Below, in pieces: positions 1 through 50,109 of a stretch of 50,109 nucleotides of DNA. The position numbers were made by a program, and so were the translations under genes. Source of the stretch: Simkaniaceae bacterium (GTDB lineage: Bacteria > Chlamydiota > Chlamydiia > Chlamydiales > JACRBE01); assembly GCA_021734805.1 (NCBI GenBank), contig JAIPIG010000012.1, positions 1 to 50,109 on the forward strand, written 5' to 3'. Below the pieces are notes generated by a model. The model saw nothing but the letters and a program-made list of their open reading frames with translations, was not told the DNA's origin and ran no database searches. Numbering within the stretch: the first letter of the stretch is position 1; the number at the start of each line of letters is the position of its first letter.

Positions 1-46
1 TATACATACTGTAATCGCGCTCGCTCTTAAAGGCGAAGTGTAAAGT

Positions 47-126
47 GGTTGCTCCTAAAAAACGGAGTAGTTATAAAACTCTCCAATCAGAACCGAGGTT
101 AAAACCTCAAAACTATAGGAGCAACC
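47..126 (+). repeat. Inverted repeat and hairpin in the IS left end, just before the transposase
   Basis: GGTTGCTCCT (47-56) pairs perfectly with AGGAGCAACC (117-126), which ends directly before the transposase ATG at 128 and contains its AGGAG Shine-Dalgarno. A second hairpin, GAGGTT (95-100) with AACCTC (103-108), lies inside. In an RNA the long stem would bury the ribosome-binding site, so it could limit transposase translation of read-through transcripts, or form part of a structured IS RNA. The pairing is seen directly; the role is inferred. Confidence 0.55.
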
Positions 127-127
127 A

Positions 128-1174
128 ATGAGCCATTATGTAGGATTAGACATTTCTATGAAAGAGACAGTTATTTGTATCGTCAATGATAAAGGGGTGT
201 CCGTTCATAGGGGGAAAACAAAAACTGACCCAGAAAAAATTGCTTACCATCTCAAAAAAATTGGTTTAAAAATTGAAAAAATTGGCCTCGAAAGTGGGTC
301 TTTGAGTCACTGGCTGGTTAATGAGCTCCGAAAACTTGAATTACCTGCAATTTGTATTGATGCTCGAAAAATGGCAGTATTTCTCTCTGTCCGAGTTAAT
401 AAAACGGATGATAATGATGCTCAAGGAATTGCAGAGGCCATGAGGTGTGGTTTGTACAAGGAAGTTTGTCAAAAATCCCAACAAGCCGTAGAAACTAGCA
501 CCCTAATGCAGTGTCGAAGAACTTTAGTTCAGCAAAGAGTGCAGTTGATCAATTCGATAAGAGGTTTTTTAAAAACATATGGTGTTCGACTTGGTTCCTG
601 CGGAGAAAAAGAATTTTCCGAGAAGGTAAGGGCCATATTACCGGGGGCCCTGATGATTGCTCGTGAGGGAGTTGAGAGTTTGGTTAATTGTTATGAAAAA
701 CTCAGTGCAGAAATTAAGATACTAGACAAAAGAGTAGAAACCCTTGCGAAGGAAGATGAAGACGTTAAACGACTCATGACAGTTCCGGGAGTTGGTATAG
801 TTACGGCAATGACCTTTAAGATTGAAATTGACGATCCTCATAGATTTAAAAACTCTCGAGATGTGGGAGCCTACTTTGGAATGACCCCTCGCCAATATTC
901 TTCAGGAGAAACCAAACGACAAGGTCGCATATCGAAATGTGGTTCTTCAGAAATGAGAAGTTTGCTTATGGAAGCCGGGTTAGTTTGTTTGACTCGGAGT
1001 AAGAAATGGAGTCGAGTCAAAGCTTGGGGATTAAAAATCATGAGAAAAAACGGGGCAAAAAAAGCCTCCGTGGCAGTTGGGCGAAAGCTTGCAGTCATTA
1101 TGCACCGGATGCTTTTAGAAAAAAAAGACTTTATCCACGGCGAAGAGAAGAAAGTACAGGTAAAGGCAGCCTAA
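128..1174 (+). CDS. IS110/IS1111-family transposase (DEDD recombinase)
   Basis: This 348-residue protein is a full-length IS110-family transposase/recombinase that moves its element with a RuvC-like DEDD domain and a C-terminal serine domain. The N-terminus reads YVGLDIS (first Asp) and is followed by IGLES (Glu) and VNKTDDNDA (the conserved KTD-x2-DA block) near residues 92-101. The C-terminal half has the helix-hairpin-helix-like VPGVGIVTA segment and the GAYFGMTPRQYSSGETKRQG region with SSG, typical of the Transposase_20 (IS116/IS110/IS902) domain. There is no frameshift or stop. The start is supported by AGGAG ending 8 nt upstream. It is the only gene of the element. It is probably active or only recently silenced. 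Confidence 0.95.
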   Translation: MSHYVGLDISMKETVICIVNDKGVSVHRGKTKTDPEKIAYHLKKIGLKIEKIGLESGSLSHWLVNELRKLELPAICIDARKMAVFLSVRVNKTDDNDAQGIAEAMRCGLYKEVCQKSQQAVETSTLMQCRRTLVQQRVQLINSIRGFLKTYGVRLGSCGEKEFSEKVRAILPGALMIAREGVESLVNCYEKLSAEIKILDKRVETLAKEDEDVKRLMTVPGVGIVTAMTFKIEIDDPHRFKNSRDVGAYFGMTPRQYSSGETKRQGRISKCGSSEMRSLLMEAGLVCLTRSKKWSRVKAWGLKIMRKNGAKKASVAVGRKLAVIMHRMLLEKKDFIHGEEKKVQVKAA

Positions 1175-1499
1175 GATTGGATTTAAAACAGGGGCTCTGC
1201 CCCTAACCCCGGCAAAGGACTACTCGCCCTTTGCAACCCCGGAAGGGTATTTAATTGCGAGGGAAAAGCTGAATTTAAATTAGGATATTCTCTAGAACAG
1301 AATTTGTGAAAACCCCGAAGGAAAGGGCAAAGGCGTCGAGCGGTTGGCTCTCTTAGAAGCCGTTTTATACATTGCCTTGCCCCTTGCTTCGAAAGGTATG
1401 GTGGGGCGGAGAAATACAAAGTGTTCTCCATAAAGACCCCGAAGAGAACCACGGAGTTTTTTCACAATTCGATAAAAGGAGAAAAACTTACTTGACATC
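1175..1499 (+). ncRNA. Candidate guide (bridge/seek) RNA region in the IS right end
   Basis: These 325 bases lie between the transposase stop and the right subterminal repeat and hold no convincing gene. They are rich in stem-loops: GGGGC/GCCCC at 1191-1203, and GCAAAGG (1212-1218) with CCTTTGC (1228-1234), followed by more G/C-rich complementary runs to about 1400. In IS1111-type elements the non-coding right end is known to encode the RNA that guides target choice. The placement and hairpins fit that, but no guide loops were matched to the target, so this is an inference from position and structure. Confidence 0.4.
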
Positions 1500-1512
1500 A
1501 GCGCGATTAGAG

Positions 1513-1686
1513 AACCGCTCGTCATTCAAGAGTTGTTTTTTTTGTCGCCGGCATCCCCGCTTGGTCGATTTACCTCACCTCTGCCTATTGTCAATAGCGC
1601 ATCGGTTCGGTAAAGAGCCTTCGGCCCGATCGACCATCGGTGCGCCGGCTTCTAAAAATTCCAACTCTTGAATCCCTCCCGGTATA
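1513..1686. repeat. Palindromic MITE-like repeat, copy 1 (left arm interrupted by the IS)
   Basis: ATTCAAGAGTTG (1524-1535) is the exact reverse complement of CAACTCTTGAAT (1662-1673). Inside lie TGGTCGAT and its complement ATCGACCA, and a GCCGGC near each arm (1547-1552 and 1644-1649). The outer right end reads CGGTATA, complement of the TATACCG that starts copy 2 at 49898. The left TATAC appears to sit at 1-5, split off by the insertion sequence. Arm spacing (about 126 nt) nearly equals that of copy 2 (about 124 nt). The unit has no gene and lies just downstream of the cmk-plsC stop, so its RNA hairpin could also act as a terminator there. Confidence 0.65.
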
Positions 1687-1702
1687 TTTCGGTATAAAAT
1701 GT

Positions 1703-3022
1703 CTAGCGCAACAAATTGCTTTCAACCTCTTGCTGCAAAGCTCGAACAGCCATCTCAACTTGAGATGCAATCTGCGCTTGATACTGTTTATCATTCAATG
1801 ATCCCCTCTCTGAAAAATAGATGGGCTTCCCAAAAATGCAAATCATTGTTTTGAACAGTTTTGGCAACTTTCTACTTCTTGGCCATACCTCAAAAGCGCC
1901 GTGGATATAAACAGGGATAACCGGAGCACCTGTCCTCCCAACTATCCAACCAAGCCCTCTTTTAAAAGGCTCAATCTGCTTTGATCTCGCCCGACGACCC
2001 TCCGGGAACATTACGACTTTCTTTCCTTGCAAGATGAGGCGTTCAATCGAAGAAAACAAAGAGATATCACTGACCCCTCCGGTAATTGGATGAGCATTTA
2101 AAAATGAAATAATGCGACCAAAAAAGAAATGCTTAAATAAGGAAGCGCGGGCTAAGAAATGTAGTGATTTAGGACAACAACACGAAATAATAGGCGGATC
2201 TAAAAAGGATGTATGATTAGAAGCAATAATCGCTGCACCATCGATAATATTCTCTTTGCCATAAACCTTGATATGATAAAAACACCTAATACAAAGATTA
2301 ACAAGTCCTCGAACAGTGTAATAAGCGATTTTCCCCCATACAGTATCCTGACGCCTAGATTTCTTCACTCGATTGACGATTTGTTGTACAACTTCGCCAA
2401 TTGTAAAATCCGAAGTATCGACGACAATGGCATCTTCGGGACAAATTAAGGGAGAAATCTTGCGATTAGAATCATTCGCATCGCGAATCGATTGCTCTTC
2501 TAATATTTTTTCAACTGTGATTGCCTTAACTTGATCAGGAAATTTTTCTTTGAGCTCGGCAAATCGCCGTTCAGCTCGGACGTATGATCGAGCTTTTAAA
2601 AAGAACTTACACTCAGCATGCGGAAAAACGACAGATCCTAAATCTCTCCCCTCCATTACAACATCCTGCCCTTGAGCAAACTGTCTTTGCAAAGCAACAA
2701 TATGATGTCGTACACTTTCAAACTTGGCAATTTCGGATGAATACTTTGTCACATTTGCCGAACGAATATCTGAAGTAACGTCTTGATCCGATAAAAAATA
2801 CTTTTTTCTAGATCCTTCTACTTTCATAGAAAAGTGAAATTGTTGAAAAATATCTTCAGGCCAATTCTTCTCATCTATGGGAAGTTTACGGTTTAGAATA
2901 TAAAGGGCAAAAGCCCGATACATTGCCCCTGTATCGAGATATAAAAAACCCAACTGCTCAGCAACTAATTTTGCAGTTGTTGTTTTGCCGGTTCCCGAGG
3001 GGCCATCAATTGTGATAATCAT
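1703..3022 (-). CDS. cmk-plsC: Fused cytidylate kinase / 1-acylglycerol-3-phosphate acyltransferase
   Basis: Two enzymes are joined in one 439-residue reading frame. Residues 1 to about 222 are cytidylate kinase (CMP/dCMP to CDP/dCDP), with the P-loop GPSGTGKT at 7-14, LDTGAMYRA at 29-37 and the EGRDLG motif at 124-129. Residues about 240-439 are a PlsC acyltransferase that makes phosphatidate from lysophosphatidate. It has the catalytic NHTSFLD (HX4D, His270 and Asp275), FPEGR at 339-343, and VIPVYI at 368-373. In Chlamydia these are, to my knowledge, two adjacent genes, cmk and plsC, downstream of cdsA, so the fusion keeps the order. The linker near 216-235 is basic. It is the last gene of the purA-uppS-cdsA run, about 107 bp after cdsA. 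CDP supply and phosphatidate both feed CDP-diacylglycerol synthesis by CdsA next door. Confidence 0.93.
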   Translation of the reverse strand: MIITIDGPSGTGKTTTAKLVAEQLGFLYLDTGAMYRAFALYILNRKLPIDEKNWPEDIFQQFHFSMKVEGSRKKYFLSDQDVTSDIRSANVTKYSSEIAKFESVRHHIVALQRQFAQGQDVVMEGRDLGSVVFPHAECKFFLKARSYVRAERRFAELKEKFPDQVKAITVEKILEEQSIRDANDSNRKISPLICPEDAIVVDTSDFTIGEVVQQIVNRVKKSRRQDTVWGKIAYYTVRGLVNLCIRCFYHIKVYGKENIIDGAAIIASNHTSFLDPPIISCCCPKSLHFLARASLFKHFFFGRIISFLNAHPITGGVSDISLFSSIERLILQGKKVVMFPEGRRARSKQIEPFKRGLGWIVGRTGAPVIPVYIHGAFEVWPRSRKLPKLFKTMICIFGKPIYFSERGSLNDKQYQAQIASQVEMAVRALQQEVESNLLR

Positions 3023-3043
3023 AACTATAAAAAATCTATATTA

Positions 3044-3095
3044 AAAAAACCCCCTCCATAAATAGAAGTGATTTTTTGACGGTTAAGGAATATTG
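3044..3095. repeat. Dispersed hairpin repeat, copy 1 (between cdsA and cmk-plsC)
   Basis: The segment CCCCTCCATAAATAGA, followed by GATTTTTTGACGGTTAAGGAATATT, is nearly the same as 13587-13631 in the same orientation. The arms here are imperfect (CCCCTCC against AAGTGATTTTTT), whereas copy 2 has a perfect 14-bp stem. It sits inside an operon, so it may give partial termination or an RNA end. It could also be only a degenerate repeat. Confidence 0.55.
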
Positions 3096-3129
3096 GCTAT
3101 CACATCGTTGGCGCGTGAGAGCTCCCCAC

Positions 3130-3996
3130 TCAAACCAGCACTAAAAATAAGTAAAGCGCCGGTATTGTAAAAATTAATGAATCAAACATATCTAAAACAC
3201 CACCAATCCCCGGGATGGTATTGCTATCTTTTATCTGAGCGTCTCTTTTAAAGAGAGACTCTGATAAATCTCCCAACTGCCCCAAAACCCCTAGTAGTAA
3301 ACCGAGTATTATAGACTGAAAGAGAGTTAAAGAAAACTGCATTTGAGGAAGAAATCGTCCTATTAAAAAGAAGCAAATAGATGCGATGAGCGACAAACAC
3401 AAACCGCCAAGAGCACCCTCAATTGTTTTTTTAGGGCTTAAGTGCGGCGCAAGTTTGTGCTTCCCCCAGATCTTCCCAATAAAATAGCCTCCTATATCAG
3501 CTATTTTTGTCACCACGAGGAGGAAAGCCAGCCACACTCTTCCATTATCAGTTAATCCTATTGAGTGGGGATAAACGATATATAAAATTAAGCTAATTGG
3601 AATGACAATGTAGGCAATACCAAATAAACCGGCGCTAATCGAGTAGATTGCATTAGGAATTTGTTTAAAATGGCCCGTTGACAAGAAGAAAATAAATAAG
3701 GCTATGATGAGCATATTAAATGGCATCATTCGGTAGCCAATGACCGAAAGATAAGTCGACAACATCCAAAGCACAGTAAATCCGACAATTAATTTTGGAT
3801 AGACTTGACACCGTTTTTTTTTGATCATTGCCATCCACTCAAAATCTGCAACTAAAATAATACCTGTCAATACAAGAGTTAAAAACAACTGGATCAGTGG
3901 TTGCGTAGAAAAATAAATAAGCACAACCGCTAATATACTAAGTAATACCGATACCCAAGTTCGATGCCTCAAATCCTTAAATGCCACTTTCTTCAT
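3130..3996 (-). CDS. cdsA: Phosphatidate cytidylyltransferase (CDP-diacylglycerol synthase)
   Basis: This 288-residue, very hydrophobic membrane enzyme makes CDP-diacylglycerol from phosphatidate and CTP, the branch point for phosphatidylglycerol and phosphatidylethanolamine. About seven to eight membrane segments are visible. The family signature lies near the C-terminus: SLFKRDAQIKDS followed by IPGIGGVLDMFDSL, with the Lys-Arg, Lys-Asp and final Asp residues in place. The usual HGG appears as IGG and the usual DRxD as DMFD. Length matches the family. It starts 3 nt after the uppS stop, so the two are surely co-transcribed. CDP-DG made here is the substrate of the PgsA-like enzyme at 33999-34538. 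Confidence 0.95.
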   Translation of the reverse strand: MKKVAFKDLRHRTWVSVLLSILAVVLIYFSTQPLIQLFLTLVLTGIILVADFEWMAMIKKKRCQVYPKLIVGFTVLWMLSTYLSVIGYRMMPFNMLIIALFIFFLSTGHFKQIPNAIYSISAGLFGIAYIVIPISLILYIVYPHSIGLTDNGRVWLAFLLVVTKIADIGGYFIGKIWGKHKLAPHLSPKKTIEGALGGLCLSLIASICFFLIGRFLPQMQFSLTLFQSIILGLLLGVLGQLGDLSESLFKRDAQIKDSNTIPGIGGVLDMFDSLIFTIPALYLFLVLV

Positions 3997-3999
3997 TTG

Positions 4000-4758
4000 C
4001 TATATCCCTAGCCTTCTCTGACGATTTTGAAAATTAACAACAGCTGATATAAAATGCTCTCGATTAAAATCGGGCCATAAGACAGGAGTCGTGTAAAATT
4101 CCGAATATGAAGCTTGCCATAATAAGAAATTACTCAATCTCTCCATTCCTCCTGTACGAATAATCAATTCCGGATCACCAAATGGAGCCGTATCCAAGCA
4201 TTGACTAATTAATTCCTCTGTTAATGCCTCTACCGATAACCCCTGCTCCTGAATGGCTTGACAAGCCTTAATAGTTGCCCTACGCAATTCATCACGGCTT
4301 CCATAATTAAGCGCTAACACCAAGTTCATCTGAGATCCATGCTGCGTTGCTTGCTTGATCTCCTTAATGACGAGTTGTAAATTCATTGGGAAAGGGGTTA
4401 GATCACCGATTGTTTCAAATCTAACTCCATTTTGTAACATTTTTTTTCTCATTTTTAGCAAATAAGACTCTAAAATGTACATCAAAGCATGGATTTCATA
4501 AGCGGATCGTTTCCAATTCTCAGTTGAAAATGTATATAACGTCATGGTTTCAATTCCGAGATCAGTCGCTACTTCAACAATATCACTAACAACAGAGGCG
4601 CCTTTCCAATGCCCATATCTAGATGGTCTTCCCCTCATTTTCGCCCATCTTCTATTCCCATCCATTAAAATTGCAATATGCTTTGGAACAGATTCCAAAT
4701 CAACGACTTGCTCTAAATCAGAGTAGGGTGGGTAATAGCAAACTTGAGCTTCAATCAC
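4000..4758 (-). CDS. uppS: Isoprenyl transferase (undecaprenyl diphosphate synthase)
   Basis: This cis-prenyltransferase extends farnesyl diphosphate with isopentenyl diphosphate to make the C55 carrier lipid for peptidoglycan and glycan assembly. It has the full UppS pattern: HIAILMDGNRRWA with the catalytic Asp, YGHWKGA, LYTFSTENWKR, and the C-terminal DPELIIRTGGMERLSNFLLW block. I chose the GTG at 4758, giving 252 residues. It overlaps the purA stop as GTGA and has AGAGG 8 nt upstream. The ATG at 4800 would add 14 poorly conserved residues and overlap purA by 46 nt. The gene lies between purA and cdsA. Precursors would come from the MEP pathway, represented here by ispF. Confidence 0.93.
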   Translation of the reverse strand: MIEAQVCYYPPYSDLEQVVDLESVPKHIAILMDGNRRWAKMRGRPSRYGHWKGASVVSDIVEVATDLGIETMTLYTFSTENWKRSAYEIHALMYILESYLLKMRKKMLQNGVRFETIGDLTPFPMNLQLVIKEIKQATQHGSQMNLVLALNYGSRDELRRATIKACQAIQEQGLSVEALTEELISQCLDTAPFGDPELIIRTGGMERLSNFLLWQASYSEFYTTPVLWPDFNREHFISAVVNFQNRQRRLGI

Positions 4759-6065
4759 TTCTGTGACCTCTTTGCGATGCTTTGACCCACAGGGGTGCAT
4801 AAAGTTTGATTTCTTTCAGGCCCAACAGATATAATTTCAAATTTTAACTCTAACAGTTTTTCTAAATAACCGACATAATCTTTAGCTTTTTCAGGTAGAG
4901 AATCCCATGTTGTCGCCATTTTTGTCGAACACTTCCAACCCGGTATTTTGATATAGATAGGCTTGGCACGTGCCAGTTCATACGTCGAAGCAGGTGGCAA
5001 ATGCCATCGTTTCCCGTCAATCTCGTATTCGGTACACACATAAATTTCATCCAAACCATCTAAAATATCGAGCTTCATTAGGGCTAGGGTGGTTGCACCA
5101 CTTGTATAAACGGCATGCCGAGTCAGCACAGCATCAAACCACCCAATGCGGCGTGCTCGCCCCGTCGTTGTCCCATACTCCCTTGCTTCCTTTAAAGACA
5201 TAAACAGGGATTTTTCATTCTCTCCTAATTCTGTGGGGAACGGCCCCTCTCCCACGCGGGTTTGATAGGCCTTAACAACGCCCAGTATTGACCCAATGCT
5301 TGTGATAGGGACACAAGAACCTACTAACATCCCGGATGGAACTGTTCTAGAAGAAGTGACAAAGGGGTAGGTCCCATATCCCAAATCTAAAAGAGCCCCT
5401 TGAGCACCTTCAACTAAAATAGATTCATTGCGATTGGCTGCCATATAAAGCTCTTCTTCAATAAAGCTAACAAAAGGACTCAACTTTTTTCCATACTCGA
5501 CATACTCACTATAGATTTTTTCTTTATCCAGTTGATGTTGAATGCCATATAGCTCAAAATCTCGATTCTTTATATCCCACACTCTATCTAAACTCTCTTT
5601 TAAATCCGCCGGTTTTAAAAGATCAATCACACGAATTCCAATCCGATCTACTTGGTCAACATAGCAGGGTCCAATCCCTCTTTTCGTTGTTCCAAGAGGG
5701 CTTTCTTTTCGAGCCTTTTCCCTTTCTTCATCCAATAACATATGATACGGCATAATCACATGGGCATAAGCGGATATTCTTAAGCGCTCATTACCAACCT
5801 CAAAATCGAGGCCCTCTATTTCCTTAAATAATTGAGGAGGATAAATCACAGCCCCTGAGCCAAGATAACACCGACAATCTGGTTGCAAAATACCGGAAGG
5901 GAGCAAATGAAAATGATACTCATTTTCTCCTACTGTTACAGTATGCCCTGCATTATGACCGCCTTGCGCGCGGACAATATGCCTAAATTGGGAAGAGAGG
6001 TAGTCAATAATCTTCCCTTTCCCCTCATCACCCCATCCAAGACCGGCTACAATTGAAGTTTGCAT
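4755..6065 (-). CDS. purA: Adenylosuccinate synthetase
   Basis: PurA joins IMP and aspartate using GTP to give adenylosuccinate, the first committed step to AMP. The 436-residue protein has the family's normal length and order: GLGWGDEGKGK (GTP loop and catalytic Asp) at 8-18, GGHNAGHT near 35-42, GTTKRGIGPCY, the switch-like segment VEGAQGALLDLGYGTYPFVTSS, and GTTTGRARRIGWFD. It is the first gene of the minus-strand operon with uppS, cdsA and cmk-plsC, and overlaps uppS by 4 nt. Chlamydia trachomatis is not known to make purines this way and imports nucleotides. A purA here suggests salvage of IMP, or a fuller pathway encoded elsewhere. purB is not in this window. Confidence 0.96.
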   Translation of the reverse strand: MQTSIVAGLGWGDEGKGKIIDYLSSQFRHIVRAQGGHNAGHTVTVGENEYHFHLLPSGILQPDCRCYLGSGAVIYPPQLFKEIEGLDFEVGNERLRISAYAHVIMPYHMLLDEEREKARKESPLGTTKRGIGPCYVDQVDRIGIRVIDLLKPADLKESLDRVWDIKNRDFELYGIQHQLDKEKIYSEYVEYGKKLSPFVSFIEEELYMAANRNESILVEGAQGALLDLGYGTYPFVTSSRTVPSGMLVGSCVPITSIGSILGVVKAYQTRVGEGPFPTELGENEKSLFMSLKEAREYGTTTGRARRIGWFDAVLTRHAVYTSGATTLALMKLDILDGLDEIYVCTEYEIDGKRWHLPPASTYELARAKPIYIKIPGWKCSTKMATTWDSLPEKAKDYVGYLEKLLELKFEIISVGPERNQTLCTPVGQSIAKRSQK

Positions 6066-6558
6066 TCCATTTTCTCATTGAATTCGCATGCTGGCTAAAT
6101 TTTAACACAAGACGTTGAAAAGACAAATCTAAAAAATTTGGATTTAGAATCGAATGCAAATAGAAAACTAGACAGATACAGTGCATTTTAGTATCCTTCT
6201 CTAAACCTGAGGTATCGATATCTCTTTACTCGTCTGTATTGCAGCAGTAATTAGAGAATATTTCAGAGGATTTGATAATGGGAGCTCTCCTATAAACGGC
6301 GTTTGAGCTTGTAGAGTCAAAAAAAAATTAGCAATAAATGGCTGAATAACTCATTAGCGTGTGAGCAACATTCAATCTTTTTTGAGTTTTAATGTTGTAT
6401 ATACCTAAGGAGCGGCTGAATTTGAGGCTTGGGAAGACATCCTGACTCATTAAAACTGCTTTTGTCATGGATTCACTCCCTAAAACATGAACTGATGTGC
6501 CCTAGTTATCGGCATAACAAACTGAAGATCTCGTCATAAGGTAAGGATAAAAATTACT
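6066..6558. other. Long divergent intergenic region between purA and secDF
   Basis: About 490 bases separate the divergent purA and secDF genes and must hold promoters for both. No tRNA or known RNA was recognised. The one item of note is a small minus-strand ORF at 6328-6468, listed separately. secDF has AAGGTAAGGA upstream of its ATG. Confidence 0.5.
6328..6468 (-). CDS. Possible small protein of 46 residues, unknown
   Basis: A 46-codon reading frame starts with ATG at 6468. GGGAG stands 7 nt upstream, one of the better ribosome-binding sites in the window, and the frame ends with TAA at 6328-6330. A run of Ts on the coding strand follows the stop immediately, as in a terminator tail, though no clear stem precedes it. 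The peptide begins MTKAVLMSQDVFPSLKFS. It has no obvious signal peptide and was not recognised. It points the same way as purA, about 260 nt upstream of it. It may be a real small gene, a leader peptide, or chance. Confidence 0.3.
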   Translation of the reverse strand: MTKAVLMSQDVFPSLKFSRSLGIYNIKTQKRLNVAHTLMSYSAIYC

Positions 6559-9500
6559 ATGGAAAAAAATAAACGTTGGCAAATTGCTCTCATCGCAGTT
6601 GTACTCCTTCTTACACTCTACAACATTCTCCCTACCCTATTTTTTTATTCAAGACCTCTGAATCAACCCATTCAAAAACAGCAGGCACTTGCTATTGCAA
6701 ACGAATCAGCCCAGCGCGTTAACCAACTAGAAGTCGATGCAAAAAATTGGGTTCAATCTTTTGCTAAACTTTTAAAAGTGAAAGTCAAGTCAATCGATAC
6801 CCCCTCCGATGCCCCGCAAGAAATGAAAGTCGCCTTTCATACCTCCAACGACGCTGCGATATTTAAAAAATATTTACCAAATGCAGGACAAGCGATTCCC
6901 TTCTTTCCCGCTCGACTGACCCTATCTCAACAAGACACCGACACTGACCCTAAAATTGTGACTTTGCACCGCAAAATCCCTATCCATTTTTCATCCTCTC
7001 CTGAAGGGTTTCAATTTGCAGCAATGGACACTTCAGCTGATTCTATTGATTCATTGTATAAAAAAGTAACATCAGATCGTTTATTACAGATCGCTGATGT
7101 AGTCGGTGGAATGAGCGACAATGCGCAGTTATTATCTTTGATTCTGCAAGAGAACCAATTAGCAAGATCTGATGAATTTTTAATGATCCTTTCCGGCAAT
7201 GTCCTCAATTATGTGAAAACATTAGGAGAAAATTCACCTATTACTAAGCGCTTCTTTGCGAGCTTTACTCAGGGCAATTTTGTTGACAAATCTCAAGCAG
7301 TTCAATCCCTAATTGGCCGCTTAGATGCTCTAAAAGAAAAAATGAAGCTAGAAAAAGTTGCTCTACTTGACGAAGAAAAAAATCTTCAAAAGACAGGCGA
7401 ATTCTTAGATGGATCCAAAAAGCAACAGCTTGAGATCCTCGAAGAAAAAGAAGCTGATCTTCTTAAAACAACAGCCGTTATTCGCAAACATGCCCGCATT
7501 TTTGCTTCCGGAATCACACCTCTTCACCCTGCAGAAGTCGAACACATGATTGATGAGGCTGCATCACAAGCGACTATGGCTTCCGAAACACCCTTGTCTG
7601 TTGGAAAATATAACCCTCTGATTGAAGCGATCGCTATTGACTGGCCTCATTCCAAGTTCAATATCTCATTCCATCCTGATGTTTTGGCCTTGAAGGAATC
7701 TCTTTCTGAAAATCCATCTAAAGCAAAAGAAAAAGAACTTGTCGATCAATTGATTTTTAATGAAATTGCCCGCATTTCTAGAGAGACAAATGAAAAACTC
7801 ATCCCTAATAAAAATCAATTTCAAGTGAGCATCAATTCTCTAACTGACGCAAAAAGCATGCTCGTTCTCGATTTAAAAGAGATCGCGCAAAAAGAAACCG
7901 GAAGCATTAGAGACTTTTTGAAGAAAAATTGGAGCCCTGCATCATCTGAACTCTCAAGTAGTGCATTTCCAATCGTTAGCGAAAAGGAATACCAACAGCT
8001 TTCTGCGATCGATAAAAAGTTTTGCCTCCTAGTCACCTCTCCTTTGATGCAAAACAAAACAAGTACATTTGGGTTCAGAAATAGCTCGATCTATGTCATT
8101 GCAAAAGGGCTAGGTCAAATGTTAGAAAAATATAATAAAGAACCAAGTAGCGATGCTTCTCAAGCTTTCTTTGCTTCCTTAAACCAACTCCAAGCCAGCT
8201 TAAATCAACTTGGATTCACCGGCTATCCGGGAACTACATACCCCCTTCCGGCTGAATACGCACATGATTATATTTTTGAAGCGGAAAATTATTATCTTCC
8301 AATCCTTATGGCAACACGCGAAGAGTTTAATGTATATGGGACAAAGCGCTACGCCACACTCGAGTTCACAAATCTCAAACAGCGTATTCTAAGAACAAAT
8401 ACTATCGAAACGGAAGAGCAAGAAGAATTGTTGAAATGGAGAGATGAATATCAGGCATCTCAAGTTGATCCGGCAAAACTTGCCCGATTTGAAATTCCCG
8501 CACCGACAAAAAACCCTCTTTTCTCAAACCTCGCCTTAAGTGCCCGCAAGTACTTTAGAGGCGATGATCGGAAAATCCTCAACTGGGGGCTTGACCTTTC
8601 AGGGGGAAAGACCGTCCAAGTCGAACTAAGAGATCATAAGGGGCAACAAGTGACAAATGAGGCTGACATTAATCAAGGTATTAATGAGCTTTATAACCGT
8701 GTCAATAAAATGGGAGTCTCTGAGGTCTCTATCCGAAGAGAAGGCTCAAATATTACACTTGACTTCCCCGGCTCTCAAGGACTGTCGGCTAAAGACTTAA
8801 TTAAAGCCTCATCGATGTCATTTCATGTGATCAATGAGAAATTCTCAATCCGCAACCCACTTCTCAGAGATGCAACAAATCGCTTCTTACTCGAAGTGTG
8901 GAATGAAGCCATTGTCACAAACAAAAAAGATGTTCAAAGTATTAATGAAATTGCTTGGAATCATCTATATGGCGATCCATCAGATGCAGAAGTAGCAAAT
9001 CCTCGAAGCGAGTCTGCAAAAATCCTATATAAAAATGGGCTTAGACTCGCTAATCCCAATCGGGCAAATCGCTCCTCCTCATTTGACGATTCAACCTCAA
9101 TGGTGGCTTGCTACCGCGGAGATAGCATACTCGACTGGAATCAGCAAAATAACCCTCTCCTCATTGTCTTCAACAATTATGCTTTAGAAGGAGCTGATTT
9201 AGATCATATCCACGCCGGATTTGATCCTGCAGAGGGTAACTTCCTCTCCTTTGAAGTGAACAGCAGTAGAAATTCAACGGGTAATGAACATATCAACCCC
9301 CGCAATGAGCTCTATAATTGGACAAGTATCTTTTCAAAAGAAAAAGTCATCGGAACCAGTTATGAAAAGTTTTCAAGTGGAGAAGGCTGGAGAATGGCTG
9401 TAATACTCAACGGCCAAGTCATTAGCTCACCACAGCTTGCTCAACCCCTTAAGACAAATGGTCGCATTACGGGCAGCTTCACCCAAAGGGAGATTGCAAA

Positions 9501-11121
9501 ATTAGAAGCGGATCTCAAAGCCGGTTCATTGACATTTACCCCCTACATTCTTTCTGAGAAAAATGTCAGTCCGGAACTCGGCATCAAAGAGCGTCGCAGC
9601 GGCATCATTGCAACGGTTATTGCACTCTCACTCGTCATCGCCGTTATGGTAGTCTACTATCGTTTCGCCGGAGTGATCGCCTCTGTAGCCGTTCTACTGA
9701 ATTTATTGATTATGTGGGCAACCCTGCAAAACTTACAAGCTACCATCACATTGGCTACAATTGCGGGTATTATTTTGACCATGGGGATGGCAGTTGATGC
9801 AAATGTCCTCATATTTGAGAGAATCAGAGAAGAGTTTACTCAATCAGGTCGCATCGCCCTTGCTATTCAAACCGGTTATAAAAAGGCCTTTTCAGCCATT
9901 TTAGATTCAAATATTACAACAATTATTGCTGCCCTCATCCTACTCAACTTCGATTCGGGACCTATTAAGGGATTTGCTCTATCGCTTATTATAGGAATCG
10001 TATCATCAATGTTTACTGCCCTCTTTTTTACCCGCTGTTTTTTCCGCATTTGGGTTCAAAAACCGGAGCATAAAACACTAAACATGCTGAATTGGATTAG
10101 AGGTTCTCATTTTAATTTCTTAAAATTTGGAAAACCTGCTTTTGTCGTTGTTGCTTTAATCGCTTTGATTGGCGCTTTTTCTTTGACTAAAGAAAAATCA
10201 ACTATTCTTGGCATGGATTTCACCGGGGGATATGCCTTAACTCTTGAAGTGAAACCAAGCGAACAGACAAATTACCGTCAAATTGTTGAAAAAGCTTTTG
10301 AAAAACACGGATTAACTTCTCATGACTTTTCCGTTAGAGAATTAACCCCGTCAAATCAATTGCGTATCTTTTTAGCAAAAAACTTAGAAAGGCAGGGACA
10401 GCCCTTTGCAGGTCTATCTTATGATATTGATCCTAGTCAAACAGAGTTTGCGTATCAAACGAATCCTAAAATTGTTTGGATTGTCAATGCTCTTCAGGAA
10501 AGTGGCATTGCCCTAACTGAGGCATCTATTGATCAATTAGATACAAATTGGACAAGCATTAGCGGTCAAATGTCTGATAGCATGCGCAATAATGCAATCA
10601 TCGGCCTAGGAATCGCACTTATTTGCATCCTACTCTATATTACCTTCAGATTTGAATTTAAGTTTGCAATGAGCGCTACAATCGCTCTTGCCATAGATGT
10701 TGTTGTTACTTTAGCCCTCATTGCTATATTGCACCTCATCGGCGTGCCTGTTCAAATTGATCTTAATACGATTGCAGCACTGATGACAATTATTGGTTAT
10801 TCTCTCAACGATACAATCATTGTCTTCGATCGCATCCGTGAAGATATGAAAACTAAACGGAAAGAGTCCCTCTTTGAAATTATTAACCATTCACTTAATG
10901 TCACTCTAAGCAGAACTATTATGACATCTCTAACCACATTTGTCGTCTTGATTGCTTTGATTGTATTTGGCGGACAAACAATTTTTGGATTCTCGCTTGT
11001 GATGGCAATTGGAGTTGTTGTTGGAACACTATCGACCCTCTTTATTGCATCTCTCCTATTGCATTCGTTCCAAAAAAAAGAGTCCTCAAATAGCTCAAGA
11101 GCTATTTTAAGTATGCAATAA
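6559..11121 (+). CDS. secDF: Fused protein-export membrane protein SecD/SecF
   Basis: SecD and SecF assist SecYEG and SecA by pulling exported proteins across the membrane using the proton gradient. Both are fused in this 1520-residue chain. Segment 1 is a membrane helix at about residues 8-28. A very large periplasmic region follows, including a charged coiled-coil-like stretch near 255-310. The SecD core begins with NWGLDLSGGKTVQVEL near 675. Its membrane block is at about 1013-1165, with TMGMAVDANVLIFERIREE. The SecF half starts near 1184 with ILGMDFTGGYAL near 1216, and has IGYSLNDTIIVFDRIRED in its last membrane block. SecD plus SecF are normally nearer 750-950 residues, so several hundred residues are extra, mainly between the first helix and the P1 domain. 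recJ follows after 7 nt. Confidence 0.96.
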   Translation: MEKNKRWQIALIAVVLLLTLYNILPTLFFYSRPLNQPIQKQQALAIANESAQRVNQLEVDAKNWVQSFAKLLKVKVKSIDTPSDAPQEMKVAFHTSNDAAIFKKYLPNAGQAIPFFPARLTLSQQDTDTDPKIVTLHRKIPIHFSSSPEGFQFAAMDTSADSIDSLYKKVTSDRLLQIADVVGGMSDNAQLLSLILQENQLARSDEFLMILSGNVLNYVKTLGENSPITKRFFASFTQGNFVDKSQAVQSLIGRLDALKEKMKLEKVALLDEEKNLQKTGEFLDGSKKQQLEILEEKEADLLKTTAVIRKHARIFASGITPLHPAEVEHMIDEAASQATMASETPLSVGKYNPLIEAIAIDWPHSKFNISFHPDVLALKESLSENPSKAKEKELVDQLIFNEIARISRETNEKLIPNKNQFQVSINSLTDAKSMLVLDLKEIAQKETGSIRDFLKKNWSPASSELSSSAFPIVSEKEYQQLSAIDKKFCLLVTSPLMQNKTSTFGFRNSSIYVIAKGLGQMLEKYNKEPSSDASQAFFASLNQLQASLNQLGFTGYPGTTYPLPAEYAHDYIFEAENYYLPILMATREEFNVYGTKRYATLEFTNLKQRILRTNTIETEEQEELLKWRDEYQASQVDPAKLARFEIPAPTKNPLFSNLALSARKYFRGDDRKILNWGLDLSGGKTVQVELRDHKGQQVTNEADINQGINELYNRVNKMGVSEVSIRREGSNITLDFPGSQGLSAKDLIKASSMSFHVINEKFSIRNPLLRDATNRFLLEVWNEAIVTNKKDVQSINEIAWNHLYGDPSDAEVANPRSESAKILYKNGLRLANPNRANRSSSFDDSTSMVACYRGDSILDWNQQNNPLLIVFNNYALEGADLDHIHAGFDPAEGNFLSFEVNSSRNSTGNEHINPRNELYNWTSIFSKEKVIGTSYEKFSSGEGWRMAVILNGQVISSPQLAQPLKTNGRITGSFTQREIAKLEADLKAGSLTFTPYILSEKNVSPELGIKERRSGIIATVIALSLVIAVMVVYYRFAGVIASVAVLLNLLIMWATLQNLQATITLATIAGIILTMGMAVDANVLIFERIREEFTQSGRIALAIQTGYKKAFSAILDSNITTIIAALILLNFDSGPIKGFALSLIIGIVSSMFTALFFTRCFFRIWVQKPEHKTLNMLNWIRGSHFNFLKFGKPAFVVVALIALIGAFSLTKEKSTILGMDFTGGYALTLEVKPSEQTNYRQIVEKAFEKHGLTSHDFSVRELTPSNQLRIFLAKNLERQGQPFAGLSYDIDPSQTEFAYQTNPKIVWIVNALQESGIALTEASIDQLDTNWTSISGQMSDSMRNNAIIGLGIALICILLYITFRFEFKFAMSATIALAIDVVVTLALIAILHLIGVPVQIDLNTIAALMTIIGYSLNDTIIVFDRIREDMKTKRKESLFEIINHSLNVTLSRTIMTSLTTFVVLIALIVFGGQTIFGFSLVMAIGVVVGTLSTLFIASLLLHSFQKKESSNSSRAILSMQ

Positions 11122-11128
11122 GGAGTTT

Positions 11129-12880
11129 ATGGCAAGATATGATTCTTCGATATATACCCCTATTTGGATAGATCCGGTCCAAAACAAGGCTCTATGCCAA
11201 ACTTTTATCGAAGAATTTCATATTCATCCGGTGACAGCTCAAGTTTTGGTTTCAAGGGGCTTTGAAACAACAAAAAAATTACATGATTTTTTGTATGCAA
11301 AGCTCCCCAACTTGTATGACCCTGATTTATTTCCCCAAATGCAGCTCGCAATTGACCGCATCTATAAGGCACATCAAGATCAAGAACACATCTTGATTTA
11401 TGGCGATAATGATGTCGATGGGATCACCGGAACAACCTTACTAACCGATTTGTTTCGAGACCTTGGCATTCATGTCCATTTCTTTGTGGCAAACCGCAAT
11501 AGCTTAACGTCAAGCGGTTTTTTGGACGCGCTCCAATTTGGACTTGAAAATCGATGTAAACTAATGATCACTGTCGATTGCGGAACAACCGCAATTAAGG
11601 ATCTTAAGGAAATTGTCGATCAAGGCATTGATGTTATTATTACTGACCATCATGAACCCTCCGATCATTTACCCGAAGTATCAGCTATACTTAACCCTAA
11701 AATTCTCAATTGCTCCTACCCCAATAGGGAAATTACCGGAGTAGGCGTTGCCTTCAAGCTTGCCCATGGTTATTTAAAATTTTTGATCTCAAAAAAACAG
11801 ATTAAATCCGACCAAATTGATTTAAAAAAATATCTCGATTTAGTTGCATTGGGAACGATCGCAGATATGGGTGGGCTATTAGATGAAAACAGAATATTTG
11901 TTCGTTACGGACTCATCCAACTCCATCGCACAAATCGCATTGGTCTTGTAAAACTCATTAAAGTCAGCGGTCTCAAGCCCTACGATATAACCATTACTGA
12001 TATTGCATCTAAACTAGCCCCTCGGCTGAATAGCCTTGGTCGTATTGCTGACCCAATTAAAGGCGTTGAGCTTTTATTGACCCAAGACTCCTACCAAGCA
12101 GAAAAGCTGGCTAAAGAACTTGATCTGAAAAATTTGGAGCGTCAGCGCATTGAAAAGAAAGATTCTGAGGAAGTGGAACTGCTTATTTCTTCTTTCCCGG
12201 AAATTCTCACTCAAAAAGCCATCGTCTTATTCTCCCATAATTGGCATCCCGGCATTATCCCAATCATTGCAGCACGTCTTGCTAAACAATATAACCGACC
12301 CACAGCAATTATCACTATTGAAGAAGGTGTTGGCAAAGGATCAATCCGCACAATCCCCGAATTCCCGGTTTTGCCTATCCTAAAGAAAAGACCCGATCTT
12401 CTCTCGAATTTTGGAGGGCATGATTATGCCGCAGGCTTTATGATTAGAGAAGAAAATATCAATGCTTTTAAGAAACATTTTATCGAATCAGCCAATGAAG
12501 CTCTTAAAGAACAAGATGTCGTTCCAAAGCTATATTTAGATGCCCAAGCTAATTTTTCAGACTTAACTTTCGATTTTCTAGAGTCACTTGGCCTCTTAGA
12601 ACCATTTGGAAATGAAAATCCAGCTCCTATTCTATATTGCATGACTAAACAAGTATGGCCACCAAAAATTATTGGACGTACTCATTTAAAACTGTATTTA
12701 GAACAAGGAGGACGGTTTTTAGAAGGGATTGCATTTGGATTTGCTCACCGAAAAGGAATGCTTACAAAAAAGAATCTCAAATTAAAGATCGCTTTCACTC
12801 CAACAATCAACAATTATCTCAATAAATCAAGTATTCAGTTGCAAATTCGAGATTTCAAAATTGAAAATGACCTGCCTTAA
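11129..12880 (+). CDS. recJ: Single-stranded-DNA-specific 5'-3' exonuclease RecJ
   Basis: RecJ degrades single-stranded DNA from the 5' end in RecF-type recombination, base excision repair and mismatch repair. The 583 residues carry the DHH phosphoesterase motifs: YGDNDVDG at 91-98, TVDCGTT near 151, and DHHE at 173-176. The DHHA1 domain follows with NFGGHDYAAG, and then the OB-fold-like C-terminal part. Length is normal. The ATG is preceded by AAGGAG at proper spacing and lies 7 nt after the secDF stop, so the two form an operon. The neighbour order secDF-recJ-euo is the same in Chlamydia as I recall it. Confidence 0.96.
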   Translation: MARYDSSIYTPIWIDPVQNKALCQTFIEEFHIHPVTAQVLVSRGFETTKKLHDFLYAKLPNLYDPDLFPQMQLAIDRIYKAHQDQEHILIYGDNDVDGITGTTLLTDLFRDLGIHVHFFVANRNSLTSSGFLDALQFGLENRCKLMITVDCGTTAIKDLKEIVDQGIDVIITDHHEPSDHLPEVSAILNPKILNCSYPNREITGVGVAFKLAHGYLKFLISKKQIKSDQIDLKKYLDLVALGTIADMGGLLDENRIFVRYGLIQLHRTNRIGLVKLIKVSGLKPYDITITDIASKLAPRLNSLGRIADPIKGVELLLTQDSYQAEKLAKELDLKNLERQRIEKKDSEEVELLISSFPEILTQKAIVLFSHNWHPGIIPIIAARLAKQYNRPTAIITIEEGVGKGSIRTIPEFPVLPILKKRPDLLSNFGGHDYAAGFMIREENINAFKKHFIESANEALKEQDVVPKLYLDAQANFSDLTFDFLESLGLLEPFGNENPAPILYCMTKQVWPPKIIGRTHLKLYLEQGGRFLEGIAFGFAHRKGMLTKKNLKLKIAFTPTINNYLNKSSIQLQIRDFKIENDLP

Positions 12881-12928
12881 CAAATAATATGAATGAAAAA
12901 TTTAGAGTTTTTCATATCATCATTTGTT
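12879..12928. terminator. Bidirectional terminator between recJ and euo
   Basis: Between the convergent stops lies a nested stem: AACAAAT (12879-12885) with ATTTGTT (12922-12928), and inside it ATGAAAAA (12893-12900) with TTTTTCAT (12908-12915). The arms are A/T-rich, giving a U-run on either strand. Position and symmetry fit a shared terminator. Confidence 0.65.
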
Positions 12929-12932
12929 GAGA

Positions 12933-13403
12933 TTACATTGCTTGAAAGCGCTGTTCAGCAGAAGCTTTCTGAGCATCTAGATAATTCTCTTTGTATGATT
13001 TCAGATCCTCAGATTGAACCACCCATGCTGCACCTCTGCGAGAAGCCTTTAAAAGACCAATGCGCGTCGCATAATAAATCTTTTGAGCCGGAACTCCGAG
13101 CATTTTTGCAACCTGATTTACAGAGAAAAACCCACGTGAATTATCATAAAGCAACTCACCATTATATGTTGATTTTGCTCTTGAATACTTCTGATTTCTG
13201 TAATTCTCGAGATCATCTAAGTGGATTGTCCAGCGAGTTGTTTCTTTTGTAGCTTTTAGCTTATTTTGCTTAATTGCCACATAGATTGCCTGACGGGTCA
13301 CCCCATTAATTCGAGCCGCCTCTGTGATTGAAACCACTTTAGGATCATCCGATTCACAGATAATTGCTTCTGTGCGATAATCATCTTGTTGTATATCAGC
13401 CAT
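12933..13403 (-). CDS. euo: Euo-like developmental DNA-binding regulator
   Basis: This 156-residue protein carries two excisionase/MerR-like helix-turn-helix units in tandem. The first is VVSITEAARINGVTRQAIYV, near residues 24-43. The second is FFSVNQVAKMLGVPAQKIYY, near residues 92-111. Each is followed by a basic segment and an SEDLKSY- or LDDLENY-type helix. Euo is the early-expressed chlamydial repressor of late-cycle genes. Gene position beside recJ, a double HTH and the family's sequence style support the call. Chlamydia Euo is somewhat longer (about 180 residues). GGAG lies 7-8 nt before the ATG. The 430-bp upstream region holds two perfect dyads, listed separately. Confidence 0.85.
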   Translation of the reverse strand: MADIQQDDYRTEAIICESDDPKVVSITEAARINGVTRQAIYVAIKQNKLKATKETTRWTIHLDDLENYRNQKYSRAKSTYNGELLYDNSRGFFSVNQVAKMLGVPAQKIYYATRIGLLKASRRGAAWVVQSEDLKSYKENYLDAQKASAEQRFQAM

Positions 13404-13451
13404 TTACATTCTCCATTGTTTATGTTAAAGACAAATTAAATTCTTTAAACA

Positions 13452-13506
13452 GTTTGAAAAGCCAATCCTTTCAAACAAATTAACTCTTTCTTAATTATGA
13501 AAGAGT
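13452..13506. promoter_or_regulatory. Two perfect dyads upstream of euo (candidate operators)
   Basis: GTTTGAAA (13452-13459), nine bases, TTTCAAAC (13469-13476) form one dyad. ACTCTTTC (13483-13490), eight bases, GAAAGAGT (13499-13506) form another. Their centres are about 30 bp, roughly three helical turns, apart. They lie 50-105 bp upstream of the euo start, where promoter and operator would be. Euo itself or another developmental regulator could bind there. The symmetry is plain; the binding is a guess. Confidence 0.45.
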
Positions 13507-13578
13507 AATTTTGACATAAAAAAGAATTGAAATCAATAAAAATTAACTACATTGAGTAATTGTTTAATGATGTTTTTT

Positions 13579-13631
13579 AAAGAAATCCCCTCCATAAATA
13601 GAGGGGATTTCTTTGACGGCTAACGAAAATT
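13579..13631. terminator. Perfect 14-bp hairpin; dispersed repeat copy 2
   Basis: AAAGAAATCCCCTC (13579-13592) pairs fully with GAGGGGATTTCTTT (13601-13614) across an 8-nt loop. The TTTCTTT tail on one strand and the T-run before it (U-run on the other strand) fit a bidirectional terminator. The segment 13587-13631 repeats that at 3051-3094. It lies between the divergent euo and tsp genes, where a terminator is not needed for either, so it may be a mobile or repeated hairpin. Confidence 0.65.
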
Positions 13632-13853
13632 AGGCAGAAATCTGAAGGCGCCTTTTGGGCATATGCCCATCCACGGATTCATTTTATTTTTGATTCGAAA
13701 AAGTTGATCTCTCAAATTAATTTTTACACATAAACTATTAGTAATTAACCATTTACAAAATATTAAAATTCAATAAACGCTATTGATCCCATTTTTTAAT
13801 AGAACGAAACAAAGTCCTTAGTTACCATGAAATTCAGATAGATGCGGGGGCTT

Positions 13854-15845
13854 ATGAAATATCTAACTCATTTATTATTAACGACTTTATTTTTTGTCTT
13901 TCTGCAACCAATTGAGGCTAAGGCTCCTGCATTAACCCCCCCTATTGTTAAACAAAAAATCAATGACTTTTTGCAAGCTCATATTGTCCATAAGGAACTG
14001 ACCTGCGATCTCGTAAAAAAAACCATGCAAAACTACCTTTTAGAACTCGACCCCTCTAAAACCTATTTTATTGAGGCTGAAATTCAAAATTGGATTGAAC
14101 CGGATGATACCTTAGGCCTAGTCGTTAAAAATCACATCGATAAAAATGATTTTTCTCATTTCAAAGAGATTTATGAAACTTTGATTGTAGCTATAGAACG
14201 TCGCAGTGTGATTGAATCGAAAATCAGTTCGATGGAACTTCCCAAAGATGTTAAAATTTCTGAATTTTCCGATTTGTTATGGGCCAAAACCGAAGAAGAA
14301 TTAACAAACCGAATCTTGCGCATTAGGGGATTACAAGCAGAAGCTGCAGAACGCATCAACCATGAGAGCAAAGACTTATTAATCAAACGATTAGAAAAAA
14401 ACCGATTAACGAGCGAAGCGGAGCTCCTAGGAATAAATGCGTCTGAAAGAGAGAAAACCGTGCTTTCATTTGTGCTGAAATCAATTGCATCAGCTCTAGA
14501 TTCTCATACGGCATATTTTACTCCTTCAGAAGCTAACCAATTTATTATCCAAGTTCAACAAAAACTTTATGGAATCGGAGCAGGATTGCGAGACGACCTC
14601 AATGGACTGACAGTTGTAAGCTTAGTCGAAGGTGGTCCTGCAGATCTTTCTAAACTTTTGAAAGTCGGAGATCGAGTCATTGCAGTCAATGGCAATCCTA
14701 TCATTGGTCTGAATATTAGTGATGCAGTTGAATTGATCCGCGGACCTGAAGGAACTTTGGTCACTTTAACAGTGATGAGAGACTATGAAATCGAAGAAGA
14801 GGAAACAACAACAAAAAAAATCGATATTGATATCTTACGGCAAGAAGTTGTTCTCAGTGAATCCCGTTATAAAACCCAAATCGAACCTTTTGGGAATGGC
14901 GTTATCGCAAATATTCACCTTTTTTCATTTTATCAGGATGCTACAACGTCTTCAGCAGCAGATCTTAAAAAGCAAATTGAAGACATTAGAAAACAACACA
15001 ACTTGCTTGGAATTATCTTAGATCTTCGAAGTAACGGAGGGGGTCTACTCACTCAAGCTGTAGATGTGGCAGGACTATTTATTAACAGAGGCATTGTGGC
15101 ATCTATTAAAGACTCTGTCGGGAATGTTCAACATTTACGCAATTTTGAAAATAAAAAAACATGGGATGGCCCCTTACTTATTTTAACAAATAGAGCAAGC
15201 GCTTCTGCTGCCGAAATCGTCGCCCAATCTCTACAAGATTATGGACGTGCCTTAGTTATCGGTGATGATTTCACCTACGGGAAAGGAACTTATCAAACAT
15301 TTACTCTCGAAGCGAATCATTCGGGAAAAATCAATCCCGAAGGGGAATTTAAAGTGACAAGGGGCATGTATTTTACCGTTTCCGGCAGAAGCCCCCAGTT
15401 CACCGGTTTAAAAACCAATATAGAAATTCCCGGGCCCTTCTCTCAAATTGATTTTGGAGAGCGATTCACAAAAAATGCGATTCAAAATGATTCCATTCCG
15501 GCGAATTTTCATGACGATCTATCCGATATCCACCCCATCCATCGCTACAGAATGAAGTCAATCTATGCAAAGGATCTGGAACAACAAAATGATTCCCTTC
15601 TCCATTTTATCCCTAAGTTACAAGAGAATGTCGAACATCGGATCTCACTTAATCCCAATTATGTTGCTTTTCTAGAAGACATGAAAAAAGATTCTGATGA
15701 TCTCCCTAGGGATTCGACAAAAAAATATGGTAAAAATGATTTGCAGTTGGAAGAGAGCTTTAATGTAATGAAAGATTTAATTTTACTTCTCAATGCACAA
15801 AACTTTTCACAATCGACCCCATCTCAGCCAAAAAAAGCCGCTTAA
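13854..15845 (+). CDS. tsp: Tail-specific protease, S41 family, exported
   Basis: This periplasmic C-terminal-processing protease trims or degrades proteins by their C-terminal tails. A signal peptide with a hydrophobic core (LLLTTLFFVFLQ) ends near EAKA. Next come the N-terminal helical domain, a PDZ domain with GIGAGLRD and GGPADLSKLLKVGDRVIAVNG, and the S41 catalytic core. Active-site residues match E. coli Tsp: the second Ser of RASASAAE (Ser451), the Asp of QDYG (Asp462) and Lys of YGKGTYQ (Lys477). The ATG at 13854 was chosen because GGGGG precedes it; the one at 13842 has no site. At 663 residues it is close to Prc/Tsp length. In Chlamydia tsp also lies in this neighbourhood. A terminator follows at 15939. 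Confidence 0.94.
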   Translation: MKYLTHLLLTTLFFVFLQPIEAKAPALTPPIVKQKINDFLQAHIVHKELTCDLVKKTMQNYLLELDPSKTYFIEAEIQNWIEPDDTLGLVVKNHIDKNDFSHFKEIYETLIVAIERRSVIESKISSMELPKDVKISEFSDLLWAKTEEELTNRILRIRGLQAEAAERINHESKDLLIKRLEKNRLTSEAELLGINASEREKTVLSFVLKSIASALDSHTAYFTPSEANQFIIQVQQKLYGIGAGLRDDLNGLTVVSLVEGGPADLSKLLKVGDRVIAVNGNPIIGLNISDAVELIRGPEGTLVTLTVMRDYEIEEEETTTKKIDIDILRQEVVLSESRYKTQIEPFGNGVIANIHLFSFYQDATTSSAADLKKQIEDIRKQHNLLGIILDLRSNGGGLLTQAVDVAGLFINRGIVASIKDSVGNVQHLRNFENKKTWDGPLLILTNRASASAAEIVAQSLQDYGRALVIGDDFTYGKGTYQTFTLEANHSGKINPEGEFKVTRGMYFTVSGRSPQFTGLKTNIEIPGPFSQIDFGERFTKNAIQNDSIPANFHDDLSDIHPIHRYRMKSIYAKDLEQQNDSLLHFIPKLQENVEHRISLNPNYVAFLEDMKKDSDDLPRDSTKKYGKNDLQLEESFNVMKDLILLLNAQNFSQSTPSQPKKAA

Positions 15846-15938
15846 TATACGGTTATAGAGCAGCTGCAGCTTTGCCATATCAATCTCCCCTCATCGGATA
15901 TAGGACTTTGGCCATGCCCTCCTCCCCAACTTTGTGAG

Positions 15939-15962
15939 AAATGAGGGCTAGCCCTCATTTTT
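15939..15962 (+). terminator. Rho-independent terminator after tsp
   Basis: AAATGAGGGCT (15939-15949) is followed at once by its exact complement AGCCCTCATTT (15950-15960) and two more Ts. The perfect 22-bp palindrome lies about 95 bp after the tsp stop and 80 bp before gltX. Confidence 0.75.
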
Positions 15963-16041
15963 GCGTAAGGTGAGTTACTGACAAAAATCCCTAAATTGGG
16001 TATCTTTATACTCTCTTCGATATAAAGGTAATATCAATCTC

Positions 16042-17550
16042 ATGAATGTACGCGTTAGAATTGCCCCTTCCCCAACCGGAGACCCCCACGTTGGAACTGC
16101 CTATATGGCTATCTTTAATATGATTTTTGCTCGACATTATGAGGGCAAATTTATTCTCCGCATAGAAGACACTGACCAAACACGCTCGAGAAAAGAATAT
16201 GAAGAAACGGTCTTCCGTGCTCTAAAATGGAGTGGGATTGAATGGGATGAAGGACCTGACATTGGTGGCCCTTATGGTCCTTACCGCCAATCAGAAAGAA
16301 CAGAAATCTATCGGGAATATGTTCAGAAACTTCTCGATGCAGGTCATGCCTATAAATGTTTTGCAACACCGGAAGAACTCAAAGAAATGAGAGAAGTGAA
16401 TGCAAAGTTAGGGAAAAAAATAGGCTATGATCGCCGCTACCGGAATTTGAGTGAGGCTGAAATTAAAGAAAGAGAAGATGCCAAACAATCTTATGTGATC
16501 CGCCTAAAAATGCCCCTATCCGGCGATTGCATATACGAAGATGCCATTAAAGGCCGTATTGCTTCCCCTTGGGCTGATGTCGATGATCAAGTATTATTAA
16601 AATCTGATGGGTTTCCCACCTACCACTTAGCTAATGTCGTTGATGACCACCTCATGAAAATCACTCATGTCATTCGTGGCGATGAGTGGATGAGCTCAAC
16701 CCCTAAACACATTTACCTCTATCAGGCATTTGGATGGGAACCCCCTATTTTTATGCATATGCCCCTGCTACTCGGTGAAGATGGGCGCAAATTATCAAAA
16801 AGAAAAAATCCGACCTCTATTGAATACTATAAAGACACGGGATATCTTCCGGAGGCCTTTATTAATTTTTTAACTTTAATGGGTTATAGCATGCCAAATG
16901 ACCAAGAGATTTACTCTCTTGATCAAGTCATTCGAGATTTCAATCCAAGCCGTATTGGAGTGTCAGGTGCCTTTTTTGATGTGCGCAAATTAGACTGGAT
17001 TAATCAGCAATATATCATAAACTCATTATCGGAAGCAGATTTGCTTCAACAATTAAAAAATTGGTATTTCAATGATGCCTTTTTTGAAAAGCTGATGAAA
17101 TTATGCCATACGCGCATCAAACGACTTTCCGATTTTATGGAACTTTGTCAATTTTTCTTTATAGACACGCCTATTTACTCTGAAGAACTGCTCTGTCCTA
17201 AAGGCCTTACTCAGGAACAAGCTGCTTTTATTATACAGACTACCATTTGGGAGTTAGATCGACGAGAAGACTGGTCTCATTCCGGTATGCAACAGACCTC
17301 ATTTGACATTGCAGAAATGTTTAAGGTGAATCATAAAAAAGTCGTAATGAAAATCCTATATGCAGTCATTACGGGGAAGCACCAAGGCCCACCCTTATTT
17401 GACTCCTTTGAAATTTTAGGAAAATCAAGAGCTCGAGCAAGATTGCTTAATGCAATTCACTTTTTAGGCGGGCTTTCAAAAAATAAACTAGCTTACTTGT
17501 CAGAAAAATATACAGCAGCAACATGTCATGAACTCATGACAAAAGAATAA
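16042..17550 (+). CDS. gltX: Glutamyl-tRNA synthetase
   Basis: The class I synthetase charges tRNA-Glu. The 502-residue protein has the HIGH-equivalent [14 protein letters not shown] at 8-21 and the KMSKS-equivalent KLSKRKN near 251-257, plus the discriminating catalytic block [15 protein letters not shown] and [13 protein letters not shown]. The C-terminal anticodon-binding domain is present. Length is normal. Without a glutaminyl-tRNA synthetase, such bacteria use GatCAB after misacylation, but no gat gene is in this window. The start is the only ATG fitting the conserved N-terminus. A small lipoprotein gene faces its 3' end. Confidence 0.96.
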
Positions 17551-17572
17551 ATCCAAAAAACAGGCTCTTAAA

Positions 17573-17728
17573 TTACTTCCTTTCTGATAGGGGCTGTATG
17601 GAAGATTTTTTTTCTATAATAGGCCGATCATTTTTTGAAATGGCATAGCTATTAATTTGATAGCCTGATGAACCGCACCCGACTAAAAAAAGTAATGCAC
17701 CAATGGATAAAAATAGAAACCCCTTCAT
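17573..17728 (-). CDS. Small predicted lipoprotein (51 residues) at the omcA position
   Basis: A 51-codon minus-strand gene, not a shadow of any other frame. The protein starts MKGFLFLSIGALLFLVGCGS: a short basic N-region, a hydrophobic core and a clear lipobox L-V-G-C with Cys18, so the mature lipoprotein would be only 34 residues. AGGGA lies 4 nt before the ATG. It sits next to gltX, where Chlamydia has omcA, the small cysteine-rich outer-membrane lipoprotein. It has only the lipobox cysteine, so it lacks the disulfide-forming cysteines of OmcA. It may be a diverged counterpart or an unrelated entericidin-like lipoprotein. omcB is not beside it. Confidence 0.7.
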   Translation of the reverse strand: MKGFLFLSIGALLFLVGCGSSGYQINSYAISKNDRPIIEKKSSIQPLSERK

Positions 17729-17936
17729 ATTTCCCTCATACTTTCTCTCTTTTTAACATATTTATAGCGAAAAAAAAAGCTAAAACATAACTTTTTAAAC
17801 ATCATAAAACCACTCATATTCAATGCCTTAGAATAGGTTTGCTTGCAGGTTTTAAACAAAAGAAAAAGGGCTATCTATTCTTTCTATTATCAATCCGATA
17901 TACTCATATCCCTAAAAATGTTAATCAATTCAAAAA
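17729..17936. other. Divergent region between the small lipoprotein and the CysJ-like gene
   Basis: Very A/T-rich sequence that must contain start signals for genes on both sides. No confident hexamer pair, RNA or repeat was identified, apart from the AGGGA site of the lipoprotein gene. Confidence 0.3.
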
Positions 17937-19052
17937 ATGGAAAGTGATAGACACAACCCCTTTATTTCTAAGCTATTAGAAAGAAAACTTCTCAATTTAG
18001 AGGGTTCTTCTAAAAAAACTTATCATATTTCACTTGCTTGCCACCCTGAATTGACTTTTCAGCCGGGAGATTCCATCGCAGTTTTCCCCCATTATAAAAA
18101 AGAGCAAATCACCCCACTGCTTGATTTATTGAATACAAATGGTCTGTTTTCCTATAGAGGAGAAATCCACCCACTGAGCTTCATCCTCGCTCAAAAGGCT
18201 AATATCGATAGCTTTACAAATAAACTCTTAAGAGCGATTGCAACTCACGATATCTCCCATAGGGCGCTCATCGAAACACTTTTAAATGATAAAGACCAAT
18301 CGAAAGCCTTCATCCAAGAACATACTGTTGAATCGGCCTTAAACCTCTTTGAACCTAAGTTCATTGATGTGCAAATGATTGTTGATTCTCTGAGCCCTAT
18401 CCTCCCTAGAATGTACTCTATTGCATCCTCTAAACATCAATATCCCAATGAAATTCACTTGACTGTTGCTACTTTTTCTTTTGTCAAACAAGGGAAACTT
18501 TATGCCGGATTAGGTTCTAATTTTCTCTGCCATGCAGCATCCATTGATCAGACCCCTATCCCTTTTTATATCCATCATGCAGAACACTTTAGACTTCCTA
18601 AAGATCCTCATATTCCTATTATTATGATTGGTCCCGGCACCGGAATTGCTCCCTATAGAGCCTTCTTGCAAGAACGCTCTCATTTTCGATCAACCGGTAA
18701 TCATTGGCTTTTTTTTGGAGATCGCAATCGACAAAGTGATTTTTATTACGAAGATTTTTTTACTGATTTCAAAAAAACCCACCTTTTAAAACTCAGCTTA
18801 GCTTTCTCACGAGATCAACCGCAAAAAATTTATGTGCAAGATCGCATGCTTGAAGAAGCGCGAGAATTGTGGCAATGGATTCAAAATGGAGCTCATATCT
18901 ATATTTGTGGTGATGCTCATAGAATGGCTAAAGACGTGCAAGAAACGCTCAAACAGATTGCTCAAATTGAAGGTGGTTTGAGTGAAGAAAGTGCATTAGA
19001 TTATCTCAAACAACTCCGAAAATCAAAGCAGTTATTGTTAGATATCTACTAA
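17937..19052 (+). CDS. cysJ: CysJ-like FAD/NADPH flavoprotein reductase without FMN domain
   Basis: The 371-residue protein has the FAD- and NADP-binding half of sulfite reductase flavoprotein / cytochrome P450 reductase. FAD binding is shown by PRMYSIASS (RxYSI/S), and the following pyrophosphate-binding stretch. NADPH binding is shown by IGPGTGIAPYRAFLQER, WLFFGDRNRQSDFYYED and YICGDAHRMAKDV. The ~150-residue flavodoxin domain at the N-terminus of full CysJ is absent, so a separate electron carrier would be needed. Chlamydia also carries a gene labelled cysJ next to ispF, as here. True sulfite reduction is unlikely to be proven by this. The true substrate is unknown. It converges on ispF with a 4-nt overlap of the stops. 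Confidence 0.85.
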   Translation: MESDRHNPFISKLLERKLLNLEGSSKKTYHISLACHPELTFQPGDSIAVFPHYKKEQITPLLDLLNTNGLFSYRGEIHPLSFILAQKANIDSFTNKLLRAIATHDISHRALIETLLNDKDQSKAFIQEHTVESALNLFEPKFIDVQMIVDSLSPILPRMYSIASSKHQYPNEIHLTVATFSFVKQGKLYAGLGSNFLCHAASIDQTPIPFYIHHAEHFRLPKDPHIPIIMIGPGTGIAPYRAFLQERSHFRSTGNHWLFFGDRNRQSDFYYEDFFTDFKKTHLLKLSLAFSRDQPQKIYVQDRMLEEARELWQWIQNGAHIYICGDAHRMAKDVQETLKQIAQIEGGLSEESALDYLKQLRKSKQLLLDIY

Positions 19053-19546
19053 CCCGGACTTTGCTCAACCGTCACAATTGCCAAACATTGAATCCCCTCA
19101 CCGCGTGCAAAATCGGTCAACTGATCCCCTGAAGTCACAGTCATTCCCACATCACTCACATTTAAACCCATCAGGTTTGCGACATTAGAGCGGATGGCAT
19201 CGAGGTGCTTTTGCAGTCTCGGTTGTTTTGCTTCAAGCGCTAATGATACATGAGAGATCTTTTGCGATCCAAGTGTCTTTAGTGCTTCTTGGAGATAAAC
19301 GCGACTATCGGTCACCCCTTGTTCTTTACACAATTTAGGGGCAATTTCTCCCAGAATATACACATGGGTAATCGAAGAAATCGCATTACAAATGCTATGT
19401 AAAACAACATCCCCATCAGAATCTGCATCGAGTCCGTTGACTTCTTCAAAGACAAGGCCGCCAATGACGCATTTCTTATGACTTTTTTCTTTTAAAAACC
19501 GGTGCGAATCCTGCCCTAAACCAGTTCGAAACATCTCATTATCCAA
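19049..19546 (-). CDS. ispF: 2-C-methyl-D-erythritol 2,4-cyclodiphosphate synthase
   Basis: IspF carries out a middle step of the MEP isoprenoid pathway, closing the cyclic diphosphate. The 165-residue length is typical. The N-terminal metal site reads GLGQDSHRF (Asp and His; more often GxGxDVHRF). Then come GLDADSDGDVVLHSICNAI, with the D-x-D-x-H zinc ligands, and a C-terminal VTSGDQLTDFARGEGIQCLA. It supplies isopentenyl diphosphate for UppS in this window. The start lies 74 bp from the divergent ATP-grasp gene. Confidence 0.93.
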   Translation of the reverse strand: MDNEMFRTGLGQDSHRFLKEKSHKKCVIGGLVFEEVNGLDADSDGDVVLHSICNAISSITHVYILGEIAPKLCKEQGVTDSRVYLQEALKTLGSQKISHVSLALEAKQPRLQKHLDAIRSNVANLMGLNVSDVGMTVTSGDQLTDFARGEGIQCLAIVTVEQSPG

Positions 19547-19620
19547 ATATGTATATTATTTTTCGCATTTAGTATAATCTCGATTTTGCAATTCTACCTT
19601 TTCAAAAGCAAAAGATCAAA

Positions 19621-20601
19621 TTGAAAAAACTACACATTGCAAATGTTAACTTTGAATTCCTCATCGATCGGCCGCAACAAGTTAATTTAGCCTCTTCTTT
19701 CTATTTACATCCCAATTTTTTGCAACTCCAATTCCTCCCACCACTCTATACACAAGAGCCTTATCTAACGACGACCAAAATGGGGATAAATAATTTTACC
19801 TTTGATAATCCACCTGAAGGAGATTTTGAAGTTGAATCCTGGGGATATAGCCCACTCATTGCTGAATGGGCTCATCAGAAAGGCTATGTCTATCATATGC
19901 CATCCTATGACCTTGTCAAACTAGCTTCTTCAAAAAAATTTTCTTTTTTGAATTCACCTCAATTGCCGGGATCCAAATTAATTTCATCTACTGATGATCT
20001 CGATTTTGATCAGTATCCGGTGGTGTTAAAGAGCGAATATGGATTTGCCGGTCGCGGGCTAAAGATCTACCATGCACCCCCTGACCCGAAGGATCCCTTT
20101 ATTCAACGCGAACTTACAATGGGGCGATGCCTTATTGCCGAACCATGGGTGCAAACTCACCTTAACTTTAGTACTCAATATTATCTCTCACCAACCTCCA
20201 TTGAAAAATTAACATCATGCATTATTGAAAATGATGCTAAAGGAGCTTACTTATCAACATATACCGGTGTCGATCATCTTCTAAGACAATATACGGAGCA
20301 CTATATTGAAGCGGAAAAACTACTAAAAAAATTGCAAACTATGGGATATTTTGGGCATGTTGGCGTCGATGCATTCATTTGGGATAAAGGACTTCACCCG
20401 ATTGTTGAAATCAATCCAAGAAAAACAATGAGCTATGTTGCATTTCGTCATGCACAAGAAAAACAAATGCAATTCAAGTGGCAACAGATTAAAAATTGTG
20501 CTACAAATCTATTACCGTCTCAACTAAATTGTAAAAATAAAACACACTTTTTTTCGTTAGGATTAGATGCAAGAAAAACAAATGTCCCATTTCAAAATTA
20601 A
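19621..20601 (+). CDS. ATP-grasp-fold protein of unknown substrate
   Basis: The 326-residue protein has ATP-grasp hallmarks. VVLKSEYGFAGRGLKIY near 138-154 matches the lysine and glycine-rich loop. CLIAEPWV is the hinge segment. VGVDAFIW, followed by HPIVEINPRKTMSY near 255-272, gives the Asp, Glu and Asn that bind magnesium. Such enzymes join a carboxylate to an amine or similar through an acyl phosphate. The first 100 residues fit no recognised family. The start is TTG, with no ATG nearby. Its 3' end overlaps murA by 35 nt, so the two are translationally linked, and a role in cell-wall or peptide ligation is a guess. Confidence 0.75.
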   Translation: MKKLHIANVNFEFLIDRPQQVNLASSFYLHPNFLQLQFLPPLYTQEPYLTTTKMGINNFTFDNPPEGDFEVESWGYSPLIAEWAHQKGYVYHMPSYDLVKLASSKKFSFLNSPQLPGSKLISSTDDLDFDQYPVVLKSEYGFAGRGLKIYHAPPDPKDPFIQRELTMGRCLIAEPWVQTHLNFSTQYYLSPTSIEKLTSCIIENDAKGAYLSTYTGVDHLLRQYTEHYIEAEKLLKKLQTMGYFGHVGVDAFIWDKGLHPIVEINPRKTMSYVAFRHAQEKQMQFKWQQIKNCATNLLPSQLNCKNKTHFFSLGLDARKTNVPFQN

Positions 20602-22003
20602 AGGTGGACACACACTCAATGGCAAAGTTCAGATTGCCGGTGCAAAAAATGTTGTGACTAAACTACTCGTCGCCTCTCTAATCTCTGAAAAACCCTGCAT
20701 ATTAACAAATGTTCCTAATATCACCGAAGTAGAAATGACACTAGAGCTATGTCAAGAAATTGGCATGCAAGTGAATTGGGATAAAGAATCCCGCGTTTTA
20801 GAAGTCGTCACACCCTATCTCAATTCTACTTATGTATCACAACGCTTCTCCGGGGGGAATCGCATTCCTATTCTTCTTCTTGGAGCCCTCTTAGGGCGAA
20901 CAGACGAAGATATTGTCATTCCAACTGTTGGTGGCTGTAACATTGGACAACGCCCCGTTGATTTCCATATTCAAGCCTTAGAACATCTTGGAGCGACAAT
21001 TGAATACCGCTCAATGAAAAAAGATGGTGCCTATTTCGCTCATGCACACCAGGGCCTAAAAGGAGCGTTCATTGAACTTCCCTACCCATCAGTTGGGGCA
21101 ACTGAAAATGCTATGCTTGCAGCCGTTCGAGCAAAGGGAACAACCATTATTAAAAATGCTGCTATTGAACCGGAAATCTTTGATATTGTTCTTTTTTTGC
21201 AAAAAATGGGAGCCTCCATTCATATCGATGTTAATCGAACAATTATTATCCAAGGGACAACGCAGTTTCATGAAATTACACACACAGTGATGCCCGATAA
21301 AATTGAAGCTGCTTCCTATGCAACTGCTGCGATAGCGACAAAAGGTAAAATCTTTATTGAAGGGGCAGTTCAGGCGCATCTTCTCACTTTTTTAAATTAT
21401 TTACGGCAAATTGGCGGGGGATTCAAAGTCTATGAAAATGGAATTGAATTTTTTTATGACCGCCCCCTCAGAGGTGGAATCCATATAGAAACAGATGTCC
21501 ATCCCGGTTTTATTACGGATTGGCAACAACCCTTTGTCGTCCTTCTAACGCAAGCTGAAGGAAGTTGCGTCGTCCATGAAACAGTCTATGAAAACCGATT
21601 TGGCTATGCTGAGACTCTAAAGGAAATGGGTGCCCATATTTCTCTTTTTCGCTCTTGCTTAGGATCAAAACCCTGTCGATTTAATTCAAAAAATTTTGCC
21701 CATAGTCTAGTTGTTCATGGACCGACCCCTCTTATTGGACAAGAAATCAATATTCCGGATTTAAGAGCAGGATTTTCATATGTTCTAGCAGCCTTAATTG
21801 CCGAGGGGAGCTCATATATCAATAATATCCATTTCGTTGATCGAGGATATGAAGCAATCGATAAAAAACTCAGTGCTCTCGGAGCTGAAATCGAAAGAAT
21901 TGAGGCACCCGCCCCCATTCCTCTTGAACGTGGGCTAAGCTGCAATCTCGTTTCTTCAGGGACGAGCTCACGCATCCAACCGGTGATAGCCAATATCCCT
22001 TGA
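20567..22003 (+). CDS. murA: UDP-N-acetylglucosamine 1-carboxyvinyltransferase
   Basis: MurA transfers enolpyruvate to UDP-GlcNAc, the first step of peptidoglycan precursor synthesis. Conserved parts of the 478-residue chain are AGAKN with catalytic-pocket Lys27, the GGCNIGQRPVDFH loop with Cys124 (E. coli Cys115), PGFITDWQQP with Asp318 (E. coli Asp305), and IPDLRAG with the Arg near the C-terminus. Chlamydia trachomatis is known to have Asp in place of this Cys, which makes it fosfomycin-resistant; here the Cys is kept. The segment GGNRIPILLLGALLGR differs from the usual form. The ATG at 20567 has AGGA 4 nt upstream; an ATG at 20582 is the alternative. About 20 residues extend past the family's C-terminus. 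Confidence 0.94.
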   Translation: MQEKQMSHFKIKGGHTLNGKVQIAGAKNVVTKLLVASLISEKPCILTNVPNITEVEMTLELCQEIGMQVNWDKESRVLEVVTPYLNSTYVSQRFSGGNRIPILLLGALLGRTDEDIVIPTVGGCNIGQRPVDFHIQALEHLGATIEYRSMKKDGAYFAHAHQGLKGAFIELPYPSVGATENAMLAAVRAKGTTIIKNAAIEPEIFDIVLFLQKMGASIHIDVNRTIIIQGTTQFHEITHTVMPDKIEAASYATAAIATKGKIFIEGAVQAHLLTFLNYLRQIGGGFKVYENGIEFFYDRPLRGGIHIETDVHPGFITDWQQPFVVLLTQAEGSCVVHETVYENRFGYAETLKEMGAHISLFRSCLGSKPCRFNSKNFAHSLVVHGPTPLIGQEINIPDLRAGFSYVLAALIAEGSSYINNIHFVDRGYEAIDKKLSALGAEIERIEAPAPIPLERGLSCNLVSSGTSSRIQPVIANIP

Positions 22004-22048
22004 CCGTCTATAAATCTATCCTATTCATGGATGAGATTTGTTAAAAAG

Positions 22049-22078
22049 TTGCAAAGTCGAGAAGATCCGGGTTATAAT
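22049..22078 (+). promoter_or_regulatory. Predicted sigma-70-type promoter for epmB
   Basis: TTGCAA (22049-22054) and TATAAT (22073-22078) are 18 bp apart. Transcription would begin only about 10 nt before the epmB ATG at 22096, leaving little room for a ribosome-binding site. Only a short 5' leader is expected. The site contains the word GCAAAGTCGAG, also found in the palindromic repeats at 26202 and 35774. Confidence 0.55.
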
Positions 22079-22095
22079 GGTTCCCCTATAGAACA

Positions 22096-23082
22096 ATGAA
22101 TAGGTCCCCATTGAACTGGAAAGCCATACAGCGCACTAATATTACAAAAGTATCTGAGCTTATCGACTTTTTGCAACTCGATCCTCTCAATGCCGCCCGC
22201 ATTTTAAAACGCCCTTCATTTCCACTAAATGTACCTAAACGCCTAGCCAATAAAATGCAAAAAAATTGTTTAACGGACCCGCTGTTTTTGCAATTCGTAG
22301 CTCTAGATTTGGAAGAGCAAAACTCTCTAGGCTTCACAAAAGATCCGATTGAAGAATCTTCATTTCAGATTACCCCTCGGTTACTCAAAAAATATGCGGG
22401 TCGAGCTCTACTTGTTACAACAGCTTGTGCTCTACACTGCCGCTATTGTTTCAGGCGCCATTTCCCTTATCAAAAATCAACGTCTCTCTTTACCGAAGAA
22501 ATCAATTATATTAGACAAGATCAGAGTCTGATTGAGGTCATTCTAAGTGGTGGAGATCCTCTTAGCATGAATGATGATAAATTGAACGAGCTATTGCAAT
22601 CACTTGACTCTATCGATCATCTCCACCTCATCCGCATTCACACTCGTTTCCCTATTGGAATTCCGGAACGCATCACACCTTCAATTGTATCAACCCTTAA
22701 AAATTTGCGTAAGAAATGTGTGATTGTCTTTCATATTAACCATCCAAGCGAAATTGATGAAGATGTCAAGCGCGCTATACATTTGCTTAAACCCCTTCAA
22801 CTCCTAAATCAAAGCGTATTATTAAAAGGAGTGAATGATTCACATGAAACTTTAAAAGCGCTTTCTTTAAAACTGATTTCTTGCGGAGTTATGCCCTATT
22901 ACCTCCACCAATTAGATCAGATTCAGGGAGGCGAGCATTTTGAAGTCCCTAAAGAAGAAGGAACGATGCTCATCGAATCTTTAAGAGAAGCATTACCGGG
23001 ATATTTAGTCCCGAAATATGTCCAAGAAATCCCGCATCATACGAGCAAAACCCCTATTTATACCGAAGTGTGCCGAGAGTGA
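22096..23082 (+). CDS. epmB: EF-P (R)-beta-lysylation protein EpmB (lysine 2,3-aminomutase family)
   Basis: This radical-SAM/PLP enzyme turns L-lysine into (R)-beta-lysine, which EpmA attaches to elongation factor P to help ribosomes through proline runs. The 4Fe-4S motif C-ALH-C-RY-C is at Cys111, Cys115 and Cys118. LSGGDPLS, HTRFPIGIPERI and LLKGVNDS are family blocks, and the YYLHQLDQIQGGEHF segment precedes the PLP lysine region. The 328-residue length and the lack of the clostridial KamA C-terminal extension favour EpmB. epmA and efp are not in the window. The start ATG is 17 bp after the predicted -10 box. It converges on argS. Confidence 0.88.
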   Translation: MNRSPLNWKAIQRTNITKVSELIDFLQLDPLNAARILKRPSFPLNVPKRLANKMQKNCLTDPLFLQFVALDLEEQNSLGFTKDPIEESSFQITPRLLKKYAGRALLVTTACALHCRYCFRRHFPYQKSTSLFTEEINYIRQDQSLIEVILSGGDPLSMNDDKLNELLQSLDSIDHLHLIRIHTRFPIGIPERITPSIVSTLKNLRKKCVIVFHINHPSEIDEDVKRAIHLLKPLQLLNQSVLLKGVNDSHETLKALSLKLISCGVMPYYLHQLDQIQGGEHFEVPKEEGTMLIESLREALPGYLVPKYVQEIPHHTSKTPIYTEVCRE

Positions 23083-23115
23083 TTAAAGGGAGCTCCAAGC
23101 AGCCCAACTATTAAC

Positions 23116-24882
23116 TCACATTCTCTGCATTGTTTTAAGGCCGAGAATATGAAACCCCTTTTCTAAAATACGCGCCGTTAATTCACATAACAATAAACGC
23201 GAGTTTTCAAACTCTGTCCCCTGAACATGACAATCCCTAAAAAACGCATTGAATTTTTCAGCGAGTTGATAGAGATAATCAGTGAGTCGATGAGGCACTA
23301 GTTCATCTGAGACAATATCGAGTGTTTCTTGAAACTGCCGCAAGTGAAGACCTAAAGCAACCTCTGAAGGATGAAGTAGTTGAATTGACCCGGAACCCAT
23401 CAGCTGATCTATTGATTGGTTCACTTTACGCTTAATACTTTGAATTCGAACATAAGCATATAGCAAGAATGCGGCTGTATTCCCCTCAAATCGTAGCATG
23501 CGATCATAACTAAATACATAATCTTTCACTCGATGACATGAAAGATCGGCATACTTAATTGCGTTAATGCCAAGAATTTCAGCAGAATGATCAATTTCAA
23601 CTTGGTCAGCATCCTGCAGCCTTTCTTTCATAATATCTCGAGCTCGATAGATTGCTTCTCTAAGAAGATCGATCAATTTAACCGTTTCACCTGATCGCGT
23701 CTTAAATTTTTTTCCATCTTCACCCAAAACGACTCCAAAATCGACATGGTCAATTCTCACTTTTTTGGGATCAAAATATTTTGCCAGCTTAGCAGCTGAA
23801 AAGACCATTTGAAAATGCAATTTTTGACCCATATCAACGACATAGATAATACGATCCGCCTTTTCAACTTGAGAGCGATGTTTAAGAGCCGCTAAATCAG
23901 TTGTTGAATAATTAAATCCTCCATCCGCTTTGCGAATAATCATTGGAAGGGGCGTTTTATCTTTAGCCTCAAACCCGTCCATAAAAACACATTGGGCTTT
24001 TTCAGATTCTTCACTCAGTCCTAATTGGGAAAAATCGTGAACAATCTCCTCTAACATAGGATTATAAAACGATTCCCCTCTCTCCTCGATTTTTACATCG
24101 AGTAATTGATAAATCTCAGCAAATCCTACCCTTGAAATTTGACAAATGCTCTTCCACGCCTCTAGAGCTTTTGTTTCACCCTTTTGTAAATCGACAACTT
24201 GCAGCTGAGCTCTTTTTTTAAATGACTCATCTTCATCAAACTTCTTCTTTGCCGCCCTGTACCATTGCATTAGATCAGAAAGTGAGACATCTCGGCCTCC
24301 TTGAATTGCCTCAGGACACTCTTCCTTAAGATAAGCGATAAGCATCCCAAACTGAGTCCCCCAATCTCCAATATGATTCAAACGAAGCACGTCGTATCCT
24401 AAAAACTCGAACAATCTTGCTAGCGTCTCTCCAATAATTGTCGATCTCAAATGACCAACATGCAATTCCTTAGCAATATTAGGTGATGAGAATTCGACAA
24501 TTATTTTCTTCTTTTTCTCCGGCCTTGCAATCCCTAAAAAAGGGCTTTTTAACATCTCACCCAATGCATAAGCTAGCTTGTTAGGCTTCAAGCGAATATT
24601 GATAAAACCGGGGCCGGCAATTTCAAGACTATCTATTATTCCATCTTCTCCATCCAGGATAGGAAAAATCTCTACAATTTTCTGAGCAACCTCTCGCGGA
24701 TTCAGCCTATAAACTTTTGCAAGCTTTAAGGCACTATTGCACTGATAATGCCCAAATTGAGCCTGCGTGCTTTGCGTAATATCAGCCGGCAAATAGCTCT
24801 TGGTTTCCGGAAATTCATGACTGAATGCCCCTTCAATCGCTTGTGAGGCTAAATCAGTTAAATGTTGCTGTAGAGTTTTCAT
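23116..24882 (-). CDS. argS: Arginyl-tRNA synthetase
   Basis: The class I synthetase charges tRNA-Arg. The HIGH-type motif is in SSPNIAKELHVGHLRSTIIG; the C-terminal anticodon-binding domain has the YAYVRIQSI segment; and the MGQKLHFQMVF and DGKKFKTRSGETVKL regions match family blocks, with KFKTRSG standing at the KMSKS position as in bacterial ArgS. I chose the ATG at 24882, giving 588 residues, over the TTG at 24891. In Chlamydia argS follows cmk-plsC and precedes murA; here it is kept near murA but separated from cmk-plsC, so the block has been rearranged. Confidence 0.95.
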   Translation of the reverse strand: MKTLQQHLTDLASQAIEGAFSHEFPETKSYLPADITQSTQAQFGHYQCNSALKLAKVYRLNPREVAQKIVEIFPILDGEDGIIDSLEIAGPGFINIRLKPNKLAYALGEMLKSPFLGIARPEKKKKIIVEFSSPNIAKELHVGHLRSTIIGETLARLFEFLGYDVLRLNHIGDWGTQFGMLIAYLKEECPEAIQGGRDVSLSDLMQWYRAAKKKFDEDESFKKRAQLQVVDLQKGETKALEAWKSICQISRVGFAEIYQLLDVKIEERGESFYNPMLEEIVHDFSQLGLSEESEKAQCVFMDGFEAKDKTPLPMIIRKADGGFNYSTTDLAALKHRSQVEKADRIIYVVDMGQKLHFQMVFSAAKLAKYFDPKKVRIDHVDFGVVLGEDGKKFKTRSGETVKLIDLLREAIYRARDIMKERLQDADQVEIDHSAEILGINAIKYADLSCHRVKDYVFSYDRMLRFEGNTAAFLLYAYVRIQSIKRKVNQSIDQLMGSGSIQLLHPSEVALGLHLRQFQETLDIVSDELVPHRLTDYLYQLAEKFNAFFRDCHVQGTEFENSRLLLCELTARILEKGFHILGLKTMQRM

Positions 24883-24960
24883 AATAGTCAAACAGTTGAA
24901 TTACAATTGAACTGAGTGTAAAGAATCCATCAGTAAAGAGCAAAAAGAAAGGTATTTTCA

Positions 24961-24993
24961 TCTCGACTTTGTACACTTTTCGGATGCGAGTTT
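24961..24993. repeat. Half-site of the CTCGACTTTGTAC repeat between ldh and argS
   Basis: TCTCGACTTTGTACACTTTT and the next CGG match the left arm of the hairpin at 35704-35726 with two differences. The match continues as ATGCGAGTTT against ACGCAAGTTT. No matching right arm is next to it. It touches the ldh stop codon. It is probably a remnant of the same repeat family. Confidence 0.65.
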
Positions 24994-26062
24994 ATGACAG
25001 AGGGAGTTTTTTAATCCGGTCCTCCGCAAGCGAAACGGCTGCGTTAAACGTCGTCATTTCATTCTTCTCTGCAATATGATAAATCGACTTGATAACATTG
25101 TAGATATTCTCAACTTTATTTCGAGCCACTGCCGGAATGTGCCCTTCCGGATGAAGATCAAATTCAGCATTGATCACACCACCGGCATTAATCACAAAAT
25201 CAGGGGCATATAAAATATTTCGATCAAAGAGGGATTGCCCATCTTGCTCATTGAGTAATTGGTTGTTTGCTCCTCCTGCAATTGCCTTACACCGGAGGCG
25301 AGGGATCGTATCGGAATTGATAATTCCTCCTAATGCACACGGAGCGAGAATATCGCATTCAACGAATAAAATTTCATCTGTTGGAACAACCTTAGCACTT
25401 AACTTAAGTTTAGCCCACTCGGTTACTTCAGGATCGATGTCGGCGACAATCAATTGGGCCCCATGCCAGAATAAATGCTCAGCAAGCGCTTTGCCCACAG
25501 CTCCCAAGCCTTGAATAGCCACTGTCTTCCCTTCAACCGAATCATCCCCGAACAAGGTGTTGACTGTAGCTTGGATTCCTCTAAAAACACCCCAAGCCGT
25601 GTAAGGCGAAGGGTTTCCACTTCCTCGTGATCCGTCAACACCCACAACATGTTTTGTTTCCGTTTGGATGATCCCGACATCTTCAGATGTACAGCCGTAG
25701 TCTTCAGCACAAATATACTTGCCGTTAAGCGCCTCAACAAATCGCCCAAATGCTCTCATCATCTCTGGAGTTTTGTCTGTTTTAGAATTAGCAATAATCA
25801 CACTTTTACCCCCCCCAAGACCGAGTCCTGCTAGGGCTGACTTATATGTCATCCCCTTTGACAAGCGTAGAACATCAAATAATGCGCTCTCAAAATTAGC
25901 ATAGGGATAAATACGTGTCCCCCCCAAAGCGGGACCTAACTTCGTATTATGGATGGCTATAATTGCTTCCAATTTAGTCTCAGGGTCAAAGCACTTAACA
26001 ACGCGCTCATATCCATCAACTTGCAGGTCTTCAATTAAAATTTGATGAGAAAGTGTTTCCAT
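24992..26062 (-). CDS. ldh: Leucine dehydrogenase-type Glu/Leu/Phe/Val dehydrogenase
   Basis: The enzyme reversibly deaminates a branched-chain amino acid to the 2-keto acid with NAD. The 356-residue size fits leucine dehydrogenase rather than the longer glutamate dehydrogenase. GPALGGTRIYPY is followed by KGMTYKSALAGLGLGGGKSV, which holds the substrate- and catalysis-linked lysines. The Rossmann fold has VAIQGLGAVGKALAEHL, and the NAGGVINAEFDL segment lies C-terminal. The ATG at 26062 was chosen because GAGGG precedes it; the TTG at 26074 is upstream of that site. A related repeat lies on each side of the gene. Chlamydia has a comparable ldh. Its role is probably amino-acid catabolism for energy. 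Confidence 0.92.
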   Translation of the reverse strand: METLSHQILIEDLQVDGYERVVKCFDPETKLEAIIAIHNTKLGPALGGTRIYPYANFESALFDVLRLSKGMTYKSALAGLGLGGGKSVIIANSKTDKTPEMMRAFGRFVEALNGKYICAEDYGCTSEDVGIIQTETKHVVGVDGSRGSGNPSPYTAWGVFRGIQATVNTLFGDDSVEGKTVAIQGLGAVGKALAEHLFWHGAQLIVADIDPEVTEWAKLKLSAKVVPTDEILFVECDILAPCALGGIINSDTIPRLRCKAIAGGANNQLLNEQDGQSLFDRNILYAPDFVINAGGVINAEFDLHPEGHIPAVARNKVENIYNVIKSIYHIAEKNEMTTFNAAVSLAEDRIKKLPLS

Positions 26063-26088
26063 TATTGCCCTCAAAGTAATTACTTAAA

Positions 26089-26213
26089 CTCAACTTTGTA
26101 ACTTTTTGAACCCGAAGGTCCCAAAATATCTGCTTCCGGTTTAAACGATCTCCAAGGTCGACCTATAGTCAAAAGCCCAAGAGCCAGCAGGCCTTAAAAG
26201 GCGCAAAGTCGAG
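26089..26213. repeat. Degenerate copy of the CTCGACTTTG repeat upstream of ldh
   Basis: CTCAACTTTGTAACTTTTT at 26089 resembles the family's left arm, and GCGCAAAGTCGAG (26201-26213) its right arm. The outer ends pair as CTC-x-ACTTTG with CAAAGTCGAG. The inside differs from the 35704 copy and is longer. It occupies most of the interval upstream of ldh, so the ldh promoter must lie within it or in its right flank. Confidence 0.5.
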
Positions 26214-26354
26214 CCAAAGTTGGCCAACATAGTACCATATTTGACTGAGCAAATGCAATCCCAAATTTATACCGGGAGCAGTCTCTTATAGACATTAAAT
26301 GACTCTTTAAGTAATATTTTCTTCTATTGAAACTCATGAAAAGGATTCACTGCA

Positions 26355-27074
26355 ATGACAACACTTGTCATCACACCCTTTGTTAAAGATGAACTTAAAG
26401 CTTTTCTAAAAGAATCCCCCAAGAGCGACTTACTAACAGCATACCTCTTTTTCTTATCTAAGAAGCTAAGCATCAACCCCATCCTATTCGTTAAAGAAAA
26501 AACAATCTATCGCAGTGAAGACGAACTTATTAAACGCCTTGAAGAAGAAGGGAAGCTCTACCGAGAAACTGAGATTAAAATTCAGTTTAGTCAAGCTAGC
26601 GTCAATGAAGAGACTAAAAAAATTTATATCTGCCCTTATTCCGGCAAAGCTTTTGGCGATAATACTTACGCCAACCCCCTTGATGCAATTTATGACTGGG
26701 TTTCAAAATGCCCTGAAAATACGGAAAGAGTTGGTGGATTAAAGGCAAAAAAATTCTTTGTTTCAGAAGATGTGGAAGTCATTAAAAATTACATTCAAAA
26801 GAGAAAAGAACCGATTAAAAAAATCGTTTTCTCTTCAGTGGCAACCGGTAAATTATACAACAGCAAAAAAGCTGTGATTGATAATTTTAAAAAGAGCTAT
26901 TTCAAACCAATCCCATTAATTGAAGTCCCACACCAAAATCGCTACCAAATAGAAGACCACCTTCTTCAATTCATCCAAAATGAAATCGAAGAGTCTAAAA
27001 TTTCTGCATTTGTCGAAGCCGTATCAGAAATTAAAGAACTCGCTCCTTACGCCACACAATGGATTGAAACCTAG
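26355..27074 (+). CDS. Conserved chlamydial protein (DUF2709-like), unknown function
   Basis: A soluble, charged protein of 239 residues with no signal peptide or membrane helix. From memory it resembles the chlamydia-specific DUF2709 family; I cannot confirm that here. Notable is IYICPYSGKAFGDNTYANPLDAIYDWVSKCPEN near 93-125, whose Cys-x2-Ser-Gly and later Cys could be a degenerate metal or thiol site. Lys- and Glu-rich helices follow. In Chlamydia a hypothetical gene also precedes the tsaE and dnaQ-like genes, so the neighbourhood is conserved. It is separated from tsaE by 81 bp. I assign no function. Confidence 0.75.
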   Translation: MTTLVITPFVKDELKAFLKESPKSDLLTAYLFFLSKKLSINPILFVKEKTIYRSEDELIKRLEEEGKLYRETEIKIQFSQASVNEETKKIYICPYSGKAFGDNTYANPLDAIYDWVSKCPENTERVGGLKAKKFFVSEDVEVIKNYIQKRKEPIKKIVFSSVATGKLYNSKKAVIDNFKKSYFKPIPLIEVPHQNRYQIEDHLLQFIQNEIEESKISAFVEAVSEIKELAPYATQWIET

Positions 27075-27155
27075 GGCGTATCCCTAAAGTTAGTGAAAAG
27101 GCTTTTGATGCATTTTTTTGGCTTTGCCCCTTATTTATTAGAGGTGTGAATAACA

Positions 27156-27575
27156 TTGTCTTCTCATACTTTACTTCAAGTTTGTTCTGAAGCTGAAATG
27201 ATCGAGCTGGGACAAAGAATTGCAACTCAATTATCTGAAGGGATCATCTGTTTTGAAGGAGATCTAGGGGCGGGCAAAACCACCTTTATTAAAGGGTTTT
27301 TATCTCAACACCTCAATCTTCCTAAAGCTAAGATCACCAGCCCAACCTTTAACATCATTAATTTTTATGATGATATTCTCCACTTTGATTGTTACCGACT
27401 GCAAGATGCAAGAGAATTTTTAGCCCGTGGATTAGACGATCATTTATTGGACGCGAGAATTGCCCTAATTGAATGGCCAAGCAAAATCAAATCTATCATC
27501 CCCCCTAATGCCGTTTGGATCACGATTTCGATCCTATCCCATACATCAAGAGAGGTGCGTATTCATGGGCTATAA
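27156..27575 (+). CDS. tsaE: tRNA threonylcarbamoyladenosine biosynthesis ATPase
   Basis: TsaE is the ATPase that works with TsaB and TsaD to form t6A37 in ANN-decoding tRNAs. The Walker A motif GDLGAGKTT is at 35-43. The SPTFNIINFY segment is the family's switch-like block, and LHFDCYRL carries the conserved Asp and Tyr-Arg. It then has IALIEWPSK. The 139-residue length is typical. It starts at a TTG with AGAGG 10 nt upstream; no ATG fits. The stop overlaps the engB start by 11 nt. Confidence 0.92.
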   Translation: MSSHTLLQVCSEAEMIELGQRIATQLSEGIICFEGDLGAGKTTFIKGFLSQHLNLPKAKITSPTFNIINFYDDILHFDCYRLQDAREFLARGLDDHLLDARIALIEWPSKIKSIIPPNAVWITISILSHTSREVRIHGL

Positions 27576-28173
27576 TTTTAAAAAGGCCATTTTTTATAAA
27601 TGCCTTGGAACACATCATGACTTAGAAACATTAAAGCTCCCCCACTCCATTAAATTACAAGGAGCCATTGTGGGTCGCTCAAATGTGGGAAAATCGTCCC
27701 TTATCAATCACTTCCTACAAAACAAGCAACTCGCCAAAGTCTCTTCAACACCGGGTAAAACCCAAACCATCAATGCCTACCTTATTGATAACGACCTTAT
27801 TTTAATGGATCTTCCGGGATATGGCTTTGCCAAGAGAGCAAAAAACGCACAACAACAATGGAGCTCATTAATTCAAAAATATTTTGATCTGATGAGACCC
27901 CATTTTATCTTTATTTTATTGGATATTCGGATTCCTCCTACGGAAGACGATTTTACGATGATCCGTTGGGCGCAATCATTTAATATCCCCATCATTGTCA
28001 TTCTCACTAAAGCTGATAAAATTGCCCCTTCAAAATTAAAGTCAATTGAAATGGAGCTCATAGAAATGATTCAAAACGAAACAAACCTTTCTTCCTTTTC
28101 TCATCTATGCTACTCTATTAAGCAACCTAAAGCACGACAACAACTTATTGCCTTAATCAATCAATTTGAATGA
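27565..28173 (+). CDS. engB: Ribosome biogenesis GTP-binding protein EngB/YsxC
   Basis: EngB is an essential GTPase in assembly of the large ribosomal subunit. The 202-residue chain shows G1 GRSNVGKSSLI, G2 around SSTPGKTQTIN, G3 DLPGYGFAKR (the EngB-specific form), and G4 TKAD. The upstream extension of the reading frame overlaps tsaE and is not coding. The ATG at 27565 has GAGAGG about 9 nt upstream and makes an 11-nt overlap with tsaE. It is joined to the next gene by an ATGA overlap. Confidence 0.94.
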   Translation: MGYNFKKAIFYKCLGTHHDLETLKLPHSIKLQGAIVGRSNVGKSSLINHFLQNKQLAKVSSTPGKTQTINAYLIDNDLILMDLPGYGFAKRAKNAQQQWSSLIQKYFDLMRPHFIFILLDIRIPPTEDDFTMIRWAQSFNIPIIVILTKADKIAPSKLKSIEMELIEMIQNETNLSSFSHLCYSIKQPKARQQLIALINQFE

Positions 28174-28919
28174 CTAAACTAGAAAACGCCACATTTGTTT
28201 GCATTGACTGTGAATCAACAGGACTCGATCCAAAAAAGGATGAGATCATTGAAATTGCAATTATCGAATTCCAACTATCCCAACATTTAAACCAGTTTGA
28301 ATCTTTAGTTTGTCCTCCTTGTGAAATCCCACAGGATTCGATTGAGATTCACCATATCACACAAGACATGGTTCAAGGGAAACCCCCAATCAAAGACGTT
28401 TTACCTCACGTTTTAAAAATTGCTGCCCAACATATTATCGTAGGACACAATATTCAATTTGATATTGATTTAATTTGTGAAGGCGCTAAAAAAAGTGCAA
28501 TCCCATGTAAACTCTACGAAAACCAGACCATTGATACACTTCGCCTTGCTCGACTCTATGGTGGTGCAACAACAAATTCACTTGAAAGTCTACGACAACA
28601 CTTTAATATTCCTCCGGAAGATGCTCATCGAGCAATGAGCGATGTCCTTGTCAATATCGAAGTCTTTAAAAGACTCATTACAAAATTCAAAACCGTCCAC
28701 CAAATCATAGAAAAACTGAAATACCCCATCCAATTAAAGGCGATGCCCTTAGGAAAACATAAAGGAAGACCCTTTAAAGATATCCCTGTGGAATATTTGA
28801 GTTGGGCTGCTAGACAAAATTTCGATCAAGATCTACTGTATTCTATTAAAACCGAATTAAAAAATAGAAAAAAGAGGGATCGATTTGAACAAGCCGGCAA
28901 TCCTTTCTCTTCTCTTTAA
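28170..28919 (+). CDS. dnaQ: DnaQ-like DEDDh 3'-5' exonuclease with C-terminal DUF3820-like domain
   Basis: Residues 1 to about 175 form a DEDDh exonuclease: CIDCESTGLD (Asp and Glu), GHNIQFDIDLI (Asp), and HRAMSD (His and last Asp). Such proteins proofread as the epsilon subunit of DNA polymerase III or trim RNA and DNA ends. Residues about 185-235 contain MPLGKHKGRPFKDIPVEYLSWA, which is the pattern of the DUF3820 domain found after such exonucleases. That domain is not part of E. coli DnaQ, so this may be a separate repair or RNA exonuclease; Chlamydia has two dnaQ-like genes. ATG overlaps the engB stop. Confidence 0.85.
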   Translation: MTKLENATFVCIDCESTGLDPKKDEIIEIAIIEFQLSQHLNQFESLVCPPCEIPQDSIEIHHITQDMVQGKPPIKDVLPHVLKIAAQHIIVGHNIQFDIDLICEGAKKSAIPCKLYENQTIDTLRLARLYGGATTNSLESLRQHFNIPPEDAHRAMSDVLVNIEVFKRLITKFKTVHQIIEKLKYPIQLKAMPLGKHKGRPFKDIPVEYLSWAARQNFDQDLLYSIKTELKNRKKRDRFEQAGNPFSSL

Positions 28920-30000
28920 TCTCACTTTTATTCACTTAATTTTTGCAGAAAATTTTGAGTATAAAACCTACTCAACTGATCAACCCAAGCAATTCATTCA
29001 TCATTTCAAAGTTAACCCCAAACGTCTTAAAATTGAACTGATCAACGGTACAGACTCCTGCTTAGGACTGGAAACCGTTTCATCTATTGCCAAAAGGCAC
29101 AATGCGATTTTAGCAGTGAACGGGGGATACTTCCAAGGAGTGCCCCTTCTCGGAGTCCCTGACGGTCCATTTAAAATCAACAACTTGATCTGTGGTTATA
29201 AATCCGGAGAATGCGGAGCGCTTGGATGGAATCAGCGAGGGAAAACTGCCCATATTGATCGAGTCAAAATGAAAGTTGCTCTTCATGCTTATGGCCGCAC
29301 GCTCCCCGTTGATGCGATTAACCGTAAGCTACATCCCGGTCATGCTGTCATTTACACCTCCAATTTTAATCGAACAACAATGACTCTGCATGGCACTAAA
29401 GAACACCTCATTAAAAATCATATTTTTCACTATCTACTCGATAAAAATGGCAATCACACCATTCCGGAGGATGGGTTTATCTACGCAATCGATGCTGCAT
29501 CCAAACTGCTCATTCCAGCCTTTCTCAATCAACGGCAGGCAATGATTCACACTCAAATTGACCCCGTTTTAAACCCCGACAGGCGACAACAATGGCAATC
29601 ATTTGACAACATCGTCAACGGAGTTCTTATTTTATCAAATGGGACTCTCATCAAAGACTATGAAAAAGAAAATGTAAGCACCGTCATTACAAAACAAAAG
29701 CATGCCAGAACAGCTATTGGCATTGACTCTCAGAATTGGTGGCATATCGTGATTGTCGAAGCACATCATCAAGGACGCATTGGGATGACAATGGATGAAT
29801 TGGGAATTCTAATGCAACATATCGGATGTCGTTTTGCCATCTGTTTAGATGGTGGTGGTTCTTCATCATTCTCCTATCAAGGTAAAACCCATCAATTTAT
29901 TGGCCATAAAAATCATTCCTTCATGCAAAATAATGTTTACTATCACCCGGATGGCGGAGAACGCCCTGTCGGGAACGCCATTATCGTTAAAGCAAAATAA
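28885..30000 (+). CDS. Exported phosphodiester glycosidase-family (NAGPA/DUF2233) protein
   Basis: A signal peptide is visible (hydrophobic ILSLLFNLTFIHLIFA, cleavage before ENFEY). The mature protein has the phosphodiester glycosidase domain marks: AVNGGYFQG near 76-84, CLDGGGSSSF near 321-330, and GGERPVGNAIIV near the end. Family members include human NAGPA, which removes GlcNAc from phospho-sugar, and bacterial proteins acting on cell-wall or glycan phosphodiesters. The start is a TTG with AGAGGG 7 nt before it; it overlaps dnaQ by 35 nt. The likely site of action is the periplasm. The substrate is unknown, possibly glycan phosphodiesters. Confidence 0.82.
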   Translation: MNKPAILSLLFNLTFIHLIFAENFEYKTYSTDQPKQFIHHFKVNPKRLKIELINGTDSCLGLETVSSIAKRHNAILAVNGGYFQGVPLLGVPDGPFKINNLICGYKSGECGALGWNQRGKTAHIDRVKMKVALHAYGRTLPVDAINRKLHPGHAVIYTSNFNRTTMTLHGTKEHLIKNHIFHYLLDKNGNHTIPEDGFIYAIDAASKLLIPAFLNQRQAMIHTQIDPVLNPDRRQQWQSFDNIVNGVLILSNGTLIKDYEKENVSTVITKQKHARTAIGIDSQNWWHIVIVEAHHQGRIGMTMDELGILMQHIGCRFAICLDGGGSSSFSYQGKTHQFIGHKNHSFMQNNVYYHPDGGERPVGNAIIVKAK

Positions 30001-30013
30001 GAGGACCCTGATC

Positions 30014-31210
30014 ATGCAAAAATTATCCGTGCAAGAACTTGATCTTAAAGGGAAGCGCGTACTAATCCGTACCGATTTCAATGTCCCACTCAATCCAGAC
30101 CAATCCATTGCTGATGATACGCGCATTCGCTCTTCGCTCCCCACAATTGAATACGTCATCAAACAAGGAGGAAAAGCAATTATTTTGTCTCATATGGGGC
30201 GTCCCAAAAAACGAGACCCTCATTTATCTCTTTCTATTTGCGCAAAGCGTCTATCTGAACTTCTTCAAAAGCCCGTTGCCTTTGCACCTGATTGTATTGG
30301 GGATGAAGTTAAATCAATGATTGCAGCAATAAGCGACGGTGATATTATCGTATTAGAAAACCTCCGTTTTCATGAAGCAGAATGTTCGCCTGAACAGGAC
30401 CCCTCTTTTGCGCTTCAACTATCACAACTCGGTGATTGCTACGTGGATGATGCCTTTGCATGCGCACATCGTTATCACTCTTCCATCACTGAAATTACAA
30501 AGTTTTTCCCGGATCTGAGCGCATCGGGGTTTTTGCTTGAAAGAGAATCCACCATGCTCTCTTCGATTTTTAACTTTCCTAAAAAACCTTTTTTTGCCAT
30601 CTGCGGAGGATCCAAAGTTACCTCAAAAATCAAGGTCCTTTTAAAACTCACGCAGGACGTAGATGCCCTTTTTATTGGCGGAGCTATGGCCTTTGCTTTT
30701 TTGAAAGCAAAGGGAATTGATATTGGAGCATCAATCATTGATGCAGATAGCGTAGAGGCAGCAAAATTGATTATCGATGAGTGTAAAAATAAAAATATTA
30801 GTTTATTTTTACCTGAAGACATCGTTGTCGCCGACCGTATCGCAGATGATGTGCAGCCCCTAATTGTCGCCTCGAATGATGATTTTCCTAAAGATATGAA
30901 GGGAGTTGATATTGGCCCGAAAACGGTTGAAAAATGGAAAAGTCATTTTTCAACCGCTGCTGTTATTTTTTGGAATGGGCCCATGGGAATTTTTGAAATC
31001 GAACCTTTTGCAAAAGGAACATACGCCATTGCACAAGCTTTAGCCGACCTTTCCTGCACTACAATTGTTGGCGGCGGAGACTCTATATCCGCAATTAAAA
31101 CCTTAAATATAGTGGATCGCTTCACTCATGTTTCAACAGGCGGAGGCGCGACGCTAGAATACATTGAAAGCGGTTTTCTTCCCGGAGTGGAAGCATTGAC
31201 CAATCGATAA
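30014..31210 (+). CDS. pgk: Phosphoglycerate kinase
   Basis: Pgk makes ATP and 3-phosphoglycerate from 1,3-bisphosphoglycerate. The 398-residue protein has RTDFNVPL near 19-26, ILSHMGRPK near 59-67, the GSKVTSKI nucleotide segment, WNGPMGIFE, and the C-terminal GGGDSISAI and STGGGATLEYI blocks. The ATG at 30014 follows AAGAGGA at proper distance, 13 nt after the upstream gene. Earlier in-frame ATGs lie inside that gene and are not used. Together with enolase (48516-49793), it supports lower glycolysis in this organism. Confidence 0.96.
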   Translation: MQKLSVQELDLKGKRVLIRTDFNVPLNPDQSIADDTRIRSSLPTIEYVIKQGGKAIILSHMGRPKKRDPHLSLSICAKRLSELLQKPVAFAPDCIGDEVKSMIAAISDGDIIVLENLRFHEAECSPEQDPSFALQLSQLGDCYVDDAFACAHRYHSSITEITKFFPDLSASGFLLERESTMLSSIFNFPKKPFFAICGGSKVTSKIKVLLKLTQDVDALFIGGAMAFAFLKAKGIDIGASIIDADSVEAAKLIIDECKNKNISLFLPEDIVVADRIADDVQPLIVASNDDFPKDMKGVDIGPKTVEKWKSHFSTAAVIFWNGPMGIFEIEPFAKGTYAIAQALADLSCTTIVGGGDSISAIKTLNIVDRFTHVSTGGGATLEYIESGFLPGVEALTNR

Positions 31211-31608
31211 ATCTTTTAAAGAGCCCTTAAAACTCATAAGCGCCTAATAATAAGTTATTTGCTATTTTATAATTATTTCTTTTATTGAATTTTTAGTCGA
31301 TTTCACTATAATAGTTGCTTGCAGGTAGATATTTTATCTGTTAGGATTTAGAATAACTAATGCGGTGCAAAACTGCAAATATGAGGAATGCTTGAATAAA
31401 CCGAGTATTCGGTGGAAGGAGAGGCGTAGTCCTTTCCAAAATTTCTTCAATCAAGGTCTAATCGCTTTTCGCGAAACAGACAGTCAGATTCTTACAGTCT
31501 CAAATAATTCACCCCCAATTCAAGCCCTCTTTCATCAAAATTTAAGTTATAACCAATATTCTATTTTTCAATCTTCAAGTGTACTAGTACCCAACCAAGG
31601 TTTATTCA
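31211..31608. other. Long leader region before the nucleotide transporter
   Basis: About 400 bases separate pgk and the transporter. A strong promoter lies at 31285-31312, leaving a leader of nearly 290 nt. Two short ORFs start in the leader: ATG at 31360 (11 codons), and a GTG frame of 83 codons from 31365 that overlaps the transporter start. Neither was recognised. ACCGAGTATTCGGT near 31399 can form a small hairpin. Confidence 0.45.
31285..31312 (+). promoter_or_regulatory. Predicted promoter for the nucleotide transporter
   Basis: TTGAAT (31285-31290) and a perfect TATAAT (31307-31312) stand 16 bp apart in A/T-rich DNA. It is the best sigma-70-type hexamer pair noticed in the window. The start of RNA would be near 31319, about 290 nt before the transporter ATG. 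Confidence 0.6.
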
Positions 31609-33180
31609 ATGAATAACGAAGCCACAGGCGAAAAATTTGGAAAATTGAGATCCTTATTTTGGCCTATCTATCGATTTGAATTAAAAAAATTCATTCCGAT
31701 GCTTCTCATCTATTCACTTATCGTATTTAACTACTGCCTTTTGAAATCAGCAAAAGACCCCCTTGTTACAACAGCACGCGATTCAGGTGCTGAAGTGCTC
31801 CCCTTCATTAAATTGTGGGGAATTCTACCTATGGCCCTTATTCTAACTTTTTTATTTACACGCCTTTCCAATCGATTCAATCGTGAAAAAGTTTTTTATA
31901 TCATGATGGGTATCTTTCTTGGATTTTTTGCCCTCTTTTCTTTTGTCCTCTATCCACTAAGAGAATACCTACACCCCCATGCCTTTGCTGATTGGATGCA
32001 AAACCACCTACCTATTGGGGCAAAGGGACTTGTCTCCGTATTCCGAAATTGGTCATTTACCCTATTCTATGTGATGTCTGAGCTATGGGGAACAACGATT
32101 ATGACAGTCCTTTTTTGGGGCTTTGCCAACGAAGTCTCATCCATAAATGATGCGAAACGCTTTTATGCCATATTAGGTGTAGGCGCTAATATCGCAACGA
32201 TTGTTGCAGGCCAGTTCTCTATCCTTATTTCAAAACAATTTGTAAAAATTAATTTGTTTTATGGGGATTTATGGCAACAATCTTTGGGAATTACAACGAT
32301 TATCGTGATCTGCGCGGGCGCGATCACTCTAGGAATCTATTATTGGATGAATCGACATGTATTTAAATCATGCCCGGAGGGATTCGATGAGATAAAGTAC
32401 AGTAAGCCTAAAGAGAAAATGAGTTTGAGAAAGAGTTTTGCAACACTCGGTCAATCAAAATATTTACTTTATATAGGCCTCATCGTTCTCACATATAATA
32501 TCGCTCTCAATATGGTCGAAATCGTCTGGAAAGATCGCATTCGAGAACTCTATCCCGATCCTAATGACTCTTTTGCCTATTATGGCCAAGTGATGGTTTG
32601 GATTGGTATTGTATCGACATTTACCGCTTTATTTGTCACAGGAAATGTGATCCGCCGTTTTGGCTGGACGATTAGCGCGCTAGTCACTCCGATCATATTA
32701 TTTATCACCGGGATTCTATTCTTTTCTTTCCTTCTATTTAAAAACTATGGTCTTGGATCCATTGCGATCATACTAGGCTCAACCCCCCTTGTACTTAGCG
32801 TTTTCTTCGGTTCAATACAGAATGTTCTATCCCGTACATGCAAGTTTACTTTTTTTGATGCGACAAAAGAGATGTCTTTTATCCCTCTTGATCCTGAAGC
32901 AAAATTAAAAGGAAAAGCTGCGATTGACGGAGTCGGTTCTCGTTTAGGAAAATCAGGGGGATCTGCTGTCCACCAACTGCTTCTCATTATCTTTGGGTCC
33001 GTCTCTGCCTCTACACCTTATATCGCAGCCATCCTATTTGCCGTTGTGATTGTTTGGATGTTCTCAGTGAAATCGCTTGGCCGCCTTTTTGCTATCGAAT
33101 CACATGAGAGCGACCCAACTCAAGAGCCCATTCAAGTCGGTAATCTTGAGTCCACTTCAAACCAACAAGCGTTGAGTTAA
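31609..33180 (+). CDS. NTT-family nucleotide transporter (ADP/ATP translocase family)
   Basis: A 523-residue integral membrane protein with about 11-12 helices. The start, FGKLRSLFWPIYRFELKKF, then the KSAKDPLV segment and SGAEVLPFIKLWGILP are the hallmark of the nucleotide transporters of chlamydiae, rickettsiae and plastids. Members exchange ATP for ADP or import NTPs with protons. The run pgsA-sohB-polA-coaE-rho nearby places it at the position of Chlamydia Npt2, the NTP/proton symporter, but substrate cannot be read from sequence. It would supply host nucleotides to the cell. The ATG has AAGG 9 nt upstream. A DedA-family gene follows after 21 bp. Confidence 0.94.
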   Translation: MNNEATGEKFGKLRSLFWPIYRFELKKFIPMLLIYSLIVFNYCLLKSAKDPLVTTARDSGAEVLPFIKLWGILPMALILTFLFTRLSNRFNREKVFYIMMGIFLGFFALFSFVLYPLREYLHPHAFADWMQNHLPIGAKGLVSVFRNWSFTLFYVMSELWGTTIMTVLFWGFANEVSSINDAKRFYAILGVGANIATIVAGQFSILISKQFVKINLFYGDLWQQSLGITTIIVICAGAITLGIYYWMNRHVFKSCPEGFDEIKYSKPKEKMSLRKSFATLGQSKYLLYIGLIVLTYNIALNMVEIVWKDRIRELYPDPNDSFAYYGQVMVWIGIVSTFTALFVTGNVIRRFGWTISALVTPIILFITGILFFSFLLFKNYGLGSIAIILGSTPLVLSVFFGSIQNVLSRTCKFTFFDATKEMSFIPLDPEAKLKGKAAIDGVGSRLGKSGGSAVHQLLLIIFGSVSASTPYIAAILFAVVIVWMFSVKSLGRLFAIESHESDPTQEPIQVGNLESTSNQQALS

Positions 33181-33201
33181 ATGATAGGATAAAATTGGTC
33201 T

Positions 33202-33810
33202 ATGCTAGATACCGTTCTACAGTTTATTTCGGATCACCAAGTCCATGCCCCTTGGATTGTATTTACCGCTTTAATCCTGGCGGGTATTAATGTTCCTATT
33301 AGTATAGATATCGTATTGGTCTTTTGTGCATTTTTAGCAGCCTCTGTGATGCCCCATTCTATGTGGCCCCTTTATTTCAGCATTCTTATCGGCTGCTCGA
33401 TCTCAGGCTGGATTGCCTATTCTTTAGGACGTTTTTTTGGTAGACGATTGCTTTCCACTAAACTCATGTCTAAAATGCTTCCCCCGTCTAAAATTGACAA
33501 AGTCGAAACCTACTATCAAAAATATGGAATTGCGACATTAATTATAGGGCGATTCATCCCTTTCGGAGTAAGAAACTGTATTTTTGTCTCTACAGGGTTA
33601 AGCAAAATGAATTTTTTTAAATTTGCCCTCATCGATTTTATTGCTTGCAGCGCTTGGTCTTCAATCATGTTTTTTTCTTTTTATCATTTGGGAAAAAATT
33701 TTGAGGTATTAAAACAACACTTGAAAGTATTTAATATTGTGGTATTTTTGGCTTTCAGTGTGACGGTAATTACCGTTATCTGGTATAAGTACAGAAAAAA
33801 AAGAGCATGA
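33202..33810 (+). CDS. DedA/VTT-family membrane protein
   Basis: The 202-residue protein has about four to five membrane segments. The family core is visible: GCSISGWIAYSLGRFFGRRL (the G-x-x-x-G-Y-x-x-G-R-x-x-G pattern) near 75-93, and YGIATLIIGRFIPFGVRN with the key Arg residues near 113-130. DedA proteins help move undecaprenyl phosphate or phospholipids between membrane leaflets and support proton balance; the exact substrate here is unknown. It follows the transporter by 21 bp and is probably co-transcribed. A membrane-lipid or carrier role fits the pgsA-type gene after it. Confidence 0.88.
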   Translation: MLDTVLQFISDHQVHAPWIVFTALILAGINVPISIDIVLVFCAFLAASVMPHSMWPLYFSILIGCSISGWIAYSLGRFFGRRLLSTKLMSKMLPPSKIDKVETYYQKYGIATLIIGRFIPFGVRNCIFVSTGLSKMNFFKFALIDFIACSAWSSIMFFSFYHLGKNFEVLKQHLKVFNIVVFLAFSVTVITVIWYKYRKKRA

Positions 33811-33998
33811 ATCTATTTTCCTAATGAGCTTTTCCTAATAAAAAGGGAAAATTCAAATGTTCATATTTTAGCAGTAGGCGATCATAATTTTTTGTAAAAA
33901 TACACACCTAAGCCTAAAAAATTAATATTTGAATCACAAATACGCTATGATTAGACAGATAGGTTCATCTATGCAAAATAAATAAGGCTTTTATTTTC

Positions 33999-34538
33999 AT
34001 GCGAATCTTCTTATATGCTCTCACTTGTTCGCGAGCTCCATTAGCTTTTTTATTTTTGCTTGATAATACGGCCATTCGTCTCTCAGCCGTCATTTTAGCC
34101 ATGCTAACTGATTCTATTGACGGTTGGCTAGCTAGACGCTACCGCTACACTTCTCGATTTGGAGCTGTTCTTGATCCGGTCATGGATAAATTCTTCATTT
34201 ATTTTATCCTAACCATTCTCTGGTTAGAGCACAGTATTGCCACATGGTGTGCGCTGGCTATGATCTCACGTGATTTTTCTCTAGTGATCTTTGCAATTTA
34301 CTTAATCGCTACAAGACAATTAAAGGCATGCGATTTTCGAGCCATTATTTGGGGAAAAGTGAGCACAGCTCTGCAATTTGCAACGACTATTTGTATTTTA
34401 ATCGGATGGAAAATCCCTAATAACTTCTATTTTGTCTTTATATTCCTATCGATCTTTGCTTTAATCGAGCTATTTTGGCTCCACTGCAAACGCTCTCATC
34501 GTAAAACGATACAAATTGATGAGACAAAATCAAATTAA
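33999..34538 (+). CDS. pgsA: CDP-alcohol phosphatidyltransferase (PgsA-type)
   Basis: The 179-residue membrane enzyme carries the complete family motif D-x2-DG-x2-AR-x8-G-x3-D-x3-D, with Asp38, Asp41, Gly42, Ala45, Arg46, Gly55, Asp59 and Asp63. About five to six helices surround it. Such enzymes swap CMP from CDP-diacylglycerol for an alcohol, most often glycerol 3-phosphate to give phosphatidylglycerol phosphate. The neighbourhood matches a Chlamydia gene called pgsA beside npt2. Cardiolipin- or other-headgroup specificity cannot be excluded. CdsA (3130-3996) would make the substrate. Confidence 0.88.
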   Translation: MRIFLYALTCSRAPLAFLFLLDNTAIRLSAVILAMLTDSIDGWLARRYRYTSRFGAVLDPVMDKFFIYFILTILWLEHSIATWCALAMISRDFSLVIFAIYLIATRQLKACDFRAIIWGKVSTALQFATTICILIGWKIPNNFYFVFIFLSIFALIELFWLHCKRSHRKTIQIDETKSN

Positions 34539-34608
34539 CTCTATACAAACTAAATGTCATTCAGCTATTCTCAGCACAAGCGACTAACAAAAAGCTCGGT
34601 GTTTTTCT

Positions 34609-35649
34609 ATGCAATTTGAAAGAGAATCTATTTTTATTTCAGCCATCCGTTCCTTTACAAAAGTCTTTTTTGGATTCATTGGATTCATGCTCGGCATCGT
34701 GGTTTTTTTCTTTATTTTTGGGATGATGGGGTCTTCTTATATCATGCCTAAAACCACCATTTTTGTTGCCCCCAATGCCAATGGTGTGACCCAAATTGCC
34801 TCAGATAAATCGCCACTGATTTTGAAAATTAATATTGAAGGCGTTATTGGCAGCCCTAAACTCAATGCATTAACAATAGAAAAAACGCTTTCAACAATAC
34901 GTTCTAATCCCGTGTATAAAAGCAGAATTAAAGGTTTAATGCTTTATATCAATTCGCCCGGAGGAGCAGCTAATGACAGTGAAGAAATTTACTTTATGCT
35001 AAAGCGCTTTAAGGAAGAATTTAAAATTCCAATTTACGCTTATGTCAATGGATTTTGTGCATCCGGAGCAATGTATATTGCTTGTGCTGCCGATCAAATT
35101 TATTCAAATACTTCATCAGTCATTGGATCTGTAGGTGTCGTATGGGGCCCATTCTTCAATTTTAGCAAACTCATGGAAAAAGTAGGCATTGGTTCTCTTA
35201 CGGTATCGGATGGAACGGGTAAAGACACCCTAAATCCGTTTAGACCCTGGAAACCCGGAGAAGCTGAAGAACTCGATGCCATCGTCGGCGATAGTTACGA
35301 TCATTTTGTTGCGATTGTTGCTGAAAACCGCCCCAAATTGACTGTTGACAAATTAAAAAATGAATTCGGCGCCAAAATATTTTCATCTAGCCAGGCTGAA
35401 GAATACGGATATATCGATCAGTCCACGGCACAATATGCTTCAACCTTACTTGCCCTCTTAAAAGAGGCCAATGTCGATGAACAAAAGTCATATCAGGTTC
35501 TTGAAATACGGCCCGCTCCTTCAATCCTCCTAGATGTCTTTGATCAAAAAGCTCATCTGTTAACAAAATTATTTAAAGGAAGCTTGATGAGCGATATTGA
35601 GATGAAGCACCAACTCTCCGATCGTCTTCTCTTTCTATATCACCCCTAA
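34609..35649 (+). CDS. sppA: Signal peptide peptidase SppA/SohB-type S49 protease
   Basis: The enzyme digests leftover signal peptides in the membrane. The 346-residue chain has one N-terminal membrane anchor near 20-43, then the short single-domain S49 fold. The nucleophile is Ser152 in GFCASGAMY, and the general base is probably Lys205 in GTGKDTL. Spacing matches B. subtilis SppA (Ser147, Lys199) closely. NSPGGAANDSEEI is the oxyanion-side motif. Size and one catalytic domain make it the short bacterial form, not the 618-residue E. coli SppA. Chlamydia has sohB here between pgsA and polA. Confidence 0.92.
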   Translation: MQFERESIFISAIRSFTKVFFGFIGFMLGIVVFFFIFGMMGSSYIMPKTTIFVAPNANGVTQIASDKSPLILKINIEGVIGSPKLNALTIEKTLSTIRSNPVYKSRIKGLMLYINSPGGAANDSEEIYFMLKRFKEEFKIPIYAYVNGFCASGAMYIACAADQIYSNTSSVIGSVGVVWGPFFNFSKLMEKVGIGSLTVSDGTGKDTLNPFRPWKPGEAEELDAIVGDSYDHFVAIVAENRPKLTVDKLKNEFGAKIFSSSQAEEYGYIDQSTAQYASTLLALLKEANVDEQKSYQVLEIRPAPSILLDVFDQKAHLLTKLFKGSLMSDIEMKHQLSDRLLFLYHP

Positions 35650-35703
35650 TCTAAAGAAATGACTAGTATTAAACTCTTCCGGCTTGATAAAATAGAAGCA
35701 TAA

Positions 35704-35784
35704 TCTCGGCTTTGTACATTTTTCGGACGCAAGTTTTGCAAGATTTTGACCTACAATCGCGCCGAAAAATGTACAAAGTCGAGA
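35704..35784. repeat. CTCGACTTTGTAC hairpin repeat, complete copy before polA
   Basis: A 23-base left arm (35704-35726, TCTCGGCTTTGTACATTTTT and CGG) pairs with 35762-35784 at 22 of 23 positions; the loop is about 35 nt. It lies between sppA and polA. It may end the sppA transcript or be a dispersed repeat. Related half or degenerate copies flank ldh (24961 and 26089). Confidence 0.75.
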
Positions 35785-35835
35785 CAATCAATCATATAGC
35801 GTCTTATCTTCCTGCTGTTCATCTATAGGTTATTA

Positions 35836-38520
35836 GTGTCAGAAAACCCATCACTTTATTTACTCGATGCCGCCAATTTTCTTTTCCGCTCTTTTTATGC
35901 CATTCGCGGGATGACAAATCAACAGGGGTTCCCAACTAATGCCATATATGGGTTTATTCGCAGCATAGAAAAAATTATTAAAGATTTTCACCCTGATTAT
36001 TTAGCCGTAATTTTTGATGGACCCGATAATAAAGCGTCAAGAACTGCCATCTATGCAGATTATAAAAGCCATCGGCAAGGGATGCCTGATGAGTTGGCAA
36101 CTCAACTCGATAAAACCTATGAATTTTGTCGCCTATACGGATTGCCTTTGATTCAAATCCCCGGGGTCGAGGCGGATGATGTCATTGGCAGCATTGTTCA
36201 CTGGGCAAAAGATCACGACATTAGGACCTATATCTGTTCTTCAGATAAAGATTTATGCCAGTTGGTCTCACCAAAATGCCAAATGATCAATGTGAACAAA
36301 GATAATCTTTTAGTAGATGAAGCTAAGGTCAAGGAATTATTTGGTGTTCGTCCCGATCAAATCATTGATCTCTTGGCCATTATGGGAGATACGTCAGATA
36401 ATATTCCCGGCATCTCGGGATTTGGCCCCAAAACCGCACTAAAATTACTCGATCAATTTGGCACCCTTGATCATCTTTTAGAGCATCTCGATGAGCTGGA
36501 AAATCCCAAGCAACGCGATAAAATCAGTGCTGAAAAGGAAATTGCCCTTCTTTCGCAAAAACTGGCAACCATTCAAATGGATGTTGAAGTCCCTACCCAA
36601 ATTGAAGAGTATGCCCCTCGAGAAAAGGACATTCAAGGTCTACAACAGTTTTATCGCGAATTAAATTTTACCTCGCTTCTCAAATCATTAGACACCTTTA
36701 TATCTAATCCTTCTTCTCCTAAAAAAAATCAAACCCCATCAACAAATCATTTAATTAATGATTTAGATTCATTACAGCACGTACTGGAAAAACTAAAAAA
36801 AGCTCCTATCATTTGTATTGATACGGAAACAACCTCTCTAGATAAAATGCAAGCTCAGCTTGTCGGCGTTGGGCTTGCAATCGATGCGCAAGAGACTTTT
36901 TATCTCCCTTTTAACGGTGCAATACCACGCGACTACCTGATGAGTGCACTTAAGGCGTTGTGTCAAAGTGATGACCATGCCTTCTTTGGACATAATATCA
37001 AATATGATCTGCATGTATTAGCCAATCATGATATTTTCGTAAGACATGTCTGTTTCGATACAATGATTGCATCGTATTTAATTCACCCTGAAAAGAATCA
37101 ACATGGACTTGATCATATCGTTGAAGCCATCTTCGGAGTCACTAAACAATCCTATAAGGAATTAATGACAGTTGATAAAAAGCAAATTCCAATCGGCGAT
37201 GTTCCTCTTCATGAAGTCTGCCAATATTGTTGTGCGGATGTCCATTTTACTTATCTTCTCAAAGAGCATTTTTGCCCCCTCATCGATGAACTTCAACTAT
37301 CAAAAACATTTTATGAGATAGAAATGCCCCTTGTTCCCATTTTATTTATGATGGAGAGGAAAGGGGTTTTTGTAGATGAACCCTTATTAAAACAAATGTC
37401 TATCTCACTTTCCAGCGACTTAAAACATCTTGAAGAGACAATTTATCAACTTGCAGGACAAGAGTTTAATATTAAGTCTCCTAAACAACTTTCCCATCTT
37501 CTTTTTGAAGAGTTAAAAATTCCTCCTTTTCAAAAGAAAAAAGCAACCGGATATTCTACTTCAATTGATGTTTTAGAAAAACTTGTGACAGTCCACCCTA
37601 TCATTCAAAAAATTATTGATTTTCGCATGCTGGAAAAATTGAGATCAACGTATGTCGATGCTCTGCCCGAGCAAATCAATCCACACACGCATCGAATCCA
37701 CTGTAGCTTTAATCAAACGGGCACGGCAACAGGACGTCTGGCAAGCCAAGACCCCAATTTGCAAAATATTCCGATCCGCACCGAAATAGGGAAACAAATT
37801 CGAACGGCTTTTCGCCCAAAGTCTGCATCTCAGTCCTTCTTATCTGCAGATTATTCACAAATAGAATTGCGAATCGTGGCACACTTGAGTGAAGATCCAC
37901 AATTAATCCATGCATTTAAGCATTCCGCTGACGTTCATACTGCAACAGCGGCCCTTATTTTCAATGTCTCGGAAGCTGAAGTAACCAAAGAAATGCGCCA
38001 TCAAGCCAAAGCCGTCAATTTTGGAATTATTTATGGCCAACAAGCTTTTGGACTGTCAAAAGAACTTGGAATTGACATGCGCGATGCAGCTCAGTTTATT
38101 AAAACATATTTTAAACGCTATCCTAGAGTAGAAGAGTTTTTGGAGAAGGCCAAAAACGACGCTAAAGAGGCCGGAGCTGCGATCACGATTACAGGAAGAA
38201 GACGACCCCTTCCGGAACTCAACAGTCAAAATGCTTTTATTAAAGCACAAGGAGAGCGCTTTGCAGTCAATTCCCCCATTCAAGGGACTCAAGCCGACCT
38301 AATTAAAATGGCAATGATTAAAATTGATCAAAAAATGGCACAAAAAGCCTTGCAAAGCGAGCTCATTCTTCAGATTCACGATGAACTCATTTTTGAATGT
38401 CCCGATTATGAATTAGAAGAAATGACTCAACTTGTTACAGAGACAATGGAAAACATCTATCCTCTACTGGTCCCTCTCAAAGTTGACATTACCATAGGAA
38501 AAAATTGGGGCGAATGTTAG
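35836..38520 (+). CDS. polA: DNA polymerase I
   Basis: The 894-residue repair and Okazaki-fragment polymerase has all three activities. The 5' nuclease domain is residues 1 to about 290 (AVIFDGPDNKASR, GVEADDVIG, SSDKDLCQL, GDTSDNIPG). The 3'-5' exonuclease domain is intact, with Asp329 and Glu331 in IDTETTSLD, the Asp in GHNIKYDLHVL, and the Tyr-to-Asp region in YCCADVHFTY. The polymerase has SADYSQIELR (motif A), RHQAKAVNFGIIYG (motif B) and QIHDELIFE (motif C). The start is GTG with TAGG 6 nt upstream. Many small-genome bacteria have lost the proofreading residues; here they are kept. coaE starts 1 nt after the stop. Confidence 0.97.
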   Translation: MSENPSLYLLDAANFLFRSFYAIRGMTNQQGFPTNAIYGFIRSIEKIIKDFHPDYLAVIFDGPDNKASRTAIYADYKSHRQGMPDELATQLDKTYEFCRLYGLPLIQIPGVEADDVIGSIVHWAKDHDIRTYICSSDKDLCQLVSPKCQMINVNKDNLLVDEAKVKELFGVRPDQIIDLLAIMGDTSDNIPGISGFGPKTALKLLDQFGTLDHLLEHLDELENPKQRDKISAEKEIALLSQKLATIQMDVEVPTQIEEYAPREKDIQGLQQFYRELNFTSLLKSLDTFISNPSSPKKNQTPSTNHLINDLDSLQHVLEKLKKAPIICIDTETTSLDKMQAQLVGVGLAIDAQETFYLPFNGAIPRDYLMSALKALCQSDDHAFFGHNIKYDLHVLANHDIFVRHVCFDTMIASYLIHPEKNQHGLDHIVEAIFGVTKQSYKELMTVDKKQIPIGDVPLHEVCQYCCADVHFTYLLKEHFCPLIDELQLSKTFYEIEMPLVPILFMMERKGVFVDEPLLKQMSISLSSDLKHLEETIYQLAGQEFNIKSPKQLSHLLFEELKIPPFQKKKATGYSTSIDVLEKLVTVHPIIQKIIDFRMLEKLRSTYVDALPEQINPHTHRIHCSFNQTGTATGRLASQDPNLQNIPIRTEIGKQIRTAFRPKSASQSFLSADYSQIELRIVAHLSEDPQLIHAFKHSADVHTATAALIFNVSEAEVTKEMRHQAKAVNFGIIYGQQAFGLSKELGIDMRDAAQFIKTYFKRYPRVEEFLEKAKNDAKEAGAAITITGRRRPLPELNSQNAFIKAQGERFAVNSPIQGTQADLIKMAMIKIDQKMAQKALQSELILQIHDELIFECPDYELEEMTQLVTETMENIYPLLVPLKVDITIGKNWGEC

Positions 38521-38521
38521 A

Positions 38522-39106
38522 ATGAAGAAAATAGCAATCACAGGCGGCTTATCTTCCGGTAAGAGTAGTGTTTGTCAGATATTACAGTCATTAGGGGCTT
38601 ATATCATTAGCTCTGATGAAGTCGTCCTTCAACTCTTTTCTATTCCAGAAAACATCTTCCGCATTTCTGAAATATGTGGAGCCCATGTATTGGTTAATGG
38701 AAAAGTCGATCGACAAAAAGTTGCAAGTCTTGTTTTTAATGAACCTGAAAAACTGAGAGACTTAGAAAAACTGCTTCACCCTCAAGCCCTTGATGCGATA
38801 ATAAAGAAGTATAAGGAGATTTCAGTAGAAACTAAAGCTCGTGCGTTTGTCGTTGAAGTCCCATTATTATTTGAGGCAGGATGGCAATCCTTTTTTGATC
38901 TAACCATTCTCATTGCCTCAAGCCTAGATCAAGCAAAATCTAGATATCTCAAGCAAGGGCATTCAGAAAATGATTTTAATCAAAGAACGGCAAGGCTGTG
39001 GACAGATGAGCTGAGGCGAAAACATGCTGATATCGTGATCGAAAATGAGGGAACCTTGGAAGATCTCGAACGCAAGATCTCTGAAAATGTAAGCGTTATT
39101 TTTTAA
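38522..39106 (+). CDS. coaE: Dephospho-CoA kinase
   Basis: CoaE phosphorylates dephospho-CoA to CoA, the last step of the pathway. The P-loop GGLSSGKSS is near residues 8-16. The SSDEV segment follows, and VEVPLLFEAGW and the LWTDELRRKHADIVIEN lid-region are family traits. The 194-residue size is normal. One base separates it from polA, so the two share a transcript. Earlier pantothenate steps are not seen here, so dephospho-CoA may come from host precursors. Confidence 0.95.
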   Translation: MKKIAITGGLSSGKSSVCQILQSLGAYIISSDEVVLQLFSIPENIFRISEICGAHVLVNGKVDRQKVASLVFNEPEKLRDLEKLLHPQALDAIIKKYKEISVETKARAFVVEVPLLFEAGWQSFFDLTILIASSLDQAKSRYLKQGHSENDFNQRTARLWTDELRRKHADIVIENEGTLEDLERKISENVSVIF

Positions 39107-39177
39107 TTTAAACTGAATGATATCCGAACTGGAATCTTTTAAAATAAGTATGTATTTAAATGAGGGATACCAAACTC

Positions 39178-40656
39178 ATGTCTGAAGAACATAAACAACC
39201 AGAAAATCAACCTATGAATAAAATATTAACTCCACCTTCGAAAACCGTTTCTGAAACGAAGAAGAATCTCAAACCAAGAGAATCCCACCAACATCGACAC
39301 CAACGGGAAAAAGCGCCTGAGATTTCAGAACATCAACAAGAGCAAGATGCAGCTGCTTCAGTCCTCCCCCCTCCCGTAATGAAAGAACCTGTAGAACCTA
39401 CGATTACAAAAATAGCCGATCTTCAAAGAATGAATATCGATCAGCTTTCTAAATTTGCTCGCAATATGGGACTTCAACACATTTCCAATATGACGAAATC
39501 CCAAATTGTCTATGAAATTGTCAGAGCGAAGTCAAATCGCCCGAATGAAATTCTCGCCGCAGAAGGAACACTTGAAATTCTACCCGATGGATTTGGATTT
39601 CTACGGTCTCCCAACTACAATTATATTACGTCCGCAGAAGATATCTATGTATCTCCTGCACAAATTCGACGCTTTGATCTCAAAAAGGGAGATCACGTCT
39701 ACGGAACAATCCGATCTCCAAAGGAAAAAGAAAAGTATTTTGCCCTCCTTAAAGTTGATCGAATTAATGGAAAAGATCCTGAACATGTCAAAGATCGCAT
39801 CTTATTTGAGAACTTAACTCCCCTTCATCCTGATCAGCGATTAATGATGGAAACAGATCCTAAAATACTATCAACTAGAGTTTTAGATCTATCTGCTCCT
39901 ATTGGTAAGGGGCAAAGAGCACTGATCGTAGCACCGCCTAAATCAGGGAAAACGGTTCTTCTACAAAATATTGCCAATGCTATAGCGAAAAATCATCCCG
40001 AAGTAACCCTGATTGTTCTATTAATTGATGAGCGTCCTGAGGAACTTACCGATATGCAGCGAATGGTTAAAGGTGAAGTCGTTTCCTCCACTTTCGATGA
40101 ACCTCCGGAACGACACGTTCAAGTTTCTGAGATGGCCATTGAAAAAGCAAAGCGACTTGTTGAATATGGACAAGATGTTGTGATCCTGCTCGATTCATTA
40201 ACACGTTTAGCAAGAGCTTATAACACAGTTCAACCTCACTCAGGTAAAATCTTAACAGGGGGCGTTGATGCTAATTCACTCCACAAACCCAAGAGATTTT
40301 TTGGAGCTGCTCGTAATATTGAAAACGGTGGATCATTGACAATTATTGCAACGGCATTAATTGAGACTGGATCTAAGATGGACGAAGTGATATATGAAGA
40401 GTTTAAGGGGACGGGAAATATGGAACTCGTTCTAGATAGACGGCTTGCAGATCGCAGGGTTTATCCTGCTATCGATTTGATCAAGAGTGGAACAAGAAAA
40501 GAAGAGCTCTTATACCATCCGGGAGAACTCGGGAAAATCTATCTACTCAGACAGGCACTGGCCGATCTATCCCCTTTAGATGCAATGAACTTATTGCTTG
40601 CAAGATTGAGAAAAACTCAAAGTAATGCTGAGTTTTTGCTCTCAATGAAAGATTAG
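39178..40656 (+). CDS. rho: Transcription termination factor Rho
   Basis: Rho is the RNA-dependent ATPase that ends many transcripts. The 492-residue chain from the ATG at 39178 (GAGGG upstream) has a charged N-terminal extension of about 80 residues, rich in Lys, Glu, Gln and Pro. The helical Rho N domain begins at [15 protein letters not shown]. The cold-shock-like RNA-binding domain has [13 protein letters not shown]. The ATPase core has [12 protein letters not shown] (Walker A), LLIDERPEE (including the catalytic Glu region), and [14 protein letters not shown]. coli Rho is 419 residues. The ATG at 39160 lacks a site. Confidence 0.95.
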
Positions 40657-40726
40657 TTGTTAGTTTATTATTTAAACTGATATGAATGAAGCAGCTAGAA
40701 GCCAACTTTTAGGTTTATTTATATTT

Positions 40727-40757
40727 GCCCCTAAATGATTTGCAATCAGATAGGGGC
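40727..40757. terminator. Hairpin between rho and the glycosyltransferase
   Basis: GCCCCTA (40727-40733) pairs with TAGGGGC (40751-40757); inside, TGATT pairs with AATCA. No clean T-run follows, so it may be a terminator of weak form, or an RNA processing hairpin. Confidence 0.4.
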
Positions 40758-40792
40758 TGCTCAATAAAAAATGATAAATCGGTTCGAGCGCA

Positions 40793-42151
40793 ATGTCCTC
40801 AAACAAGCAGAAATCTTCGCCGGAAATGATTTTGATGATCACGTTATCAGGTGGAGGAGGACATGTTCAGGCTACTAAGGCTAAGTATAAGCAAATCAAA
40901 GAGCTACAACCAAATACTCGATTTTTATTTTGCGATATTCTCATTGATACCTTTGGACAAAAAATTGGAAAATTTTTTCTATGGCAATGGAATTCTGCAC
41001 AAGAAAATGGAGATGTCCATTACCAAGAATGGCTCCGAATTACAGGTCTTCCTATAGCCGAAAAACTATTCTGGATTCCAATCTTTTTTAAAATCCTCTA
41101 TACTCTCATTCGCAATCCAATTACAAAAATCATTGACACTCAAATACTTGGCACTTCCGCTGTTGTTAAAGCCCTCACATTTATTTCATTTTTTACAAAA
41201 CGAAAAATTGCTTTCGAAAAAATTATTACCGAACTCCCTTCCGAACATGTCAAGCATTTTACCCAACCGATTAAAAATCTCTCAAAAAAAGAAAAACAAT
41301 ATATCAAGGTGTCTTGCTTTTTCTCGAGTCTTGTTGCCGAAGATAAACAGGAATTTTTTTGGCAAACACTGTGTGGTATTTCCTCAACGGATATCCTCAT
41401 TGATACCCCCCCTCTACGCCCCTATTTTTTAAAACTAATGGGGAAAGAAAGAACCCAAGAACCTCTCAATATCCGTATATTCACCCACTCCAAAGAAGAA
41501 TTAAGACTAATTGAAAAAACGGCAAGCAAGGGGTGCTTCAATCTAATCGATGAAAGCCCTTATTTATCAATTACCATTGAACCTAAAGATTTTGTGTCCA
41601 TTATTATGCTGGGTTCAAGACCCCATGAAAAAGCGACGCTCAATTATGTCTCCAATTACATTGAGATATGCAAAAACGCCAAAGATAAAAATCGCCGTGA
41701 TTTGTTATTTGTTTTTTGCCGTAATTATGATGAAAAACCTCATTCACTTTTTAAAAGGGTTGAAAATCTCATCGCTTTCGAACACGATTATCCCGAAACA
41801 TTAACTGTCATTCCAATGCCCTTTCAAGATGATGAAGTCATTGCCCCCCTATTCTTTAGATCCGATATGACATTTACCCGCGCCGGTGGAATTACCGCGA
41901 TGGAACTTTTATCTGTCTGCCGGGGAAATATCTGGATTCATACTGAAAATCTCGATCGATTTTCACATAAACATAGCGCAGGCATGCCTATTTGGGAAGA
42001 AGGGAATGCAGCCTACCTTATGCAAAGAAAAGGAGCCCGCTTTATCACCCCCGATACCTTTTTCCAAACCTGCAAAGAATTTTTTTCCACAGATGAGAGA
42101 GAAAATAAAGACAATAGTCGGGAAAAAGAATCAAATCATTTCTATTATTGA
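40793..42151 (+). CDS. GT28/MGDG-synthase-like glycosyltransferase, unknown substrate
   Basis: A 452-residue protein with a GT-B-type layout. The N-terminal domain has the LSGGGGHVQATKA loop near 18-30, like the glycine-rich start of MurG and monogalactosyl-diacylglycerol synthases. The C-terminal domain ends with MTFTRAGGITAMELLSV near 373-389, similar to the nucleotide-sugar-binding GGxT-E region. Hydrophobic patches near 80-130 could touch the membrane. It is not MurG, given its length and divergence. A lipid or protein sugar transfer is inferred only. The basic C-terminal tail ends next to a convergent exported-protein gene. Its ATG has only a weak ribosome-binding site. Confidence 0.65.
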   Translation: MSSNKQKSSPEMILMITLSGGGGHVQATKAKYKQIKELQPNTRFLFCDILIDTFGQKIGKFFLWQWNSAQENGDVHYQEWLRITGLPIAEKLFWIPIFFKILYTLIRNPITKIIDTQILGTSAVVKALTFISFFTKRKIAFEKIITELPSEHVKHFTQPIKNLSKKEKQYIKVSCFFSSLVAEDKQEFFWQTLCGISSTDILIDTPPLRPYFLKLMGKERTQEPLNIRIFTHSKEELRLIEKTASKGCFNLIDESPYLSITIEPKDFVSIIMLGSRPHEKATLNYVSNYIEICKNAKDKNRRDLLFVFCRNYDEKPHSLFKRVENLIAFEHDYPETLTVIPMPFQDDEVIAPLFFRSDMTFTRAGGITAMELLSVCRGNIWIHTENLDRFSHKHSAGMPIWEEGNAAYLMQRKGARFITPDTFFQTCKEFFSTDERENKDNSREKESNHFYY

Positions 42152-43282
42152 CTATCTCATCAATGCATTTAGAAAATCATTCCAATCTTGATTATCCGAT
42201 GCCTTTTTTAACTCGTCATAATTCACACCAATAAATTCTGCAAATCCTTCTAATTGGTCTTGAAGCTCTCCCCTTTCAAACTGTTTTTGTAATCCGGATG
42301 AAATCTCTTTTTGCATATTCAAAGTCCATTTGAAGTAACTTCCTTTGATTTTCTTCATTGAATCTCTGAGATTGGAATTTGAAAAGATGTAAGCAAGAAA
42401 TTGTAATGTGGGAACATGTTTAATATTATCCCCTCTCTTTTTCAAATCTGAAACATGCCATAATAACTTTGAATCGCTCTTGGTTCCCATTTGCGTAATA
42501 ATATGAGAAATATCACGTTTTTTATCTTCTGCAAGACTGAGCTGAAATGAATTTTTTACTAAAACAAATTGAGAATCTACAGCTGAATACGTTTCTTTTT
42601 TGAAATCAGTGATCGGAGAGGCAAATTGAAACCCGCGATTTTCAAGTTCAGATGACAAATTAGCTATTTTTTTAAATGGTCTTCGTTTTCTAAATCTCGC
42701 TTCGGGATTTGTCGCAGCAGTTTCTTGCTTTTGCTCAACACAGATACGCATTTTTTGTACTACGGGATTGCTCGAAATATACTCGCAAAAGTGACGATAA
42801 TTAATATCATCTAAGGCGACAATAACAGAACTTGCATCATCTGTTTTTTGACTCTTATCAAATTGACCCTCATAAAAGTGTCTTGTAATGCTTTTACTAC
42901 GAACAAAATCATTAGGCGAGAGTAATTTAGTATTCAAATTAAAAAACGTATCGAAAAATACGGGCGCATGATGTGAAATATGAGCCTCTTCAATTTTTAC
43001 CTCAAATTTTGAAACGAGCGGTTGTTTATTCAAACTAAGATCTTTTAAAGGAAATCCATGGACATTGACATCAAGGAATGCAATTTTTTTCCCTATTTTT
43101 TCATAACATTGAAAAATAACTGCATTACAAAACAGATCGGTAATTGCAATGAGTTGAGTGAGATCTTTTTTTTCCCCTGCCAGTTCATATTCATAGGTGA
43201 ATTTAATCAACTTAGCAGAAACTGAGGCTTGTATGAATAGGCATTGAGCAATAACTATAATAAGTATTTTTTTTAATTTCAT
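42152..43282 (-). CDS. Exported protein of unknown function
   Basis: I do not recognise this 376-residue protein. It starts with a signal peptide: MKLKK, hydrophobic IIVIAQCLFIQA, then SVSA before KLIKF. The mature part is mixed alpha/beta and rich in Lys, Phe and Asp, with no membrane helix and few cysteines. ASVSA looks like a signal peptidase I site. AGGGG is found 10 nt before the ATG. The stop abuts the convergent glycosyltransferase stop. It is divergent from cca. It may be periplasmic or a secreted effector. Confidence 0.7.
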   Translation of the reverse strand: MKLKKILIIVIAQCLFIQASVSAKLIKFTYEYELAGEKKDLTQLIAITDLFCNAVIFQCYEKIGKKIAFLDVNVHGFPLKDLSLNKQPLVSKFEVKIEEAHISHHAPVFFDTFFNLNTKLLSPNDFVRSKSITRHFYEGQFDKSQKTDDASSVIVALDDINYRHFCEYISSNPVVQKMRICVEQKQETAATNPEARFRKRRPFKKIANLSSELENRGFQFASPITDFKKETYSAVDSQFVLVKNSFQLSLAEDKKRDISHIITQMGTKSDSKLLWHVSDLKKRGDNIKHVPTLQFLAYIFSNSNLRDSMKKIKGSYFKWTLNMQKEISSGLQKQFERGELQDQLEGFAEFIGVNYDELKKASDNQDWNDFLNALMR

Positions 43283-43373
43283 TGTTTTAGACCCCTATTA
43301 AAAATTTGAATTATTCACAAAAATAATATCTATTTCAAGCATTTAGTAGCTATTTTTTGAAGAAAATCAGGGC

Positions 43374-43432
43374 GATCCTATCCAAATAAACTGATCTGTT
43401 ATAGGATAACGGAAAATTAATCTAGTTTTCCG
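43374..43432 (+). promoter_or_regulatory. Two hairpins in the cca leader
   Basis: ATCCTAT (43375-43381) pairs with ATAGGAT (43401-43407), and CGGAAAA (43410-43416) with TTTTCCG (43426-43432). The second ends 12 nt before the cca ATG and includes the only G/A-rich stretch there, so it might affect translation. The function is unproven. Confidence 0.35.
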
Positions 43433-43444
43433 GATTGAAAAAAT

Positions 43445-44668
43445 ATGCCCGAGCATTATCGTACTGCCGTTTCGATTGTACAAAAACTCCACAACCAAGG
43501 TTTTACAACCTATTTTGCCGGCGGTTGGGTCAGAGATCACCTCCTCAATTTTCTTTCTGATGATATAGATATTGTAACGGATGCTAGTGTCGATGAATTG
43601 CGCGTCTTATTTGAAAAAACAATTCCGGTTGGTGAACAATTTGGGATCGTCATTGTCCTTGAGAATGGCTACCGCTATGAAATCGCTACTTTTCGAAAAG
43701 AAACGGGATATGAAGATGGAAGACGCCCTACTCAAGTAACAAGTGCAACGCCTGAAGAAGATGCAGGGCGACGAGACTTTACAATTAATGGGATGTTTTT
43801 TGATCCTCTTTCAGGAGAAATTTATGATTATATCGAGGGCAAAAAAGATATTGAAGCAAAAATCATTCGAGCTATTGGCGATCCGCATATGCGTTTTAAA
43901 GAAGATCGCCTCCGCATGTTGAGAGCCATTCGCTATAGCTGCCGTTTCGGTTTTAAAATAGAAGAGAATACTTACCAGGCTATCATTGCTCATCACAAAG
44001 AATTATTCCCGGCTGTTGCCATTGAACGTGTCTGGCAAGAATTCACTAAAATGGCCGCATTTCCTCATCTTGATCAAGCCCTGATGATGTTGTATGAAAC
44101 AGGCCTATTATCCGTTATTTTCCCTTCTTTAACTGCCATTTCAAAAACAGAGCTCCTTCAGTCCATTGAAGGGATTGAAAATTTACCTATGACAACCAGT
44201 GCAATTGCAAAAATTATTCTCCTTTTTACCCATATGTCTCAGCAGCAACTCGAAGAGCAGTTAAAGCAATTAAAACTCTCAAATAAAGAAGTCACTTATG
44301 GGCTATATTTCGCCAAGCTAAAACAAATTTTTGAACAGGCCCCCCCTCTTACCCGCTCAGAACTCGTCTATTTATATGCAGATGTTCATTTTGAACTATG
44401 TTTTGAAATTTTAAAGTGCCTTCCTATCCCTGAAGCAACGATCGCCAAACATACGCACCAACACATTAAACTCTTCCCTCATGTCGAGAGAGTTATCCAT
44501 CATCGACCCATTATTACGGCTGAATTGTTAATGGCGGCCGGCCTTCCTCCAGGGAAAGAACTGGGTGACTTATTAAAAAAAGCAGAAAGTATCTCTATAG
44601 AGGAAGATCTGCTTGATCAAGATGCGATTCTCGATCGCATTCTCCCTCCAAATCATCGAAAGCAATAA
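43445..44668 (+). CDS. cca: CCA tRNA nucleotidyltransferase / poly(A) polymerase family
   Basis: A class II nucleotidyltransferase of 407 residues. AGGWVRDHLL is near 25-34, and the catalytic pair is in DDIDIVT (Asp40, Asp42). DAGRRDFTINGMFFDP and the EDRLRMLRAIRYSCRFGF segment follow. The fold repairs or adds the 3' CCA of tRNA; close relatives are poly(A) polymerases, and the two are hard to tell apart from sequence alone. The protein lacks the HD domain. The C-terminal helical part is normal. Chlamydia calls such a gene pcnB. It converges on rsbU with adjacent stops. Confidence 0.88.
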   Translation: MPEHYRTAVSIVQKLHNQGFTTYFAGGWVRDHLLNFLSDDIDIVTDASVDELRVLFEKTIPVGEQFGIVIVLENGYRYEIATFRKETGYEDGRRPTQVTSATPEEDAGRRDFTINGMFFDPLSGEIYDYIEGKKDIEAKIIRAIGDPHMRFKEDRLRMLRAIRYSCRFGFKIEENTYQAIIAHHKELFPAVAIERVWQEFTKMAAFPHLDQALMMLYETGLLSVIFPSLTAISKTELLQSIEGIENLPMTTSAIAKIILLFTHMSQQQLEEQLKQLKLSNKEVTYGLYFAKLKQIFEQAPPLTRSELVYLYADVHFELCFEILKCLPIPEATIAKHTHQHIKLFPHVERVIHHRPIITAELLMAAGLPPGKELGDLLKKAESISIEEDLLDQDAILDRILPPNHRKQ

Positions 44669-46543
44669 TCACATACATTTGATGACTAATAAGGCGATAT
44701 CATCAGCCTGCTCTTCCCCTTCAGAAAAGGCAATGCAGCTTTGATAGATTTGTTCTGCTATATCTTTAGGTTGTATTAACGAAATCTGTTGTACCGTAGA
44801 GACTAACTGTTCAATGCCATAAAGTTTTTCATTTTTGTTCCTAGATTCGATCACACCATCTGTATAGAGAATGAGAAGATCACCGGAATTTAAATAAATT
44901 TCTTTAATTTCAATTTCATTTGCCTCTATAGCCCCAAAAGCGATCCCCTTTGTCGATAACAGTTCAATTTCACCTGAAGCTCTTTTCAAAATCGCCGGAG
45001 GATGACCTGCTGATGTGTAATGCAATAGGCCCTGTTCCCTATCAAATATCGCAAGCCAACTCGTGACAAAAACTCCGTTCTCCTCCGTGTCCTTATAAAA
45101 CATTCTATTGGTATTAAGAACAATTTCTTGAAGCGATGCTCTAGAATCACTATATGCGCGGATCAAACTTCTAAGATTCAATGCATATAAACATGCCATA
45201 ACCCCTTTTCCCGCCGTATCGGCAATGAAAATTAAATCCCGGCATCGATCATCCTGAGCAATAAAATCATAGCAGTCACCACCGACTTGCTTCGCGGATA
45301 TAAACTTACCCGCTATTTCAAGAGATTGAGATCTTTCAAACTGAGTCGGTAAAAGGGAATGCTGCACTTGTTGTCCCAACTCTAACTCTTTGGCTAAAAC
45401 GTTTTCTTGAATTTTAGCTATTTCAACTTCCTTCATCACTGATTTGAGTCTTAAAATGGTTTGATTGAATGCATCTCCAATCATATTAATCTCAAATCCC
45501 AGTTTCATTTTACGGTATTGATAATCTAAATCTCCCTGGGCGACATGAGAAAAACACTGTTGAAGCTGGTGAATCGGTTCTGAAAATTTACGCAATAATA
45601 GAAATAAGCCCAGTCCACCAATCATCAAAATTAAACCTAGGACAATGACAATTTCCCATACGAGTTTTTGAATGGGTGAATAGAGCACTTGTTTTGGAAT
45701 CGCCGTCATGAGTTTCAAATCGGATTTAGGAATTGGTTTAAGAACTGCAAAAAAAGTGAATTGGTTCCATTGAAATGAATACGCTTCATTATCCGCTATT
45801 CGGATTGGCTTTAAGACAATCGTATTTTGATGAGGGTAATCGAAAGACTCAATGACAATTGGTAAACCTTGTATATTCACACGACTACTCGCAGCAATGT
45901 ACCCATTGGAACTAATCAGCGAGACATCCATTTCACTCCATTCTGATAAACTAAAAATCGATGAGATCAGCTTTTCAAACCGCACTTCAAACATCAAAAT
46001 TGCCTGATTATCATCTTTTAGGGGTTGGGATAAAAATAGTACCGATTGTTCATTGAGATTTGATCCAATAAAAAAAGACTCTTTATGCCTTGAGAGATCA
46101 TGCCTTTTTATGAAAGCGGACATATCTTGGCCGACTAATGTCGGATCCGATGCATGACTAATCGAAAAATGCCCATCAGGATCTGTAGAGCGGATCAAAT
46201 AAACAGAATAGATAAAATCTTCAGCAGCAAAATCATTAAGAATTTTTTGAATATTCTCATCATCTAATTGCACGGTTGAAATCAATTCTCCTAAAGATTT
46301 CATAGCTGCAAATTGAACATCAATTACTTGAAGAAAAAGATGGATTTTCTCTTCCGTAACACTTGTCACTGCTTGATAAATACCTTGGGCTCTCTTTTCA
46401 TAATCAATGCGCGTAATCAATAAACTATAAATGACGAGAGGAAGAATAAGACAAATGCATGTAATATAAAAAACACGCATTATGAGTCGTGATGAAAACT
46501 TTTTAAACTTTAAAAAGTCTTTTTTGTTAGAATTACTATTCAT
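44669..46543 (-). CDS. rsbU: RsbU-like PP2C/SpoIIE-type phosphatase with periplasmic sensor and HAMP
   Basis: A 624-residue inner-membrane receptor. Transmembrane helix 1 is near 20-43; the periplasmic sensor (Cache-like) is about 44-285; helix 2 is near 294-315; the HAMP domain follows; a coiled linker leads to the PP2C/SpoIIE phosphatase at about 400-624. Metal-binding motifs are complete: KQVGGDCYDF, FIADTAGKGV, YTDGVIESR, ADDIALLVI. In Chlamydia RsbU acts in a partner-switching pathway with RsbW and anti-sigma antagonists and sits upstream of eno, as here. No rsbW or rsbV is in this window. A signal from the periplasm probably controls transcription or metabolism. Confidence 0.92.
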   Translation of the reverse strand: MNSNSNKKDFLKFKKFSSRLIMRVFYITCICLILPLVIYSLLITRIDYEKRAQGIYQAVTSVTEEKIHLFLQVIDVQFAAMKSLGELISTVQLDDENIQKILNDFAAEDFIYSVYLIRSTDPDGHFSISHASDPTLVGQDMSAFIKRHDLSRHKESFFIGSNLNEQSVLFLSQPLKDDNQAILMFEVRFEKLISSIFSLSEWSEMDVSLISSNGYIAASSRVNIQGLPIVIESFDYPHQNTIVLKPIRIADNEAYSFQWNQFTFFAVLKPIPKSDLKLMTAIPKQVLYSPIQKLVWEIVIVLGLILMIGGLGLFLLLRKFSEPIHQLQQCFSHVAQGDLDYQYRKMKLGFEINMIGDAFNQTILRLKSVMKEVEIAKIQENVLAKELELGQQVQHSLLPTQFERSQSLEIAGKFISAKQVGGDCYDFIAQDDRCRDLIFIADTAGKGVMACLYALNLRSLIRAYSDSRASLQEIVLNTNRMFYKDTEENGVFVTSWLAIFDREQGLLHYTSAGHPPAILKRASGEIELLSTKGIAFGAIEANEIEIKEIYLNSGDLLILYTDGVIESRNKNEKLYGIEQLVSTVQQISLIQPKDIAEQIYQSCIAFSEGEEQADDIALLVIKCM

Positions 46544-46571
46544 ATACTACGATTGCCTGAGCCTTTTTTCT

Positions 46572-47336
46572 ATGCATACACCATTCATTTCCAGTCTGCA
46601 ACATCCAATTGTTAAACATTTATACAAACTCAAAAATGACCGCGACTACCGCAGAGAATTTGGCTATCTCGTGATGACCGGGGATCGTGTTATTCATGAG
46701 TTAAATAAATATTTTAAAATCAAAACACTGCTCATTAAAAAAGGGACTGAATCTCAATATCAAAATTTGGCCGCTTCCTCGATATACAGTGTGACAGAAG
46801 AAATTCTGAAAAAAATTGCCGGAACGATTGCCCCCCAAAATGTACTTGCTGAAATCAAAATGCCCTCCTTGCATTCTCAAATTAAATACGAACCCCTCCT
46901 CATTTTAGATGGGGTCAGTGATCCCGGAAATACGGGAACTTTGCTTCGATCTGCGTTGGCTTTTGATTTTAAACAGGTGGCCTTTATGCCACACTCTTGT
47001 GACCCCTACAACGAAAAGGCCTTAAGAAGCGCGCGAGGTGCGACATTTTTTCTTGATTTGATTGAAATGAATCAAGACAAAATCATCGATCAACTTAAAG
47101 AGCTCGATCTTCCCTTATACCGAGCAGATATTAATGGCCAATATTTAGATCAACTTGCATTATCAACACAACCTTGCGCGCTCATATTAGGTCACGAATC
47201 TCACGGAGTTTCTAATACTTTTTGTAAAAATTCAAAGACAATGACCATTCGAATGAATACTCTAGTTGATTCTCTCAATGTTGGCGTTGCAGGAAGCGTA
47301 TTAATGTATGAAATATCACAAGCGATGAGACAATGA
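46572..47336 (+). CDS. SpoU/TrmH-family RNA 2'-O-methyltransferase
   Basis: The 254-residue protein methylates ribose in rRNA or tRNA with S-adenosylmethionine by the knotted SPOUT fold. An N-terminal substrate-binding domain (residues about 1-95) begins SLQHPIVKHLYKLK. The fold core has LDGVSDPGNTGTLLRSA, LILGHESHGVS and the knot motif IRMNTLVDSLNVGVAGSV. I chose the ATG at 46572; the frame open from 46482 overlaps rsbU on the other strand. The specific target (for example 23S rRNA) is not known. Its stop overlaps rsgA by 4 nt. Confidence 0.88.
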   Translation: MHTPFISSLQHPIVKHLYKLKNDRDYRREFGYLVMTGDRVIHELNKYFKIKTLLIKKGTESQYQNLAASSIYSVTEEILKKIAGTIAPQNVLAEIKMPSLHSQIKYEPLLILDGVSDPGNTGTLLRSALAFDFKQVAFMPHSCDPYNEKALRSARGATFFLDLIEMNQDKIIDQLKELDLPLYRADINGQYLDQLALSTQPCALILGHESHGVSNTFCKNSKTMTIRMNTLVDSLNVGVAGSVLMYEISQAMRQ

Positions 47337-48439
47337 TGAACGACACCGATGATTTCCTCGATTTTGAAGAAGCCTATCATTCAAAGGACAAAAAACATTC
47401 GAGAAAAGAGCGCAATATAGCAAAACAAAAAGATCGCTCAAAATATAAAAAAACAGATCAAGATAAAAAACCATCTCGAGATGACACATTGAAAAATGAT
47501 GAACATCTCGGGCGTGTTTTACAAGTCTTACCGGAACATAGTGCTCTTATTGAATCCGATCACATATCCTATACCTGCTCTTTTAAAGGCTCAATGCGTT
47601 TTGAGAAAAATGCAATGCGCAATATCATTGCTGTCGGTGATTTAGTTCATTTTATCAAAGAATCCCAAACCGATGGATTAATCACTCACGTCCGCACACG
47701 ACATTCCATCCTCACACGTATCGAATCTAAACAAACTCAACGGCAACAAATTTTAGCTGCTAATGTTGATCAAGTATTAATTACCGTTTCTGTCATCCAA
47801 CCTAGACTAAAACCTCATCTCATTGATCGTTATATTATTGCTTGTAAATCGGGAAATATGGTCCCCATTATTTTATTAAATAAAGTTGATCTATTAATAG
47901 ATCCCCCCTCTTCTATTTCTGACAAAGAAGTGACTGAATCGCAAGAGCTTTTTGAAGAAATCGAAGAACTCTACAGCCGTTTAGGGTATTTGACATTGCC
48001 CATTAGTGCCGTGAGCGGGAGAGGTCTCCACGAATTAAAGACGATCATGCATAACAAAATATCTGTCTTCTCAGGTCAATCCGGAGTCGGTAAAACAACC
48101 TTAATTAATGCCATTTCCGGAAAAGATTTTAAAACAAGCGATGTGATGATTCATAGCCAAAAGGGAATGCACACAACAACCTCTGCCTTATTATTTGCGA
48201 TTGAGCCCAACACATATTGTGTCGATACCCCGGGGATCAAAAGTTTTGGAATGGGGATAATCCCACAGGAAGTTCTGCGCTCGTATTTTGAAGAAATTAC
48301 CGCCTATAGTGAGAATTGTAAATTTGCCAGTTGTACCCACATTCATGAACCATCTTGCGCGGTTAAGGAAGCGGTAGAAACAGGAGAAATATCCCATTTG
48401 CGTTATCTCTCCTATTGCAATCTCCTTTCTGAAGGCTAA
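47333..48439 (+). CDS. rsgA: Small-ribosomal-subunit biogenesis GTPase RsgA
   Basis: RsgA checks late maturation of the 30S subunit. The 368 residues start with a charged extension of about 55 residues, rich in Lys and Asp, followed by an OB-fold. The circularly permuted GTPase has NKVDLL (G4) first, SGQSGVGKTTL (G1) near 245-255, and VDTPGIKSFG (G3) later. A zinc-binding C-x4-C-x-H-x5-C motif is in CKFASCTHIHEPSC. Length is normal except the extension. ATGA overlap with the methyltransferase gene; it is in the run leading to eno. Confidence 0.95.
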   Translation: MMNDTDDFLDFEEAYHSKDKKHSRKERNIAKQKDRSKYKKTDQDKKPSRDDTLKNDEHLGRVLQVLPEHSALIESDHISYTCSFKGSMRFEKNAMRNIIAVGDLVHFIKESQTDGLITHVRTRHSILTRIESKQTQRQQILAANVDQVLITVSVIQPRLKPHLIDRYIIACKSGNMVPIILLNKVDLLIDPPSSISDKEVTESQELFEEIEELYSRLGYLTLPISAVSGRGLHELKTIMHNKISVFSGQSGVGKTTLINAISGKDFKTSDVMIHSQKGMHTTTSALLFAIEPNTYCVDTPGIKSFGMGIIPQEVLRSYFEEITAYSENCKFASCTHIHEPSCAVKEAVETGEISHLRYLSYCNLLSEG

Positions 48440-48485
48440 TTTTCATTTCATTTCGATATACTATTGCTTATATTTCTATCATTGA

Positions 48486-49793
<1,308 letters not shown>

Positions 49794-49876
49794 AATTAAA
49801 ACCGTAATCACTGTATTTCGAAGAAAAAGCCGAATACATTGTGATCATATCGATTTTGCATTCGGTGTTAACCTCA

Positions 49877-49914
49877 ATGAGTTATACCGAAATGAGTTAT
49901 ACCGAAATGAGTTG
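49877..49914. repeat. Tandem 15-bp direct repeat at the edge of the palindromic repeat
   Basis: ATGAGTTATACCGAA occurs at 49877-49891 and again at 49892-49906, followed by the start of a third unit, ATGAGTT. The second unit runs into the left arm of the element at 49898. It could be a duplicated element end. It is too short and few-unit to be a CRISPR. Confidence 0.7.
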
Positions 49915-50073
49915 AAGAATTGGGGTTTTAGCAAAGATCAGCGCTTCGAATTTTTATCAGGCTTTAGCCGGCTTAATTTTTTGATCCTATTGAAGATAGG
50001 TCAAAAAATTAAGGGTGAAAAGTCGAAGATGCCGGCGAAGATAAAAACCAATTCTTCAATTTATCTCGGTATA
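49898..50073. repeat. Palindromic MITE-like repeat, copy 2
   Basis: Left arm 49898-49923 begins TATACCGAAATGAG and ends TTGAAGAATTGG. The right arm (50048-50073) is its reverse complement at 23 of 26 positions. The middle forms another hairpin, TTAATTTTTTGA with TCAAAAAATTAA, on either side of about 25 nt. GCCGGC occurs at 49967-49972 and 50031-50036. The 176-bp length and the TATACCG ends match copy 1 near the start of the window. It lies about 100 bp after eno and holds no gene. The outer bases suggest a TA target. Confidence 0.75.
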
Positions 50074-50076
50074 TAT

Positions 50077-50109
50077 ATGCAAAAATTAACCATTGTTCTT
50101 TTTGGCGAA
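50077..50109 (+). CDS. Possible start of a gene cut by the window end
   Basis: An ATG at 50077 opens a frame of 11 codons (MQKLTIVLFGE) to the window edge, immediately after the palindromic repeat. There is no ribosome-binding site within 12 nt. It may be a real gene start or chance; nothing can be said of its product. Confidence 0.2.
   Translation, partial: MQKLTIVLFGE

What the first reader, a model, noticed from the sequence alone, without database searches (positions are those of the whole stretch)
1..1686. An IS1111-type element has inserted into one arm of a palindromic repeat
Joining bases 1-5 (TATAC) to 1516 on (CGCTCGTC) rebuilds a 25-base arm that matches the opposite arm (reverse complement of 1662-1686) at 20 of 25 positions, starting TATACCG and ending ATTCAAGAGTTG. 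A second, uninterrupted copy with the same TATACCG ends is at 49898-50073. IS1111 and IS110 elements are known to target palindromes such as REP sequences and attC sites; a MITE-like palindrome in a chlamydia would be a new target type for this family to my knowledge.
Basis: partly seen in the sequence, partly recalled or inferred. Interest (0 to 1): 0.6.

Follow-up and report, generated by a model that had tools for sequence, protein, structure and literature searches.

The report
RNA-guided jumping gene inside a mini-transposon
A jumping gene of the IS1111 family has landed exactly at one end of a short palindromic repeat in a chlamydia-like bacterium, and the guide RNA it probably encodes matches that spot; related copies in other chlamydiae carry different guides that match the ends of other mobile elements, so the case is a new example of a known RNA-guided mechanism.

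Summary
A 348-aa IS1111-type transposase (128-1174) lies between subterminal repeats (9-20, 1501-1512). The element joins its flanks at TAT-AC|CGCTCGTC, the left end of a ~178-bp palindromic repeat (here MITE-A). The genome has about 30 uninterrupted copies, and all 22 sampled read TATAC before CGCTCGT. The left flank rests on a 139-bp contig overlap (C29 to C12), so that half is inferred. The palindrome at 49898-50073 is a different family (MITE-B) sharing only TATACCG ends.

The best explanation is RNA guidance. The non-coding region after the gene holds a predicted two-loop bridge RNA/seekRNA. One loop carries CGAGCGGT, complementary to target ACCGCTCG, and TATAC. Across 10 chlamydial lineages the guides covary with each element's own target (right guide 6.7/8 against 3.4/8; 1 in 200,000 permutations). 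In two high-contiguity relatives, multiple copies sit in the ends of a different MITE (G097) and of an IS630 element (G152).

IS1111 of Coxiella inserts into the MITE QMITE2 (PMC5896051), and IS4321/IS5075 target Tn21 terminal repeats. This is a new member of a known kind. The repeated programming onto ends of TA-flanked elements appears unreported in the papers searched.

The parts
4..5 (+). left copy of the AC core (target TAT-AC, then IS ATACTG...)
   Evidence: comparison with uninterrupted MITE copies; same AC in the 10 lineages compared
6..1515 (+). inserted IS1111-type element (1510 bp added relative to uninterrupted copies, counting one AC core)
9..20 (+). left subterminal inverted repeat CTGTAATCGCGC
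128..1174 (+). IS1111-type DEDD transposase, 348 aa
1290..1461 (+). predicted bridge RNA / seekRNA, two stem-loops (aligned region; exact RNA ends unknown)
   Evidence: consensus fold with 19 pairs changed on both sides across 11 elements; fold z-score about -2.3
1335..1344 (+). right-target guide GTCGAGCGGT (8 nt CGAGCGGT complementary to target ACCGCTCG)
1365..1370 (+). left-target guide TTATAC (TATAC equals target left side)
1395..1399 (+). probable left-donor guide GGTAT (pairs with element left end ATACT)
   Evidence: permutation p about 0.001
1443..1449 (+). probable right-donor guide AGAGAAC (identical to element right end)
   Evidence: invariant in alignment A1; matches 1509-1515
1501..1512 (+). 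right subterminal inverted repeat GCGCGATTAGAG
1514..1515 (+). right copy of the AC core
1514..1688 (+). MITE-A, right part of the interrupted palindromic repeat (its first TAT lies left of the element)
   Evidence: about 30 further copies in the genome
49898..50073 (+). MITE-B, a different palindromic family sharing only TATACCG ends; not a copy of MITE-A

Best explanation
The element encodes a DEDD transposase and, in the region downstream of the gene, a bridge RNA/seekRNA with a target loop and a donor loop. The circular form of the element recombines at an AC core with a target read by two short guides: TATAC on the left and CGCTCG(T) on the right. In this genome that sequence is found essentially only at the left end of MITE-A and its remnants, so the element inserts there, leaving TAT-AC-[IS]-AC-CGCTCG. 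Shown here by sequence: the junction, the uninterrupted sites, the conserved two-loop RNA structure, and guide-target covariation across lineages. Inferred: transcription of the RNA, its binding to the transposase, the circle intermediate, and activity today. In related chlamydial elements the guide has changed to match the ends of other TA-flanked elements, or unrelated sites.
For: Own guide against own target in 10 lineages: right guide mean 6.7 of 8 against 3.4 of 8 with other lineages' targets, left guide 4.4 of 6 against 2.0, each reached in 1 of 200,000 permutations (elements and loops). Donor guide covaries with the left end, p 0.0006-0.0013. Structure: 91% of cells paired, 19 pairs with changes on both sides, 0/500 shuffles as high, slid versions at most 47%. 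Target sequence: 32 sites in this genome, 24 in G001 whose element has the same guide, 0 in seven other genomes. G097: five of five junctions read fall in the ends of MITEs starting ACTCGTTCC, guide GAACGAGT. G152: nine places where the element's right end is joined to the end of an IS630-type (DDE_3) element, next to about a dozen uninterrupted ends, guide AAATGAGT. The order of the guides (top-strand complement 5' of bottom-strand match) and the downstream position are those reported for IS1111 (PMC11187229).
Against: The 8-nt guide match in the window alone is weak: about 9% of random 25-mers match the region as well. One lineage (G126) does not match on the right (3/8), and two G152 copies (L098, L104) have right flanks that do not match. 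The left junction of the window depends on a contig overlap. The ten elements are related by descent, so the permutation p-value is not exact. No expression data. Rfam has no matching family.
Confidence: 0.88

Rival explanations
1. The transposase recognises the folded hairpin (palindrome) of the MITE rather than a guide-matched sequence.
For: MITE-A folds strongly as a hairpin (-69.9 kcal/mol); several IS1111/IS110 targets (REP, attC, transposon ends) are palindromic; G040's left flank is an inverted repeat GACTCAC-TGAA-GTGAGTC.
Against: Guides covary with targets. G219, G142 and G148 targets show no evident palindrome. Insertion is in only one arm, the one that fits the guide. In G152 the target is the end of a full IS630 element.
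Confidence: 0.07
2. Chance insertion, or an assembly artefact joining a contig end to a repeat.
For: The window begins at a contig end, and many contig ends of this assembly lie in these repeats.
Against: The right junction is read through within one contig. The same geometry occurs repeatedly in two high-contiguity relatives (G097 in 1 contig, G152 in 2). The only left end in the assembly ends TATATAC, as predicted.
Confidence: 0.03
3. The MITE inserted next to, or was carried by, the IS, rather than the IS inserting into the MITE.
For: MITE-A copies insert at TA dinucleotides, and the junction is at a TA-rich end.
Against: The MITE here lacks its terminal TAT on the right side of the element, and TATATAC is found at the other end. 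Uninterrupted copies have the bases contiguous. The guide match explains the position.
Confidence: 0.02

Closest known systems
IS1111 of Coxiella burnetii in QMITE2 (PMC5896051)
   Same: IS1111-family element using a MITE as insertion hot spot, with part of the MITE on each side
   Different: The Coxiella target is a GTAG REP inside QMITE2; here the target is the TA-side terminus of an unrelated MITE, and the guide RNA is identified by covariation
IS4321/IS5075 in Tn21-family terminal inverted repeats (title cited in PMC11187229)
   Same: IS1111-family elements aimed at the end of another mobile element
   Different: Tn21-family ends there; TA-flanked MITE and IS630 ends here
ISPa11, ISKpn4, ISEc11 seekRNA systems (PMC11187229)
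   Same: Downstream non-coding region with two guides in the same order; subterminal inverted repeats
   Different: Different targets (REP, attC, linear); experimentally shown there, only predicted here
IS621 and IS110-group bridge RNA (PMC11208160)
   Same: Two-loop RNA with target and donor guides and a short core
   Different: RNA upstream and guide order reversed in the IS110 group; CT core in IS621 (own knowledge), AC here

Membership tests
IS1111 family | DEDD transposase with C-terminal PF02371 and G--P----S(T)G motif, 330-350 aa | tested here: met
   348 aa, PF01548 and PF02371, GMTPRQYSSG at 251
IS1111 family | subterminal inverted repeats of 11-13 bp | tested here: met
   9-21 and 1500-1512, 92% complementary
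IS1111 family | long non-coding region downstream of the gene | tested here: met
   1175-1500 downstream against 6-127 upstream
IS1111 family | terminal extensions of 7 bp left and 3 bp right | tested here: inconclusive
   Comparison with uninterrupted copies gives 3-5 bp left and 1-3 bp right depending on which AC is counted; IR limits are ambiguous
bridge RNA / seekRNA system | two guides matching the two strands of the target, top-strand complement first | tested here: met
   9 of 10 lineages fit on the right side
bridge RNA / seekRNA system | two-loop structure with donor loop | tested here: met
   donor covariation
bridge RNA / seekRNA system | RNA expressed and bound by transposase | not testable with these tools
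   needs expression and purification
MITE (MITE-A) | short, no transposase gene, terminal inverted repeats, many copies at TA sites | tested here: met
   about 178 bp, TATACCG...CGGTATA ends, about 30 copies
MITE (MITE-A) | autonomous partner with the same ends | tested here: not met
   No TATACCGCTCG ends seen around the five DDE_3 loci held for this genome; the one complete IS630 has other ends. Other transposase families were not searched. The name MITE-A is therefore used descriptively (MITE-like)

The most novel reading that the evidence does not exclude
In Chlamydiales, IS1111-type elements have repeatedly acquired guide RNAs that aim at the TA-flanked ends of MITEs and IS630 elements: a left guide TATAC reading the shared TA-flanked edge and a right guide reading the family-specific end. 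This makes them RNA-programmed parasites of other mobile elements that switch to new elements by re-coding about 8 nt. The tree does not group the four TATAC-aiming lineages, and well-supported branches force at least two changes.
Probability: 0.5. Interest if true: 0.55.

Novelty: new member of a known kind. Interest (0 to 1): 0.4.

Why it matters
It gives a natural series of matched guide-target pairs from chlamydial IS1111 elements at about 45-75% transposase identity, useful for testing how bridge RNAs are re-coded in evolution. It also suggests why such elements favour abundant, mostly harmless landing sites (ends of repeats) in reduced genomes. The single insertion in the window is an ordinary example.

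Tried and rejected
A first G097 repeat search used the wrong strand coordinates and found only itself; repeated correctly. DDE_3 loci in G000 were examined as the autonomous partner of MITE-A and none fits. Rfam gave no match. The JB 2003 paper on IS4321 is not held and is cited only by title through PMC11187229. Three further paper searches found no report of chlamydial IS1111 guides or of bridge RNAs aimed at MITEs; the library is incomplete.

Full report
What was checked. The window is a complete contig (C12) of a 1.8-Mb, 54-contig assembly. Bases 128-1174 encode a 348-aa transposase with both IS110/IS1111 domains. Subterminal inverted repeats lie at 9-21 and 1500-1512.

The junction. Joining 1-5 with 1516 onward gives TATACCGCTCGTCATTCAAGAGTTG, 20 of 25 identical to the opposite arm. 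About 30 other copies of this palindrome are in the genome, and in all 22 distinct copies sampled the five bases before CGCTCGT[CG]ATTCAAGA are TATAC. The left side is less direct. The only other left end of the element is the last 139 bp of contig C29, and 139 bp is the overlap length between other contig ends too, so C29-C12 is an assembly-graph edge. A break there implies a second, unassembled left neighbour. The flank reads ...GGAAACATATATAC|ATACTG, as expected for a MITE end.

The palindrome at 49898-50073 is another family (MITE-B). It has its own ~20 long copies and shares only the TATACCG ends with MITE-A. The two families sit side by side at C18:40057-40407.

Mechanism. IS1111 elements are known to carry a seekRNA or bridge RNA downstream of the transposase gene (PMC11187229; PMC11208160). 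The region 1290-1461 aligns with ten related chlamydial elements and has a two-loop consensus structure with 33 pairs, 19 of them changed on both sides in at least one sequence. Observed pairing is 91%, against 82% in shuffles and at most 47% when partners are slid. The first internal loop holds GTCGAGCGGT (1335-1344) and TTATAC (1365-1370). These are the complement of the target's right side ACCGCTCG and a copy of its left side TATAC.

On its own the 8-nt match is not significant: about 9% of random 25-mers do as well. The evidence comes from covariation. In ten lineages with readable junctions, the guide at the homologous position matches the element's own target much better than the other lineages' targets (6.7 against 3.4 of 8; 4.4 against 2.0 of 6; 1 of 200,000 permutations each). 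The G126 exception was kept in the test. The element's left end also covaries with a guide in the second loop (p about 0.001). All junctions in that set share an AC core.

Targets of relatives. In G097 (one contig) five of five copies read have right flanks that begin a MITE (ACTCGTTCC...), of which about 40 further matches exist, many of them uninterrupted. In G152 (two contigs) the element's right end is joined nine times to the end of an IS630-type element, and about a dozen uninterrupted ends are present. G001 has the same guide as the window and 24 TATACCGCTCG sites, while seven other genomes searched have none. Of four G001 sites read, three open a MITE-like palindrome and one does not. 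Other lineages (G126, G129, G142, G148, G040, G077, G219) use targets I did not identify as mobile-element ends. In the transposase tree the four TATAC-aiming lineages are not one group, and starred branches force at least two changes of label; gains and losses cannot be separated.

Comparison with what is known. By tested features it is an IS1111-family element; the length of the terminal extensions is ambiguous. Insertion of IS1111 into a MITE was described in Coxiella (20 of 21 copies in QMITE2, PMC5896051). Insertion of IS1111-family elements into transposon ends is in the title of the 2003 IS4321/IS5075 paper cited in PMC11187229. REP targeting is surveyed in PMC1525189. What I did not find described is the repeated aiming at TA-flanked MITE and IS630 ends in Chlamydiales; the paper library is partial.

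Limits. No expression or binding data. Related elements are not independent samples. I found no autonomous partner of MITE-A among the DDE_3 loci of this genome, so 'MITE' is descriptive. Guides in G040, G077 and G129 were placed by flanking homology and by eye.

Noticed in passing
window 1706-3022 (-): Cytidylate kinase and acyltransferase domains in one 439-aa open frame (Pfam): an apparent cmk-plsC fusion next to the MITE.
   Followed up: partly
window 49898-50073: MITE-B, a second palindromic family with TATACCG ends and about 20 long copies; the end of contig C9 matches the last part of this window at 99%.
   Followed up: partly
L138 (G000:C2) 1-1150: Complete IS630-type element with TATATAGTACTTCC ends directly next to a TATACCGAAATG MITE-B-like end.
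   Followed up: no
L014 (G000:C29) 2-1543: Long open frame without a Pfam match runs into the left end of the IS, so the MITE or IS may have truncated or extended this gene.
   Followed up: partly
G000 contig ends: Many contig ends of the assembly lie in MITE-A or MITE-B copies with 138-139 bp overlaps.
   Followed up: partly
L132 (G126): Two IS1111 right ends in tandem 21 bp apart; this copy's right flank does not fit its guide.
   Followed up: no
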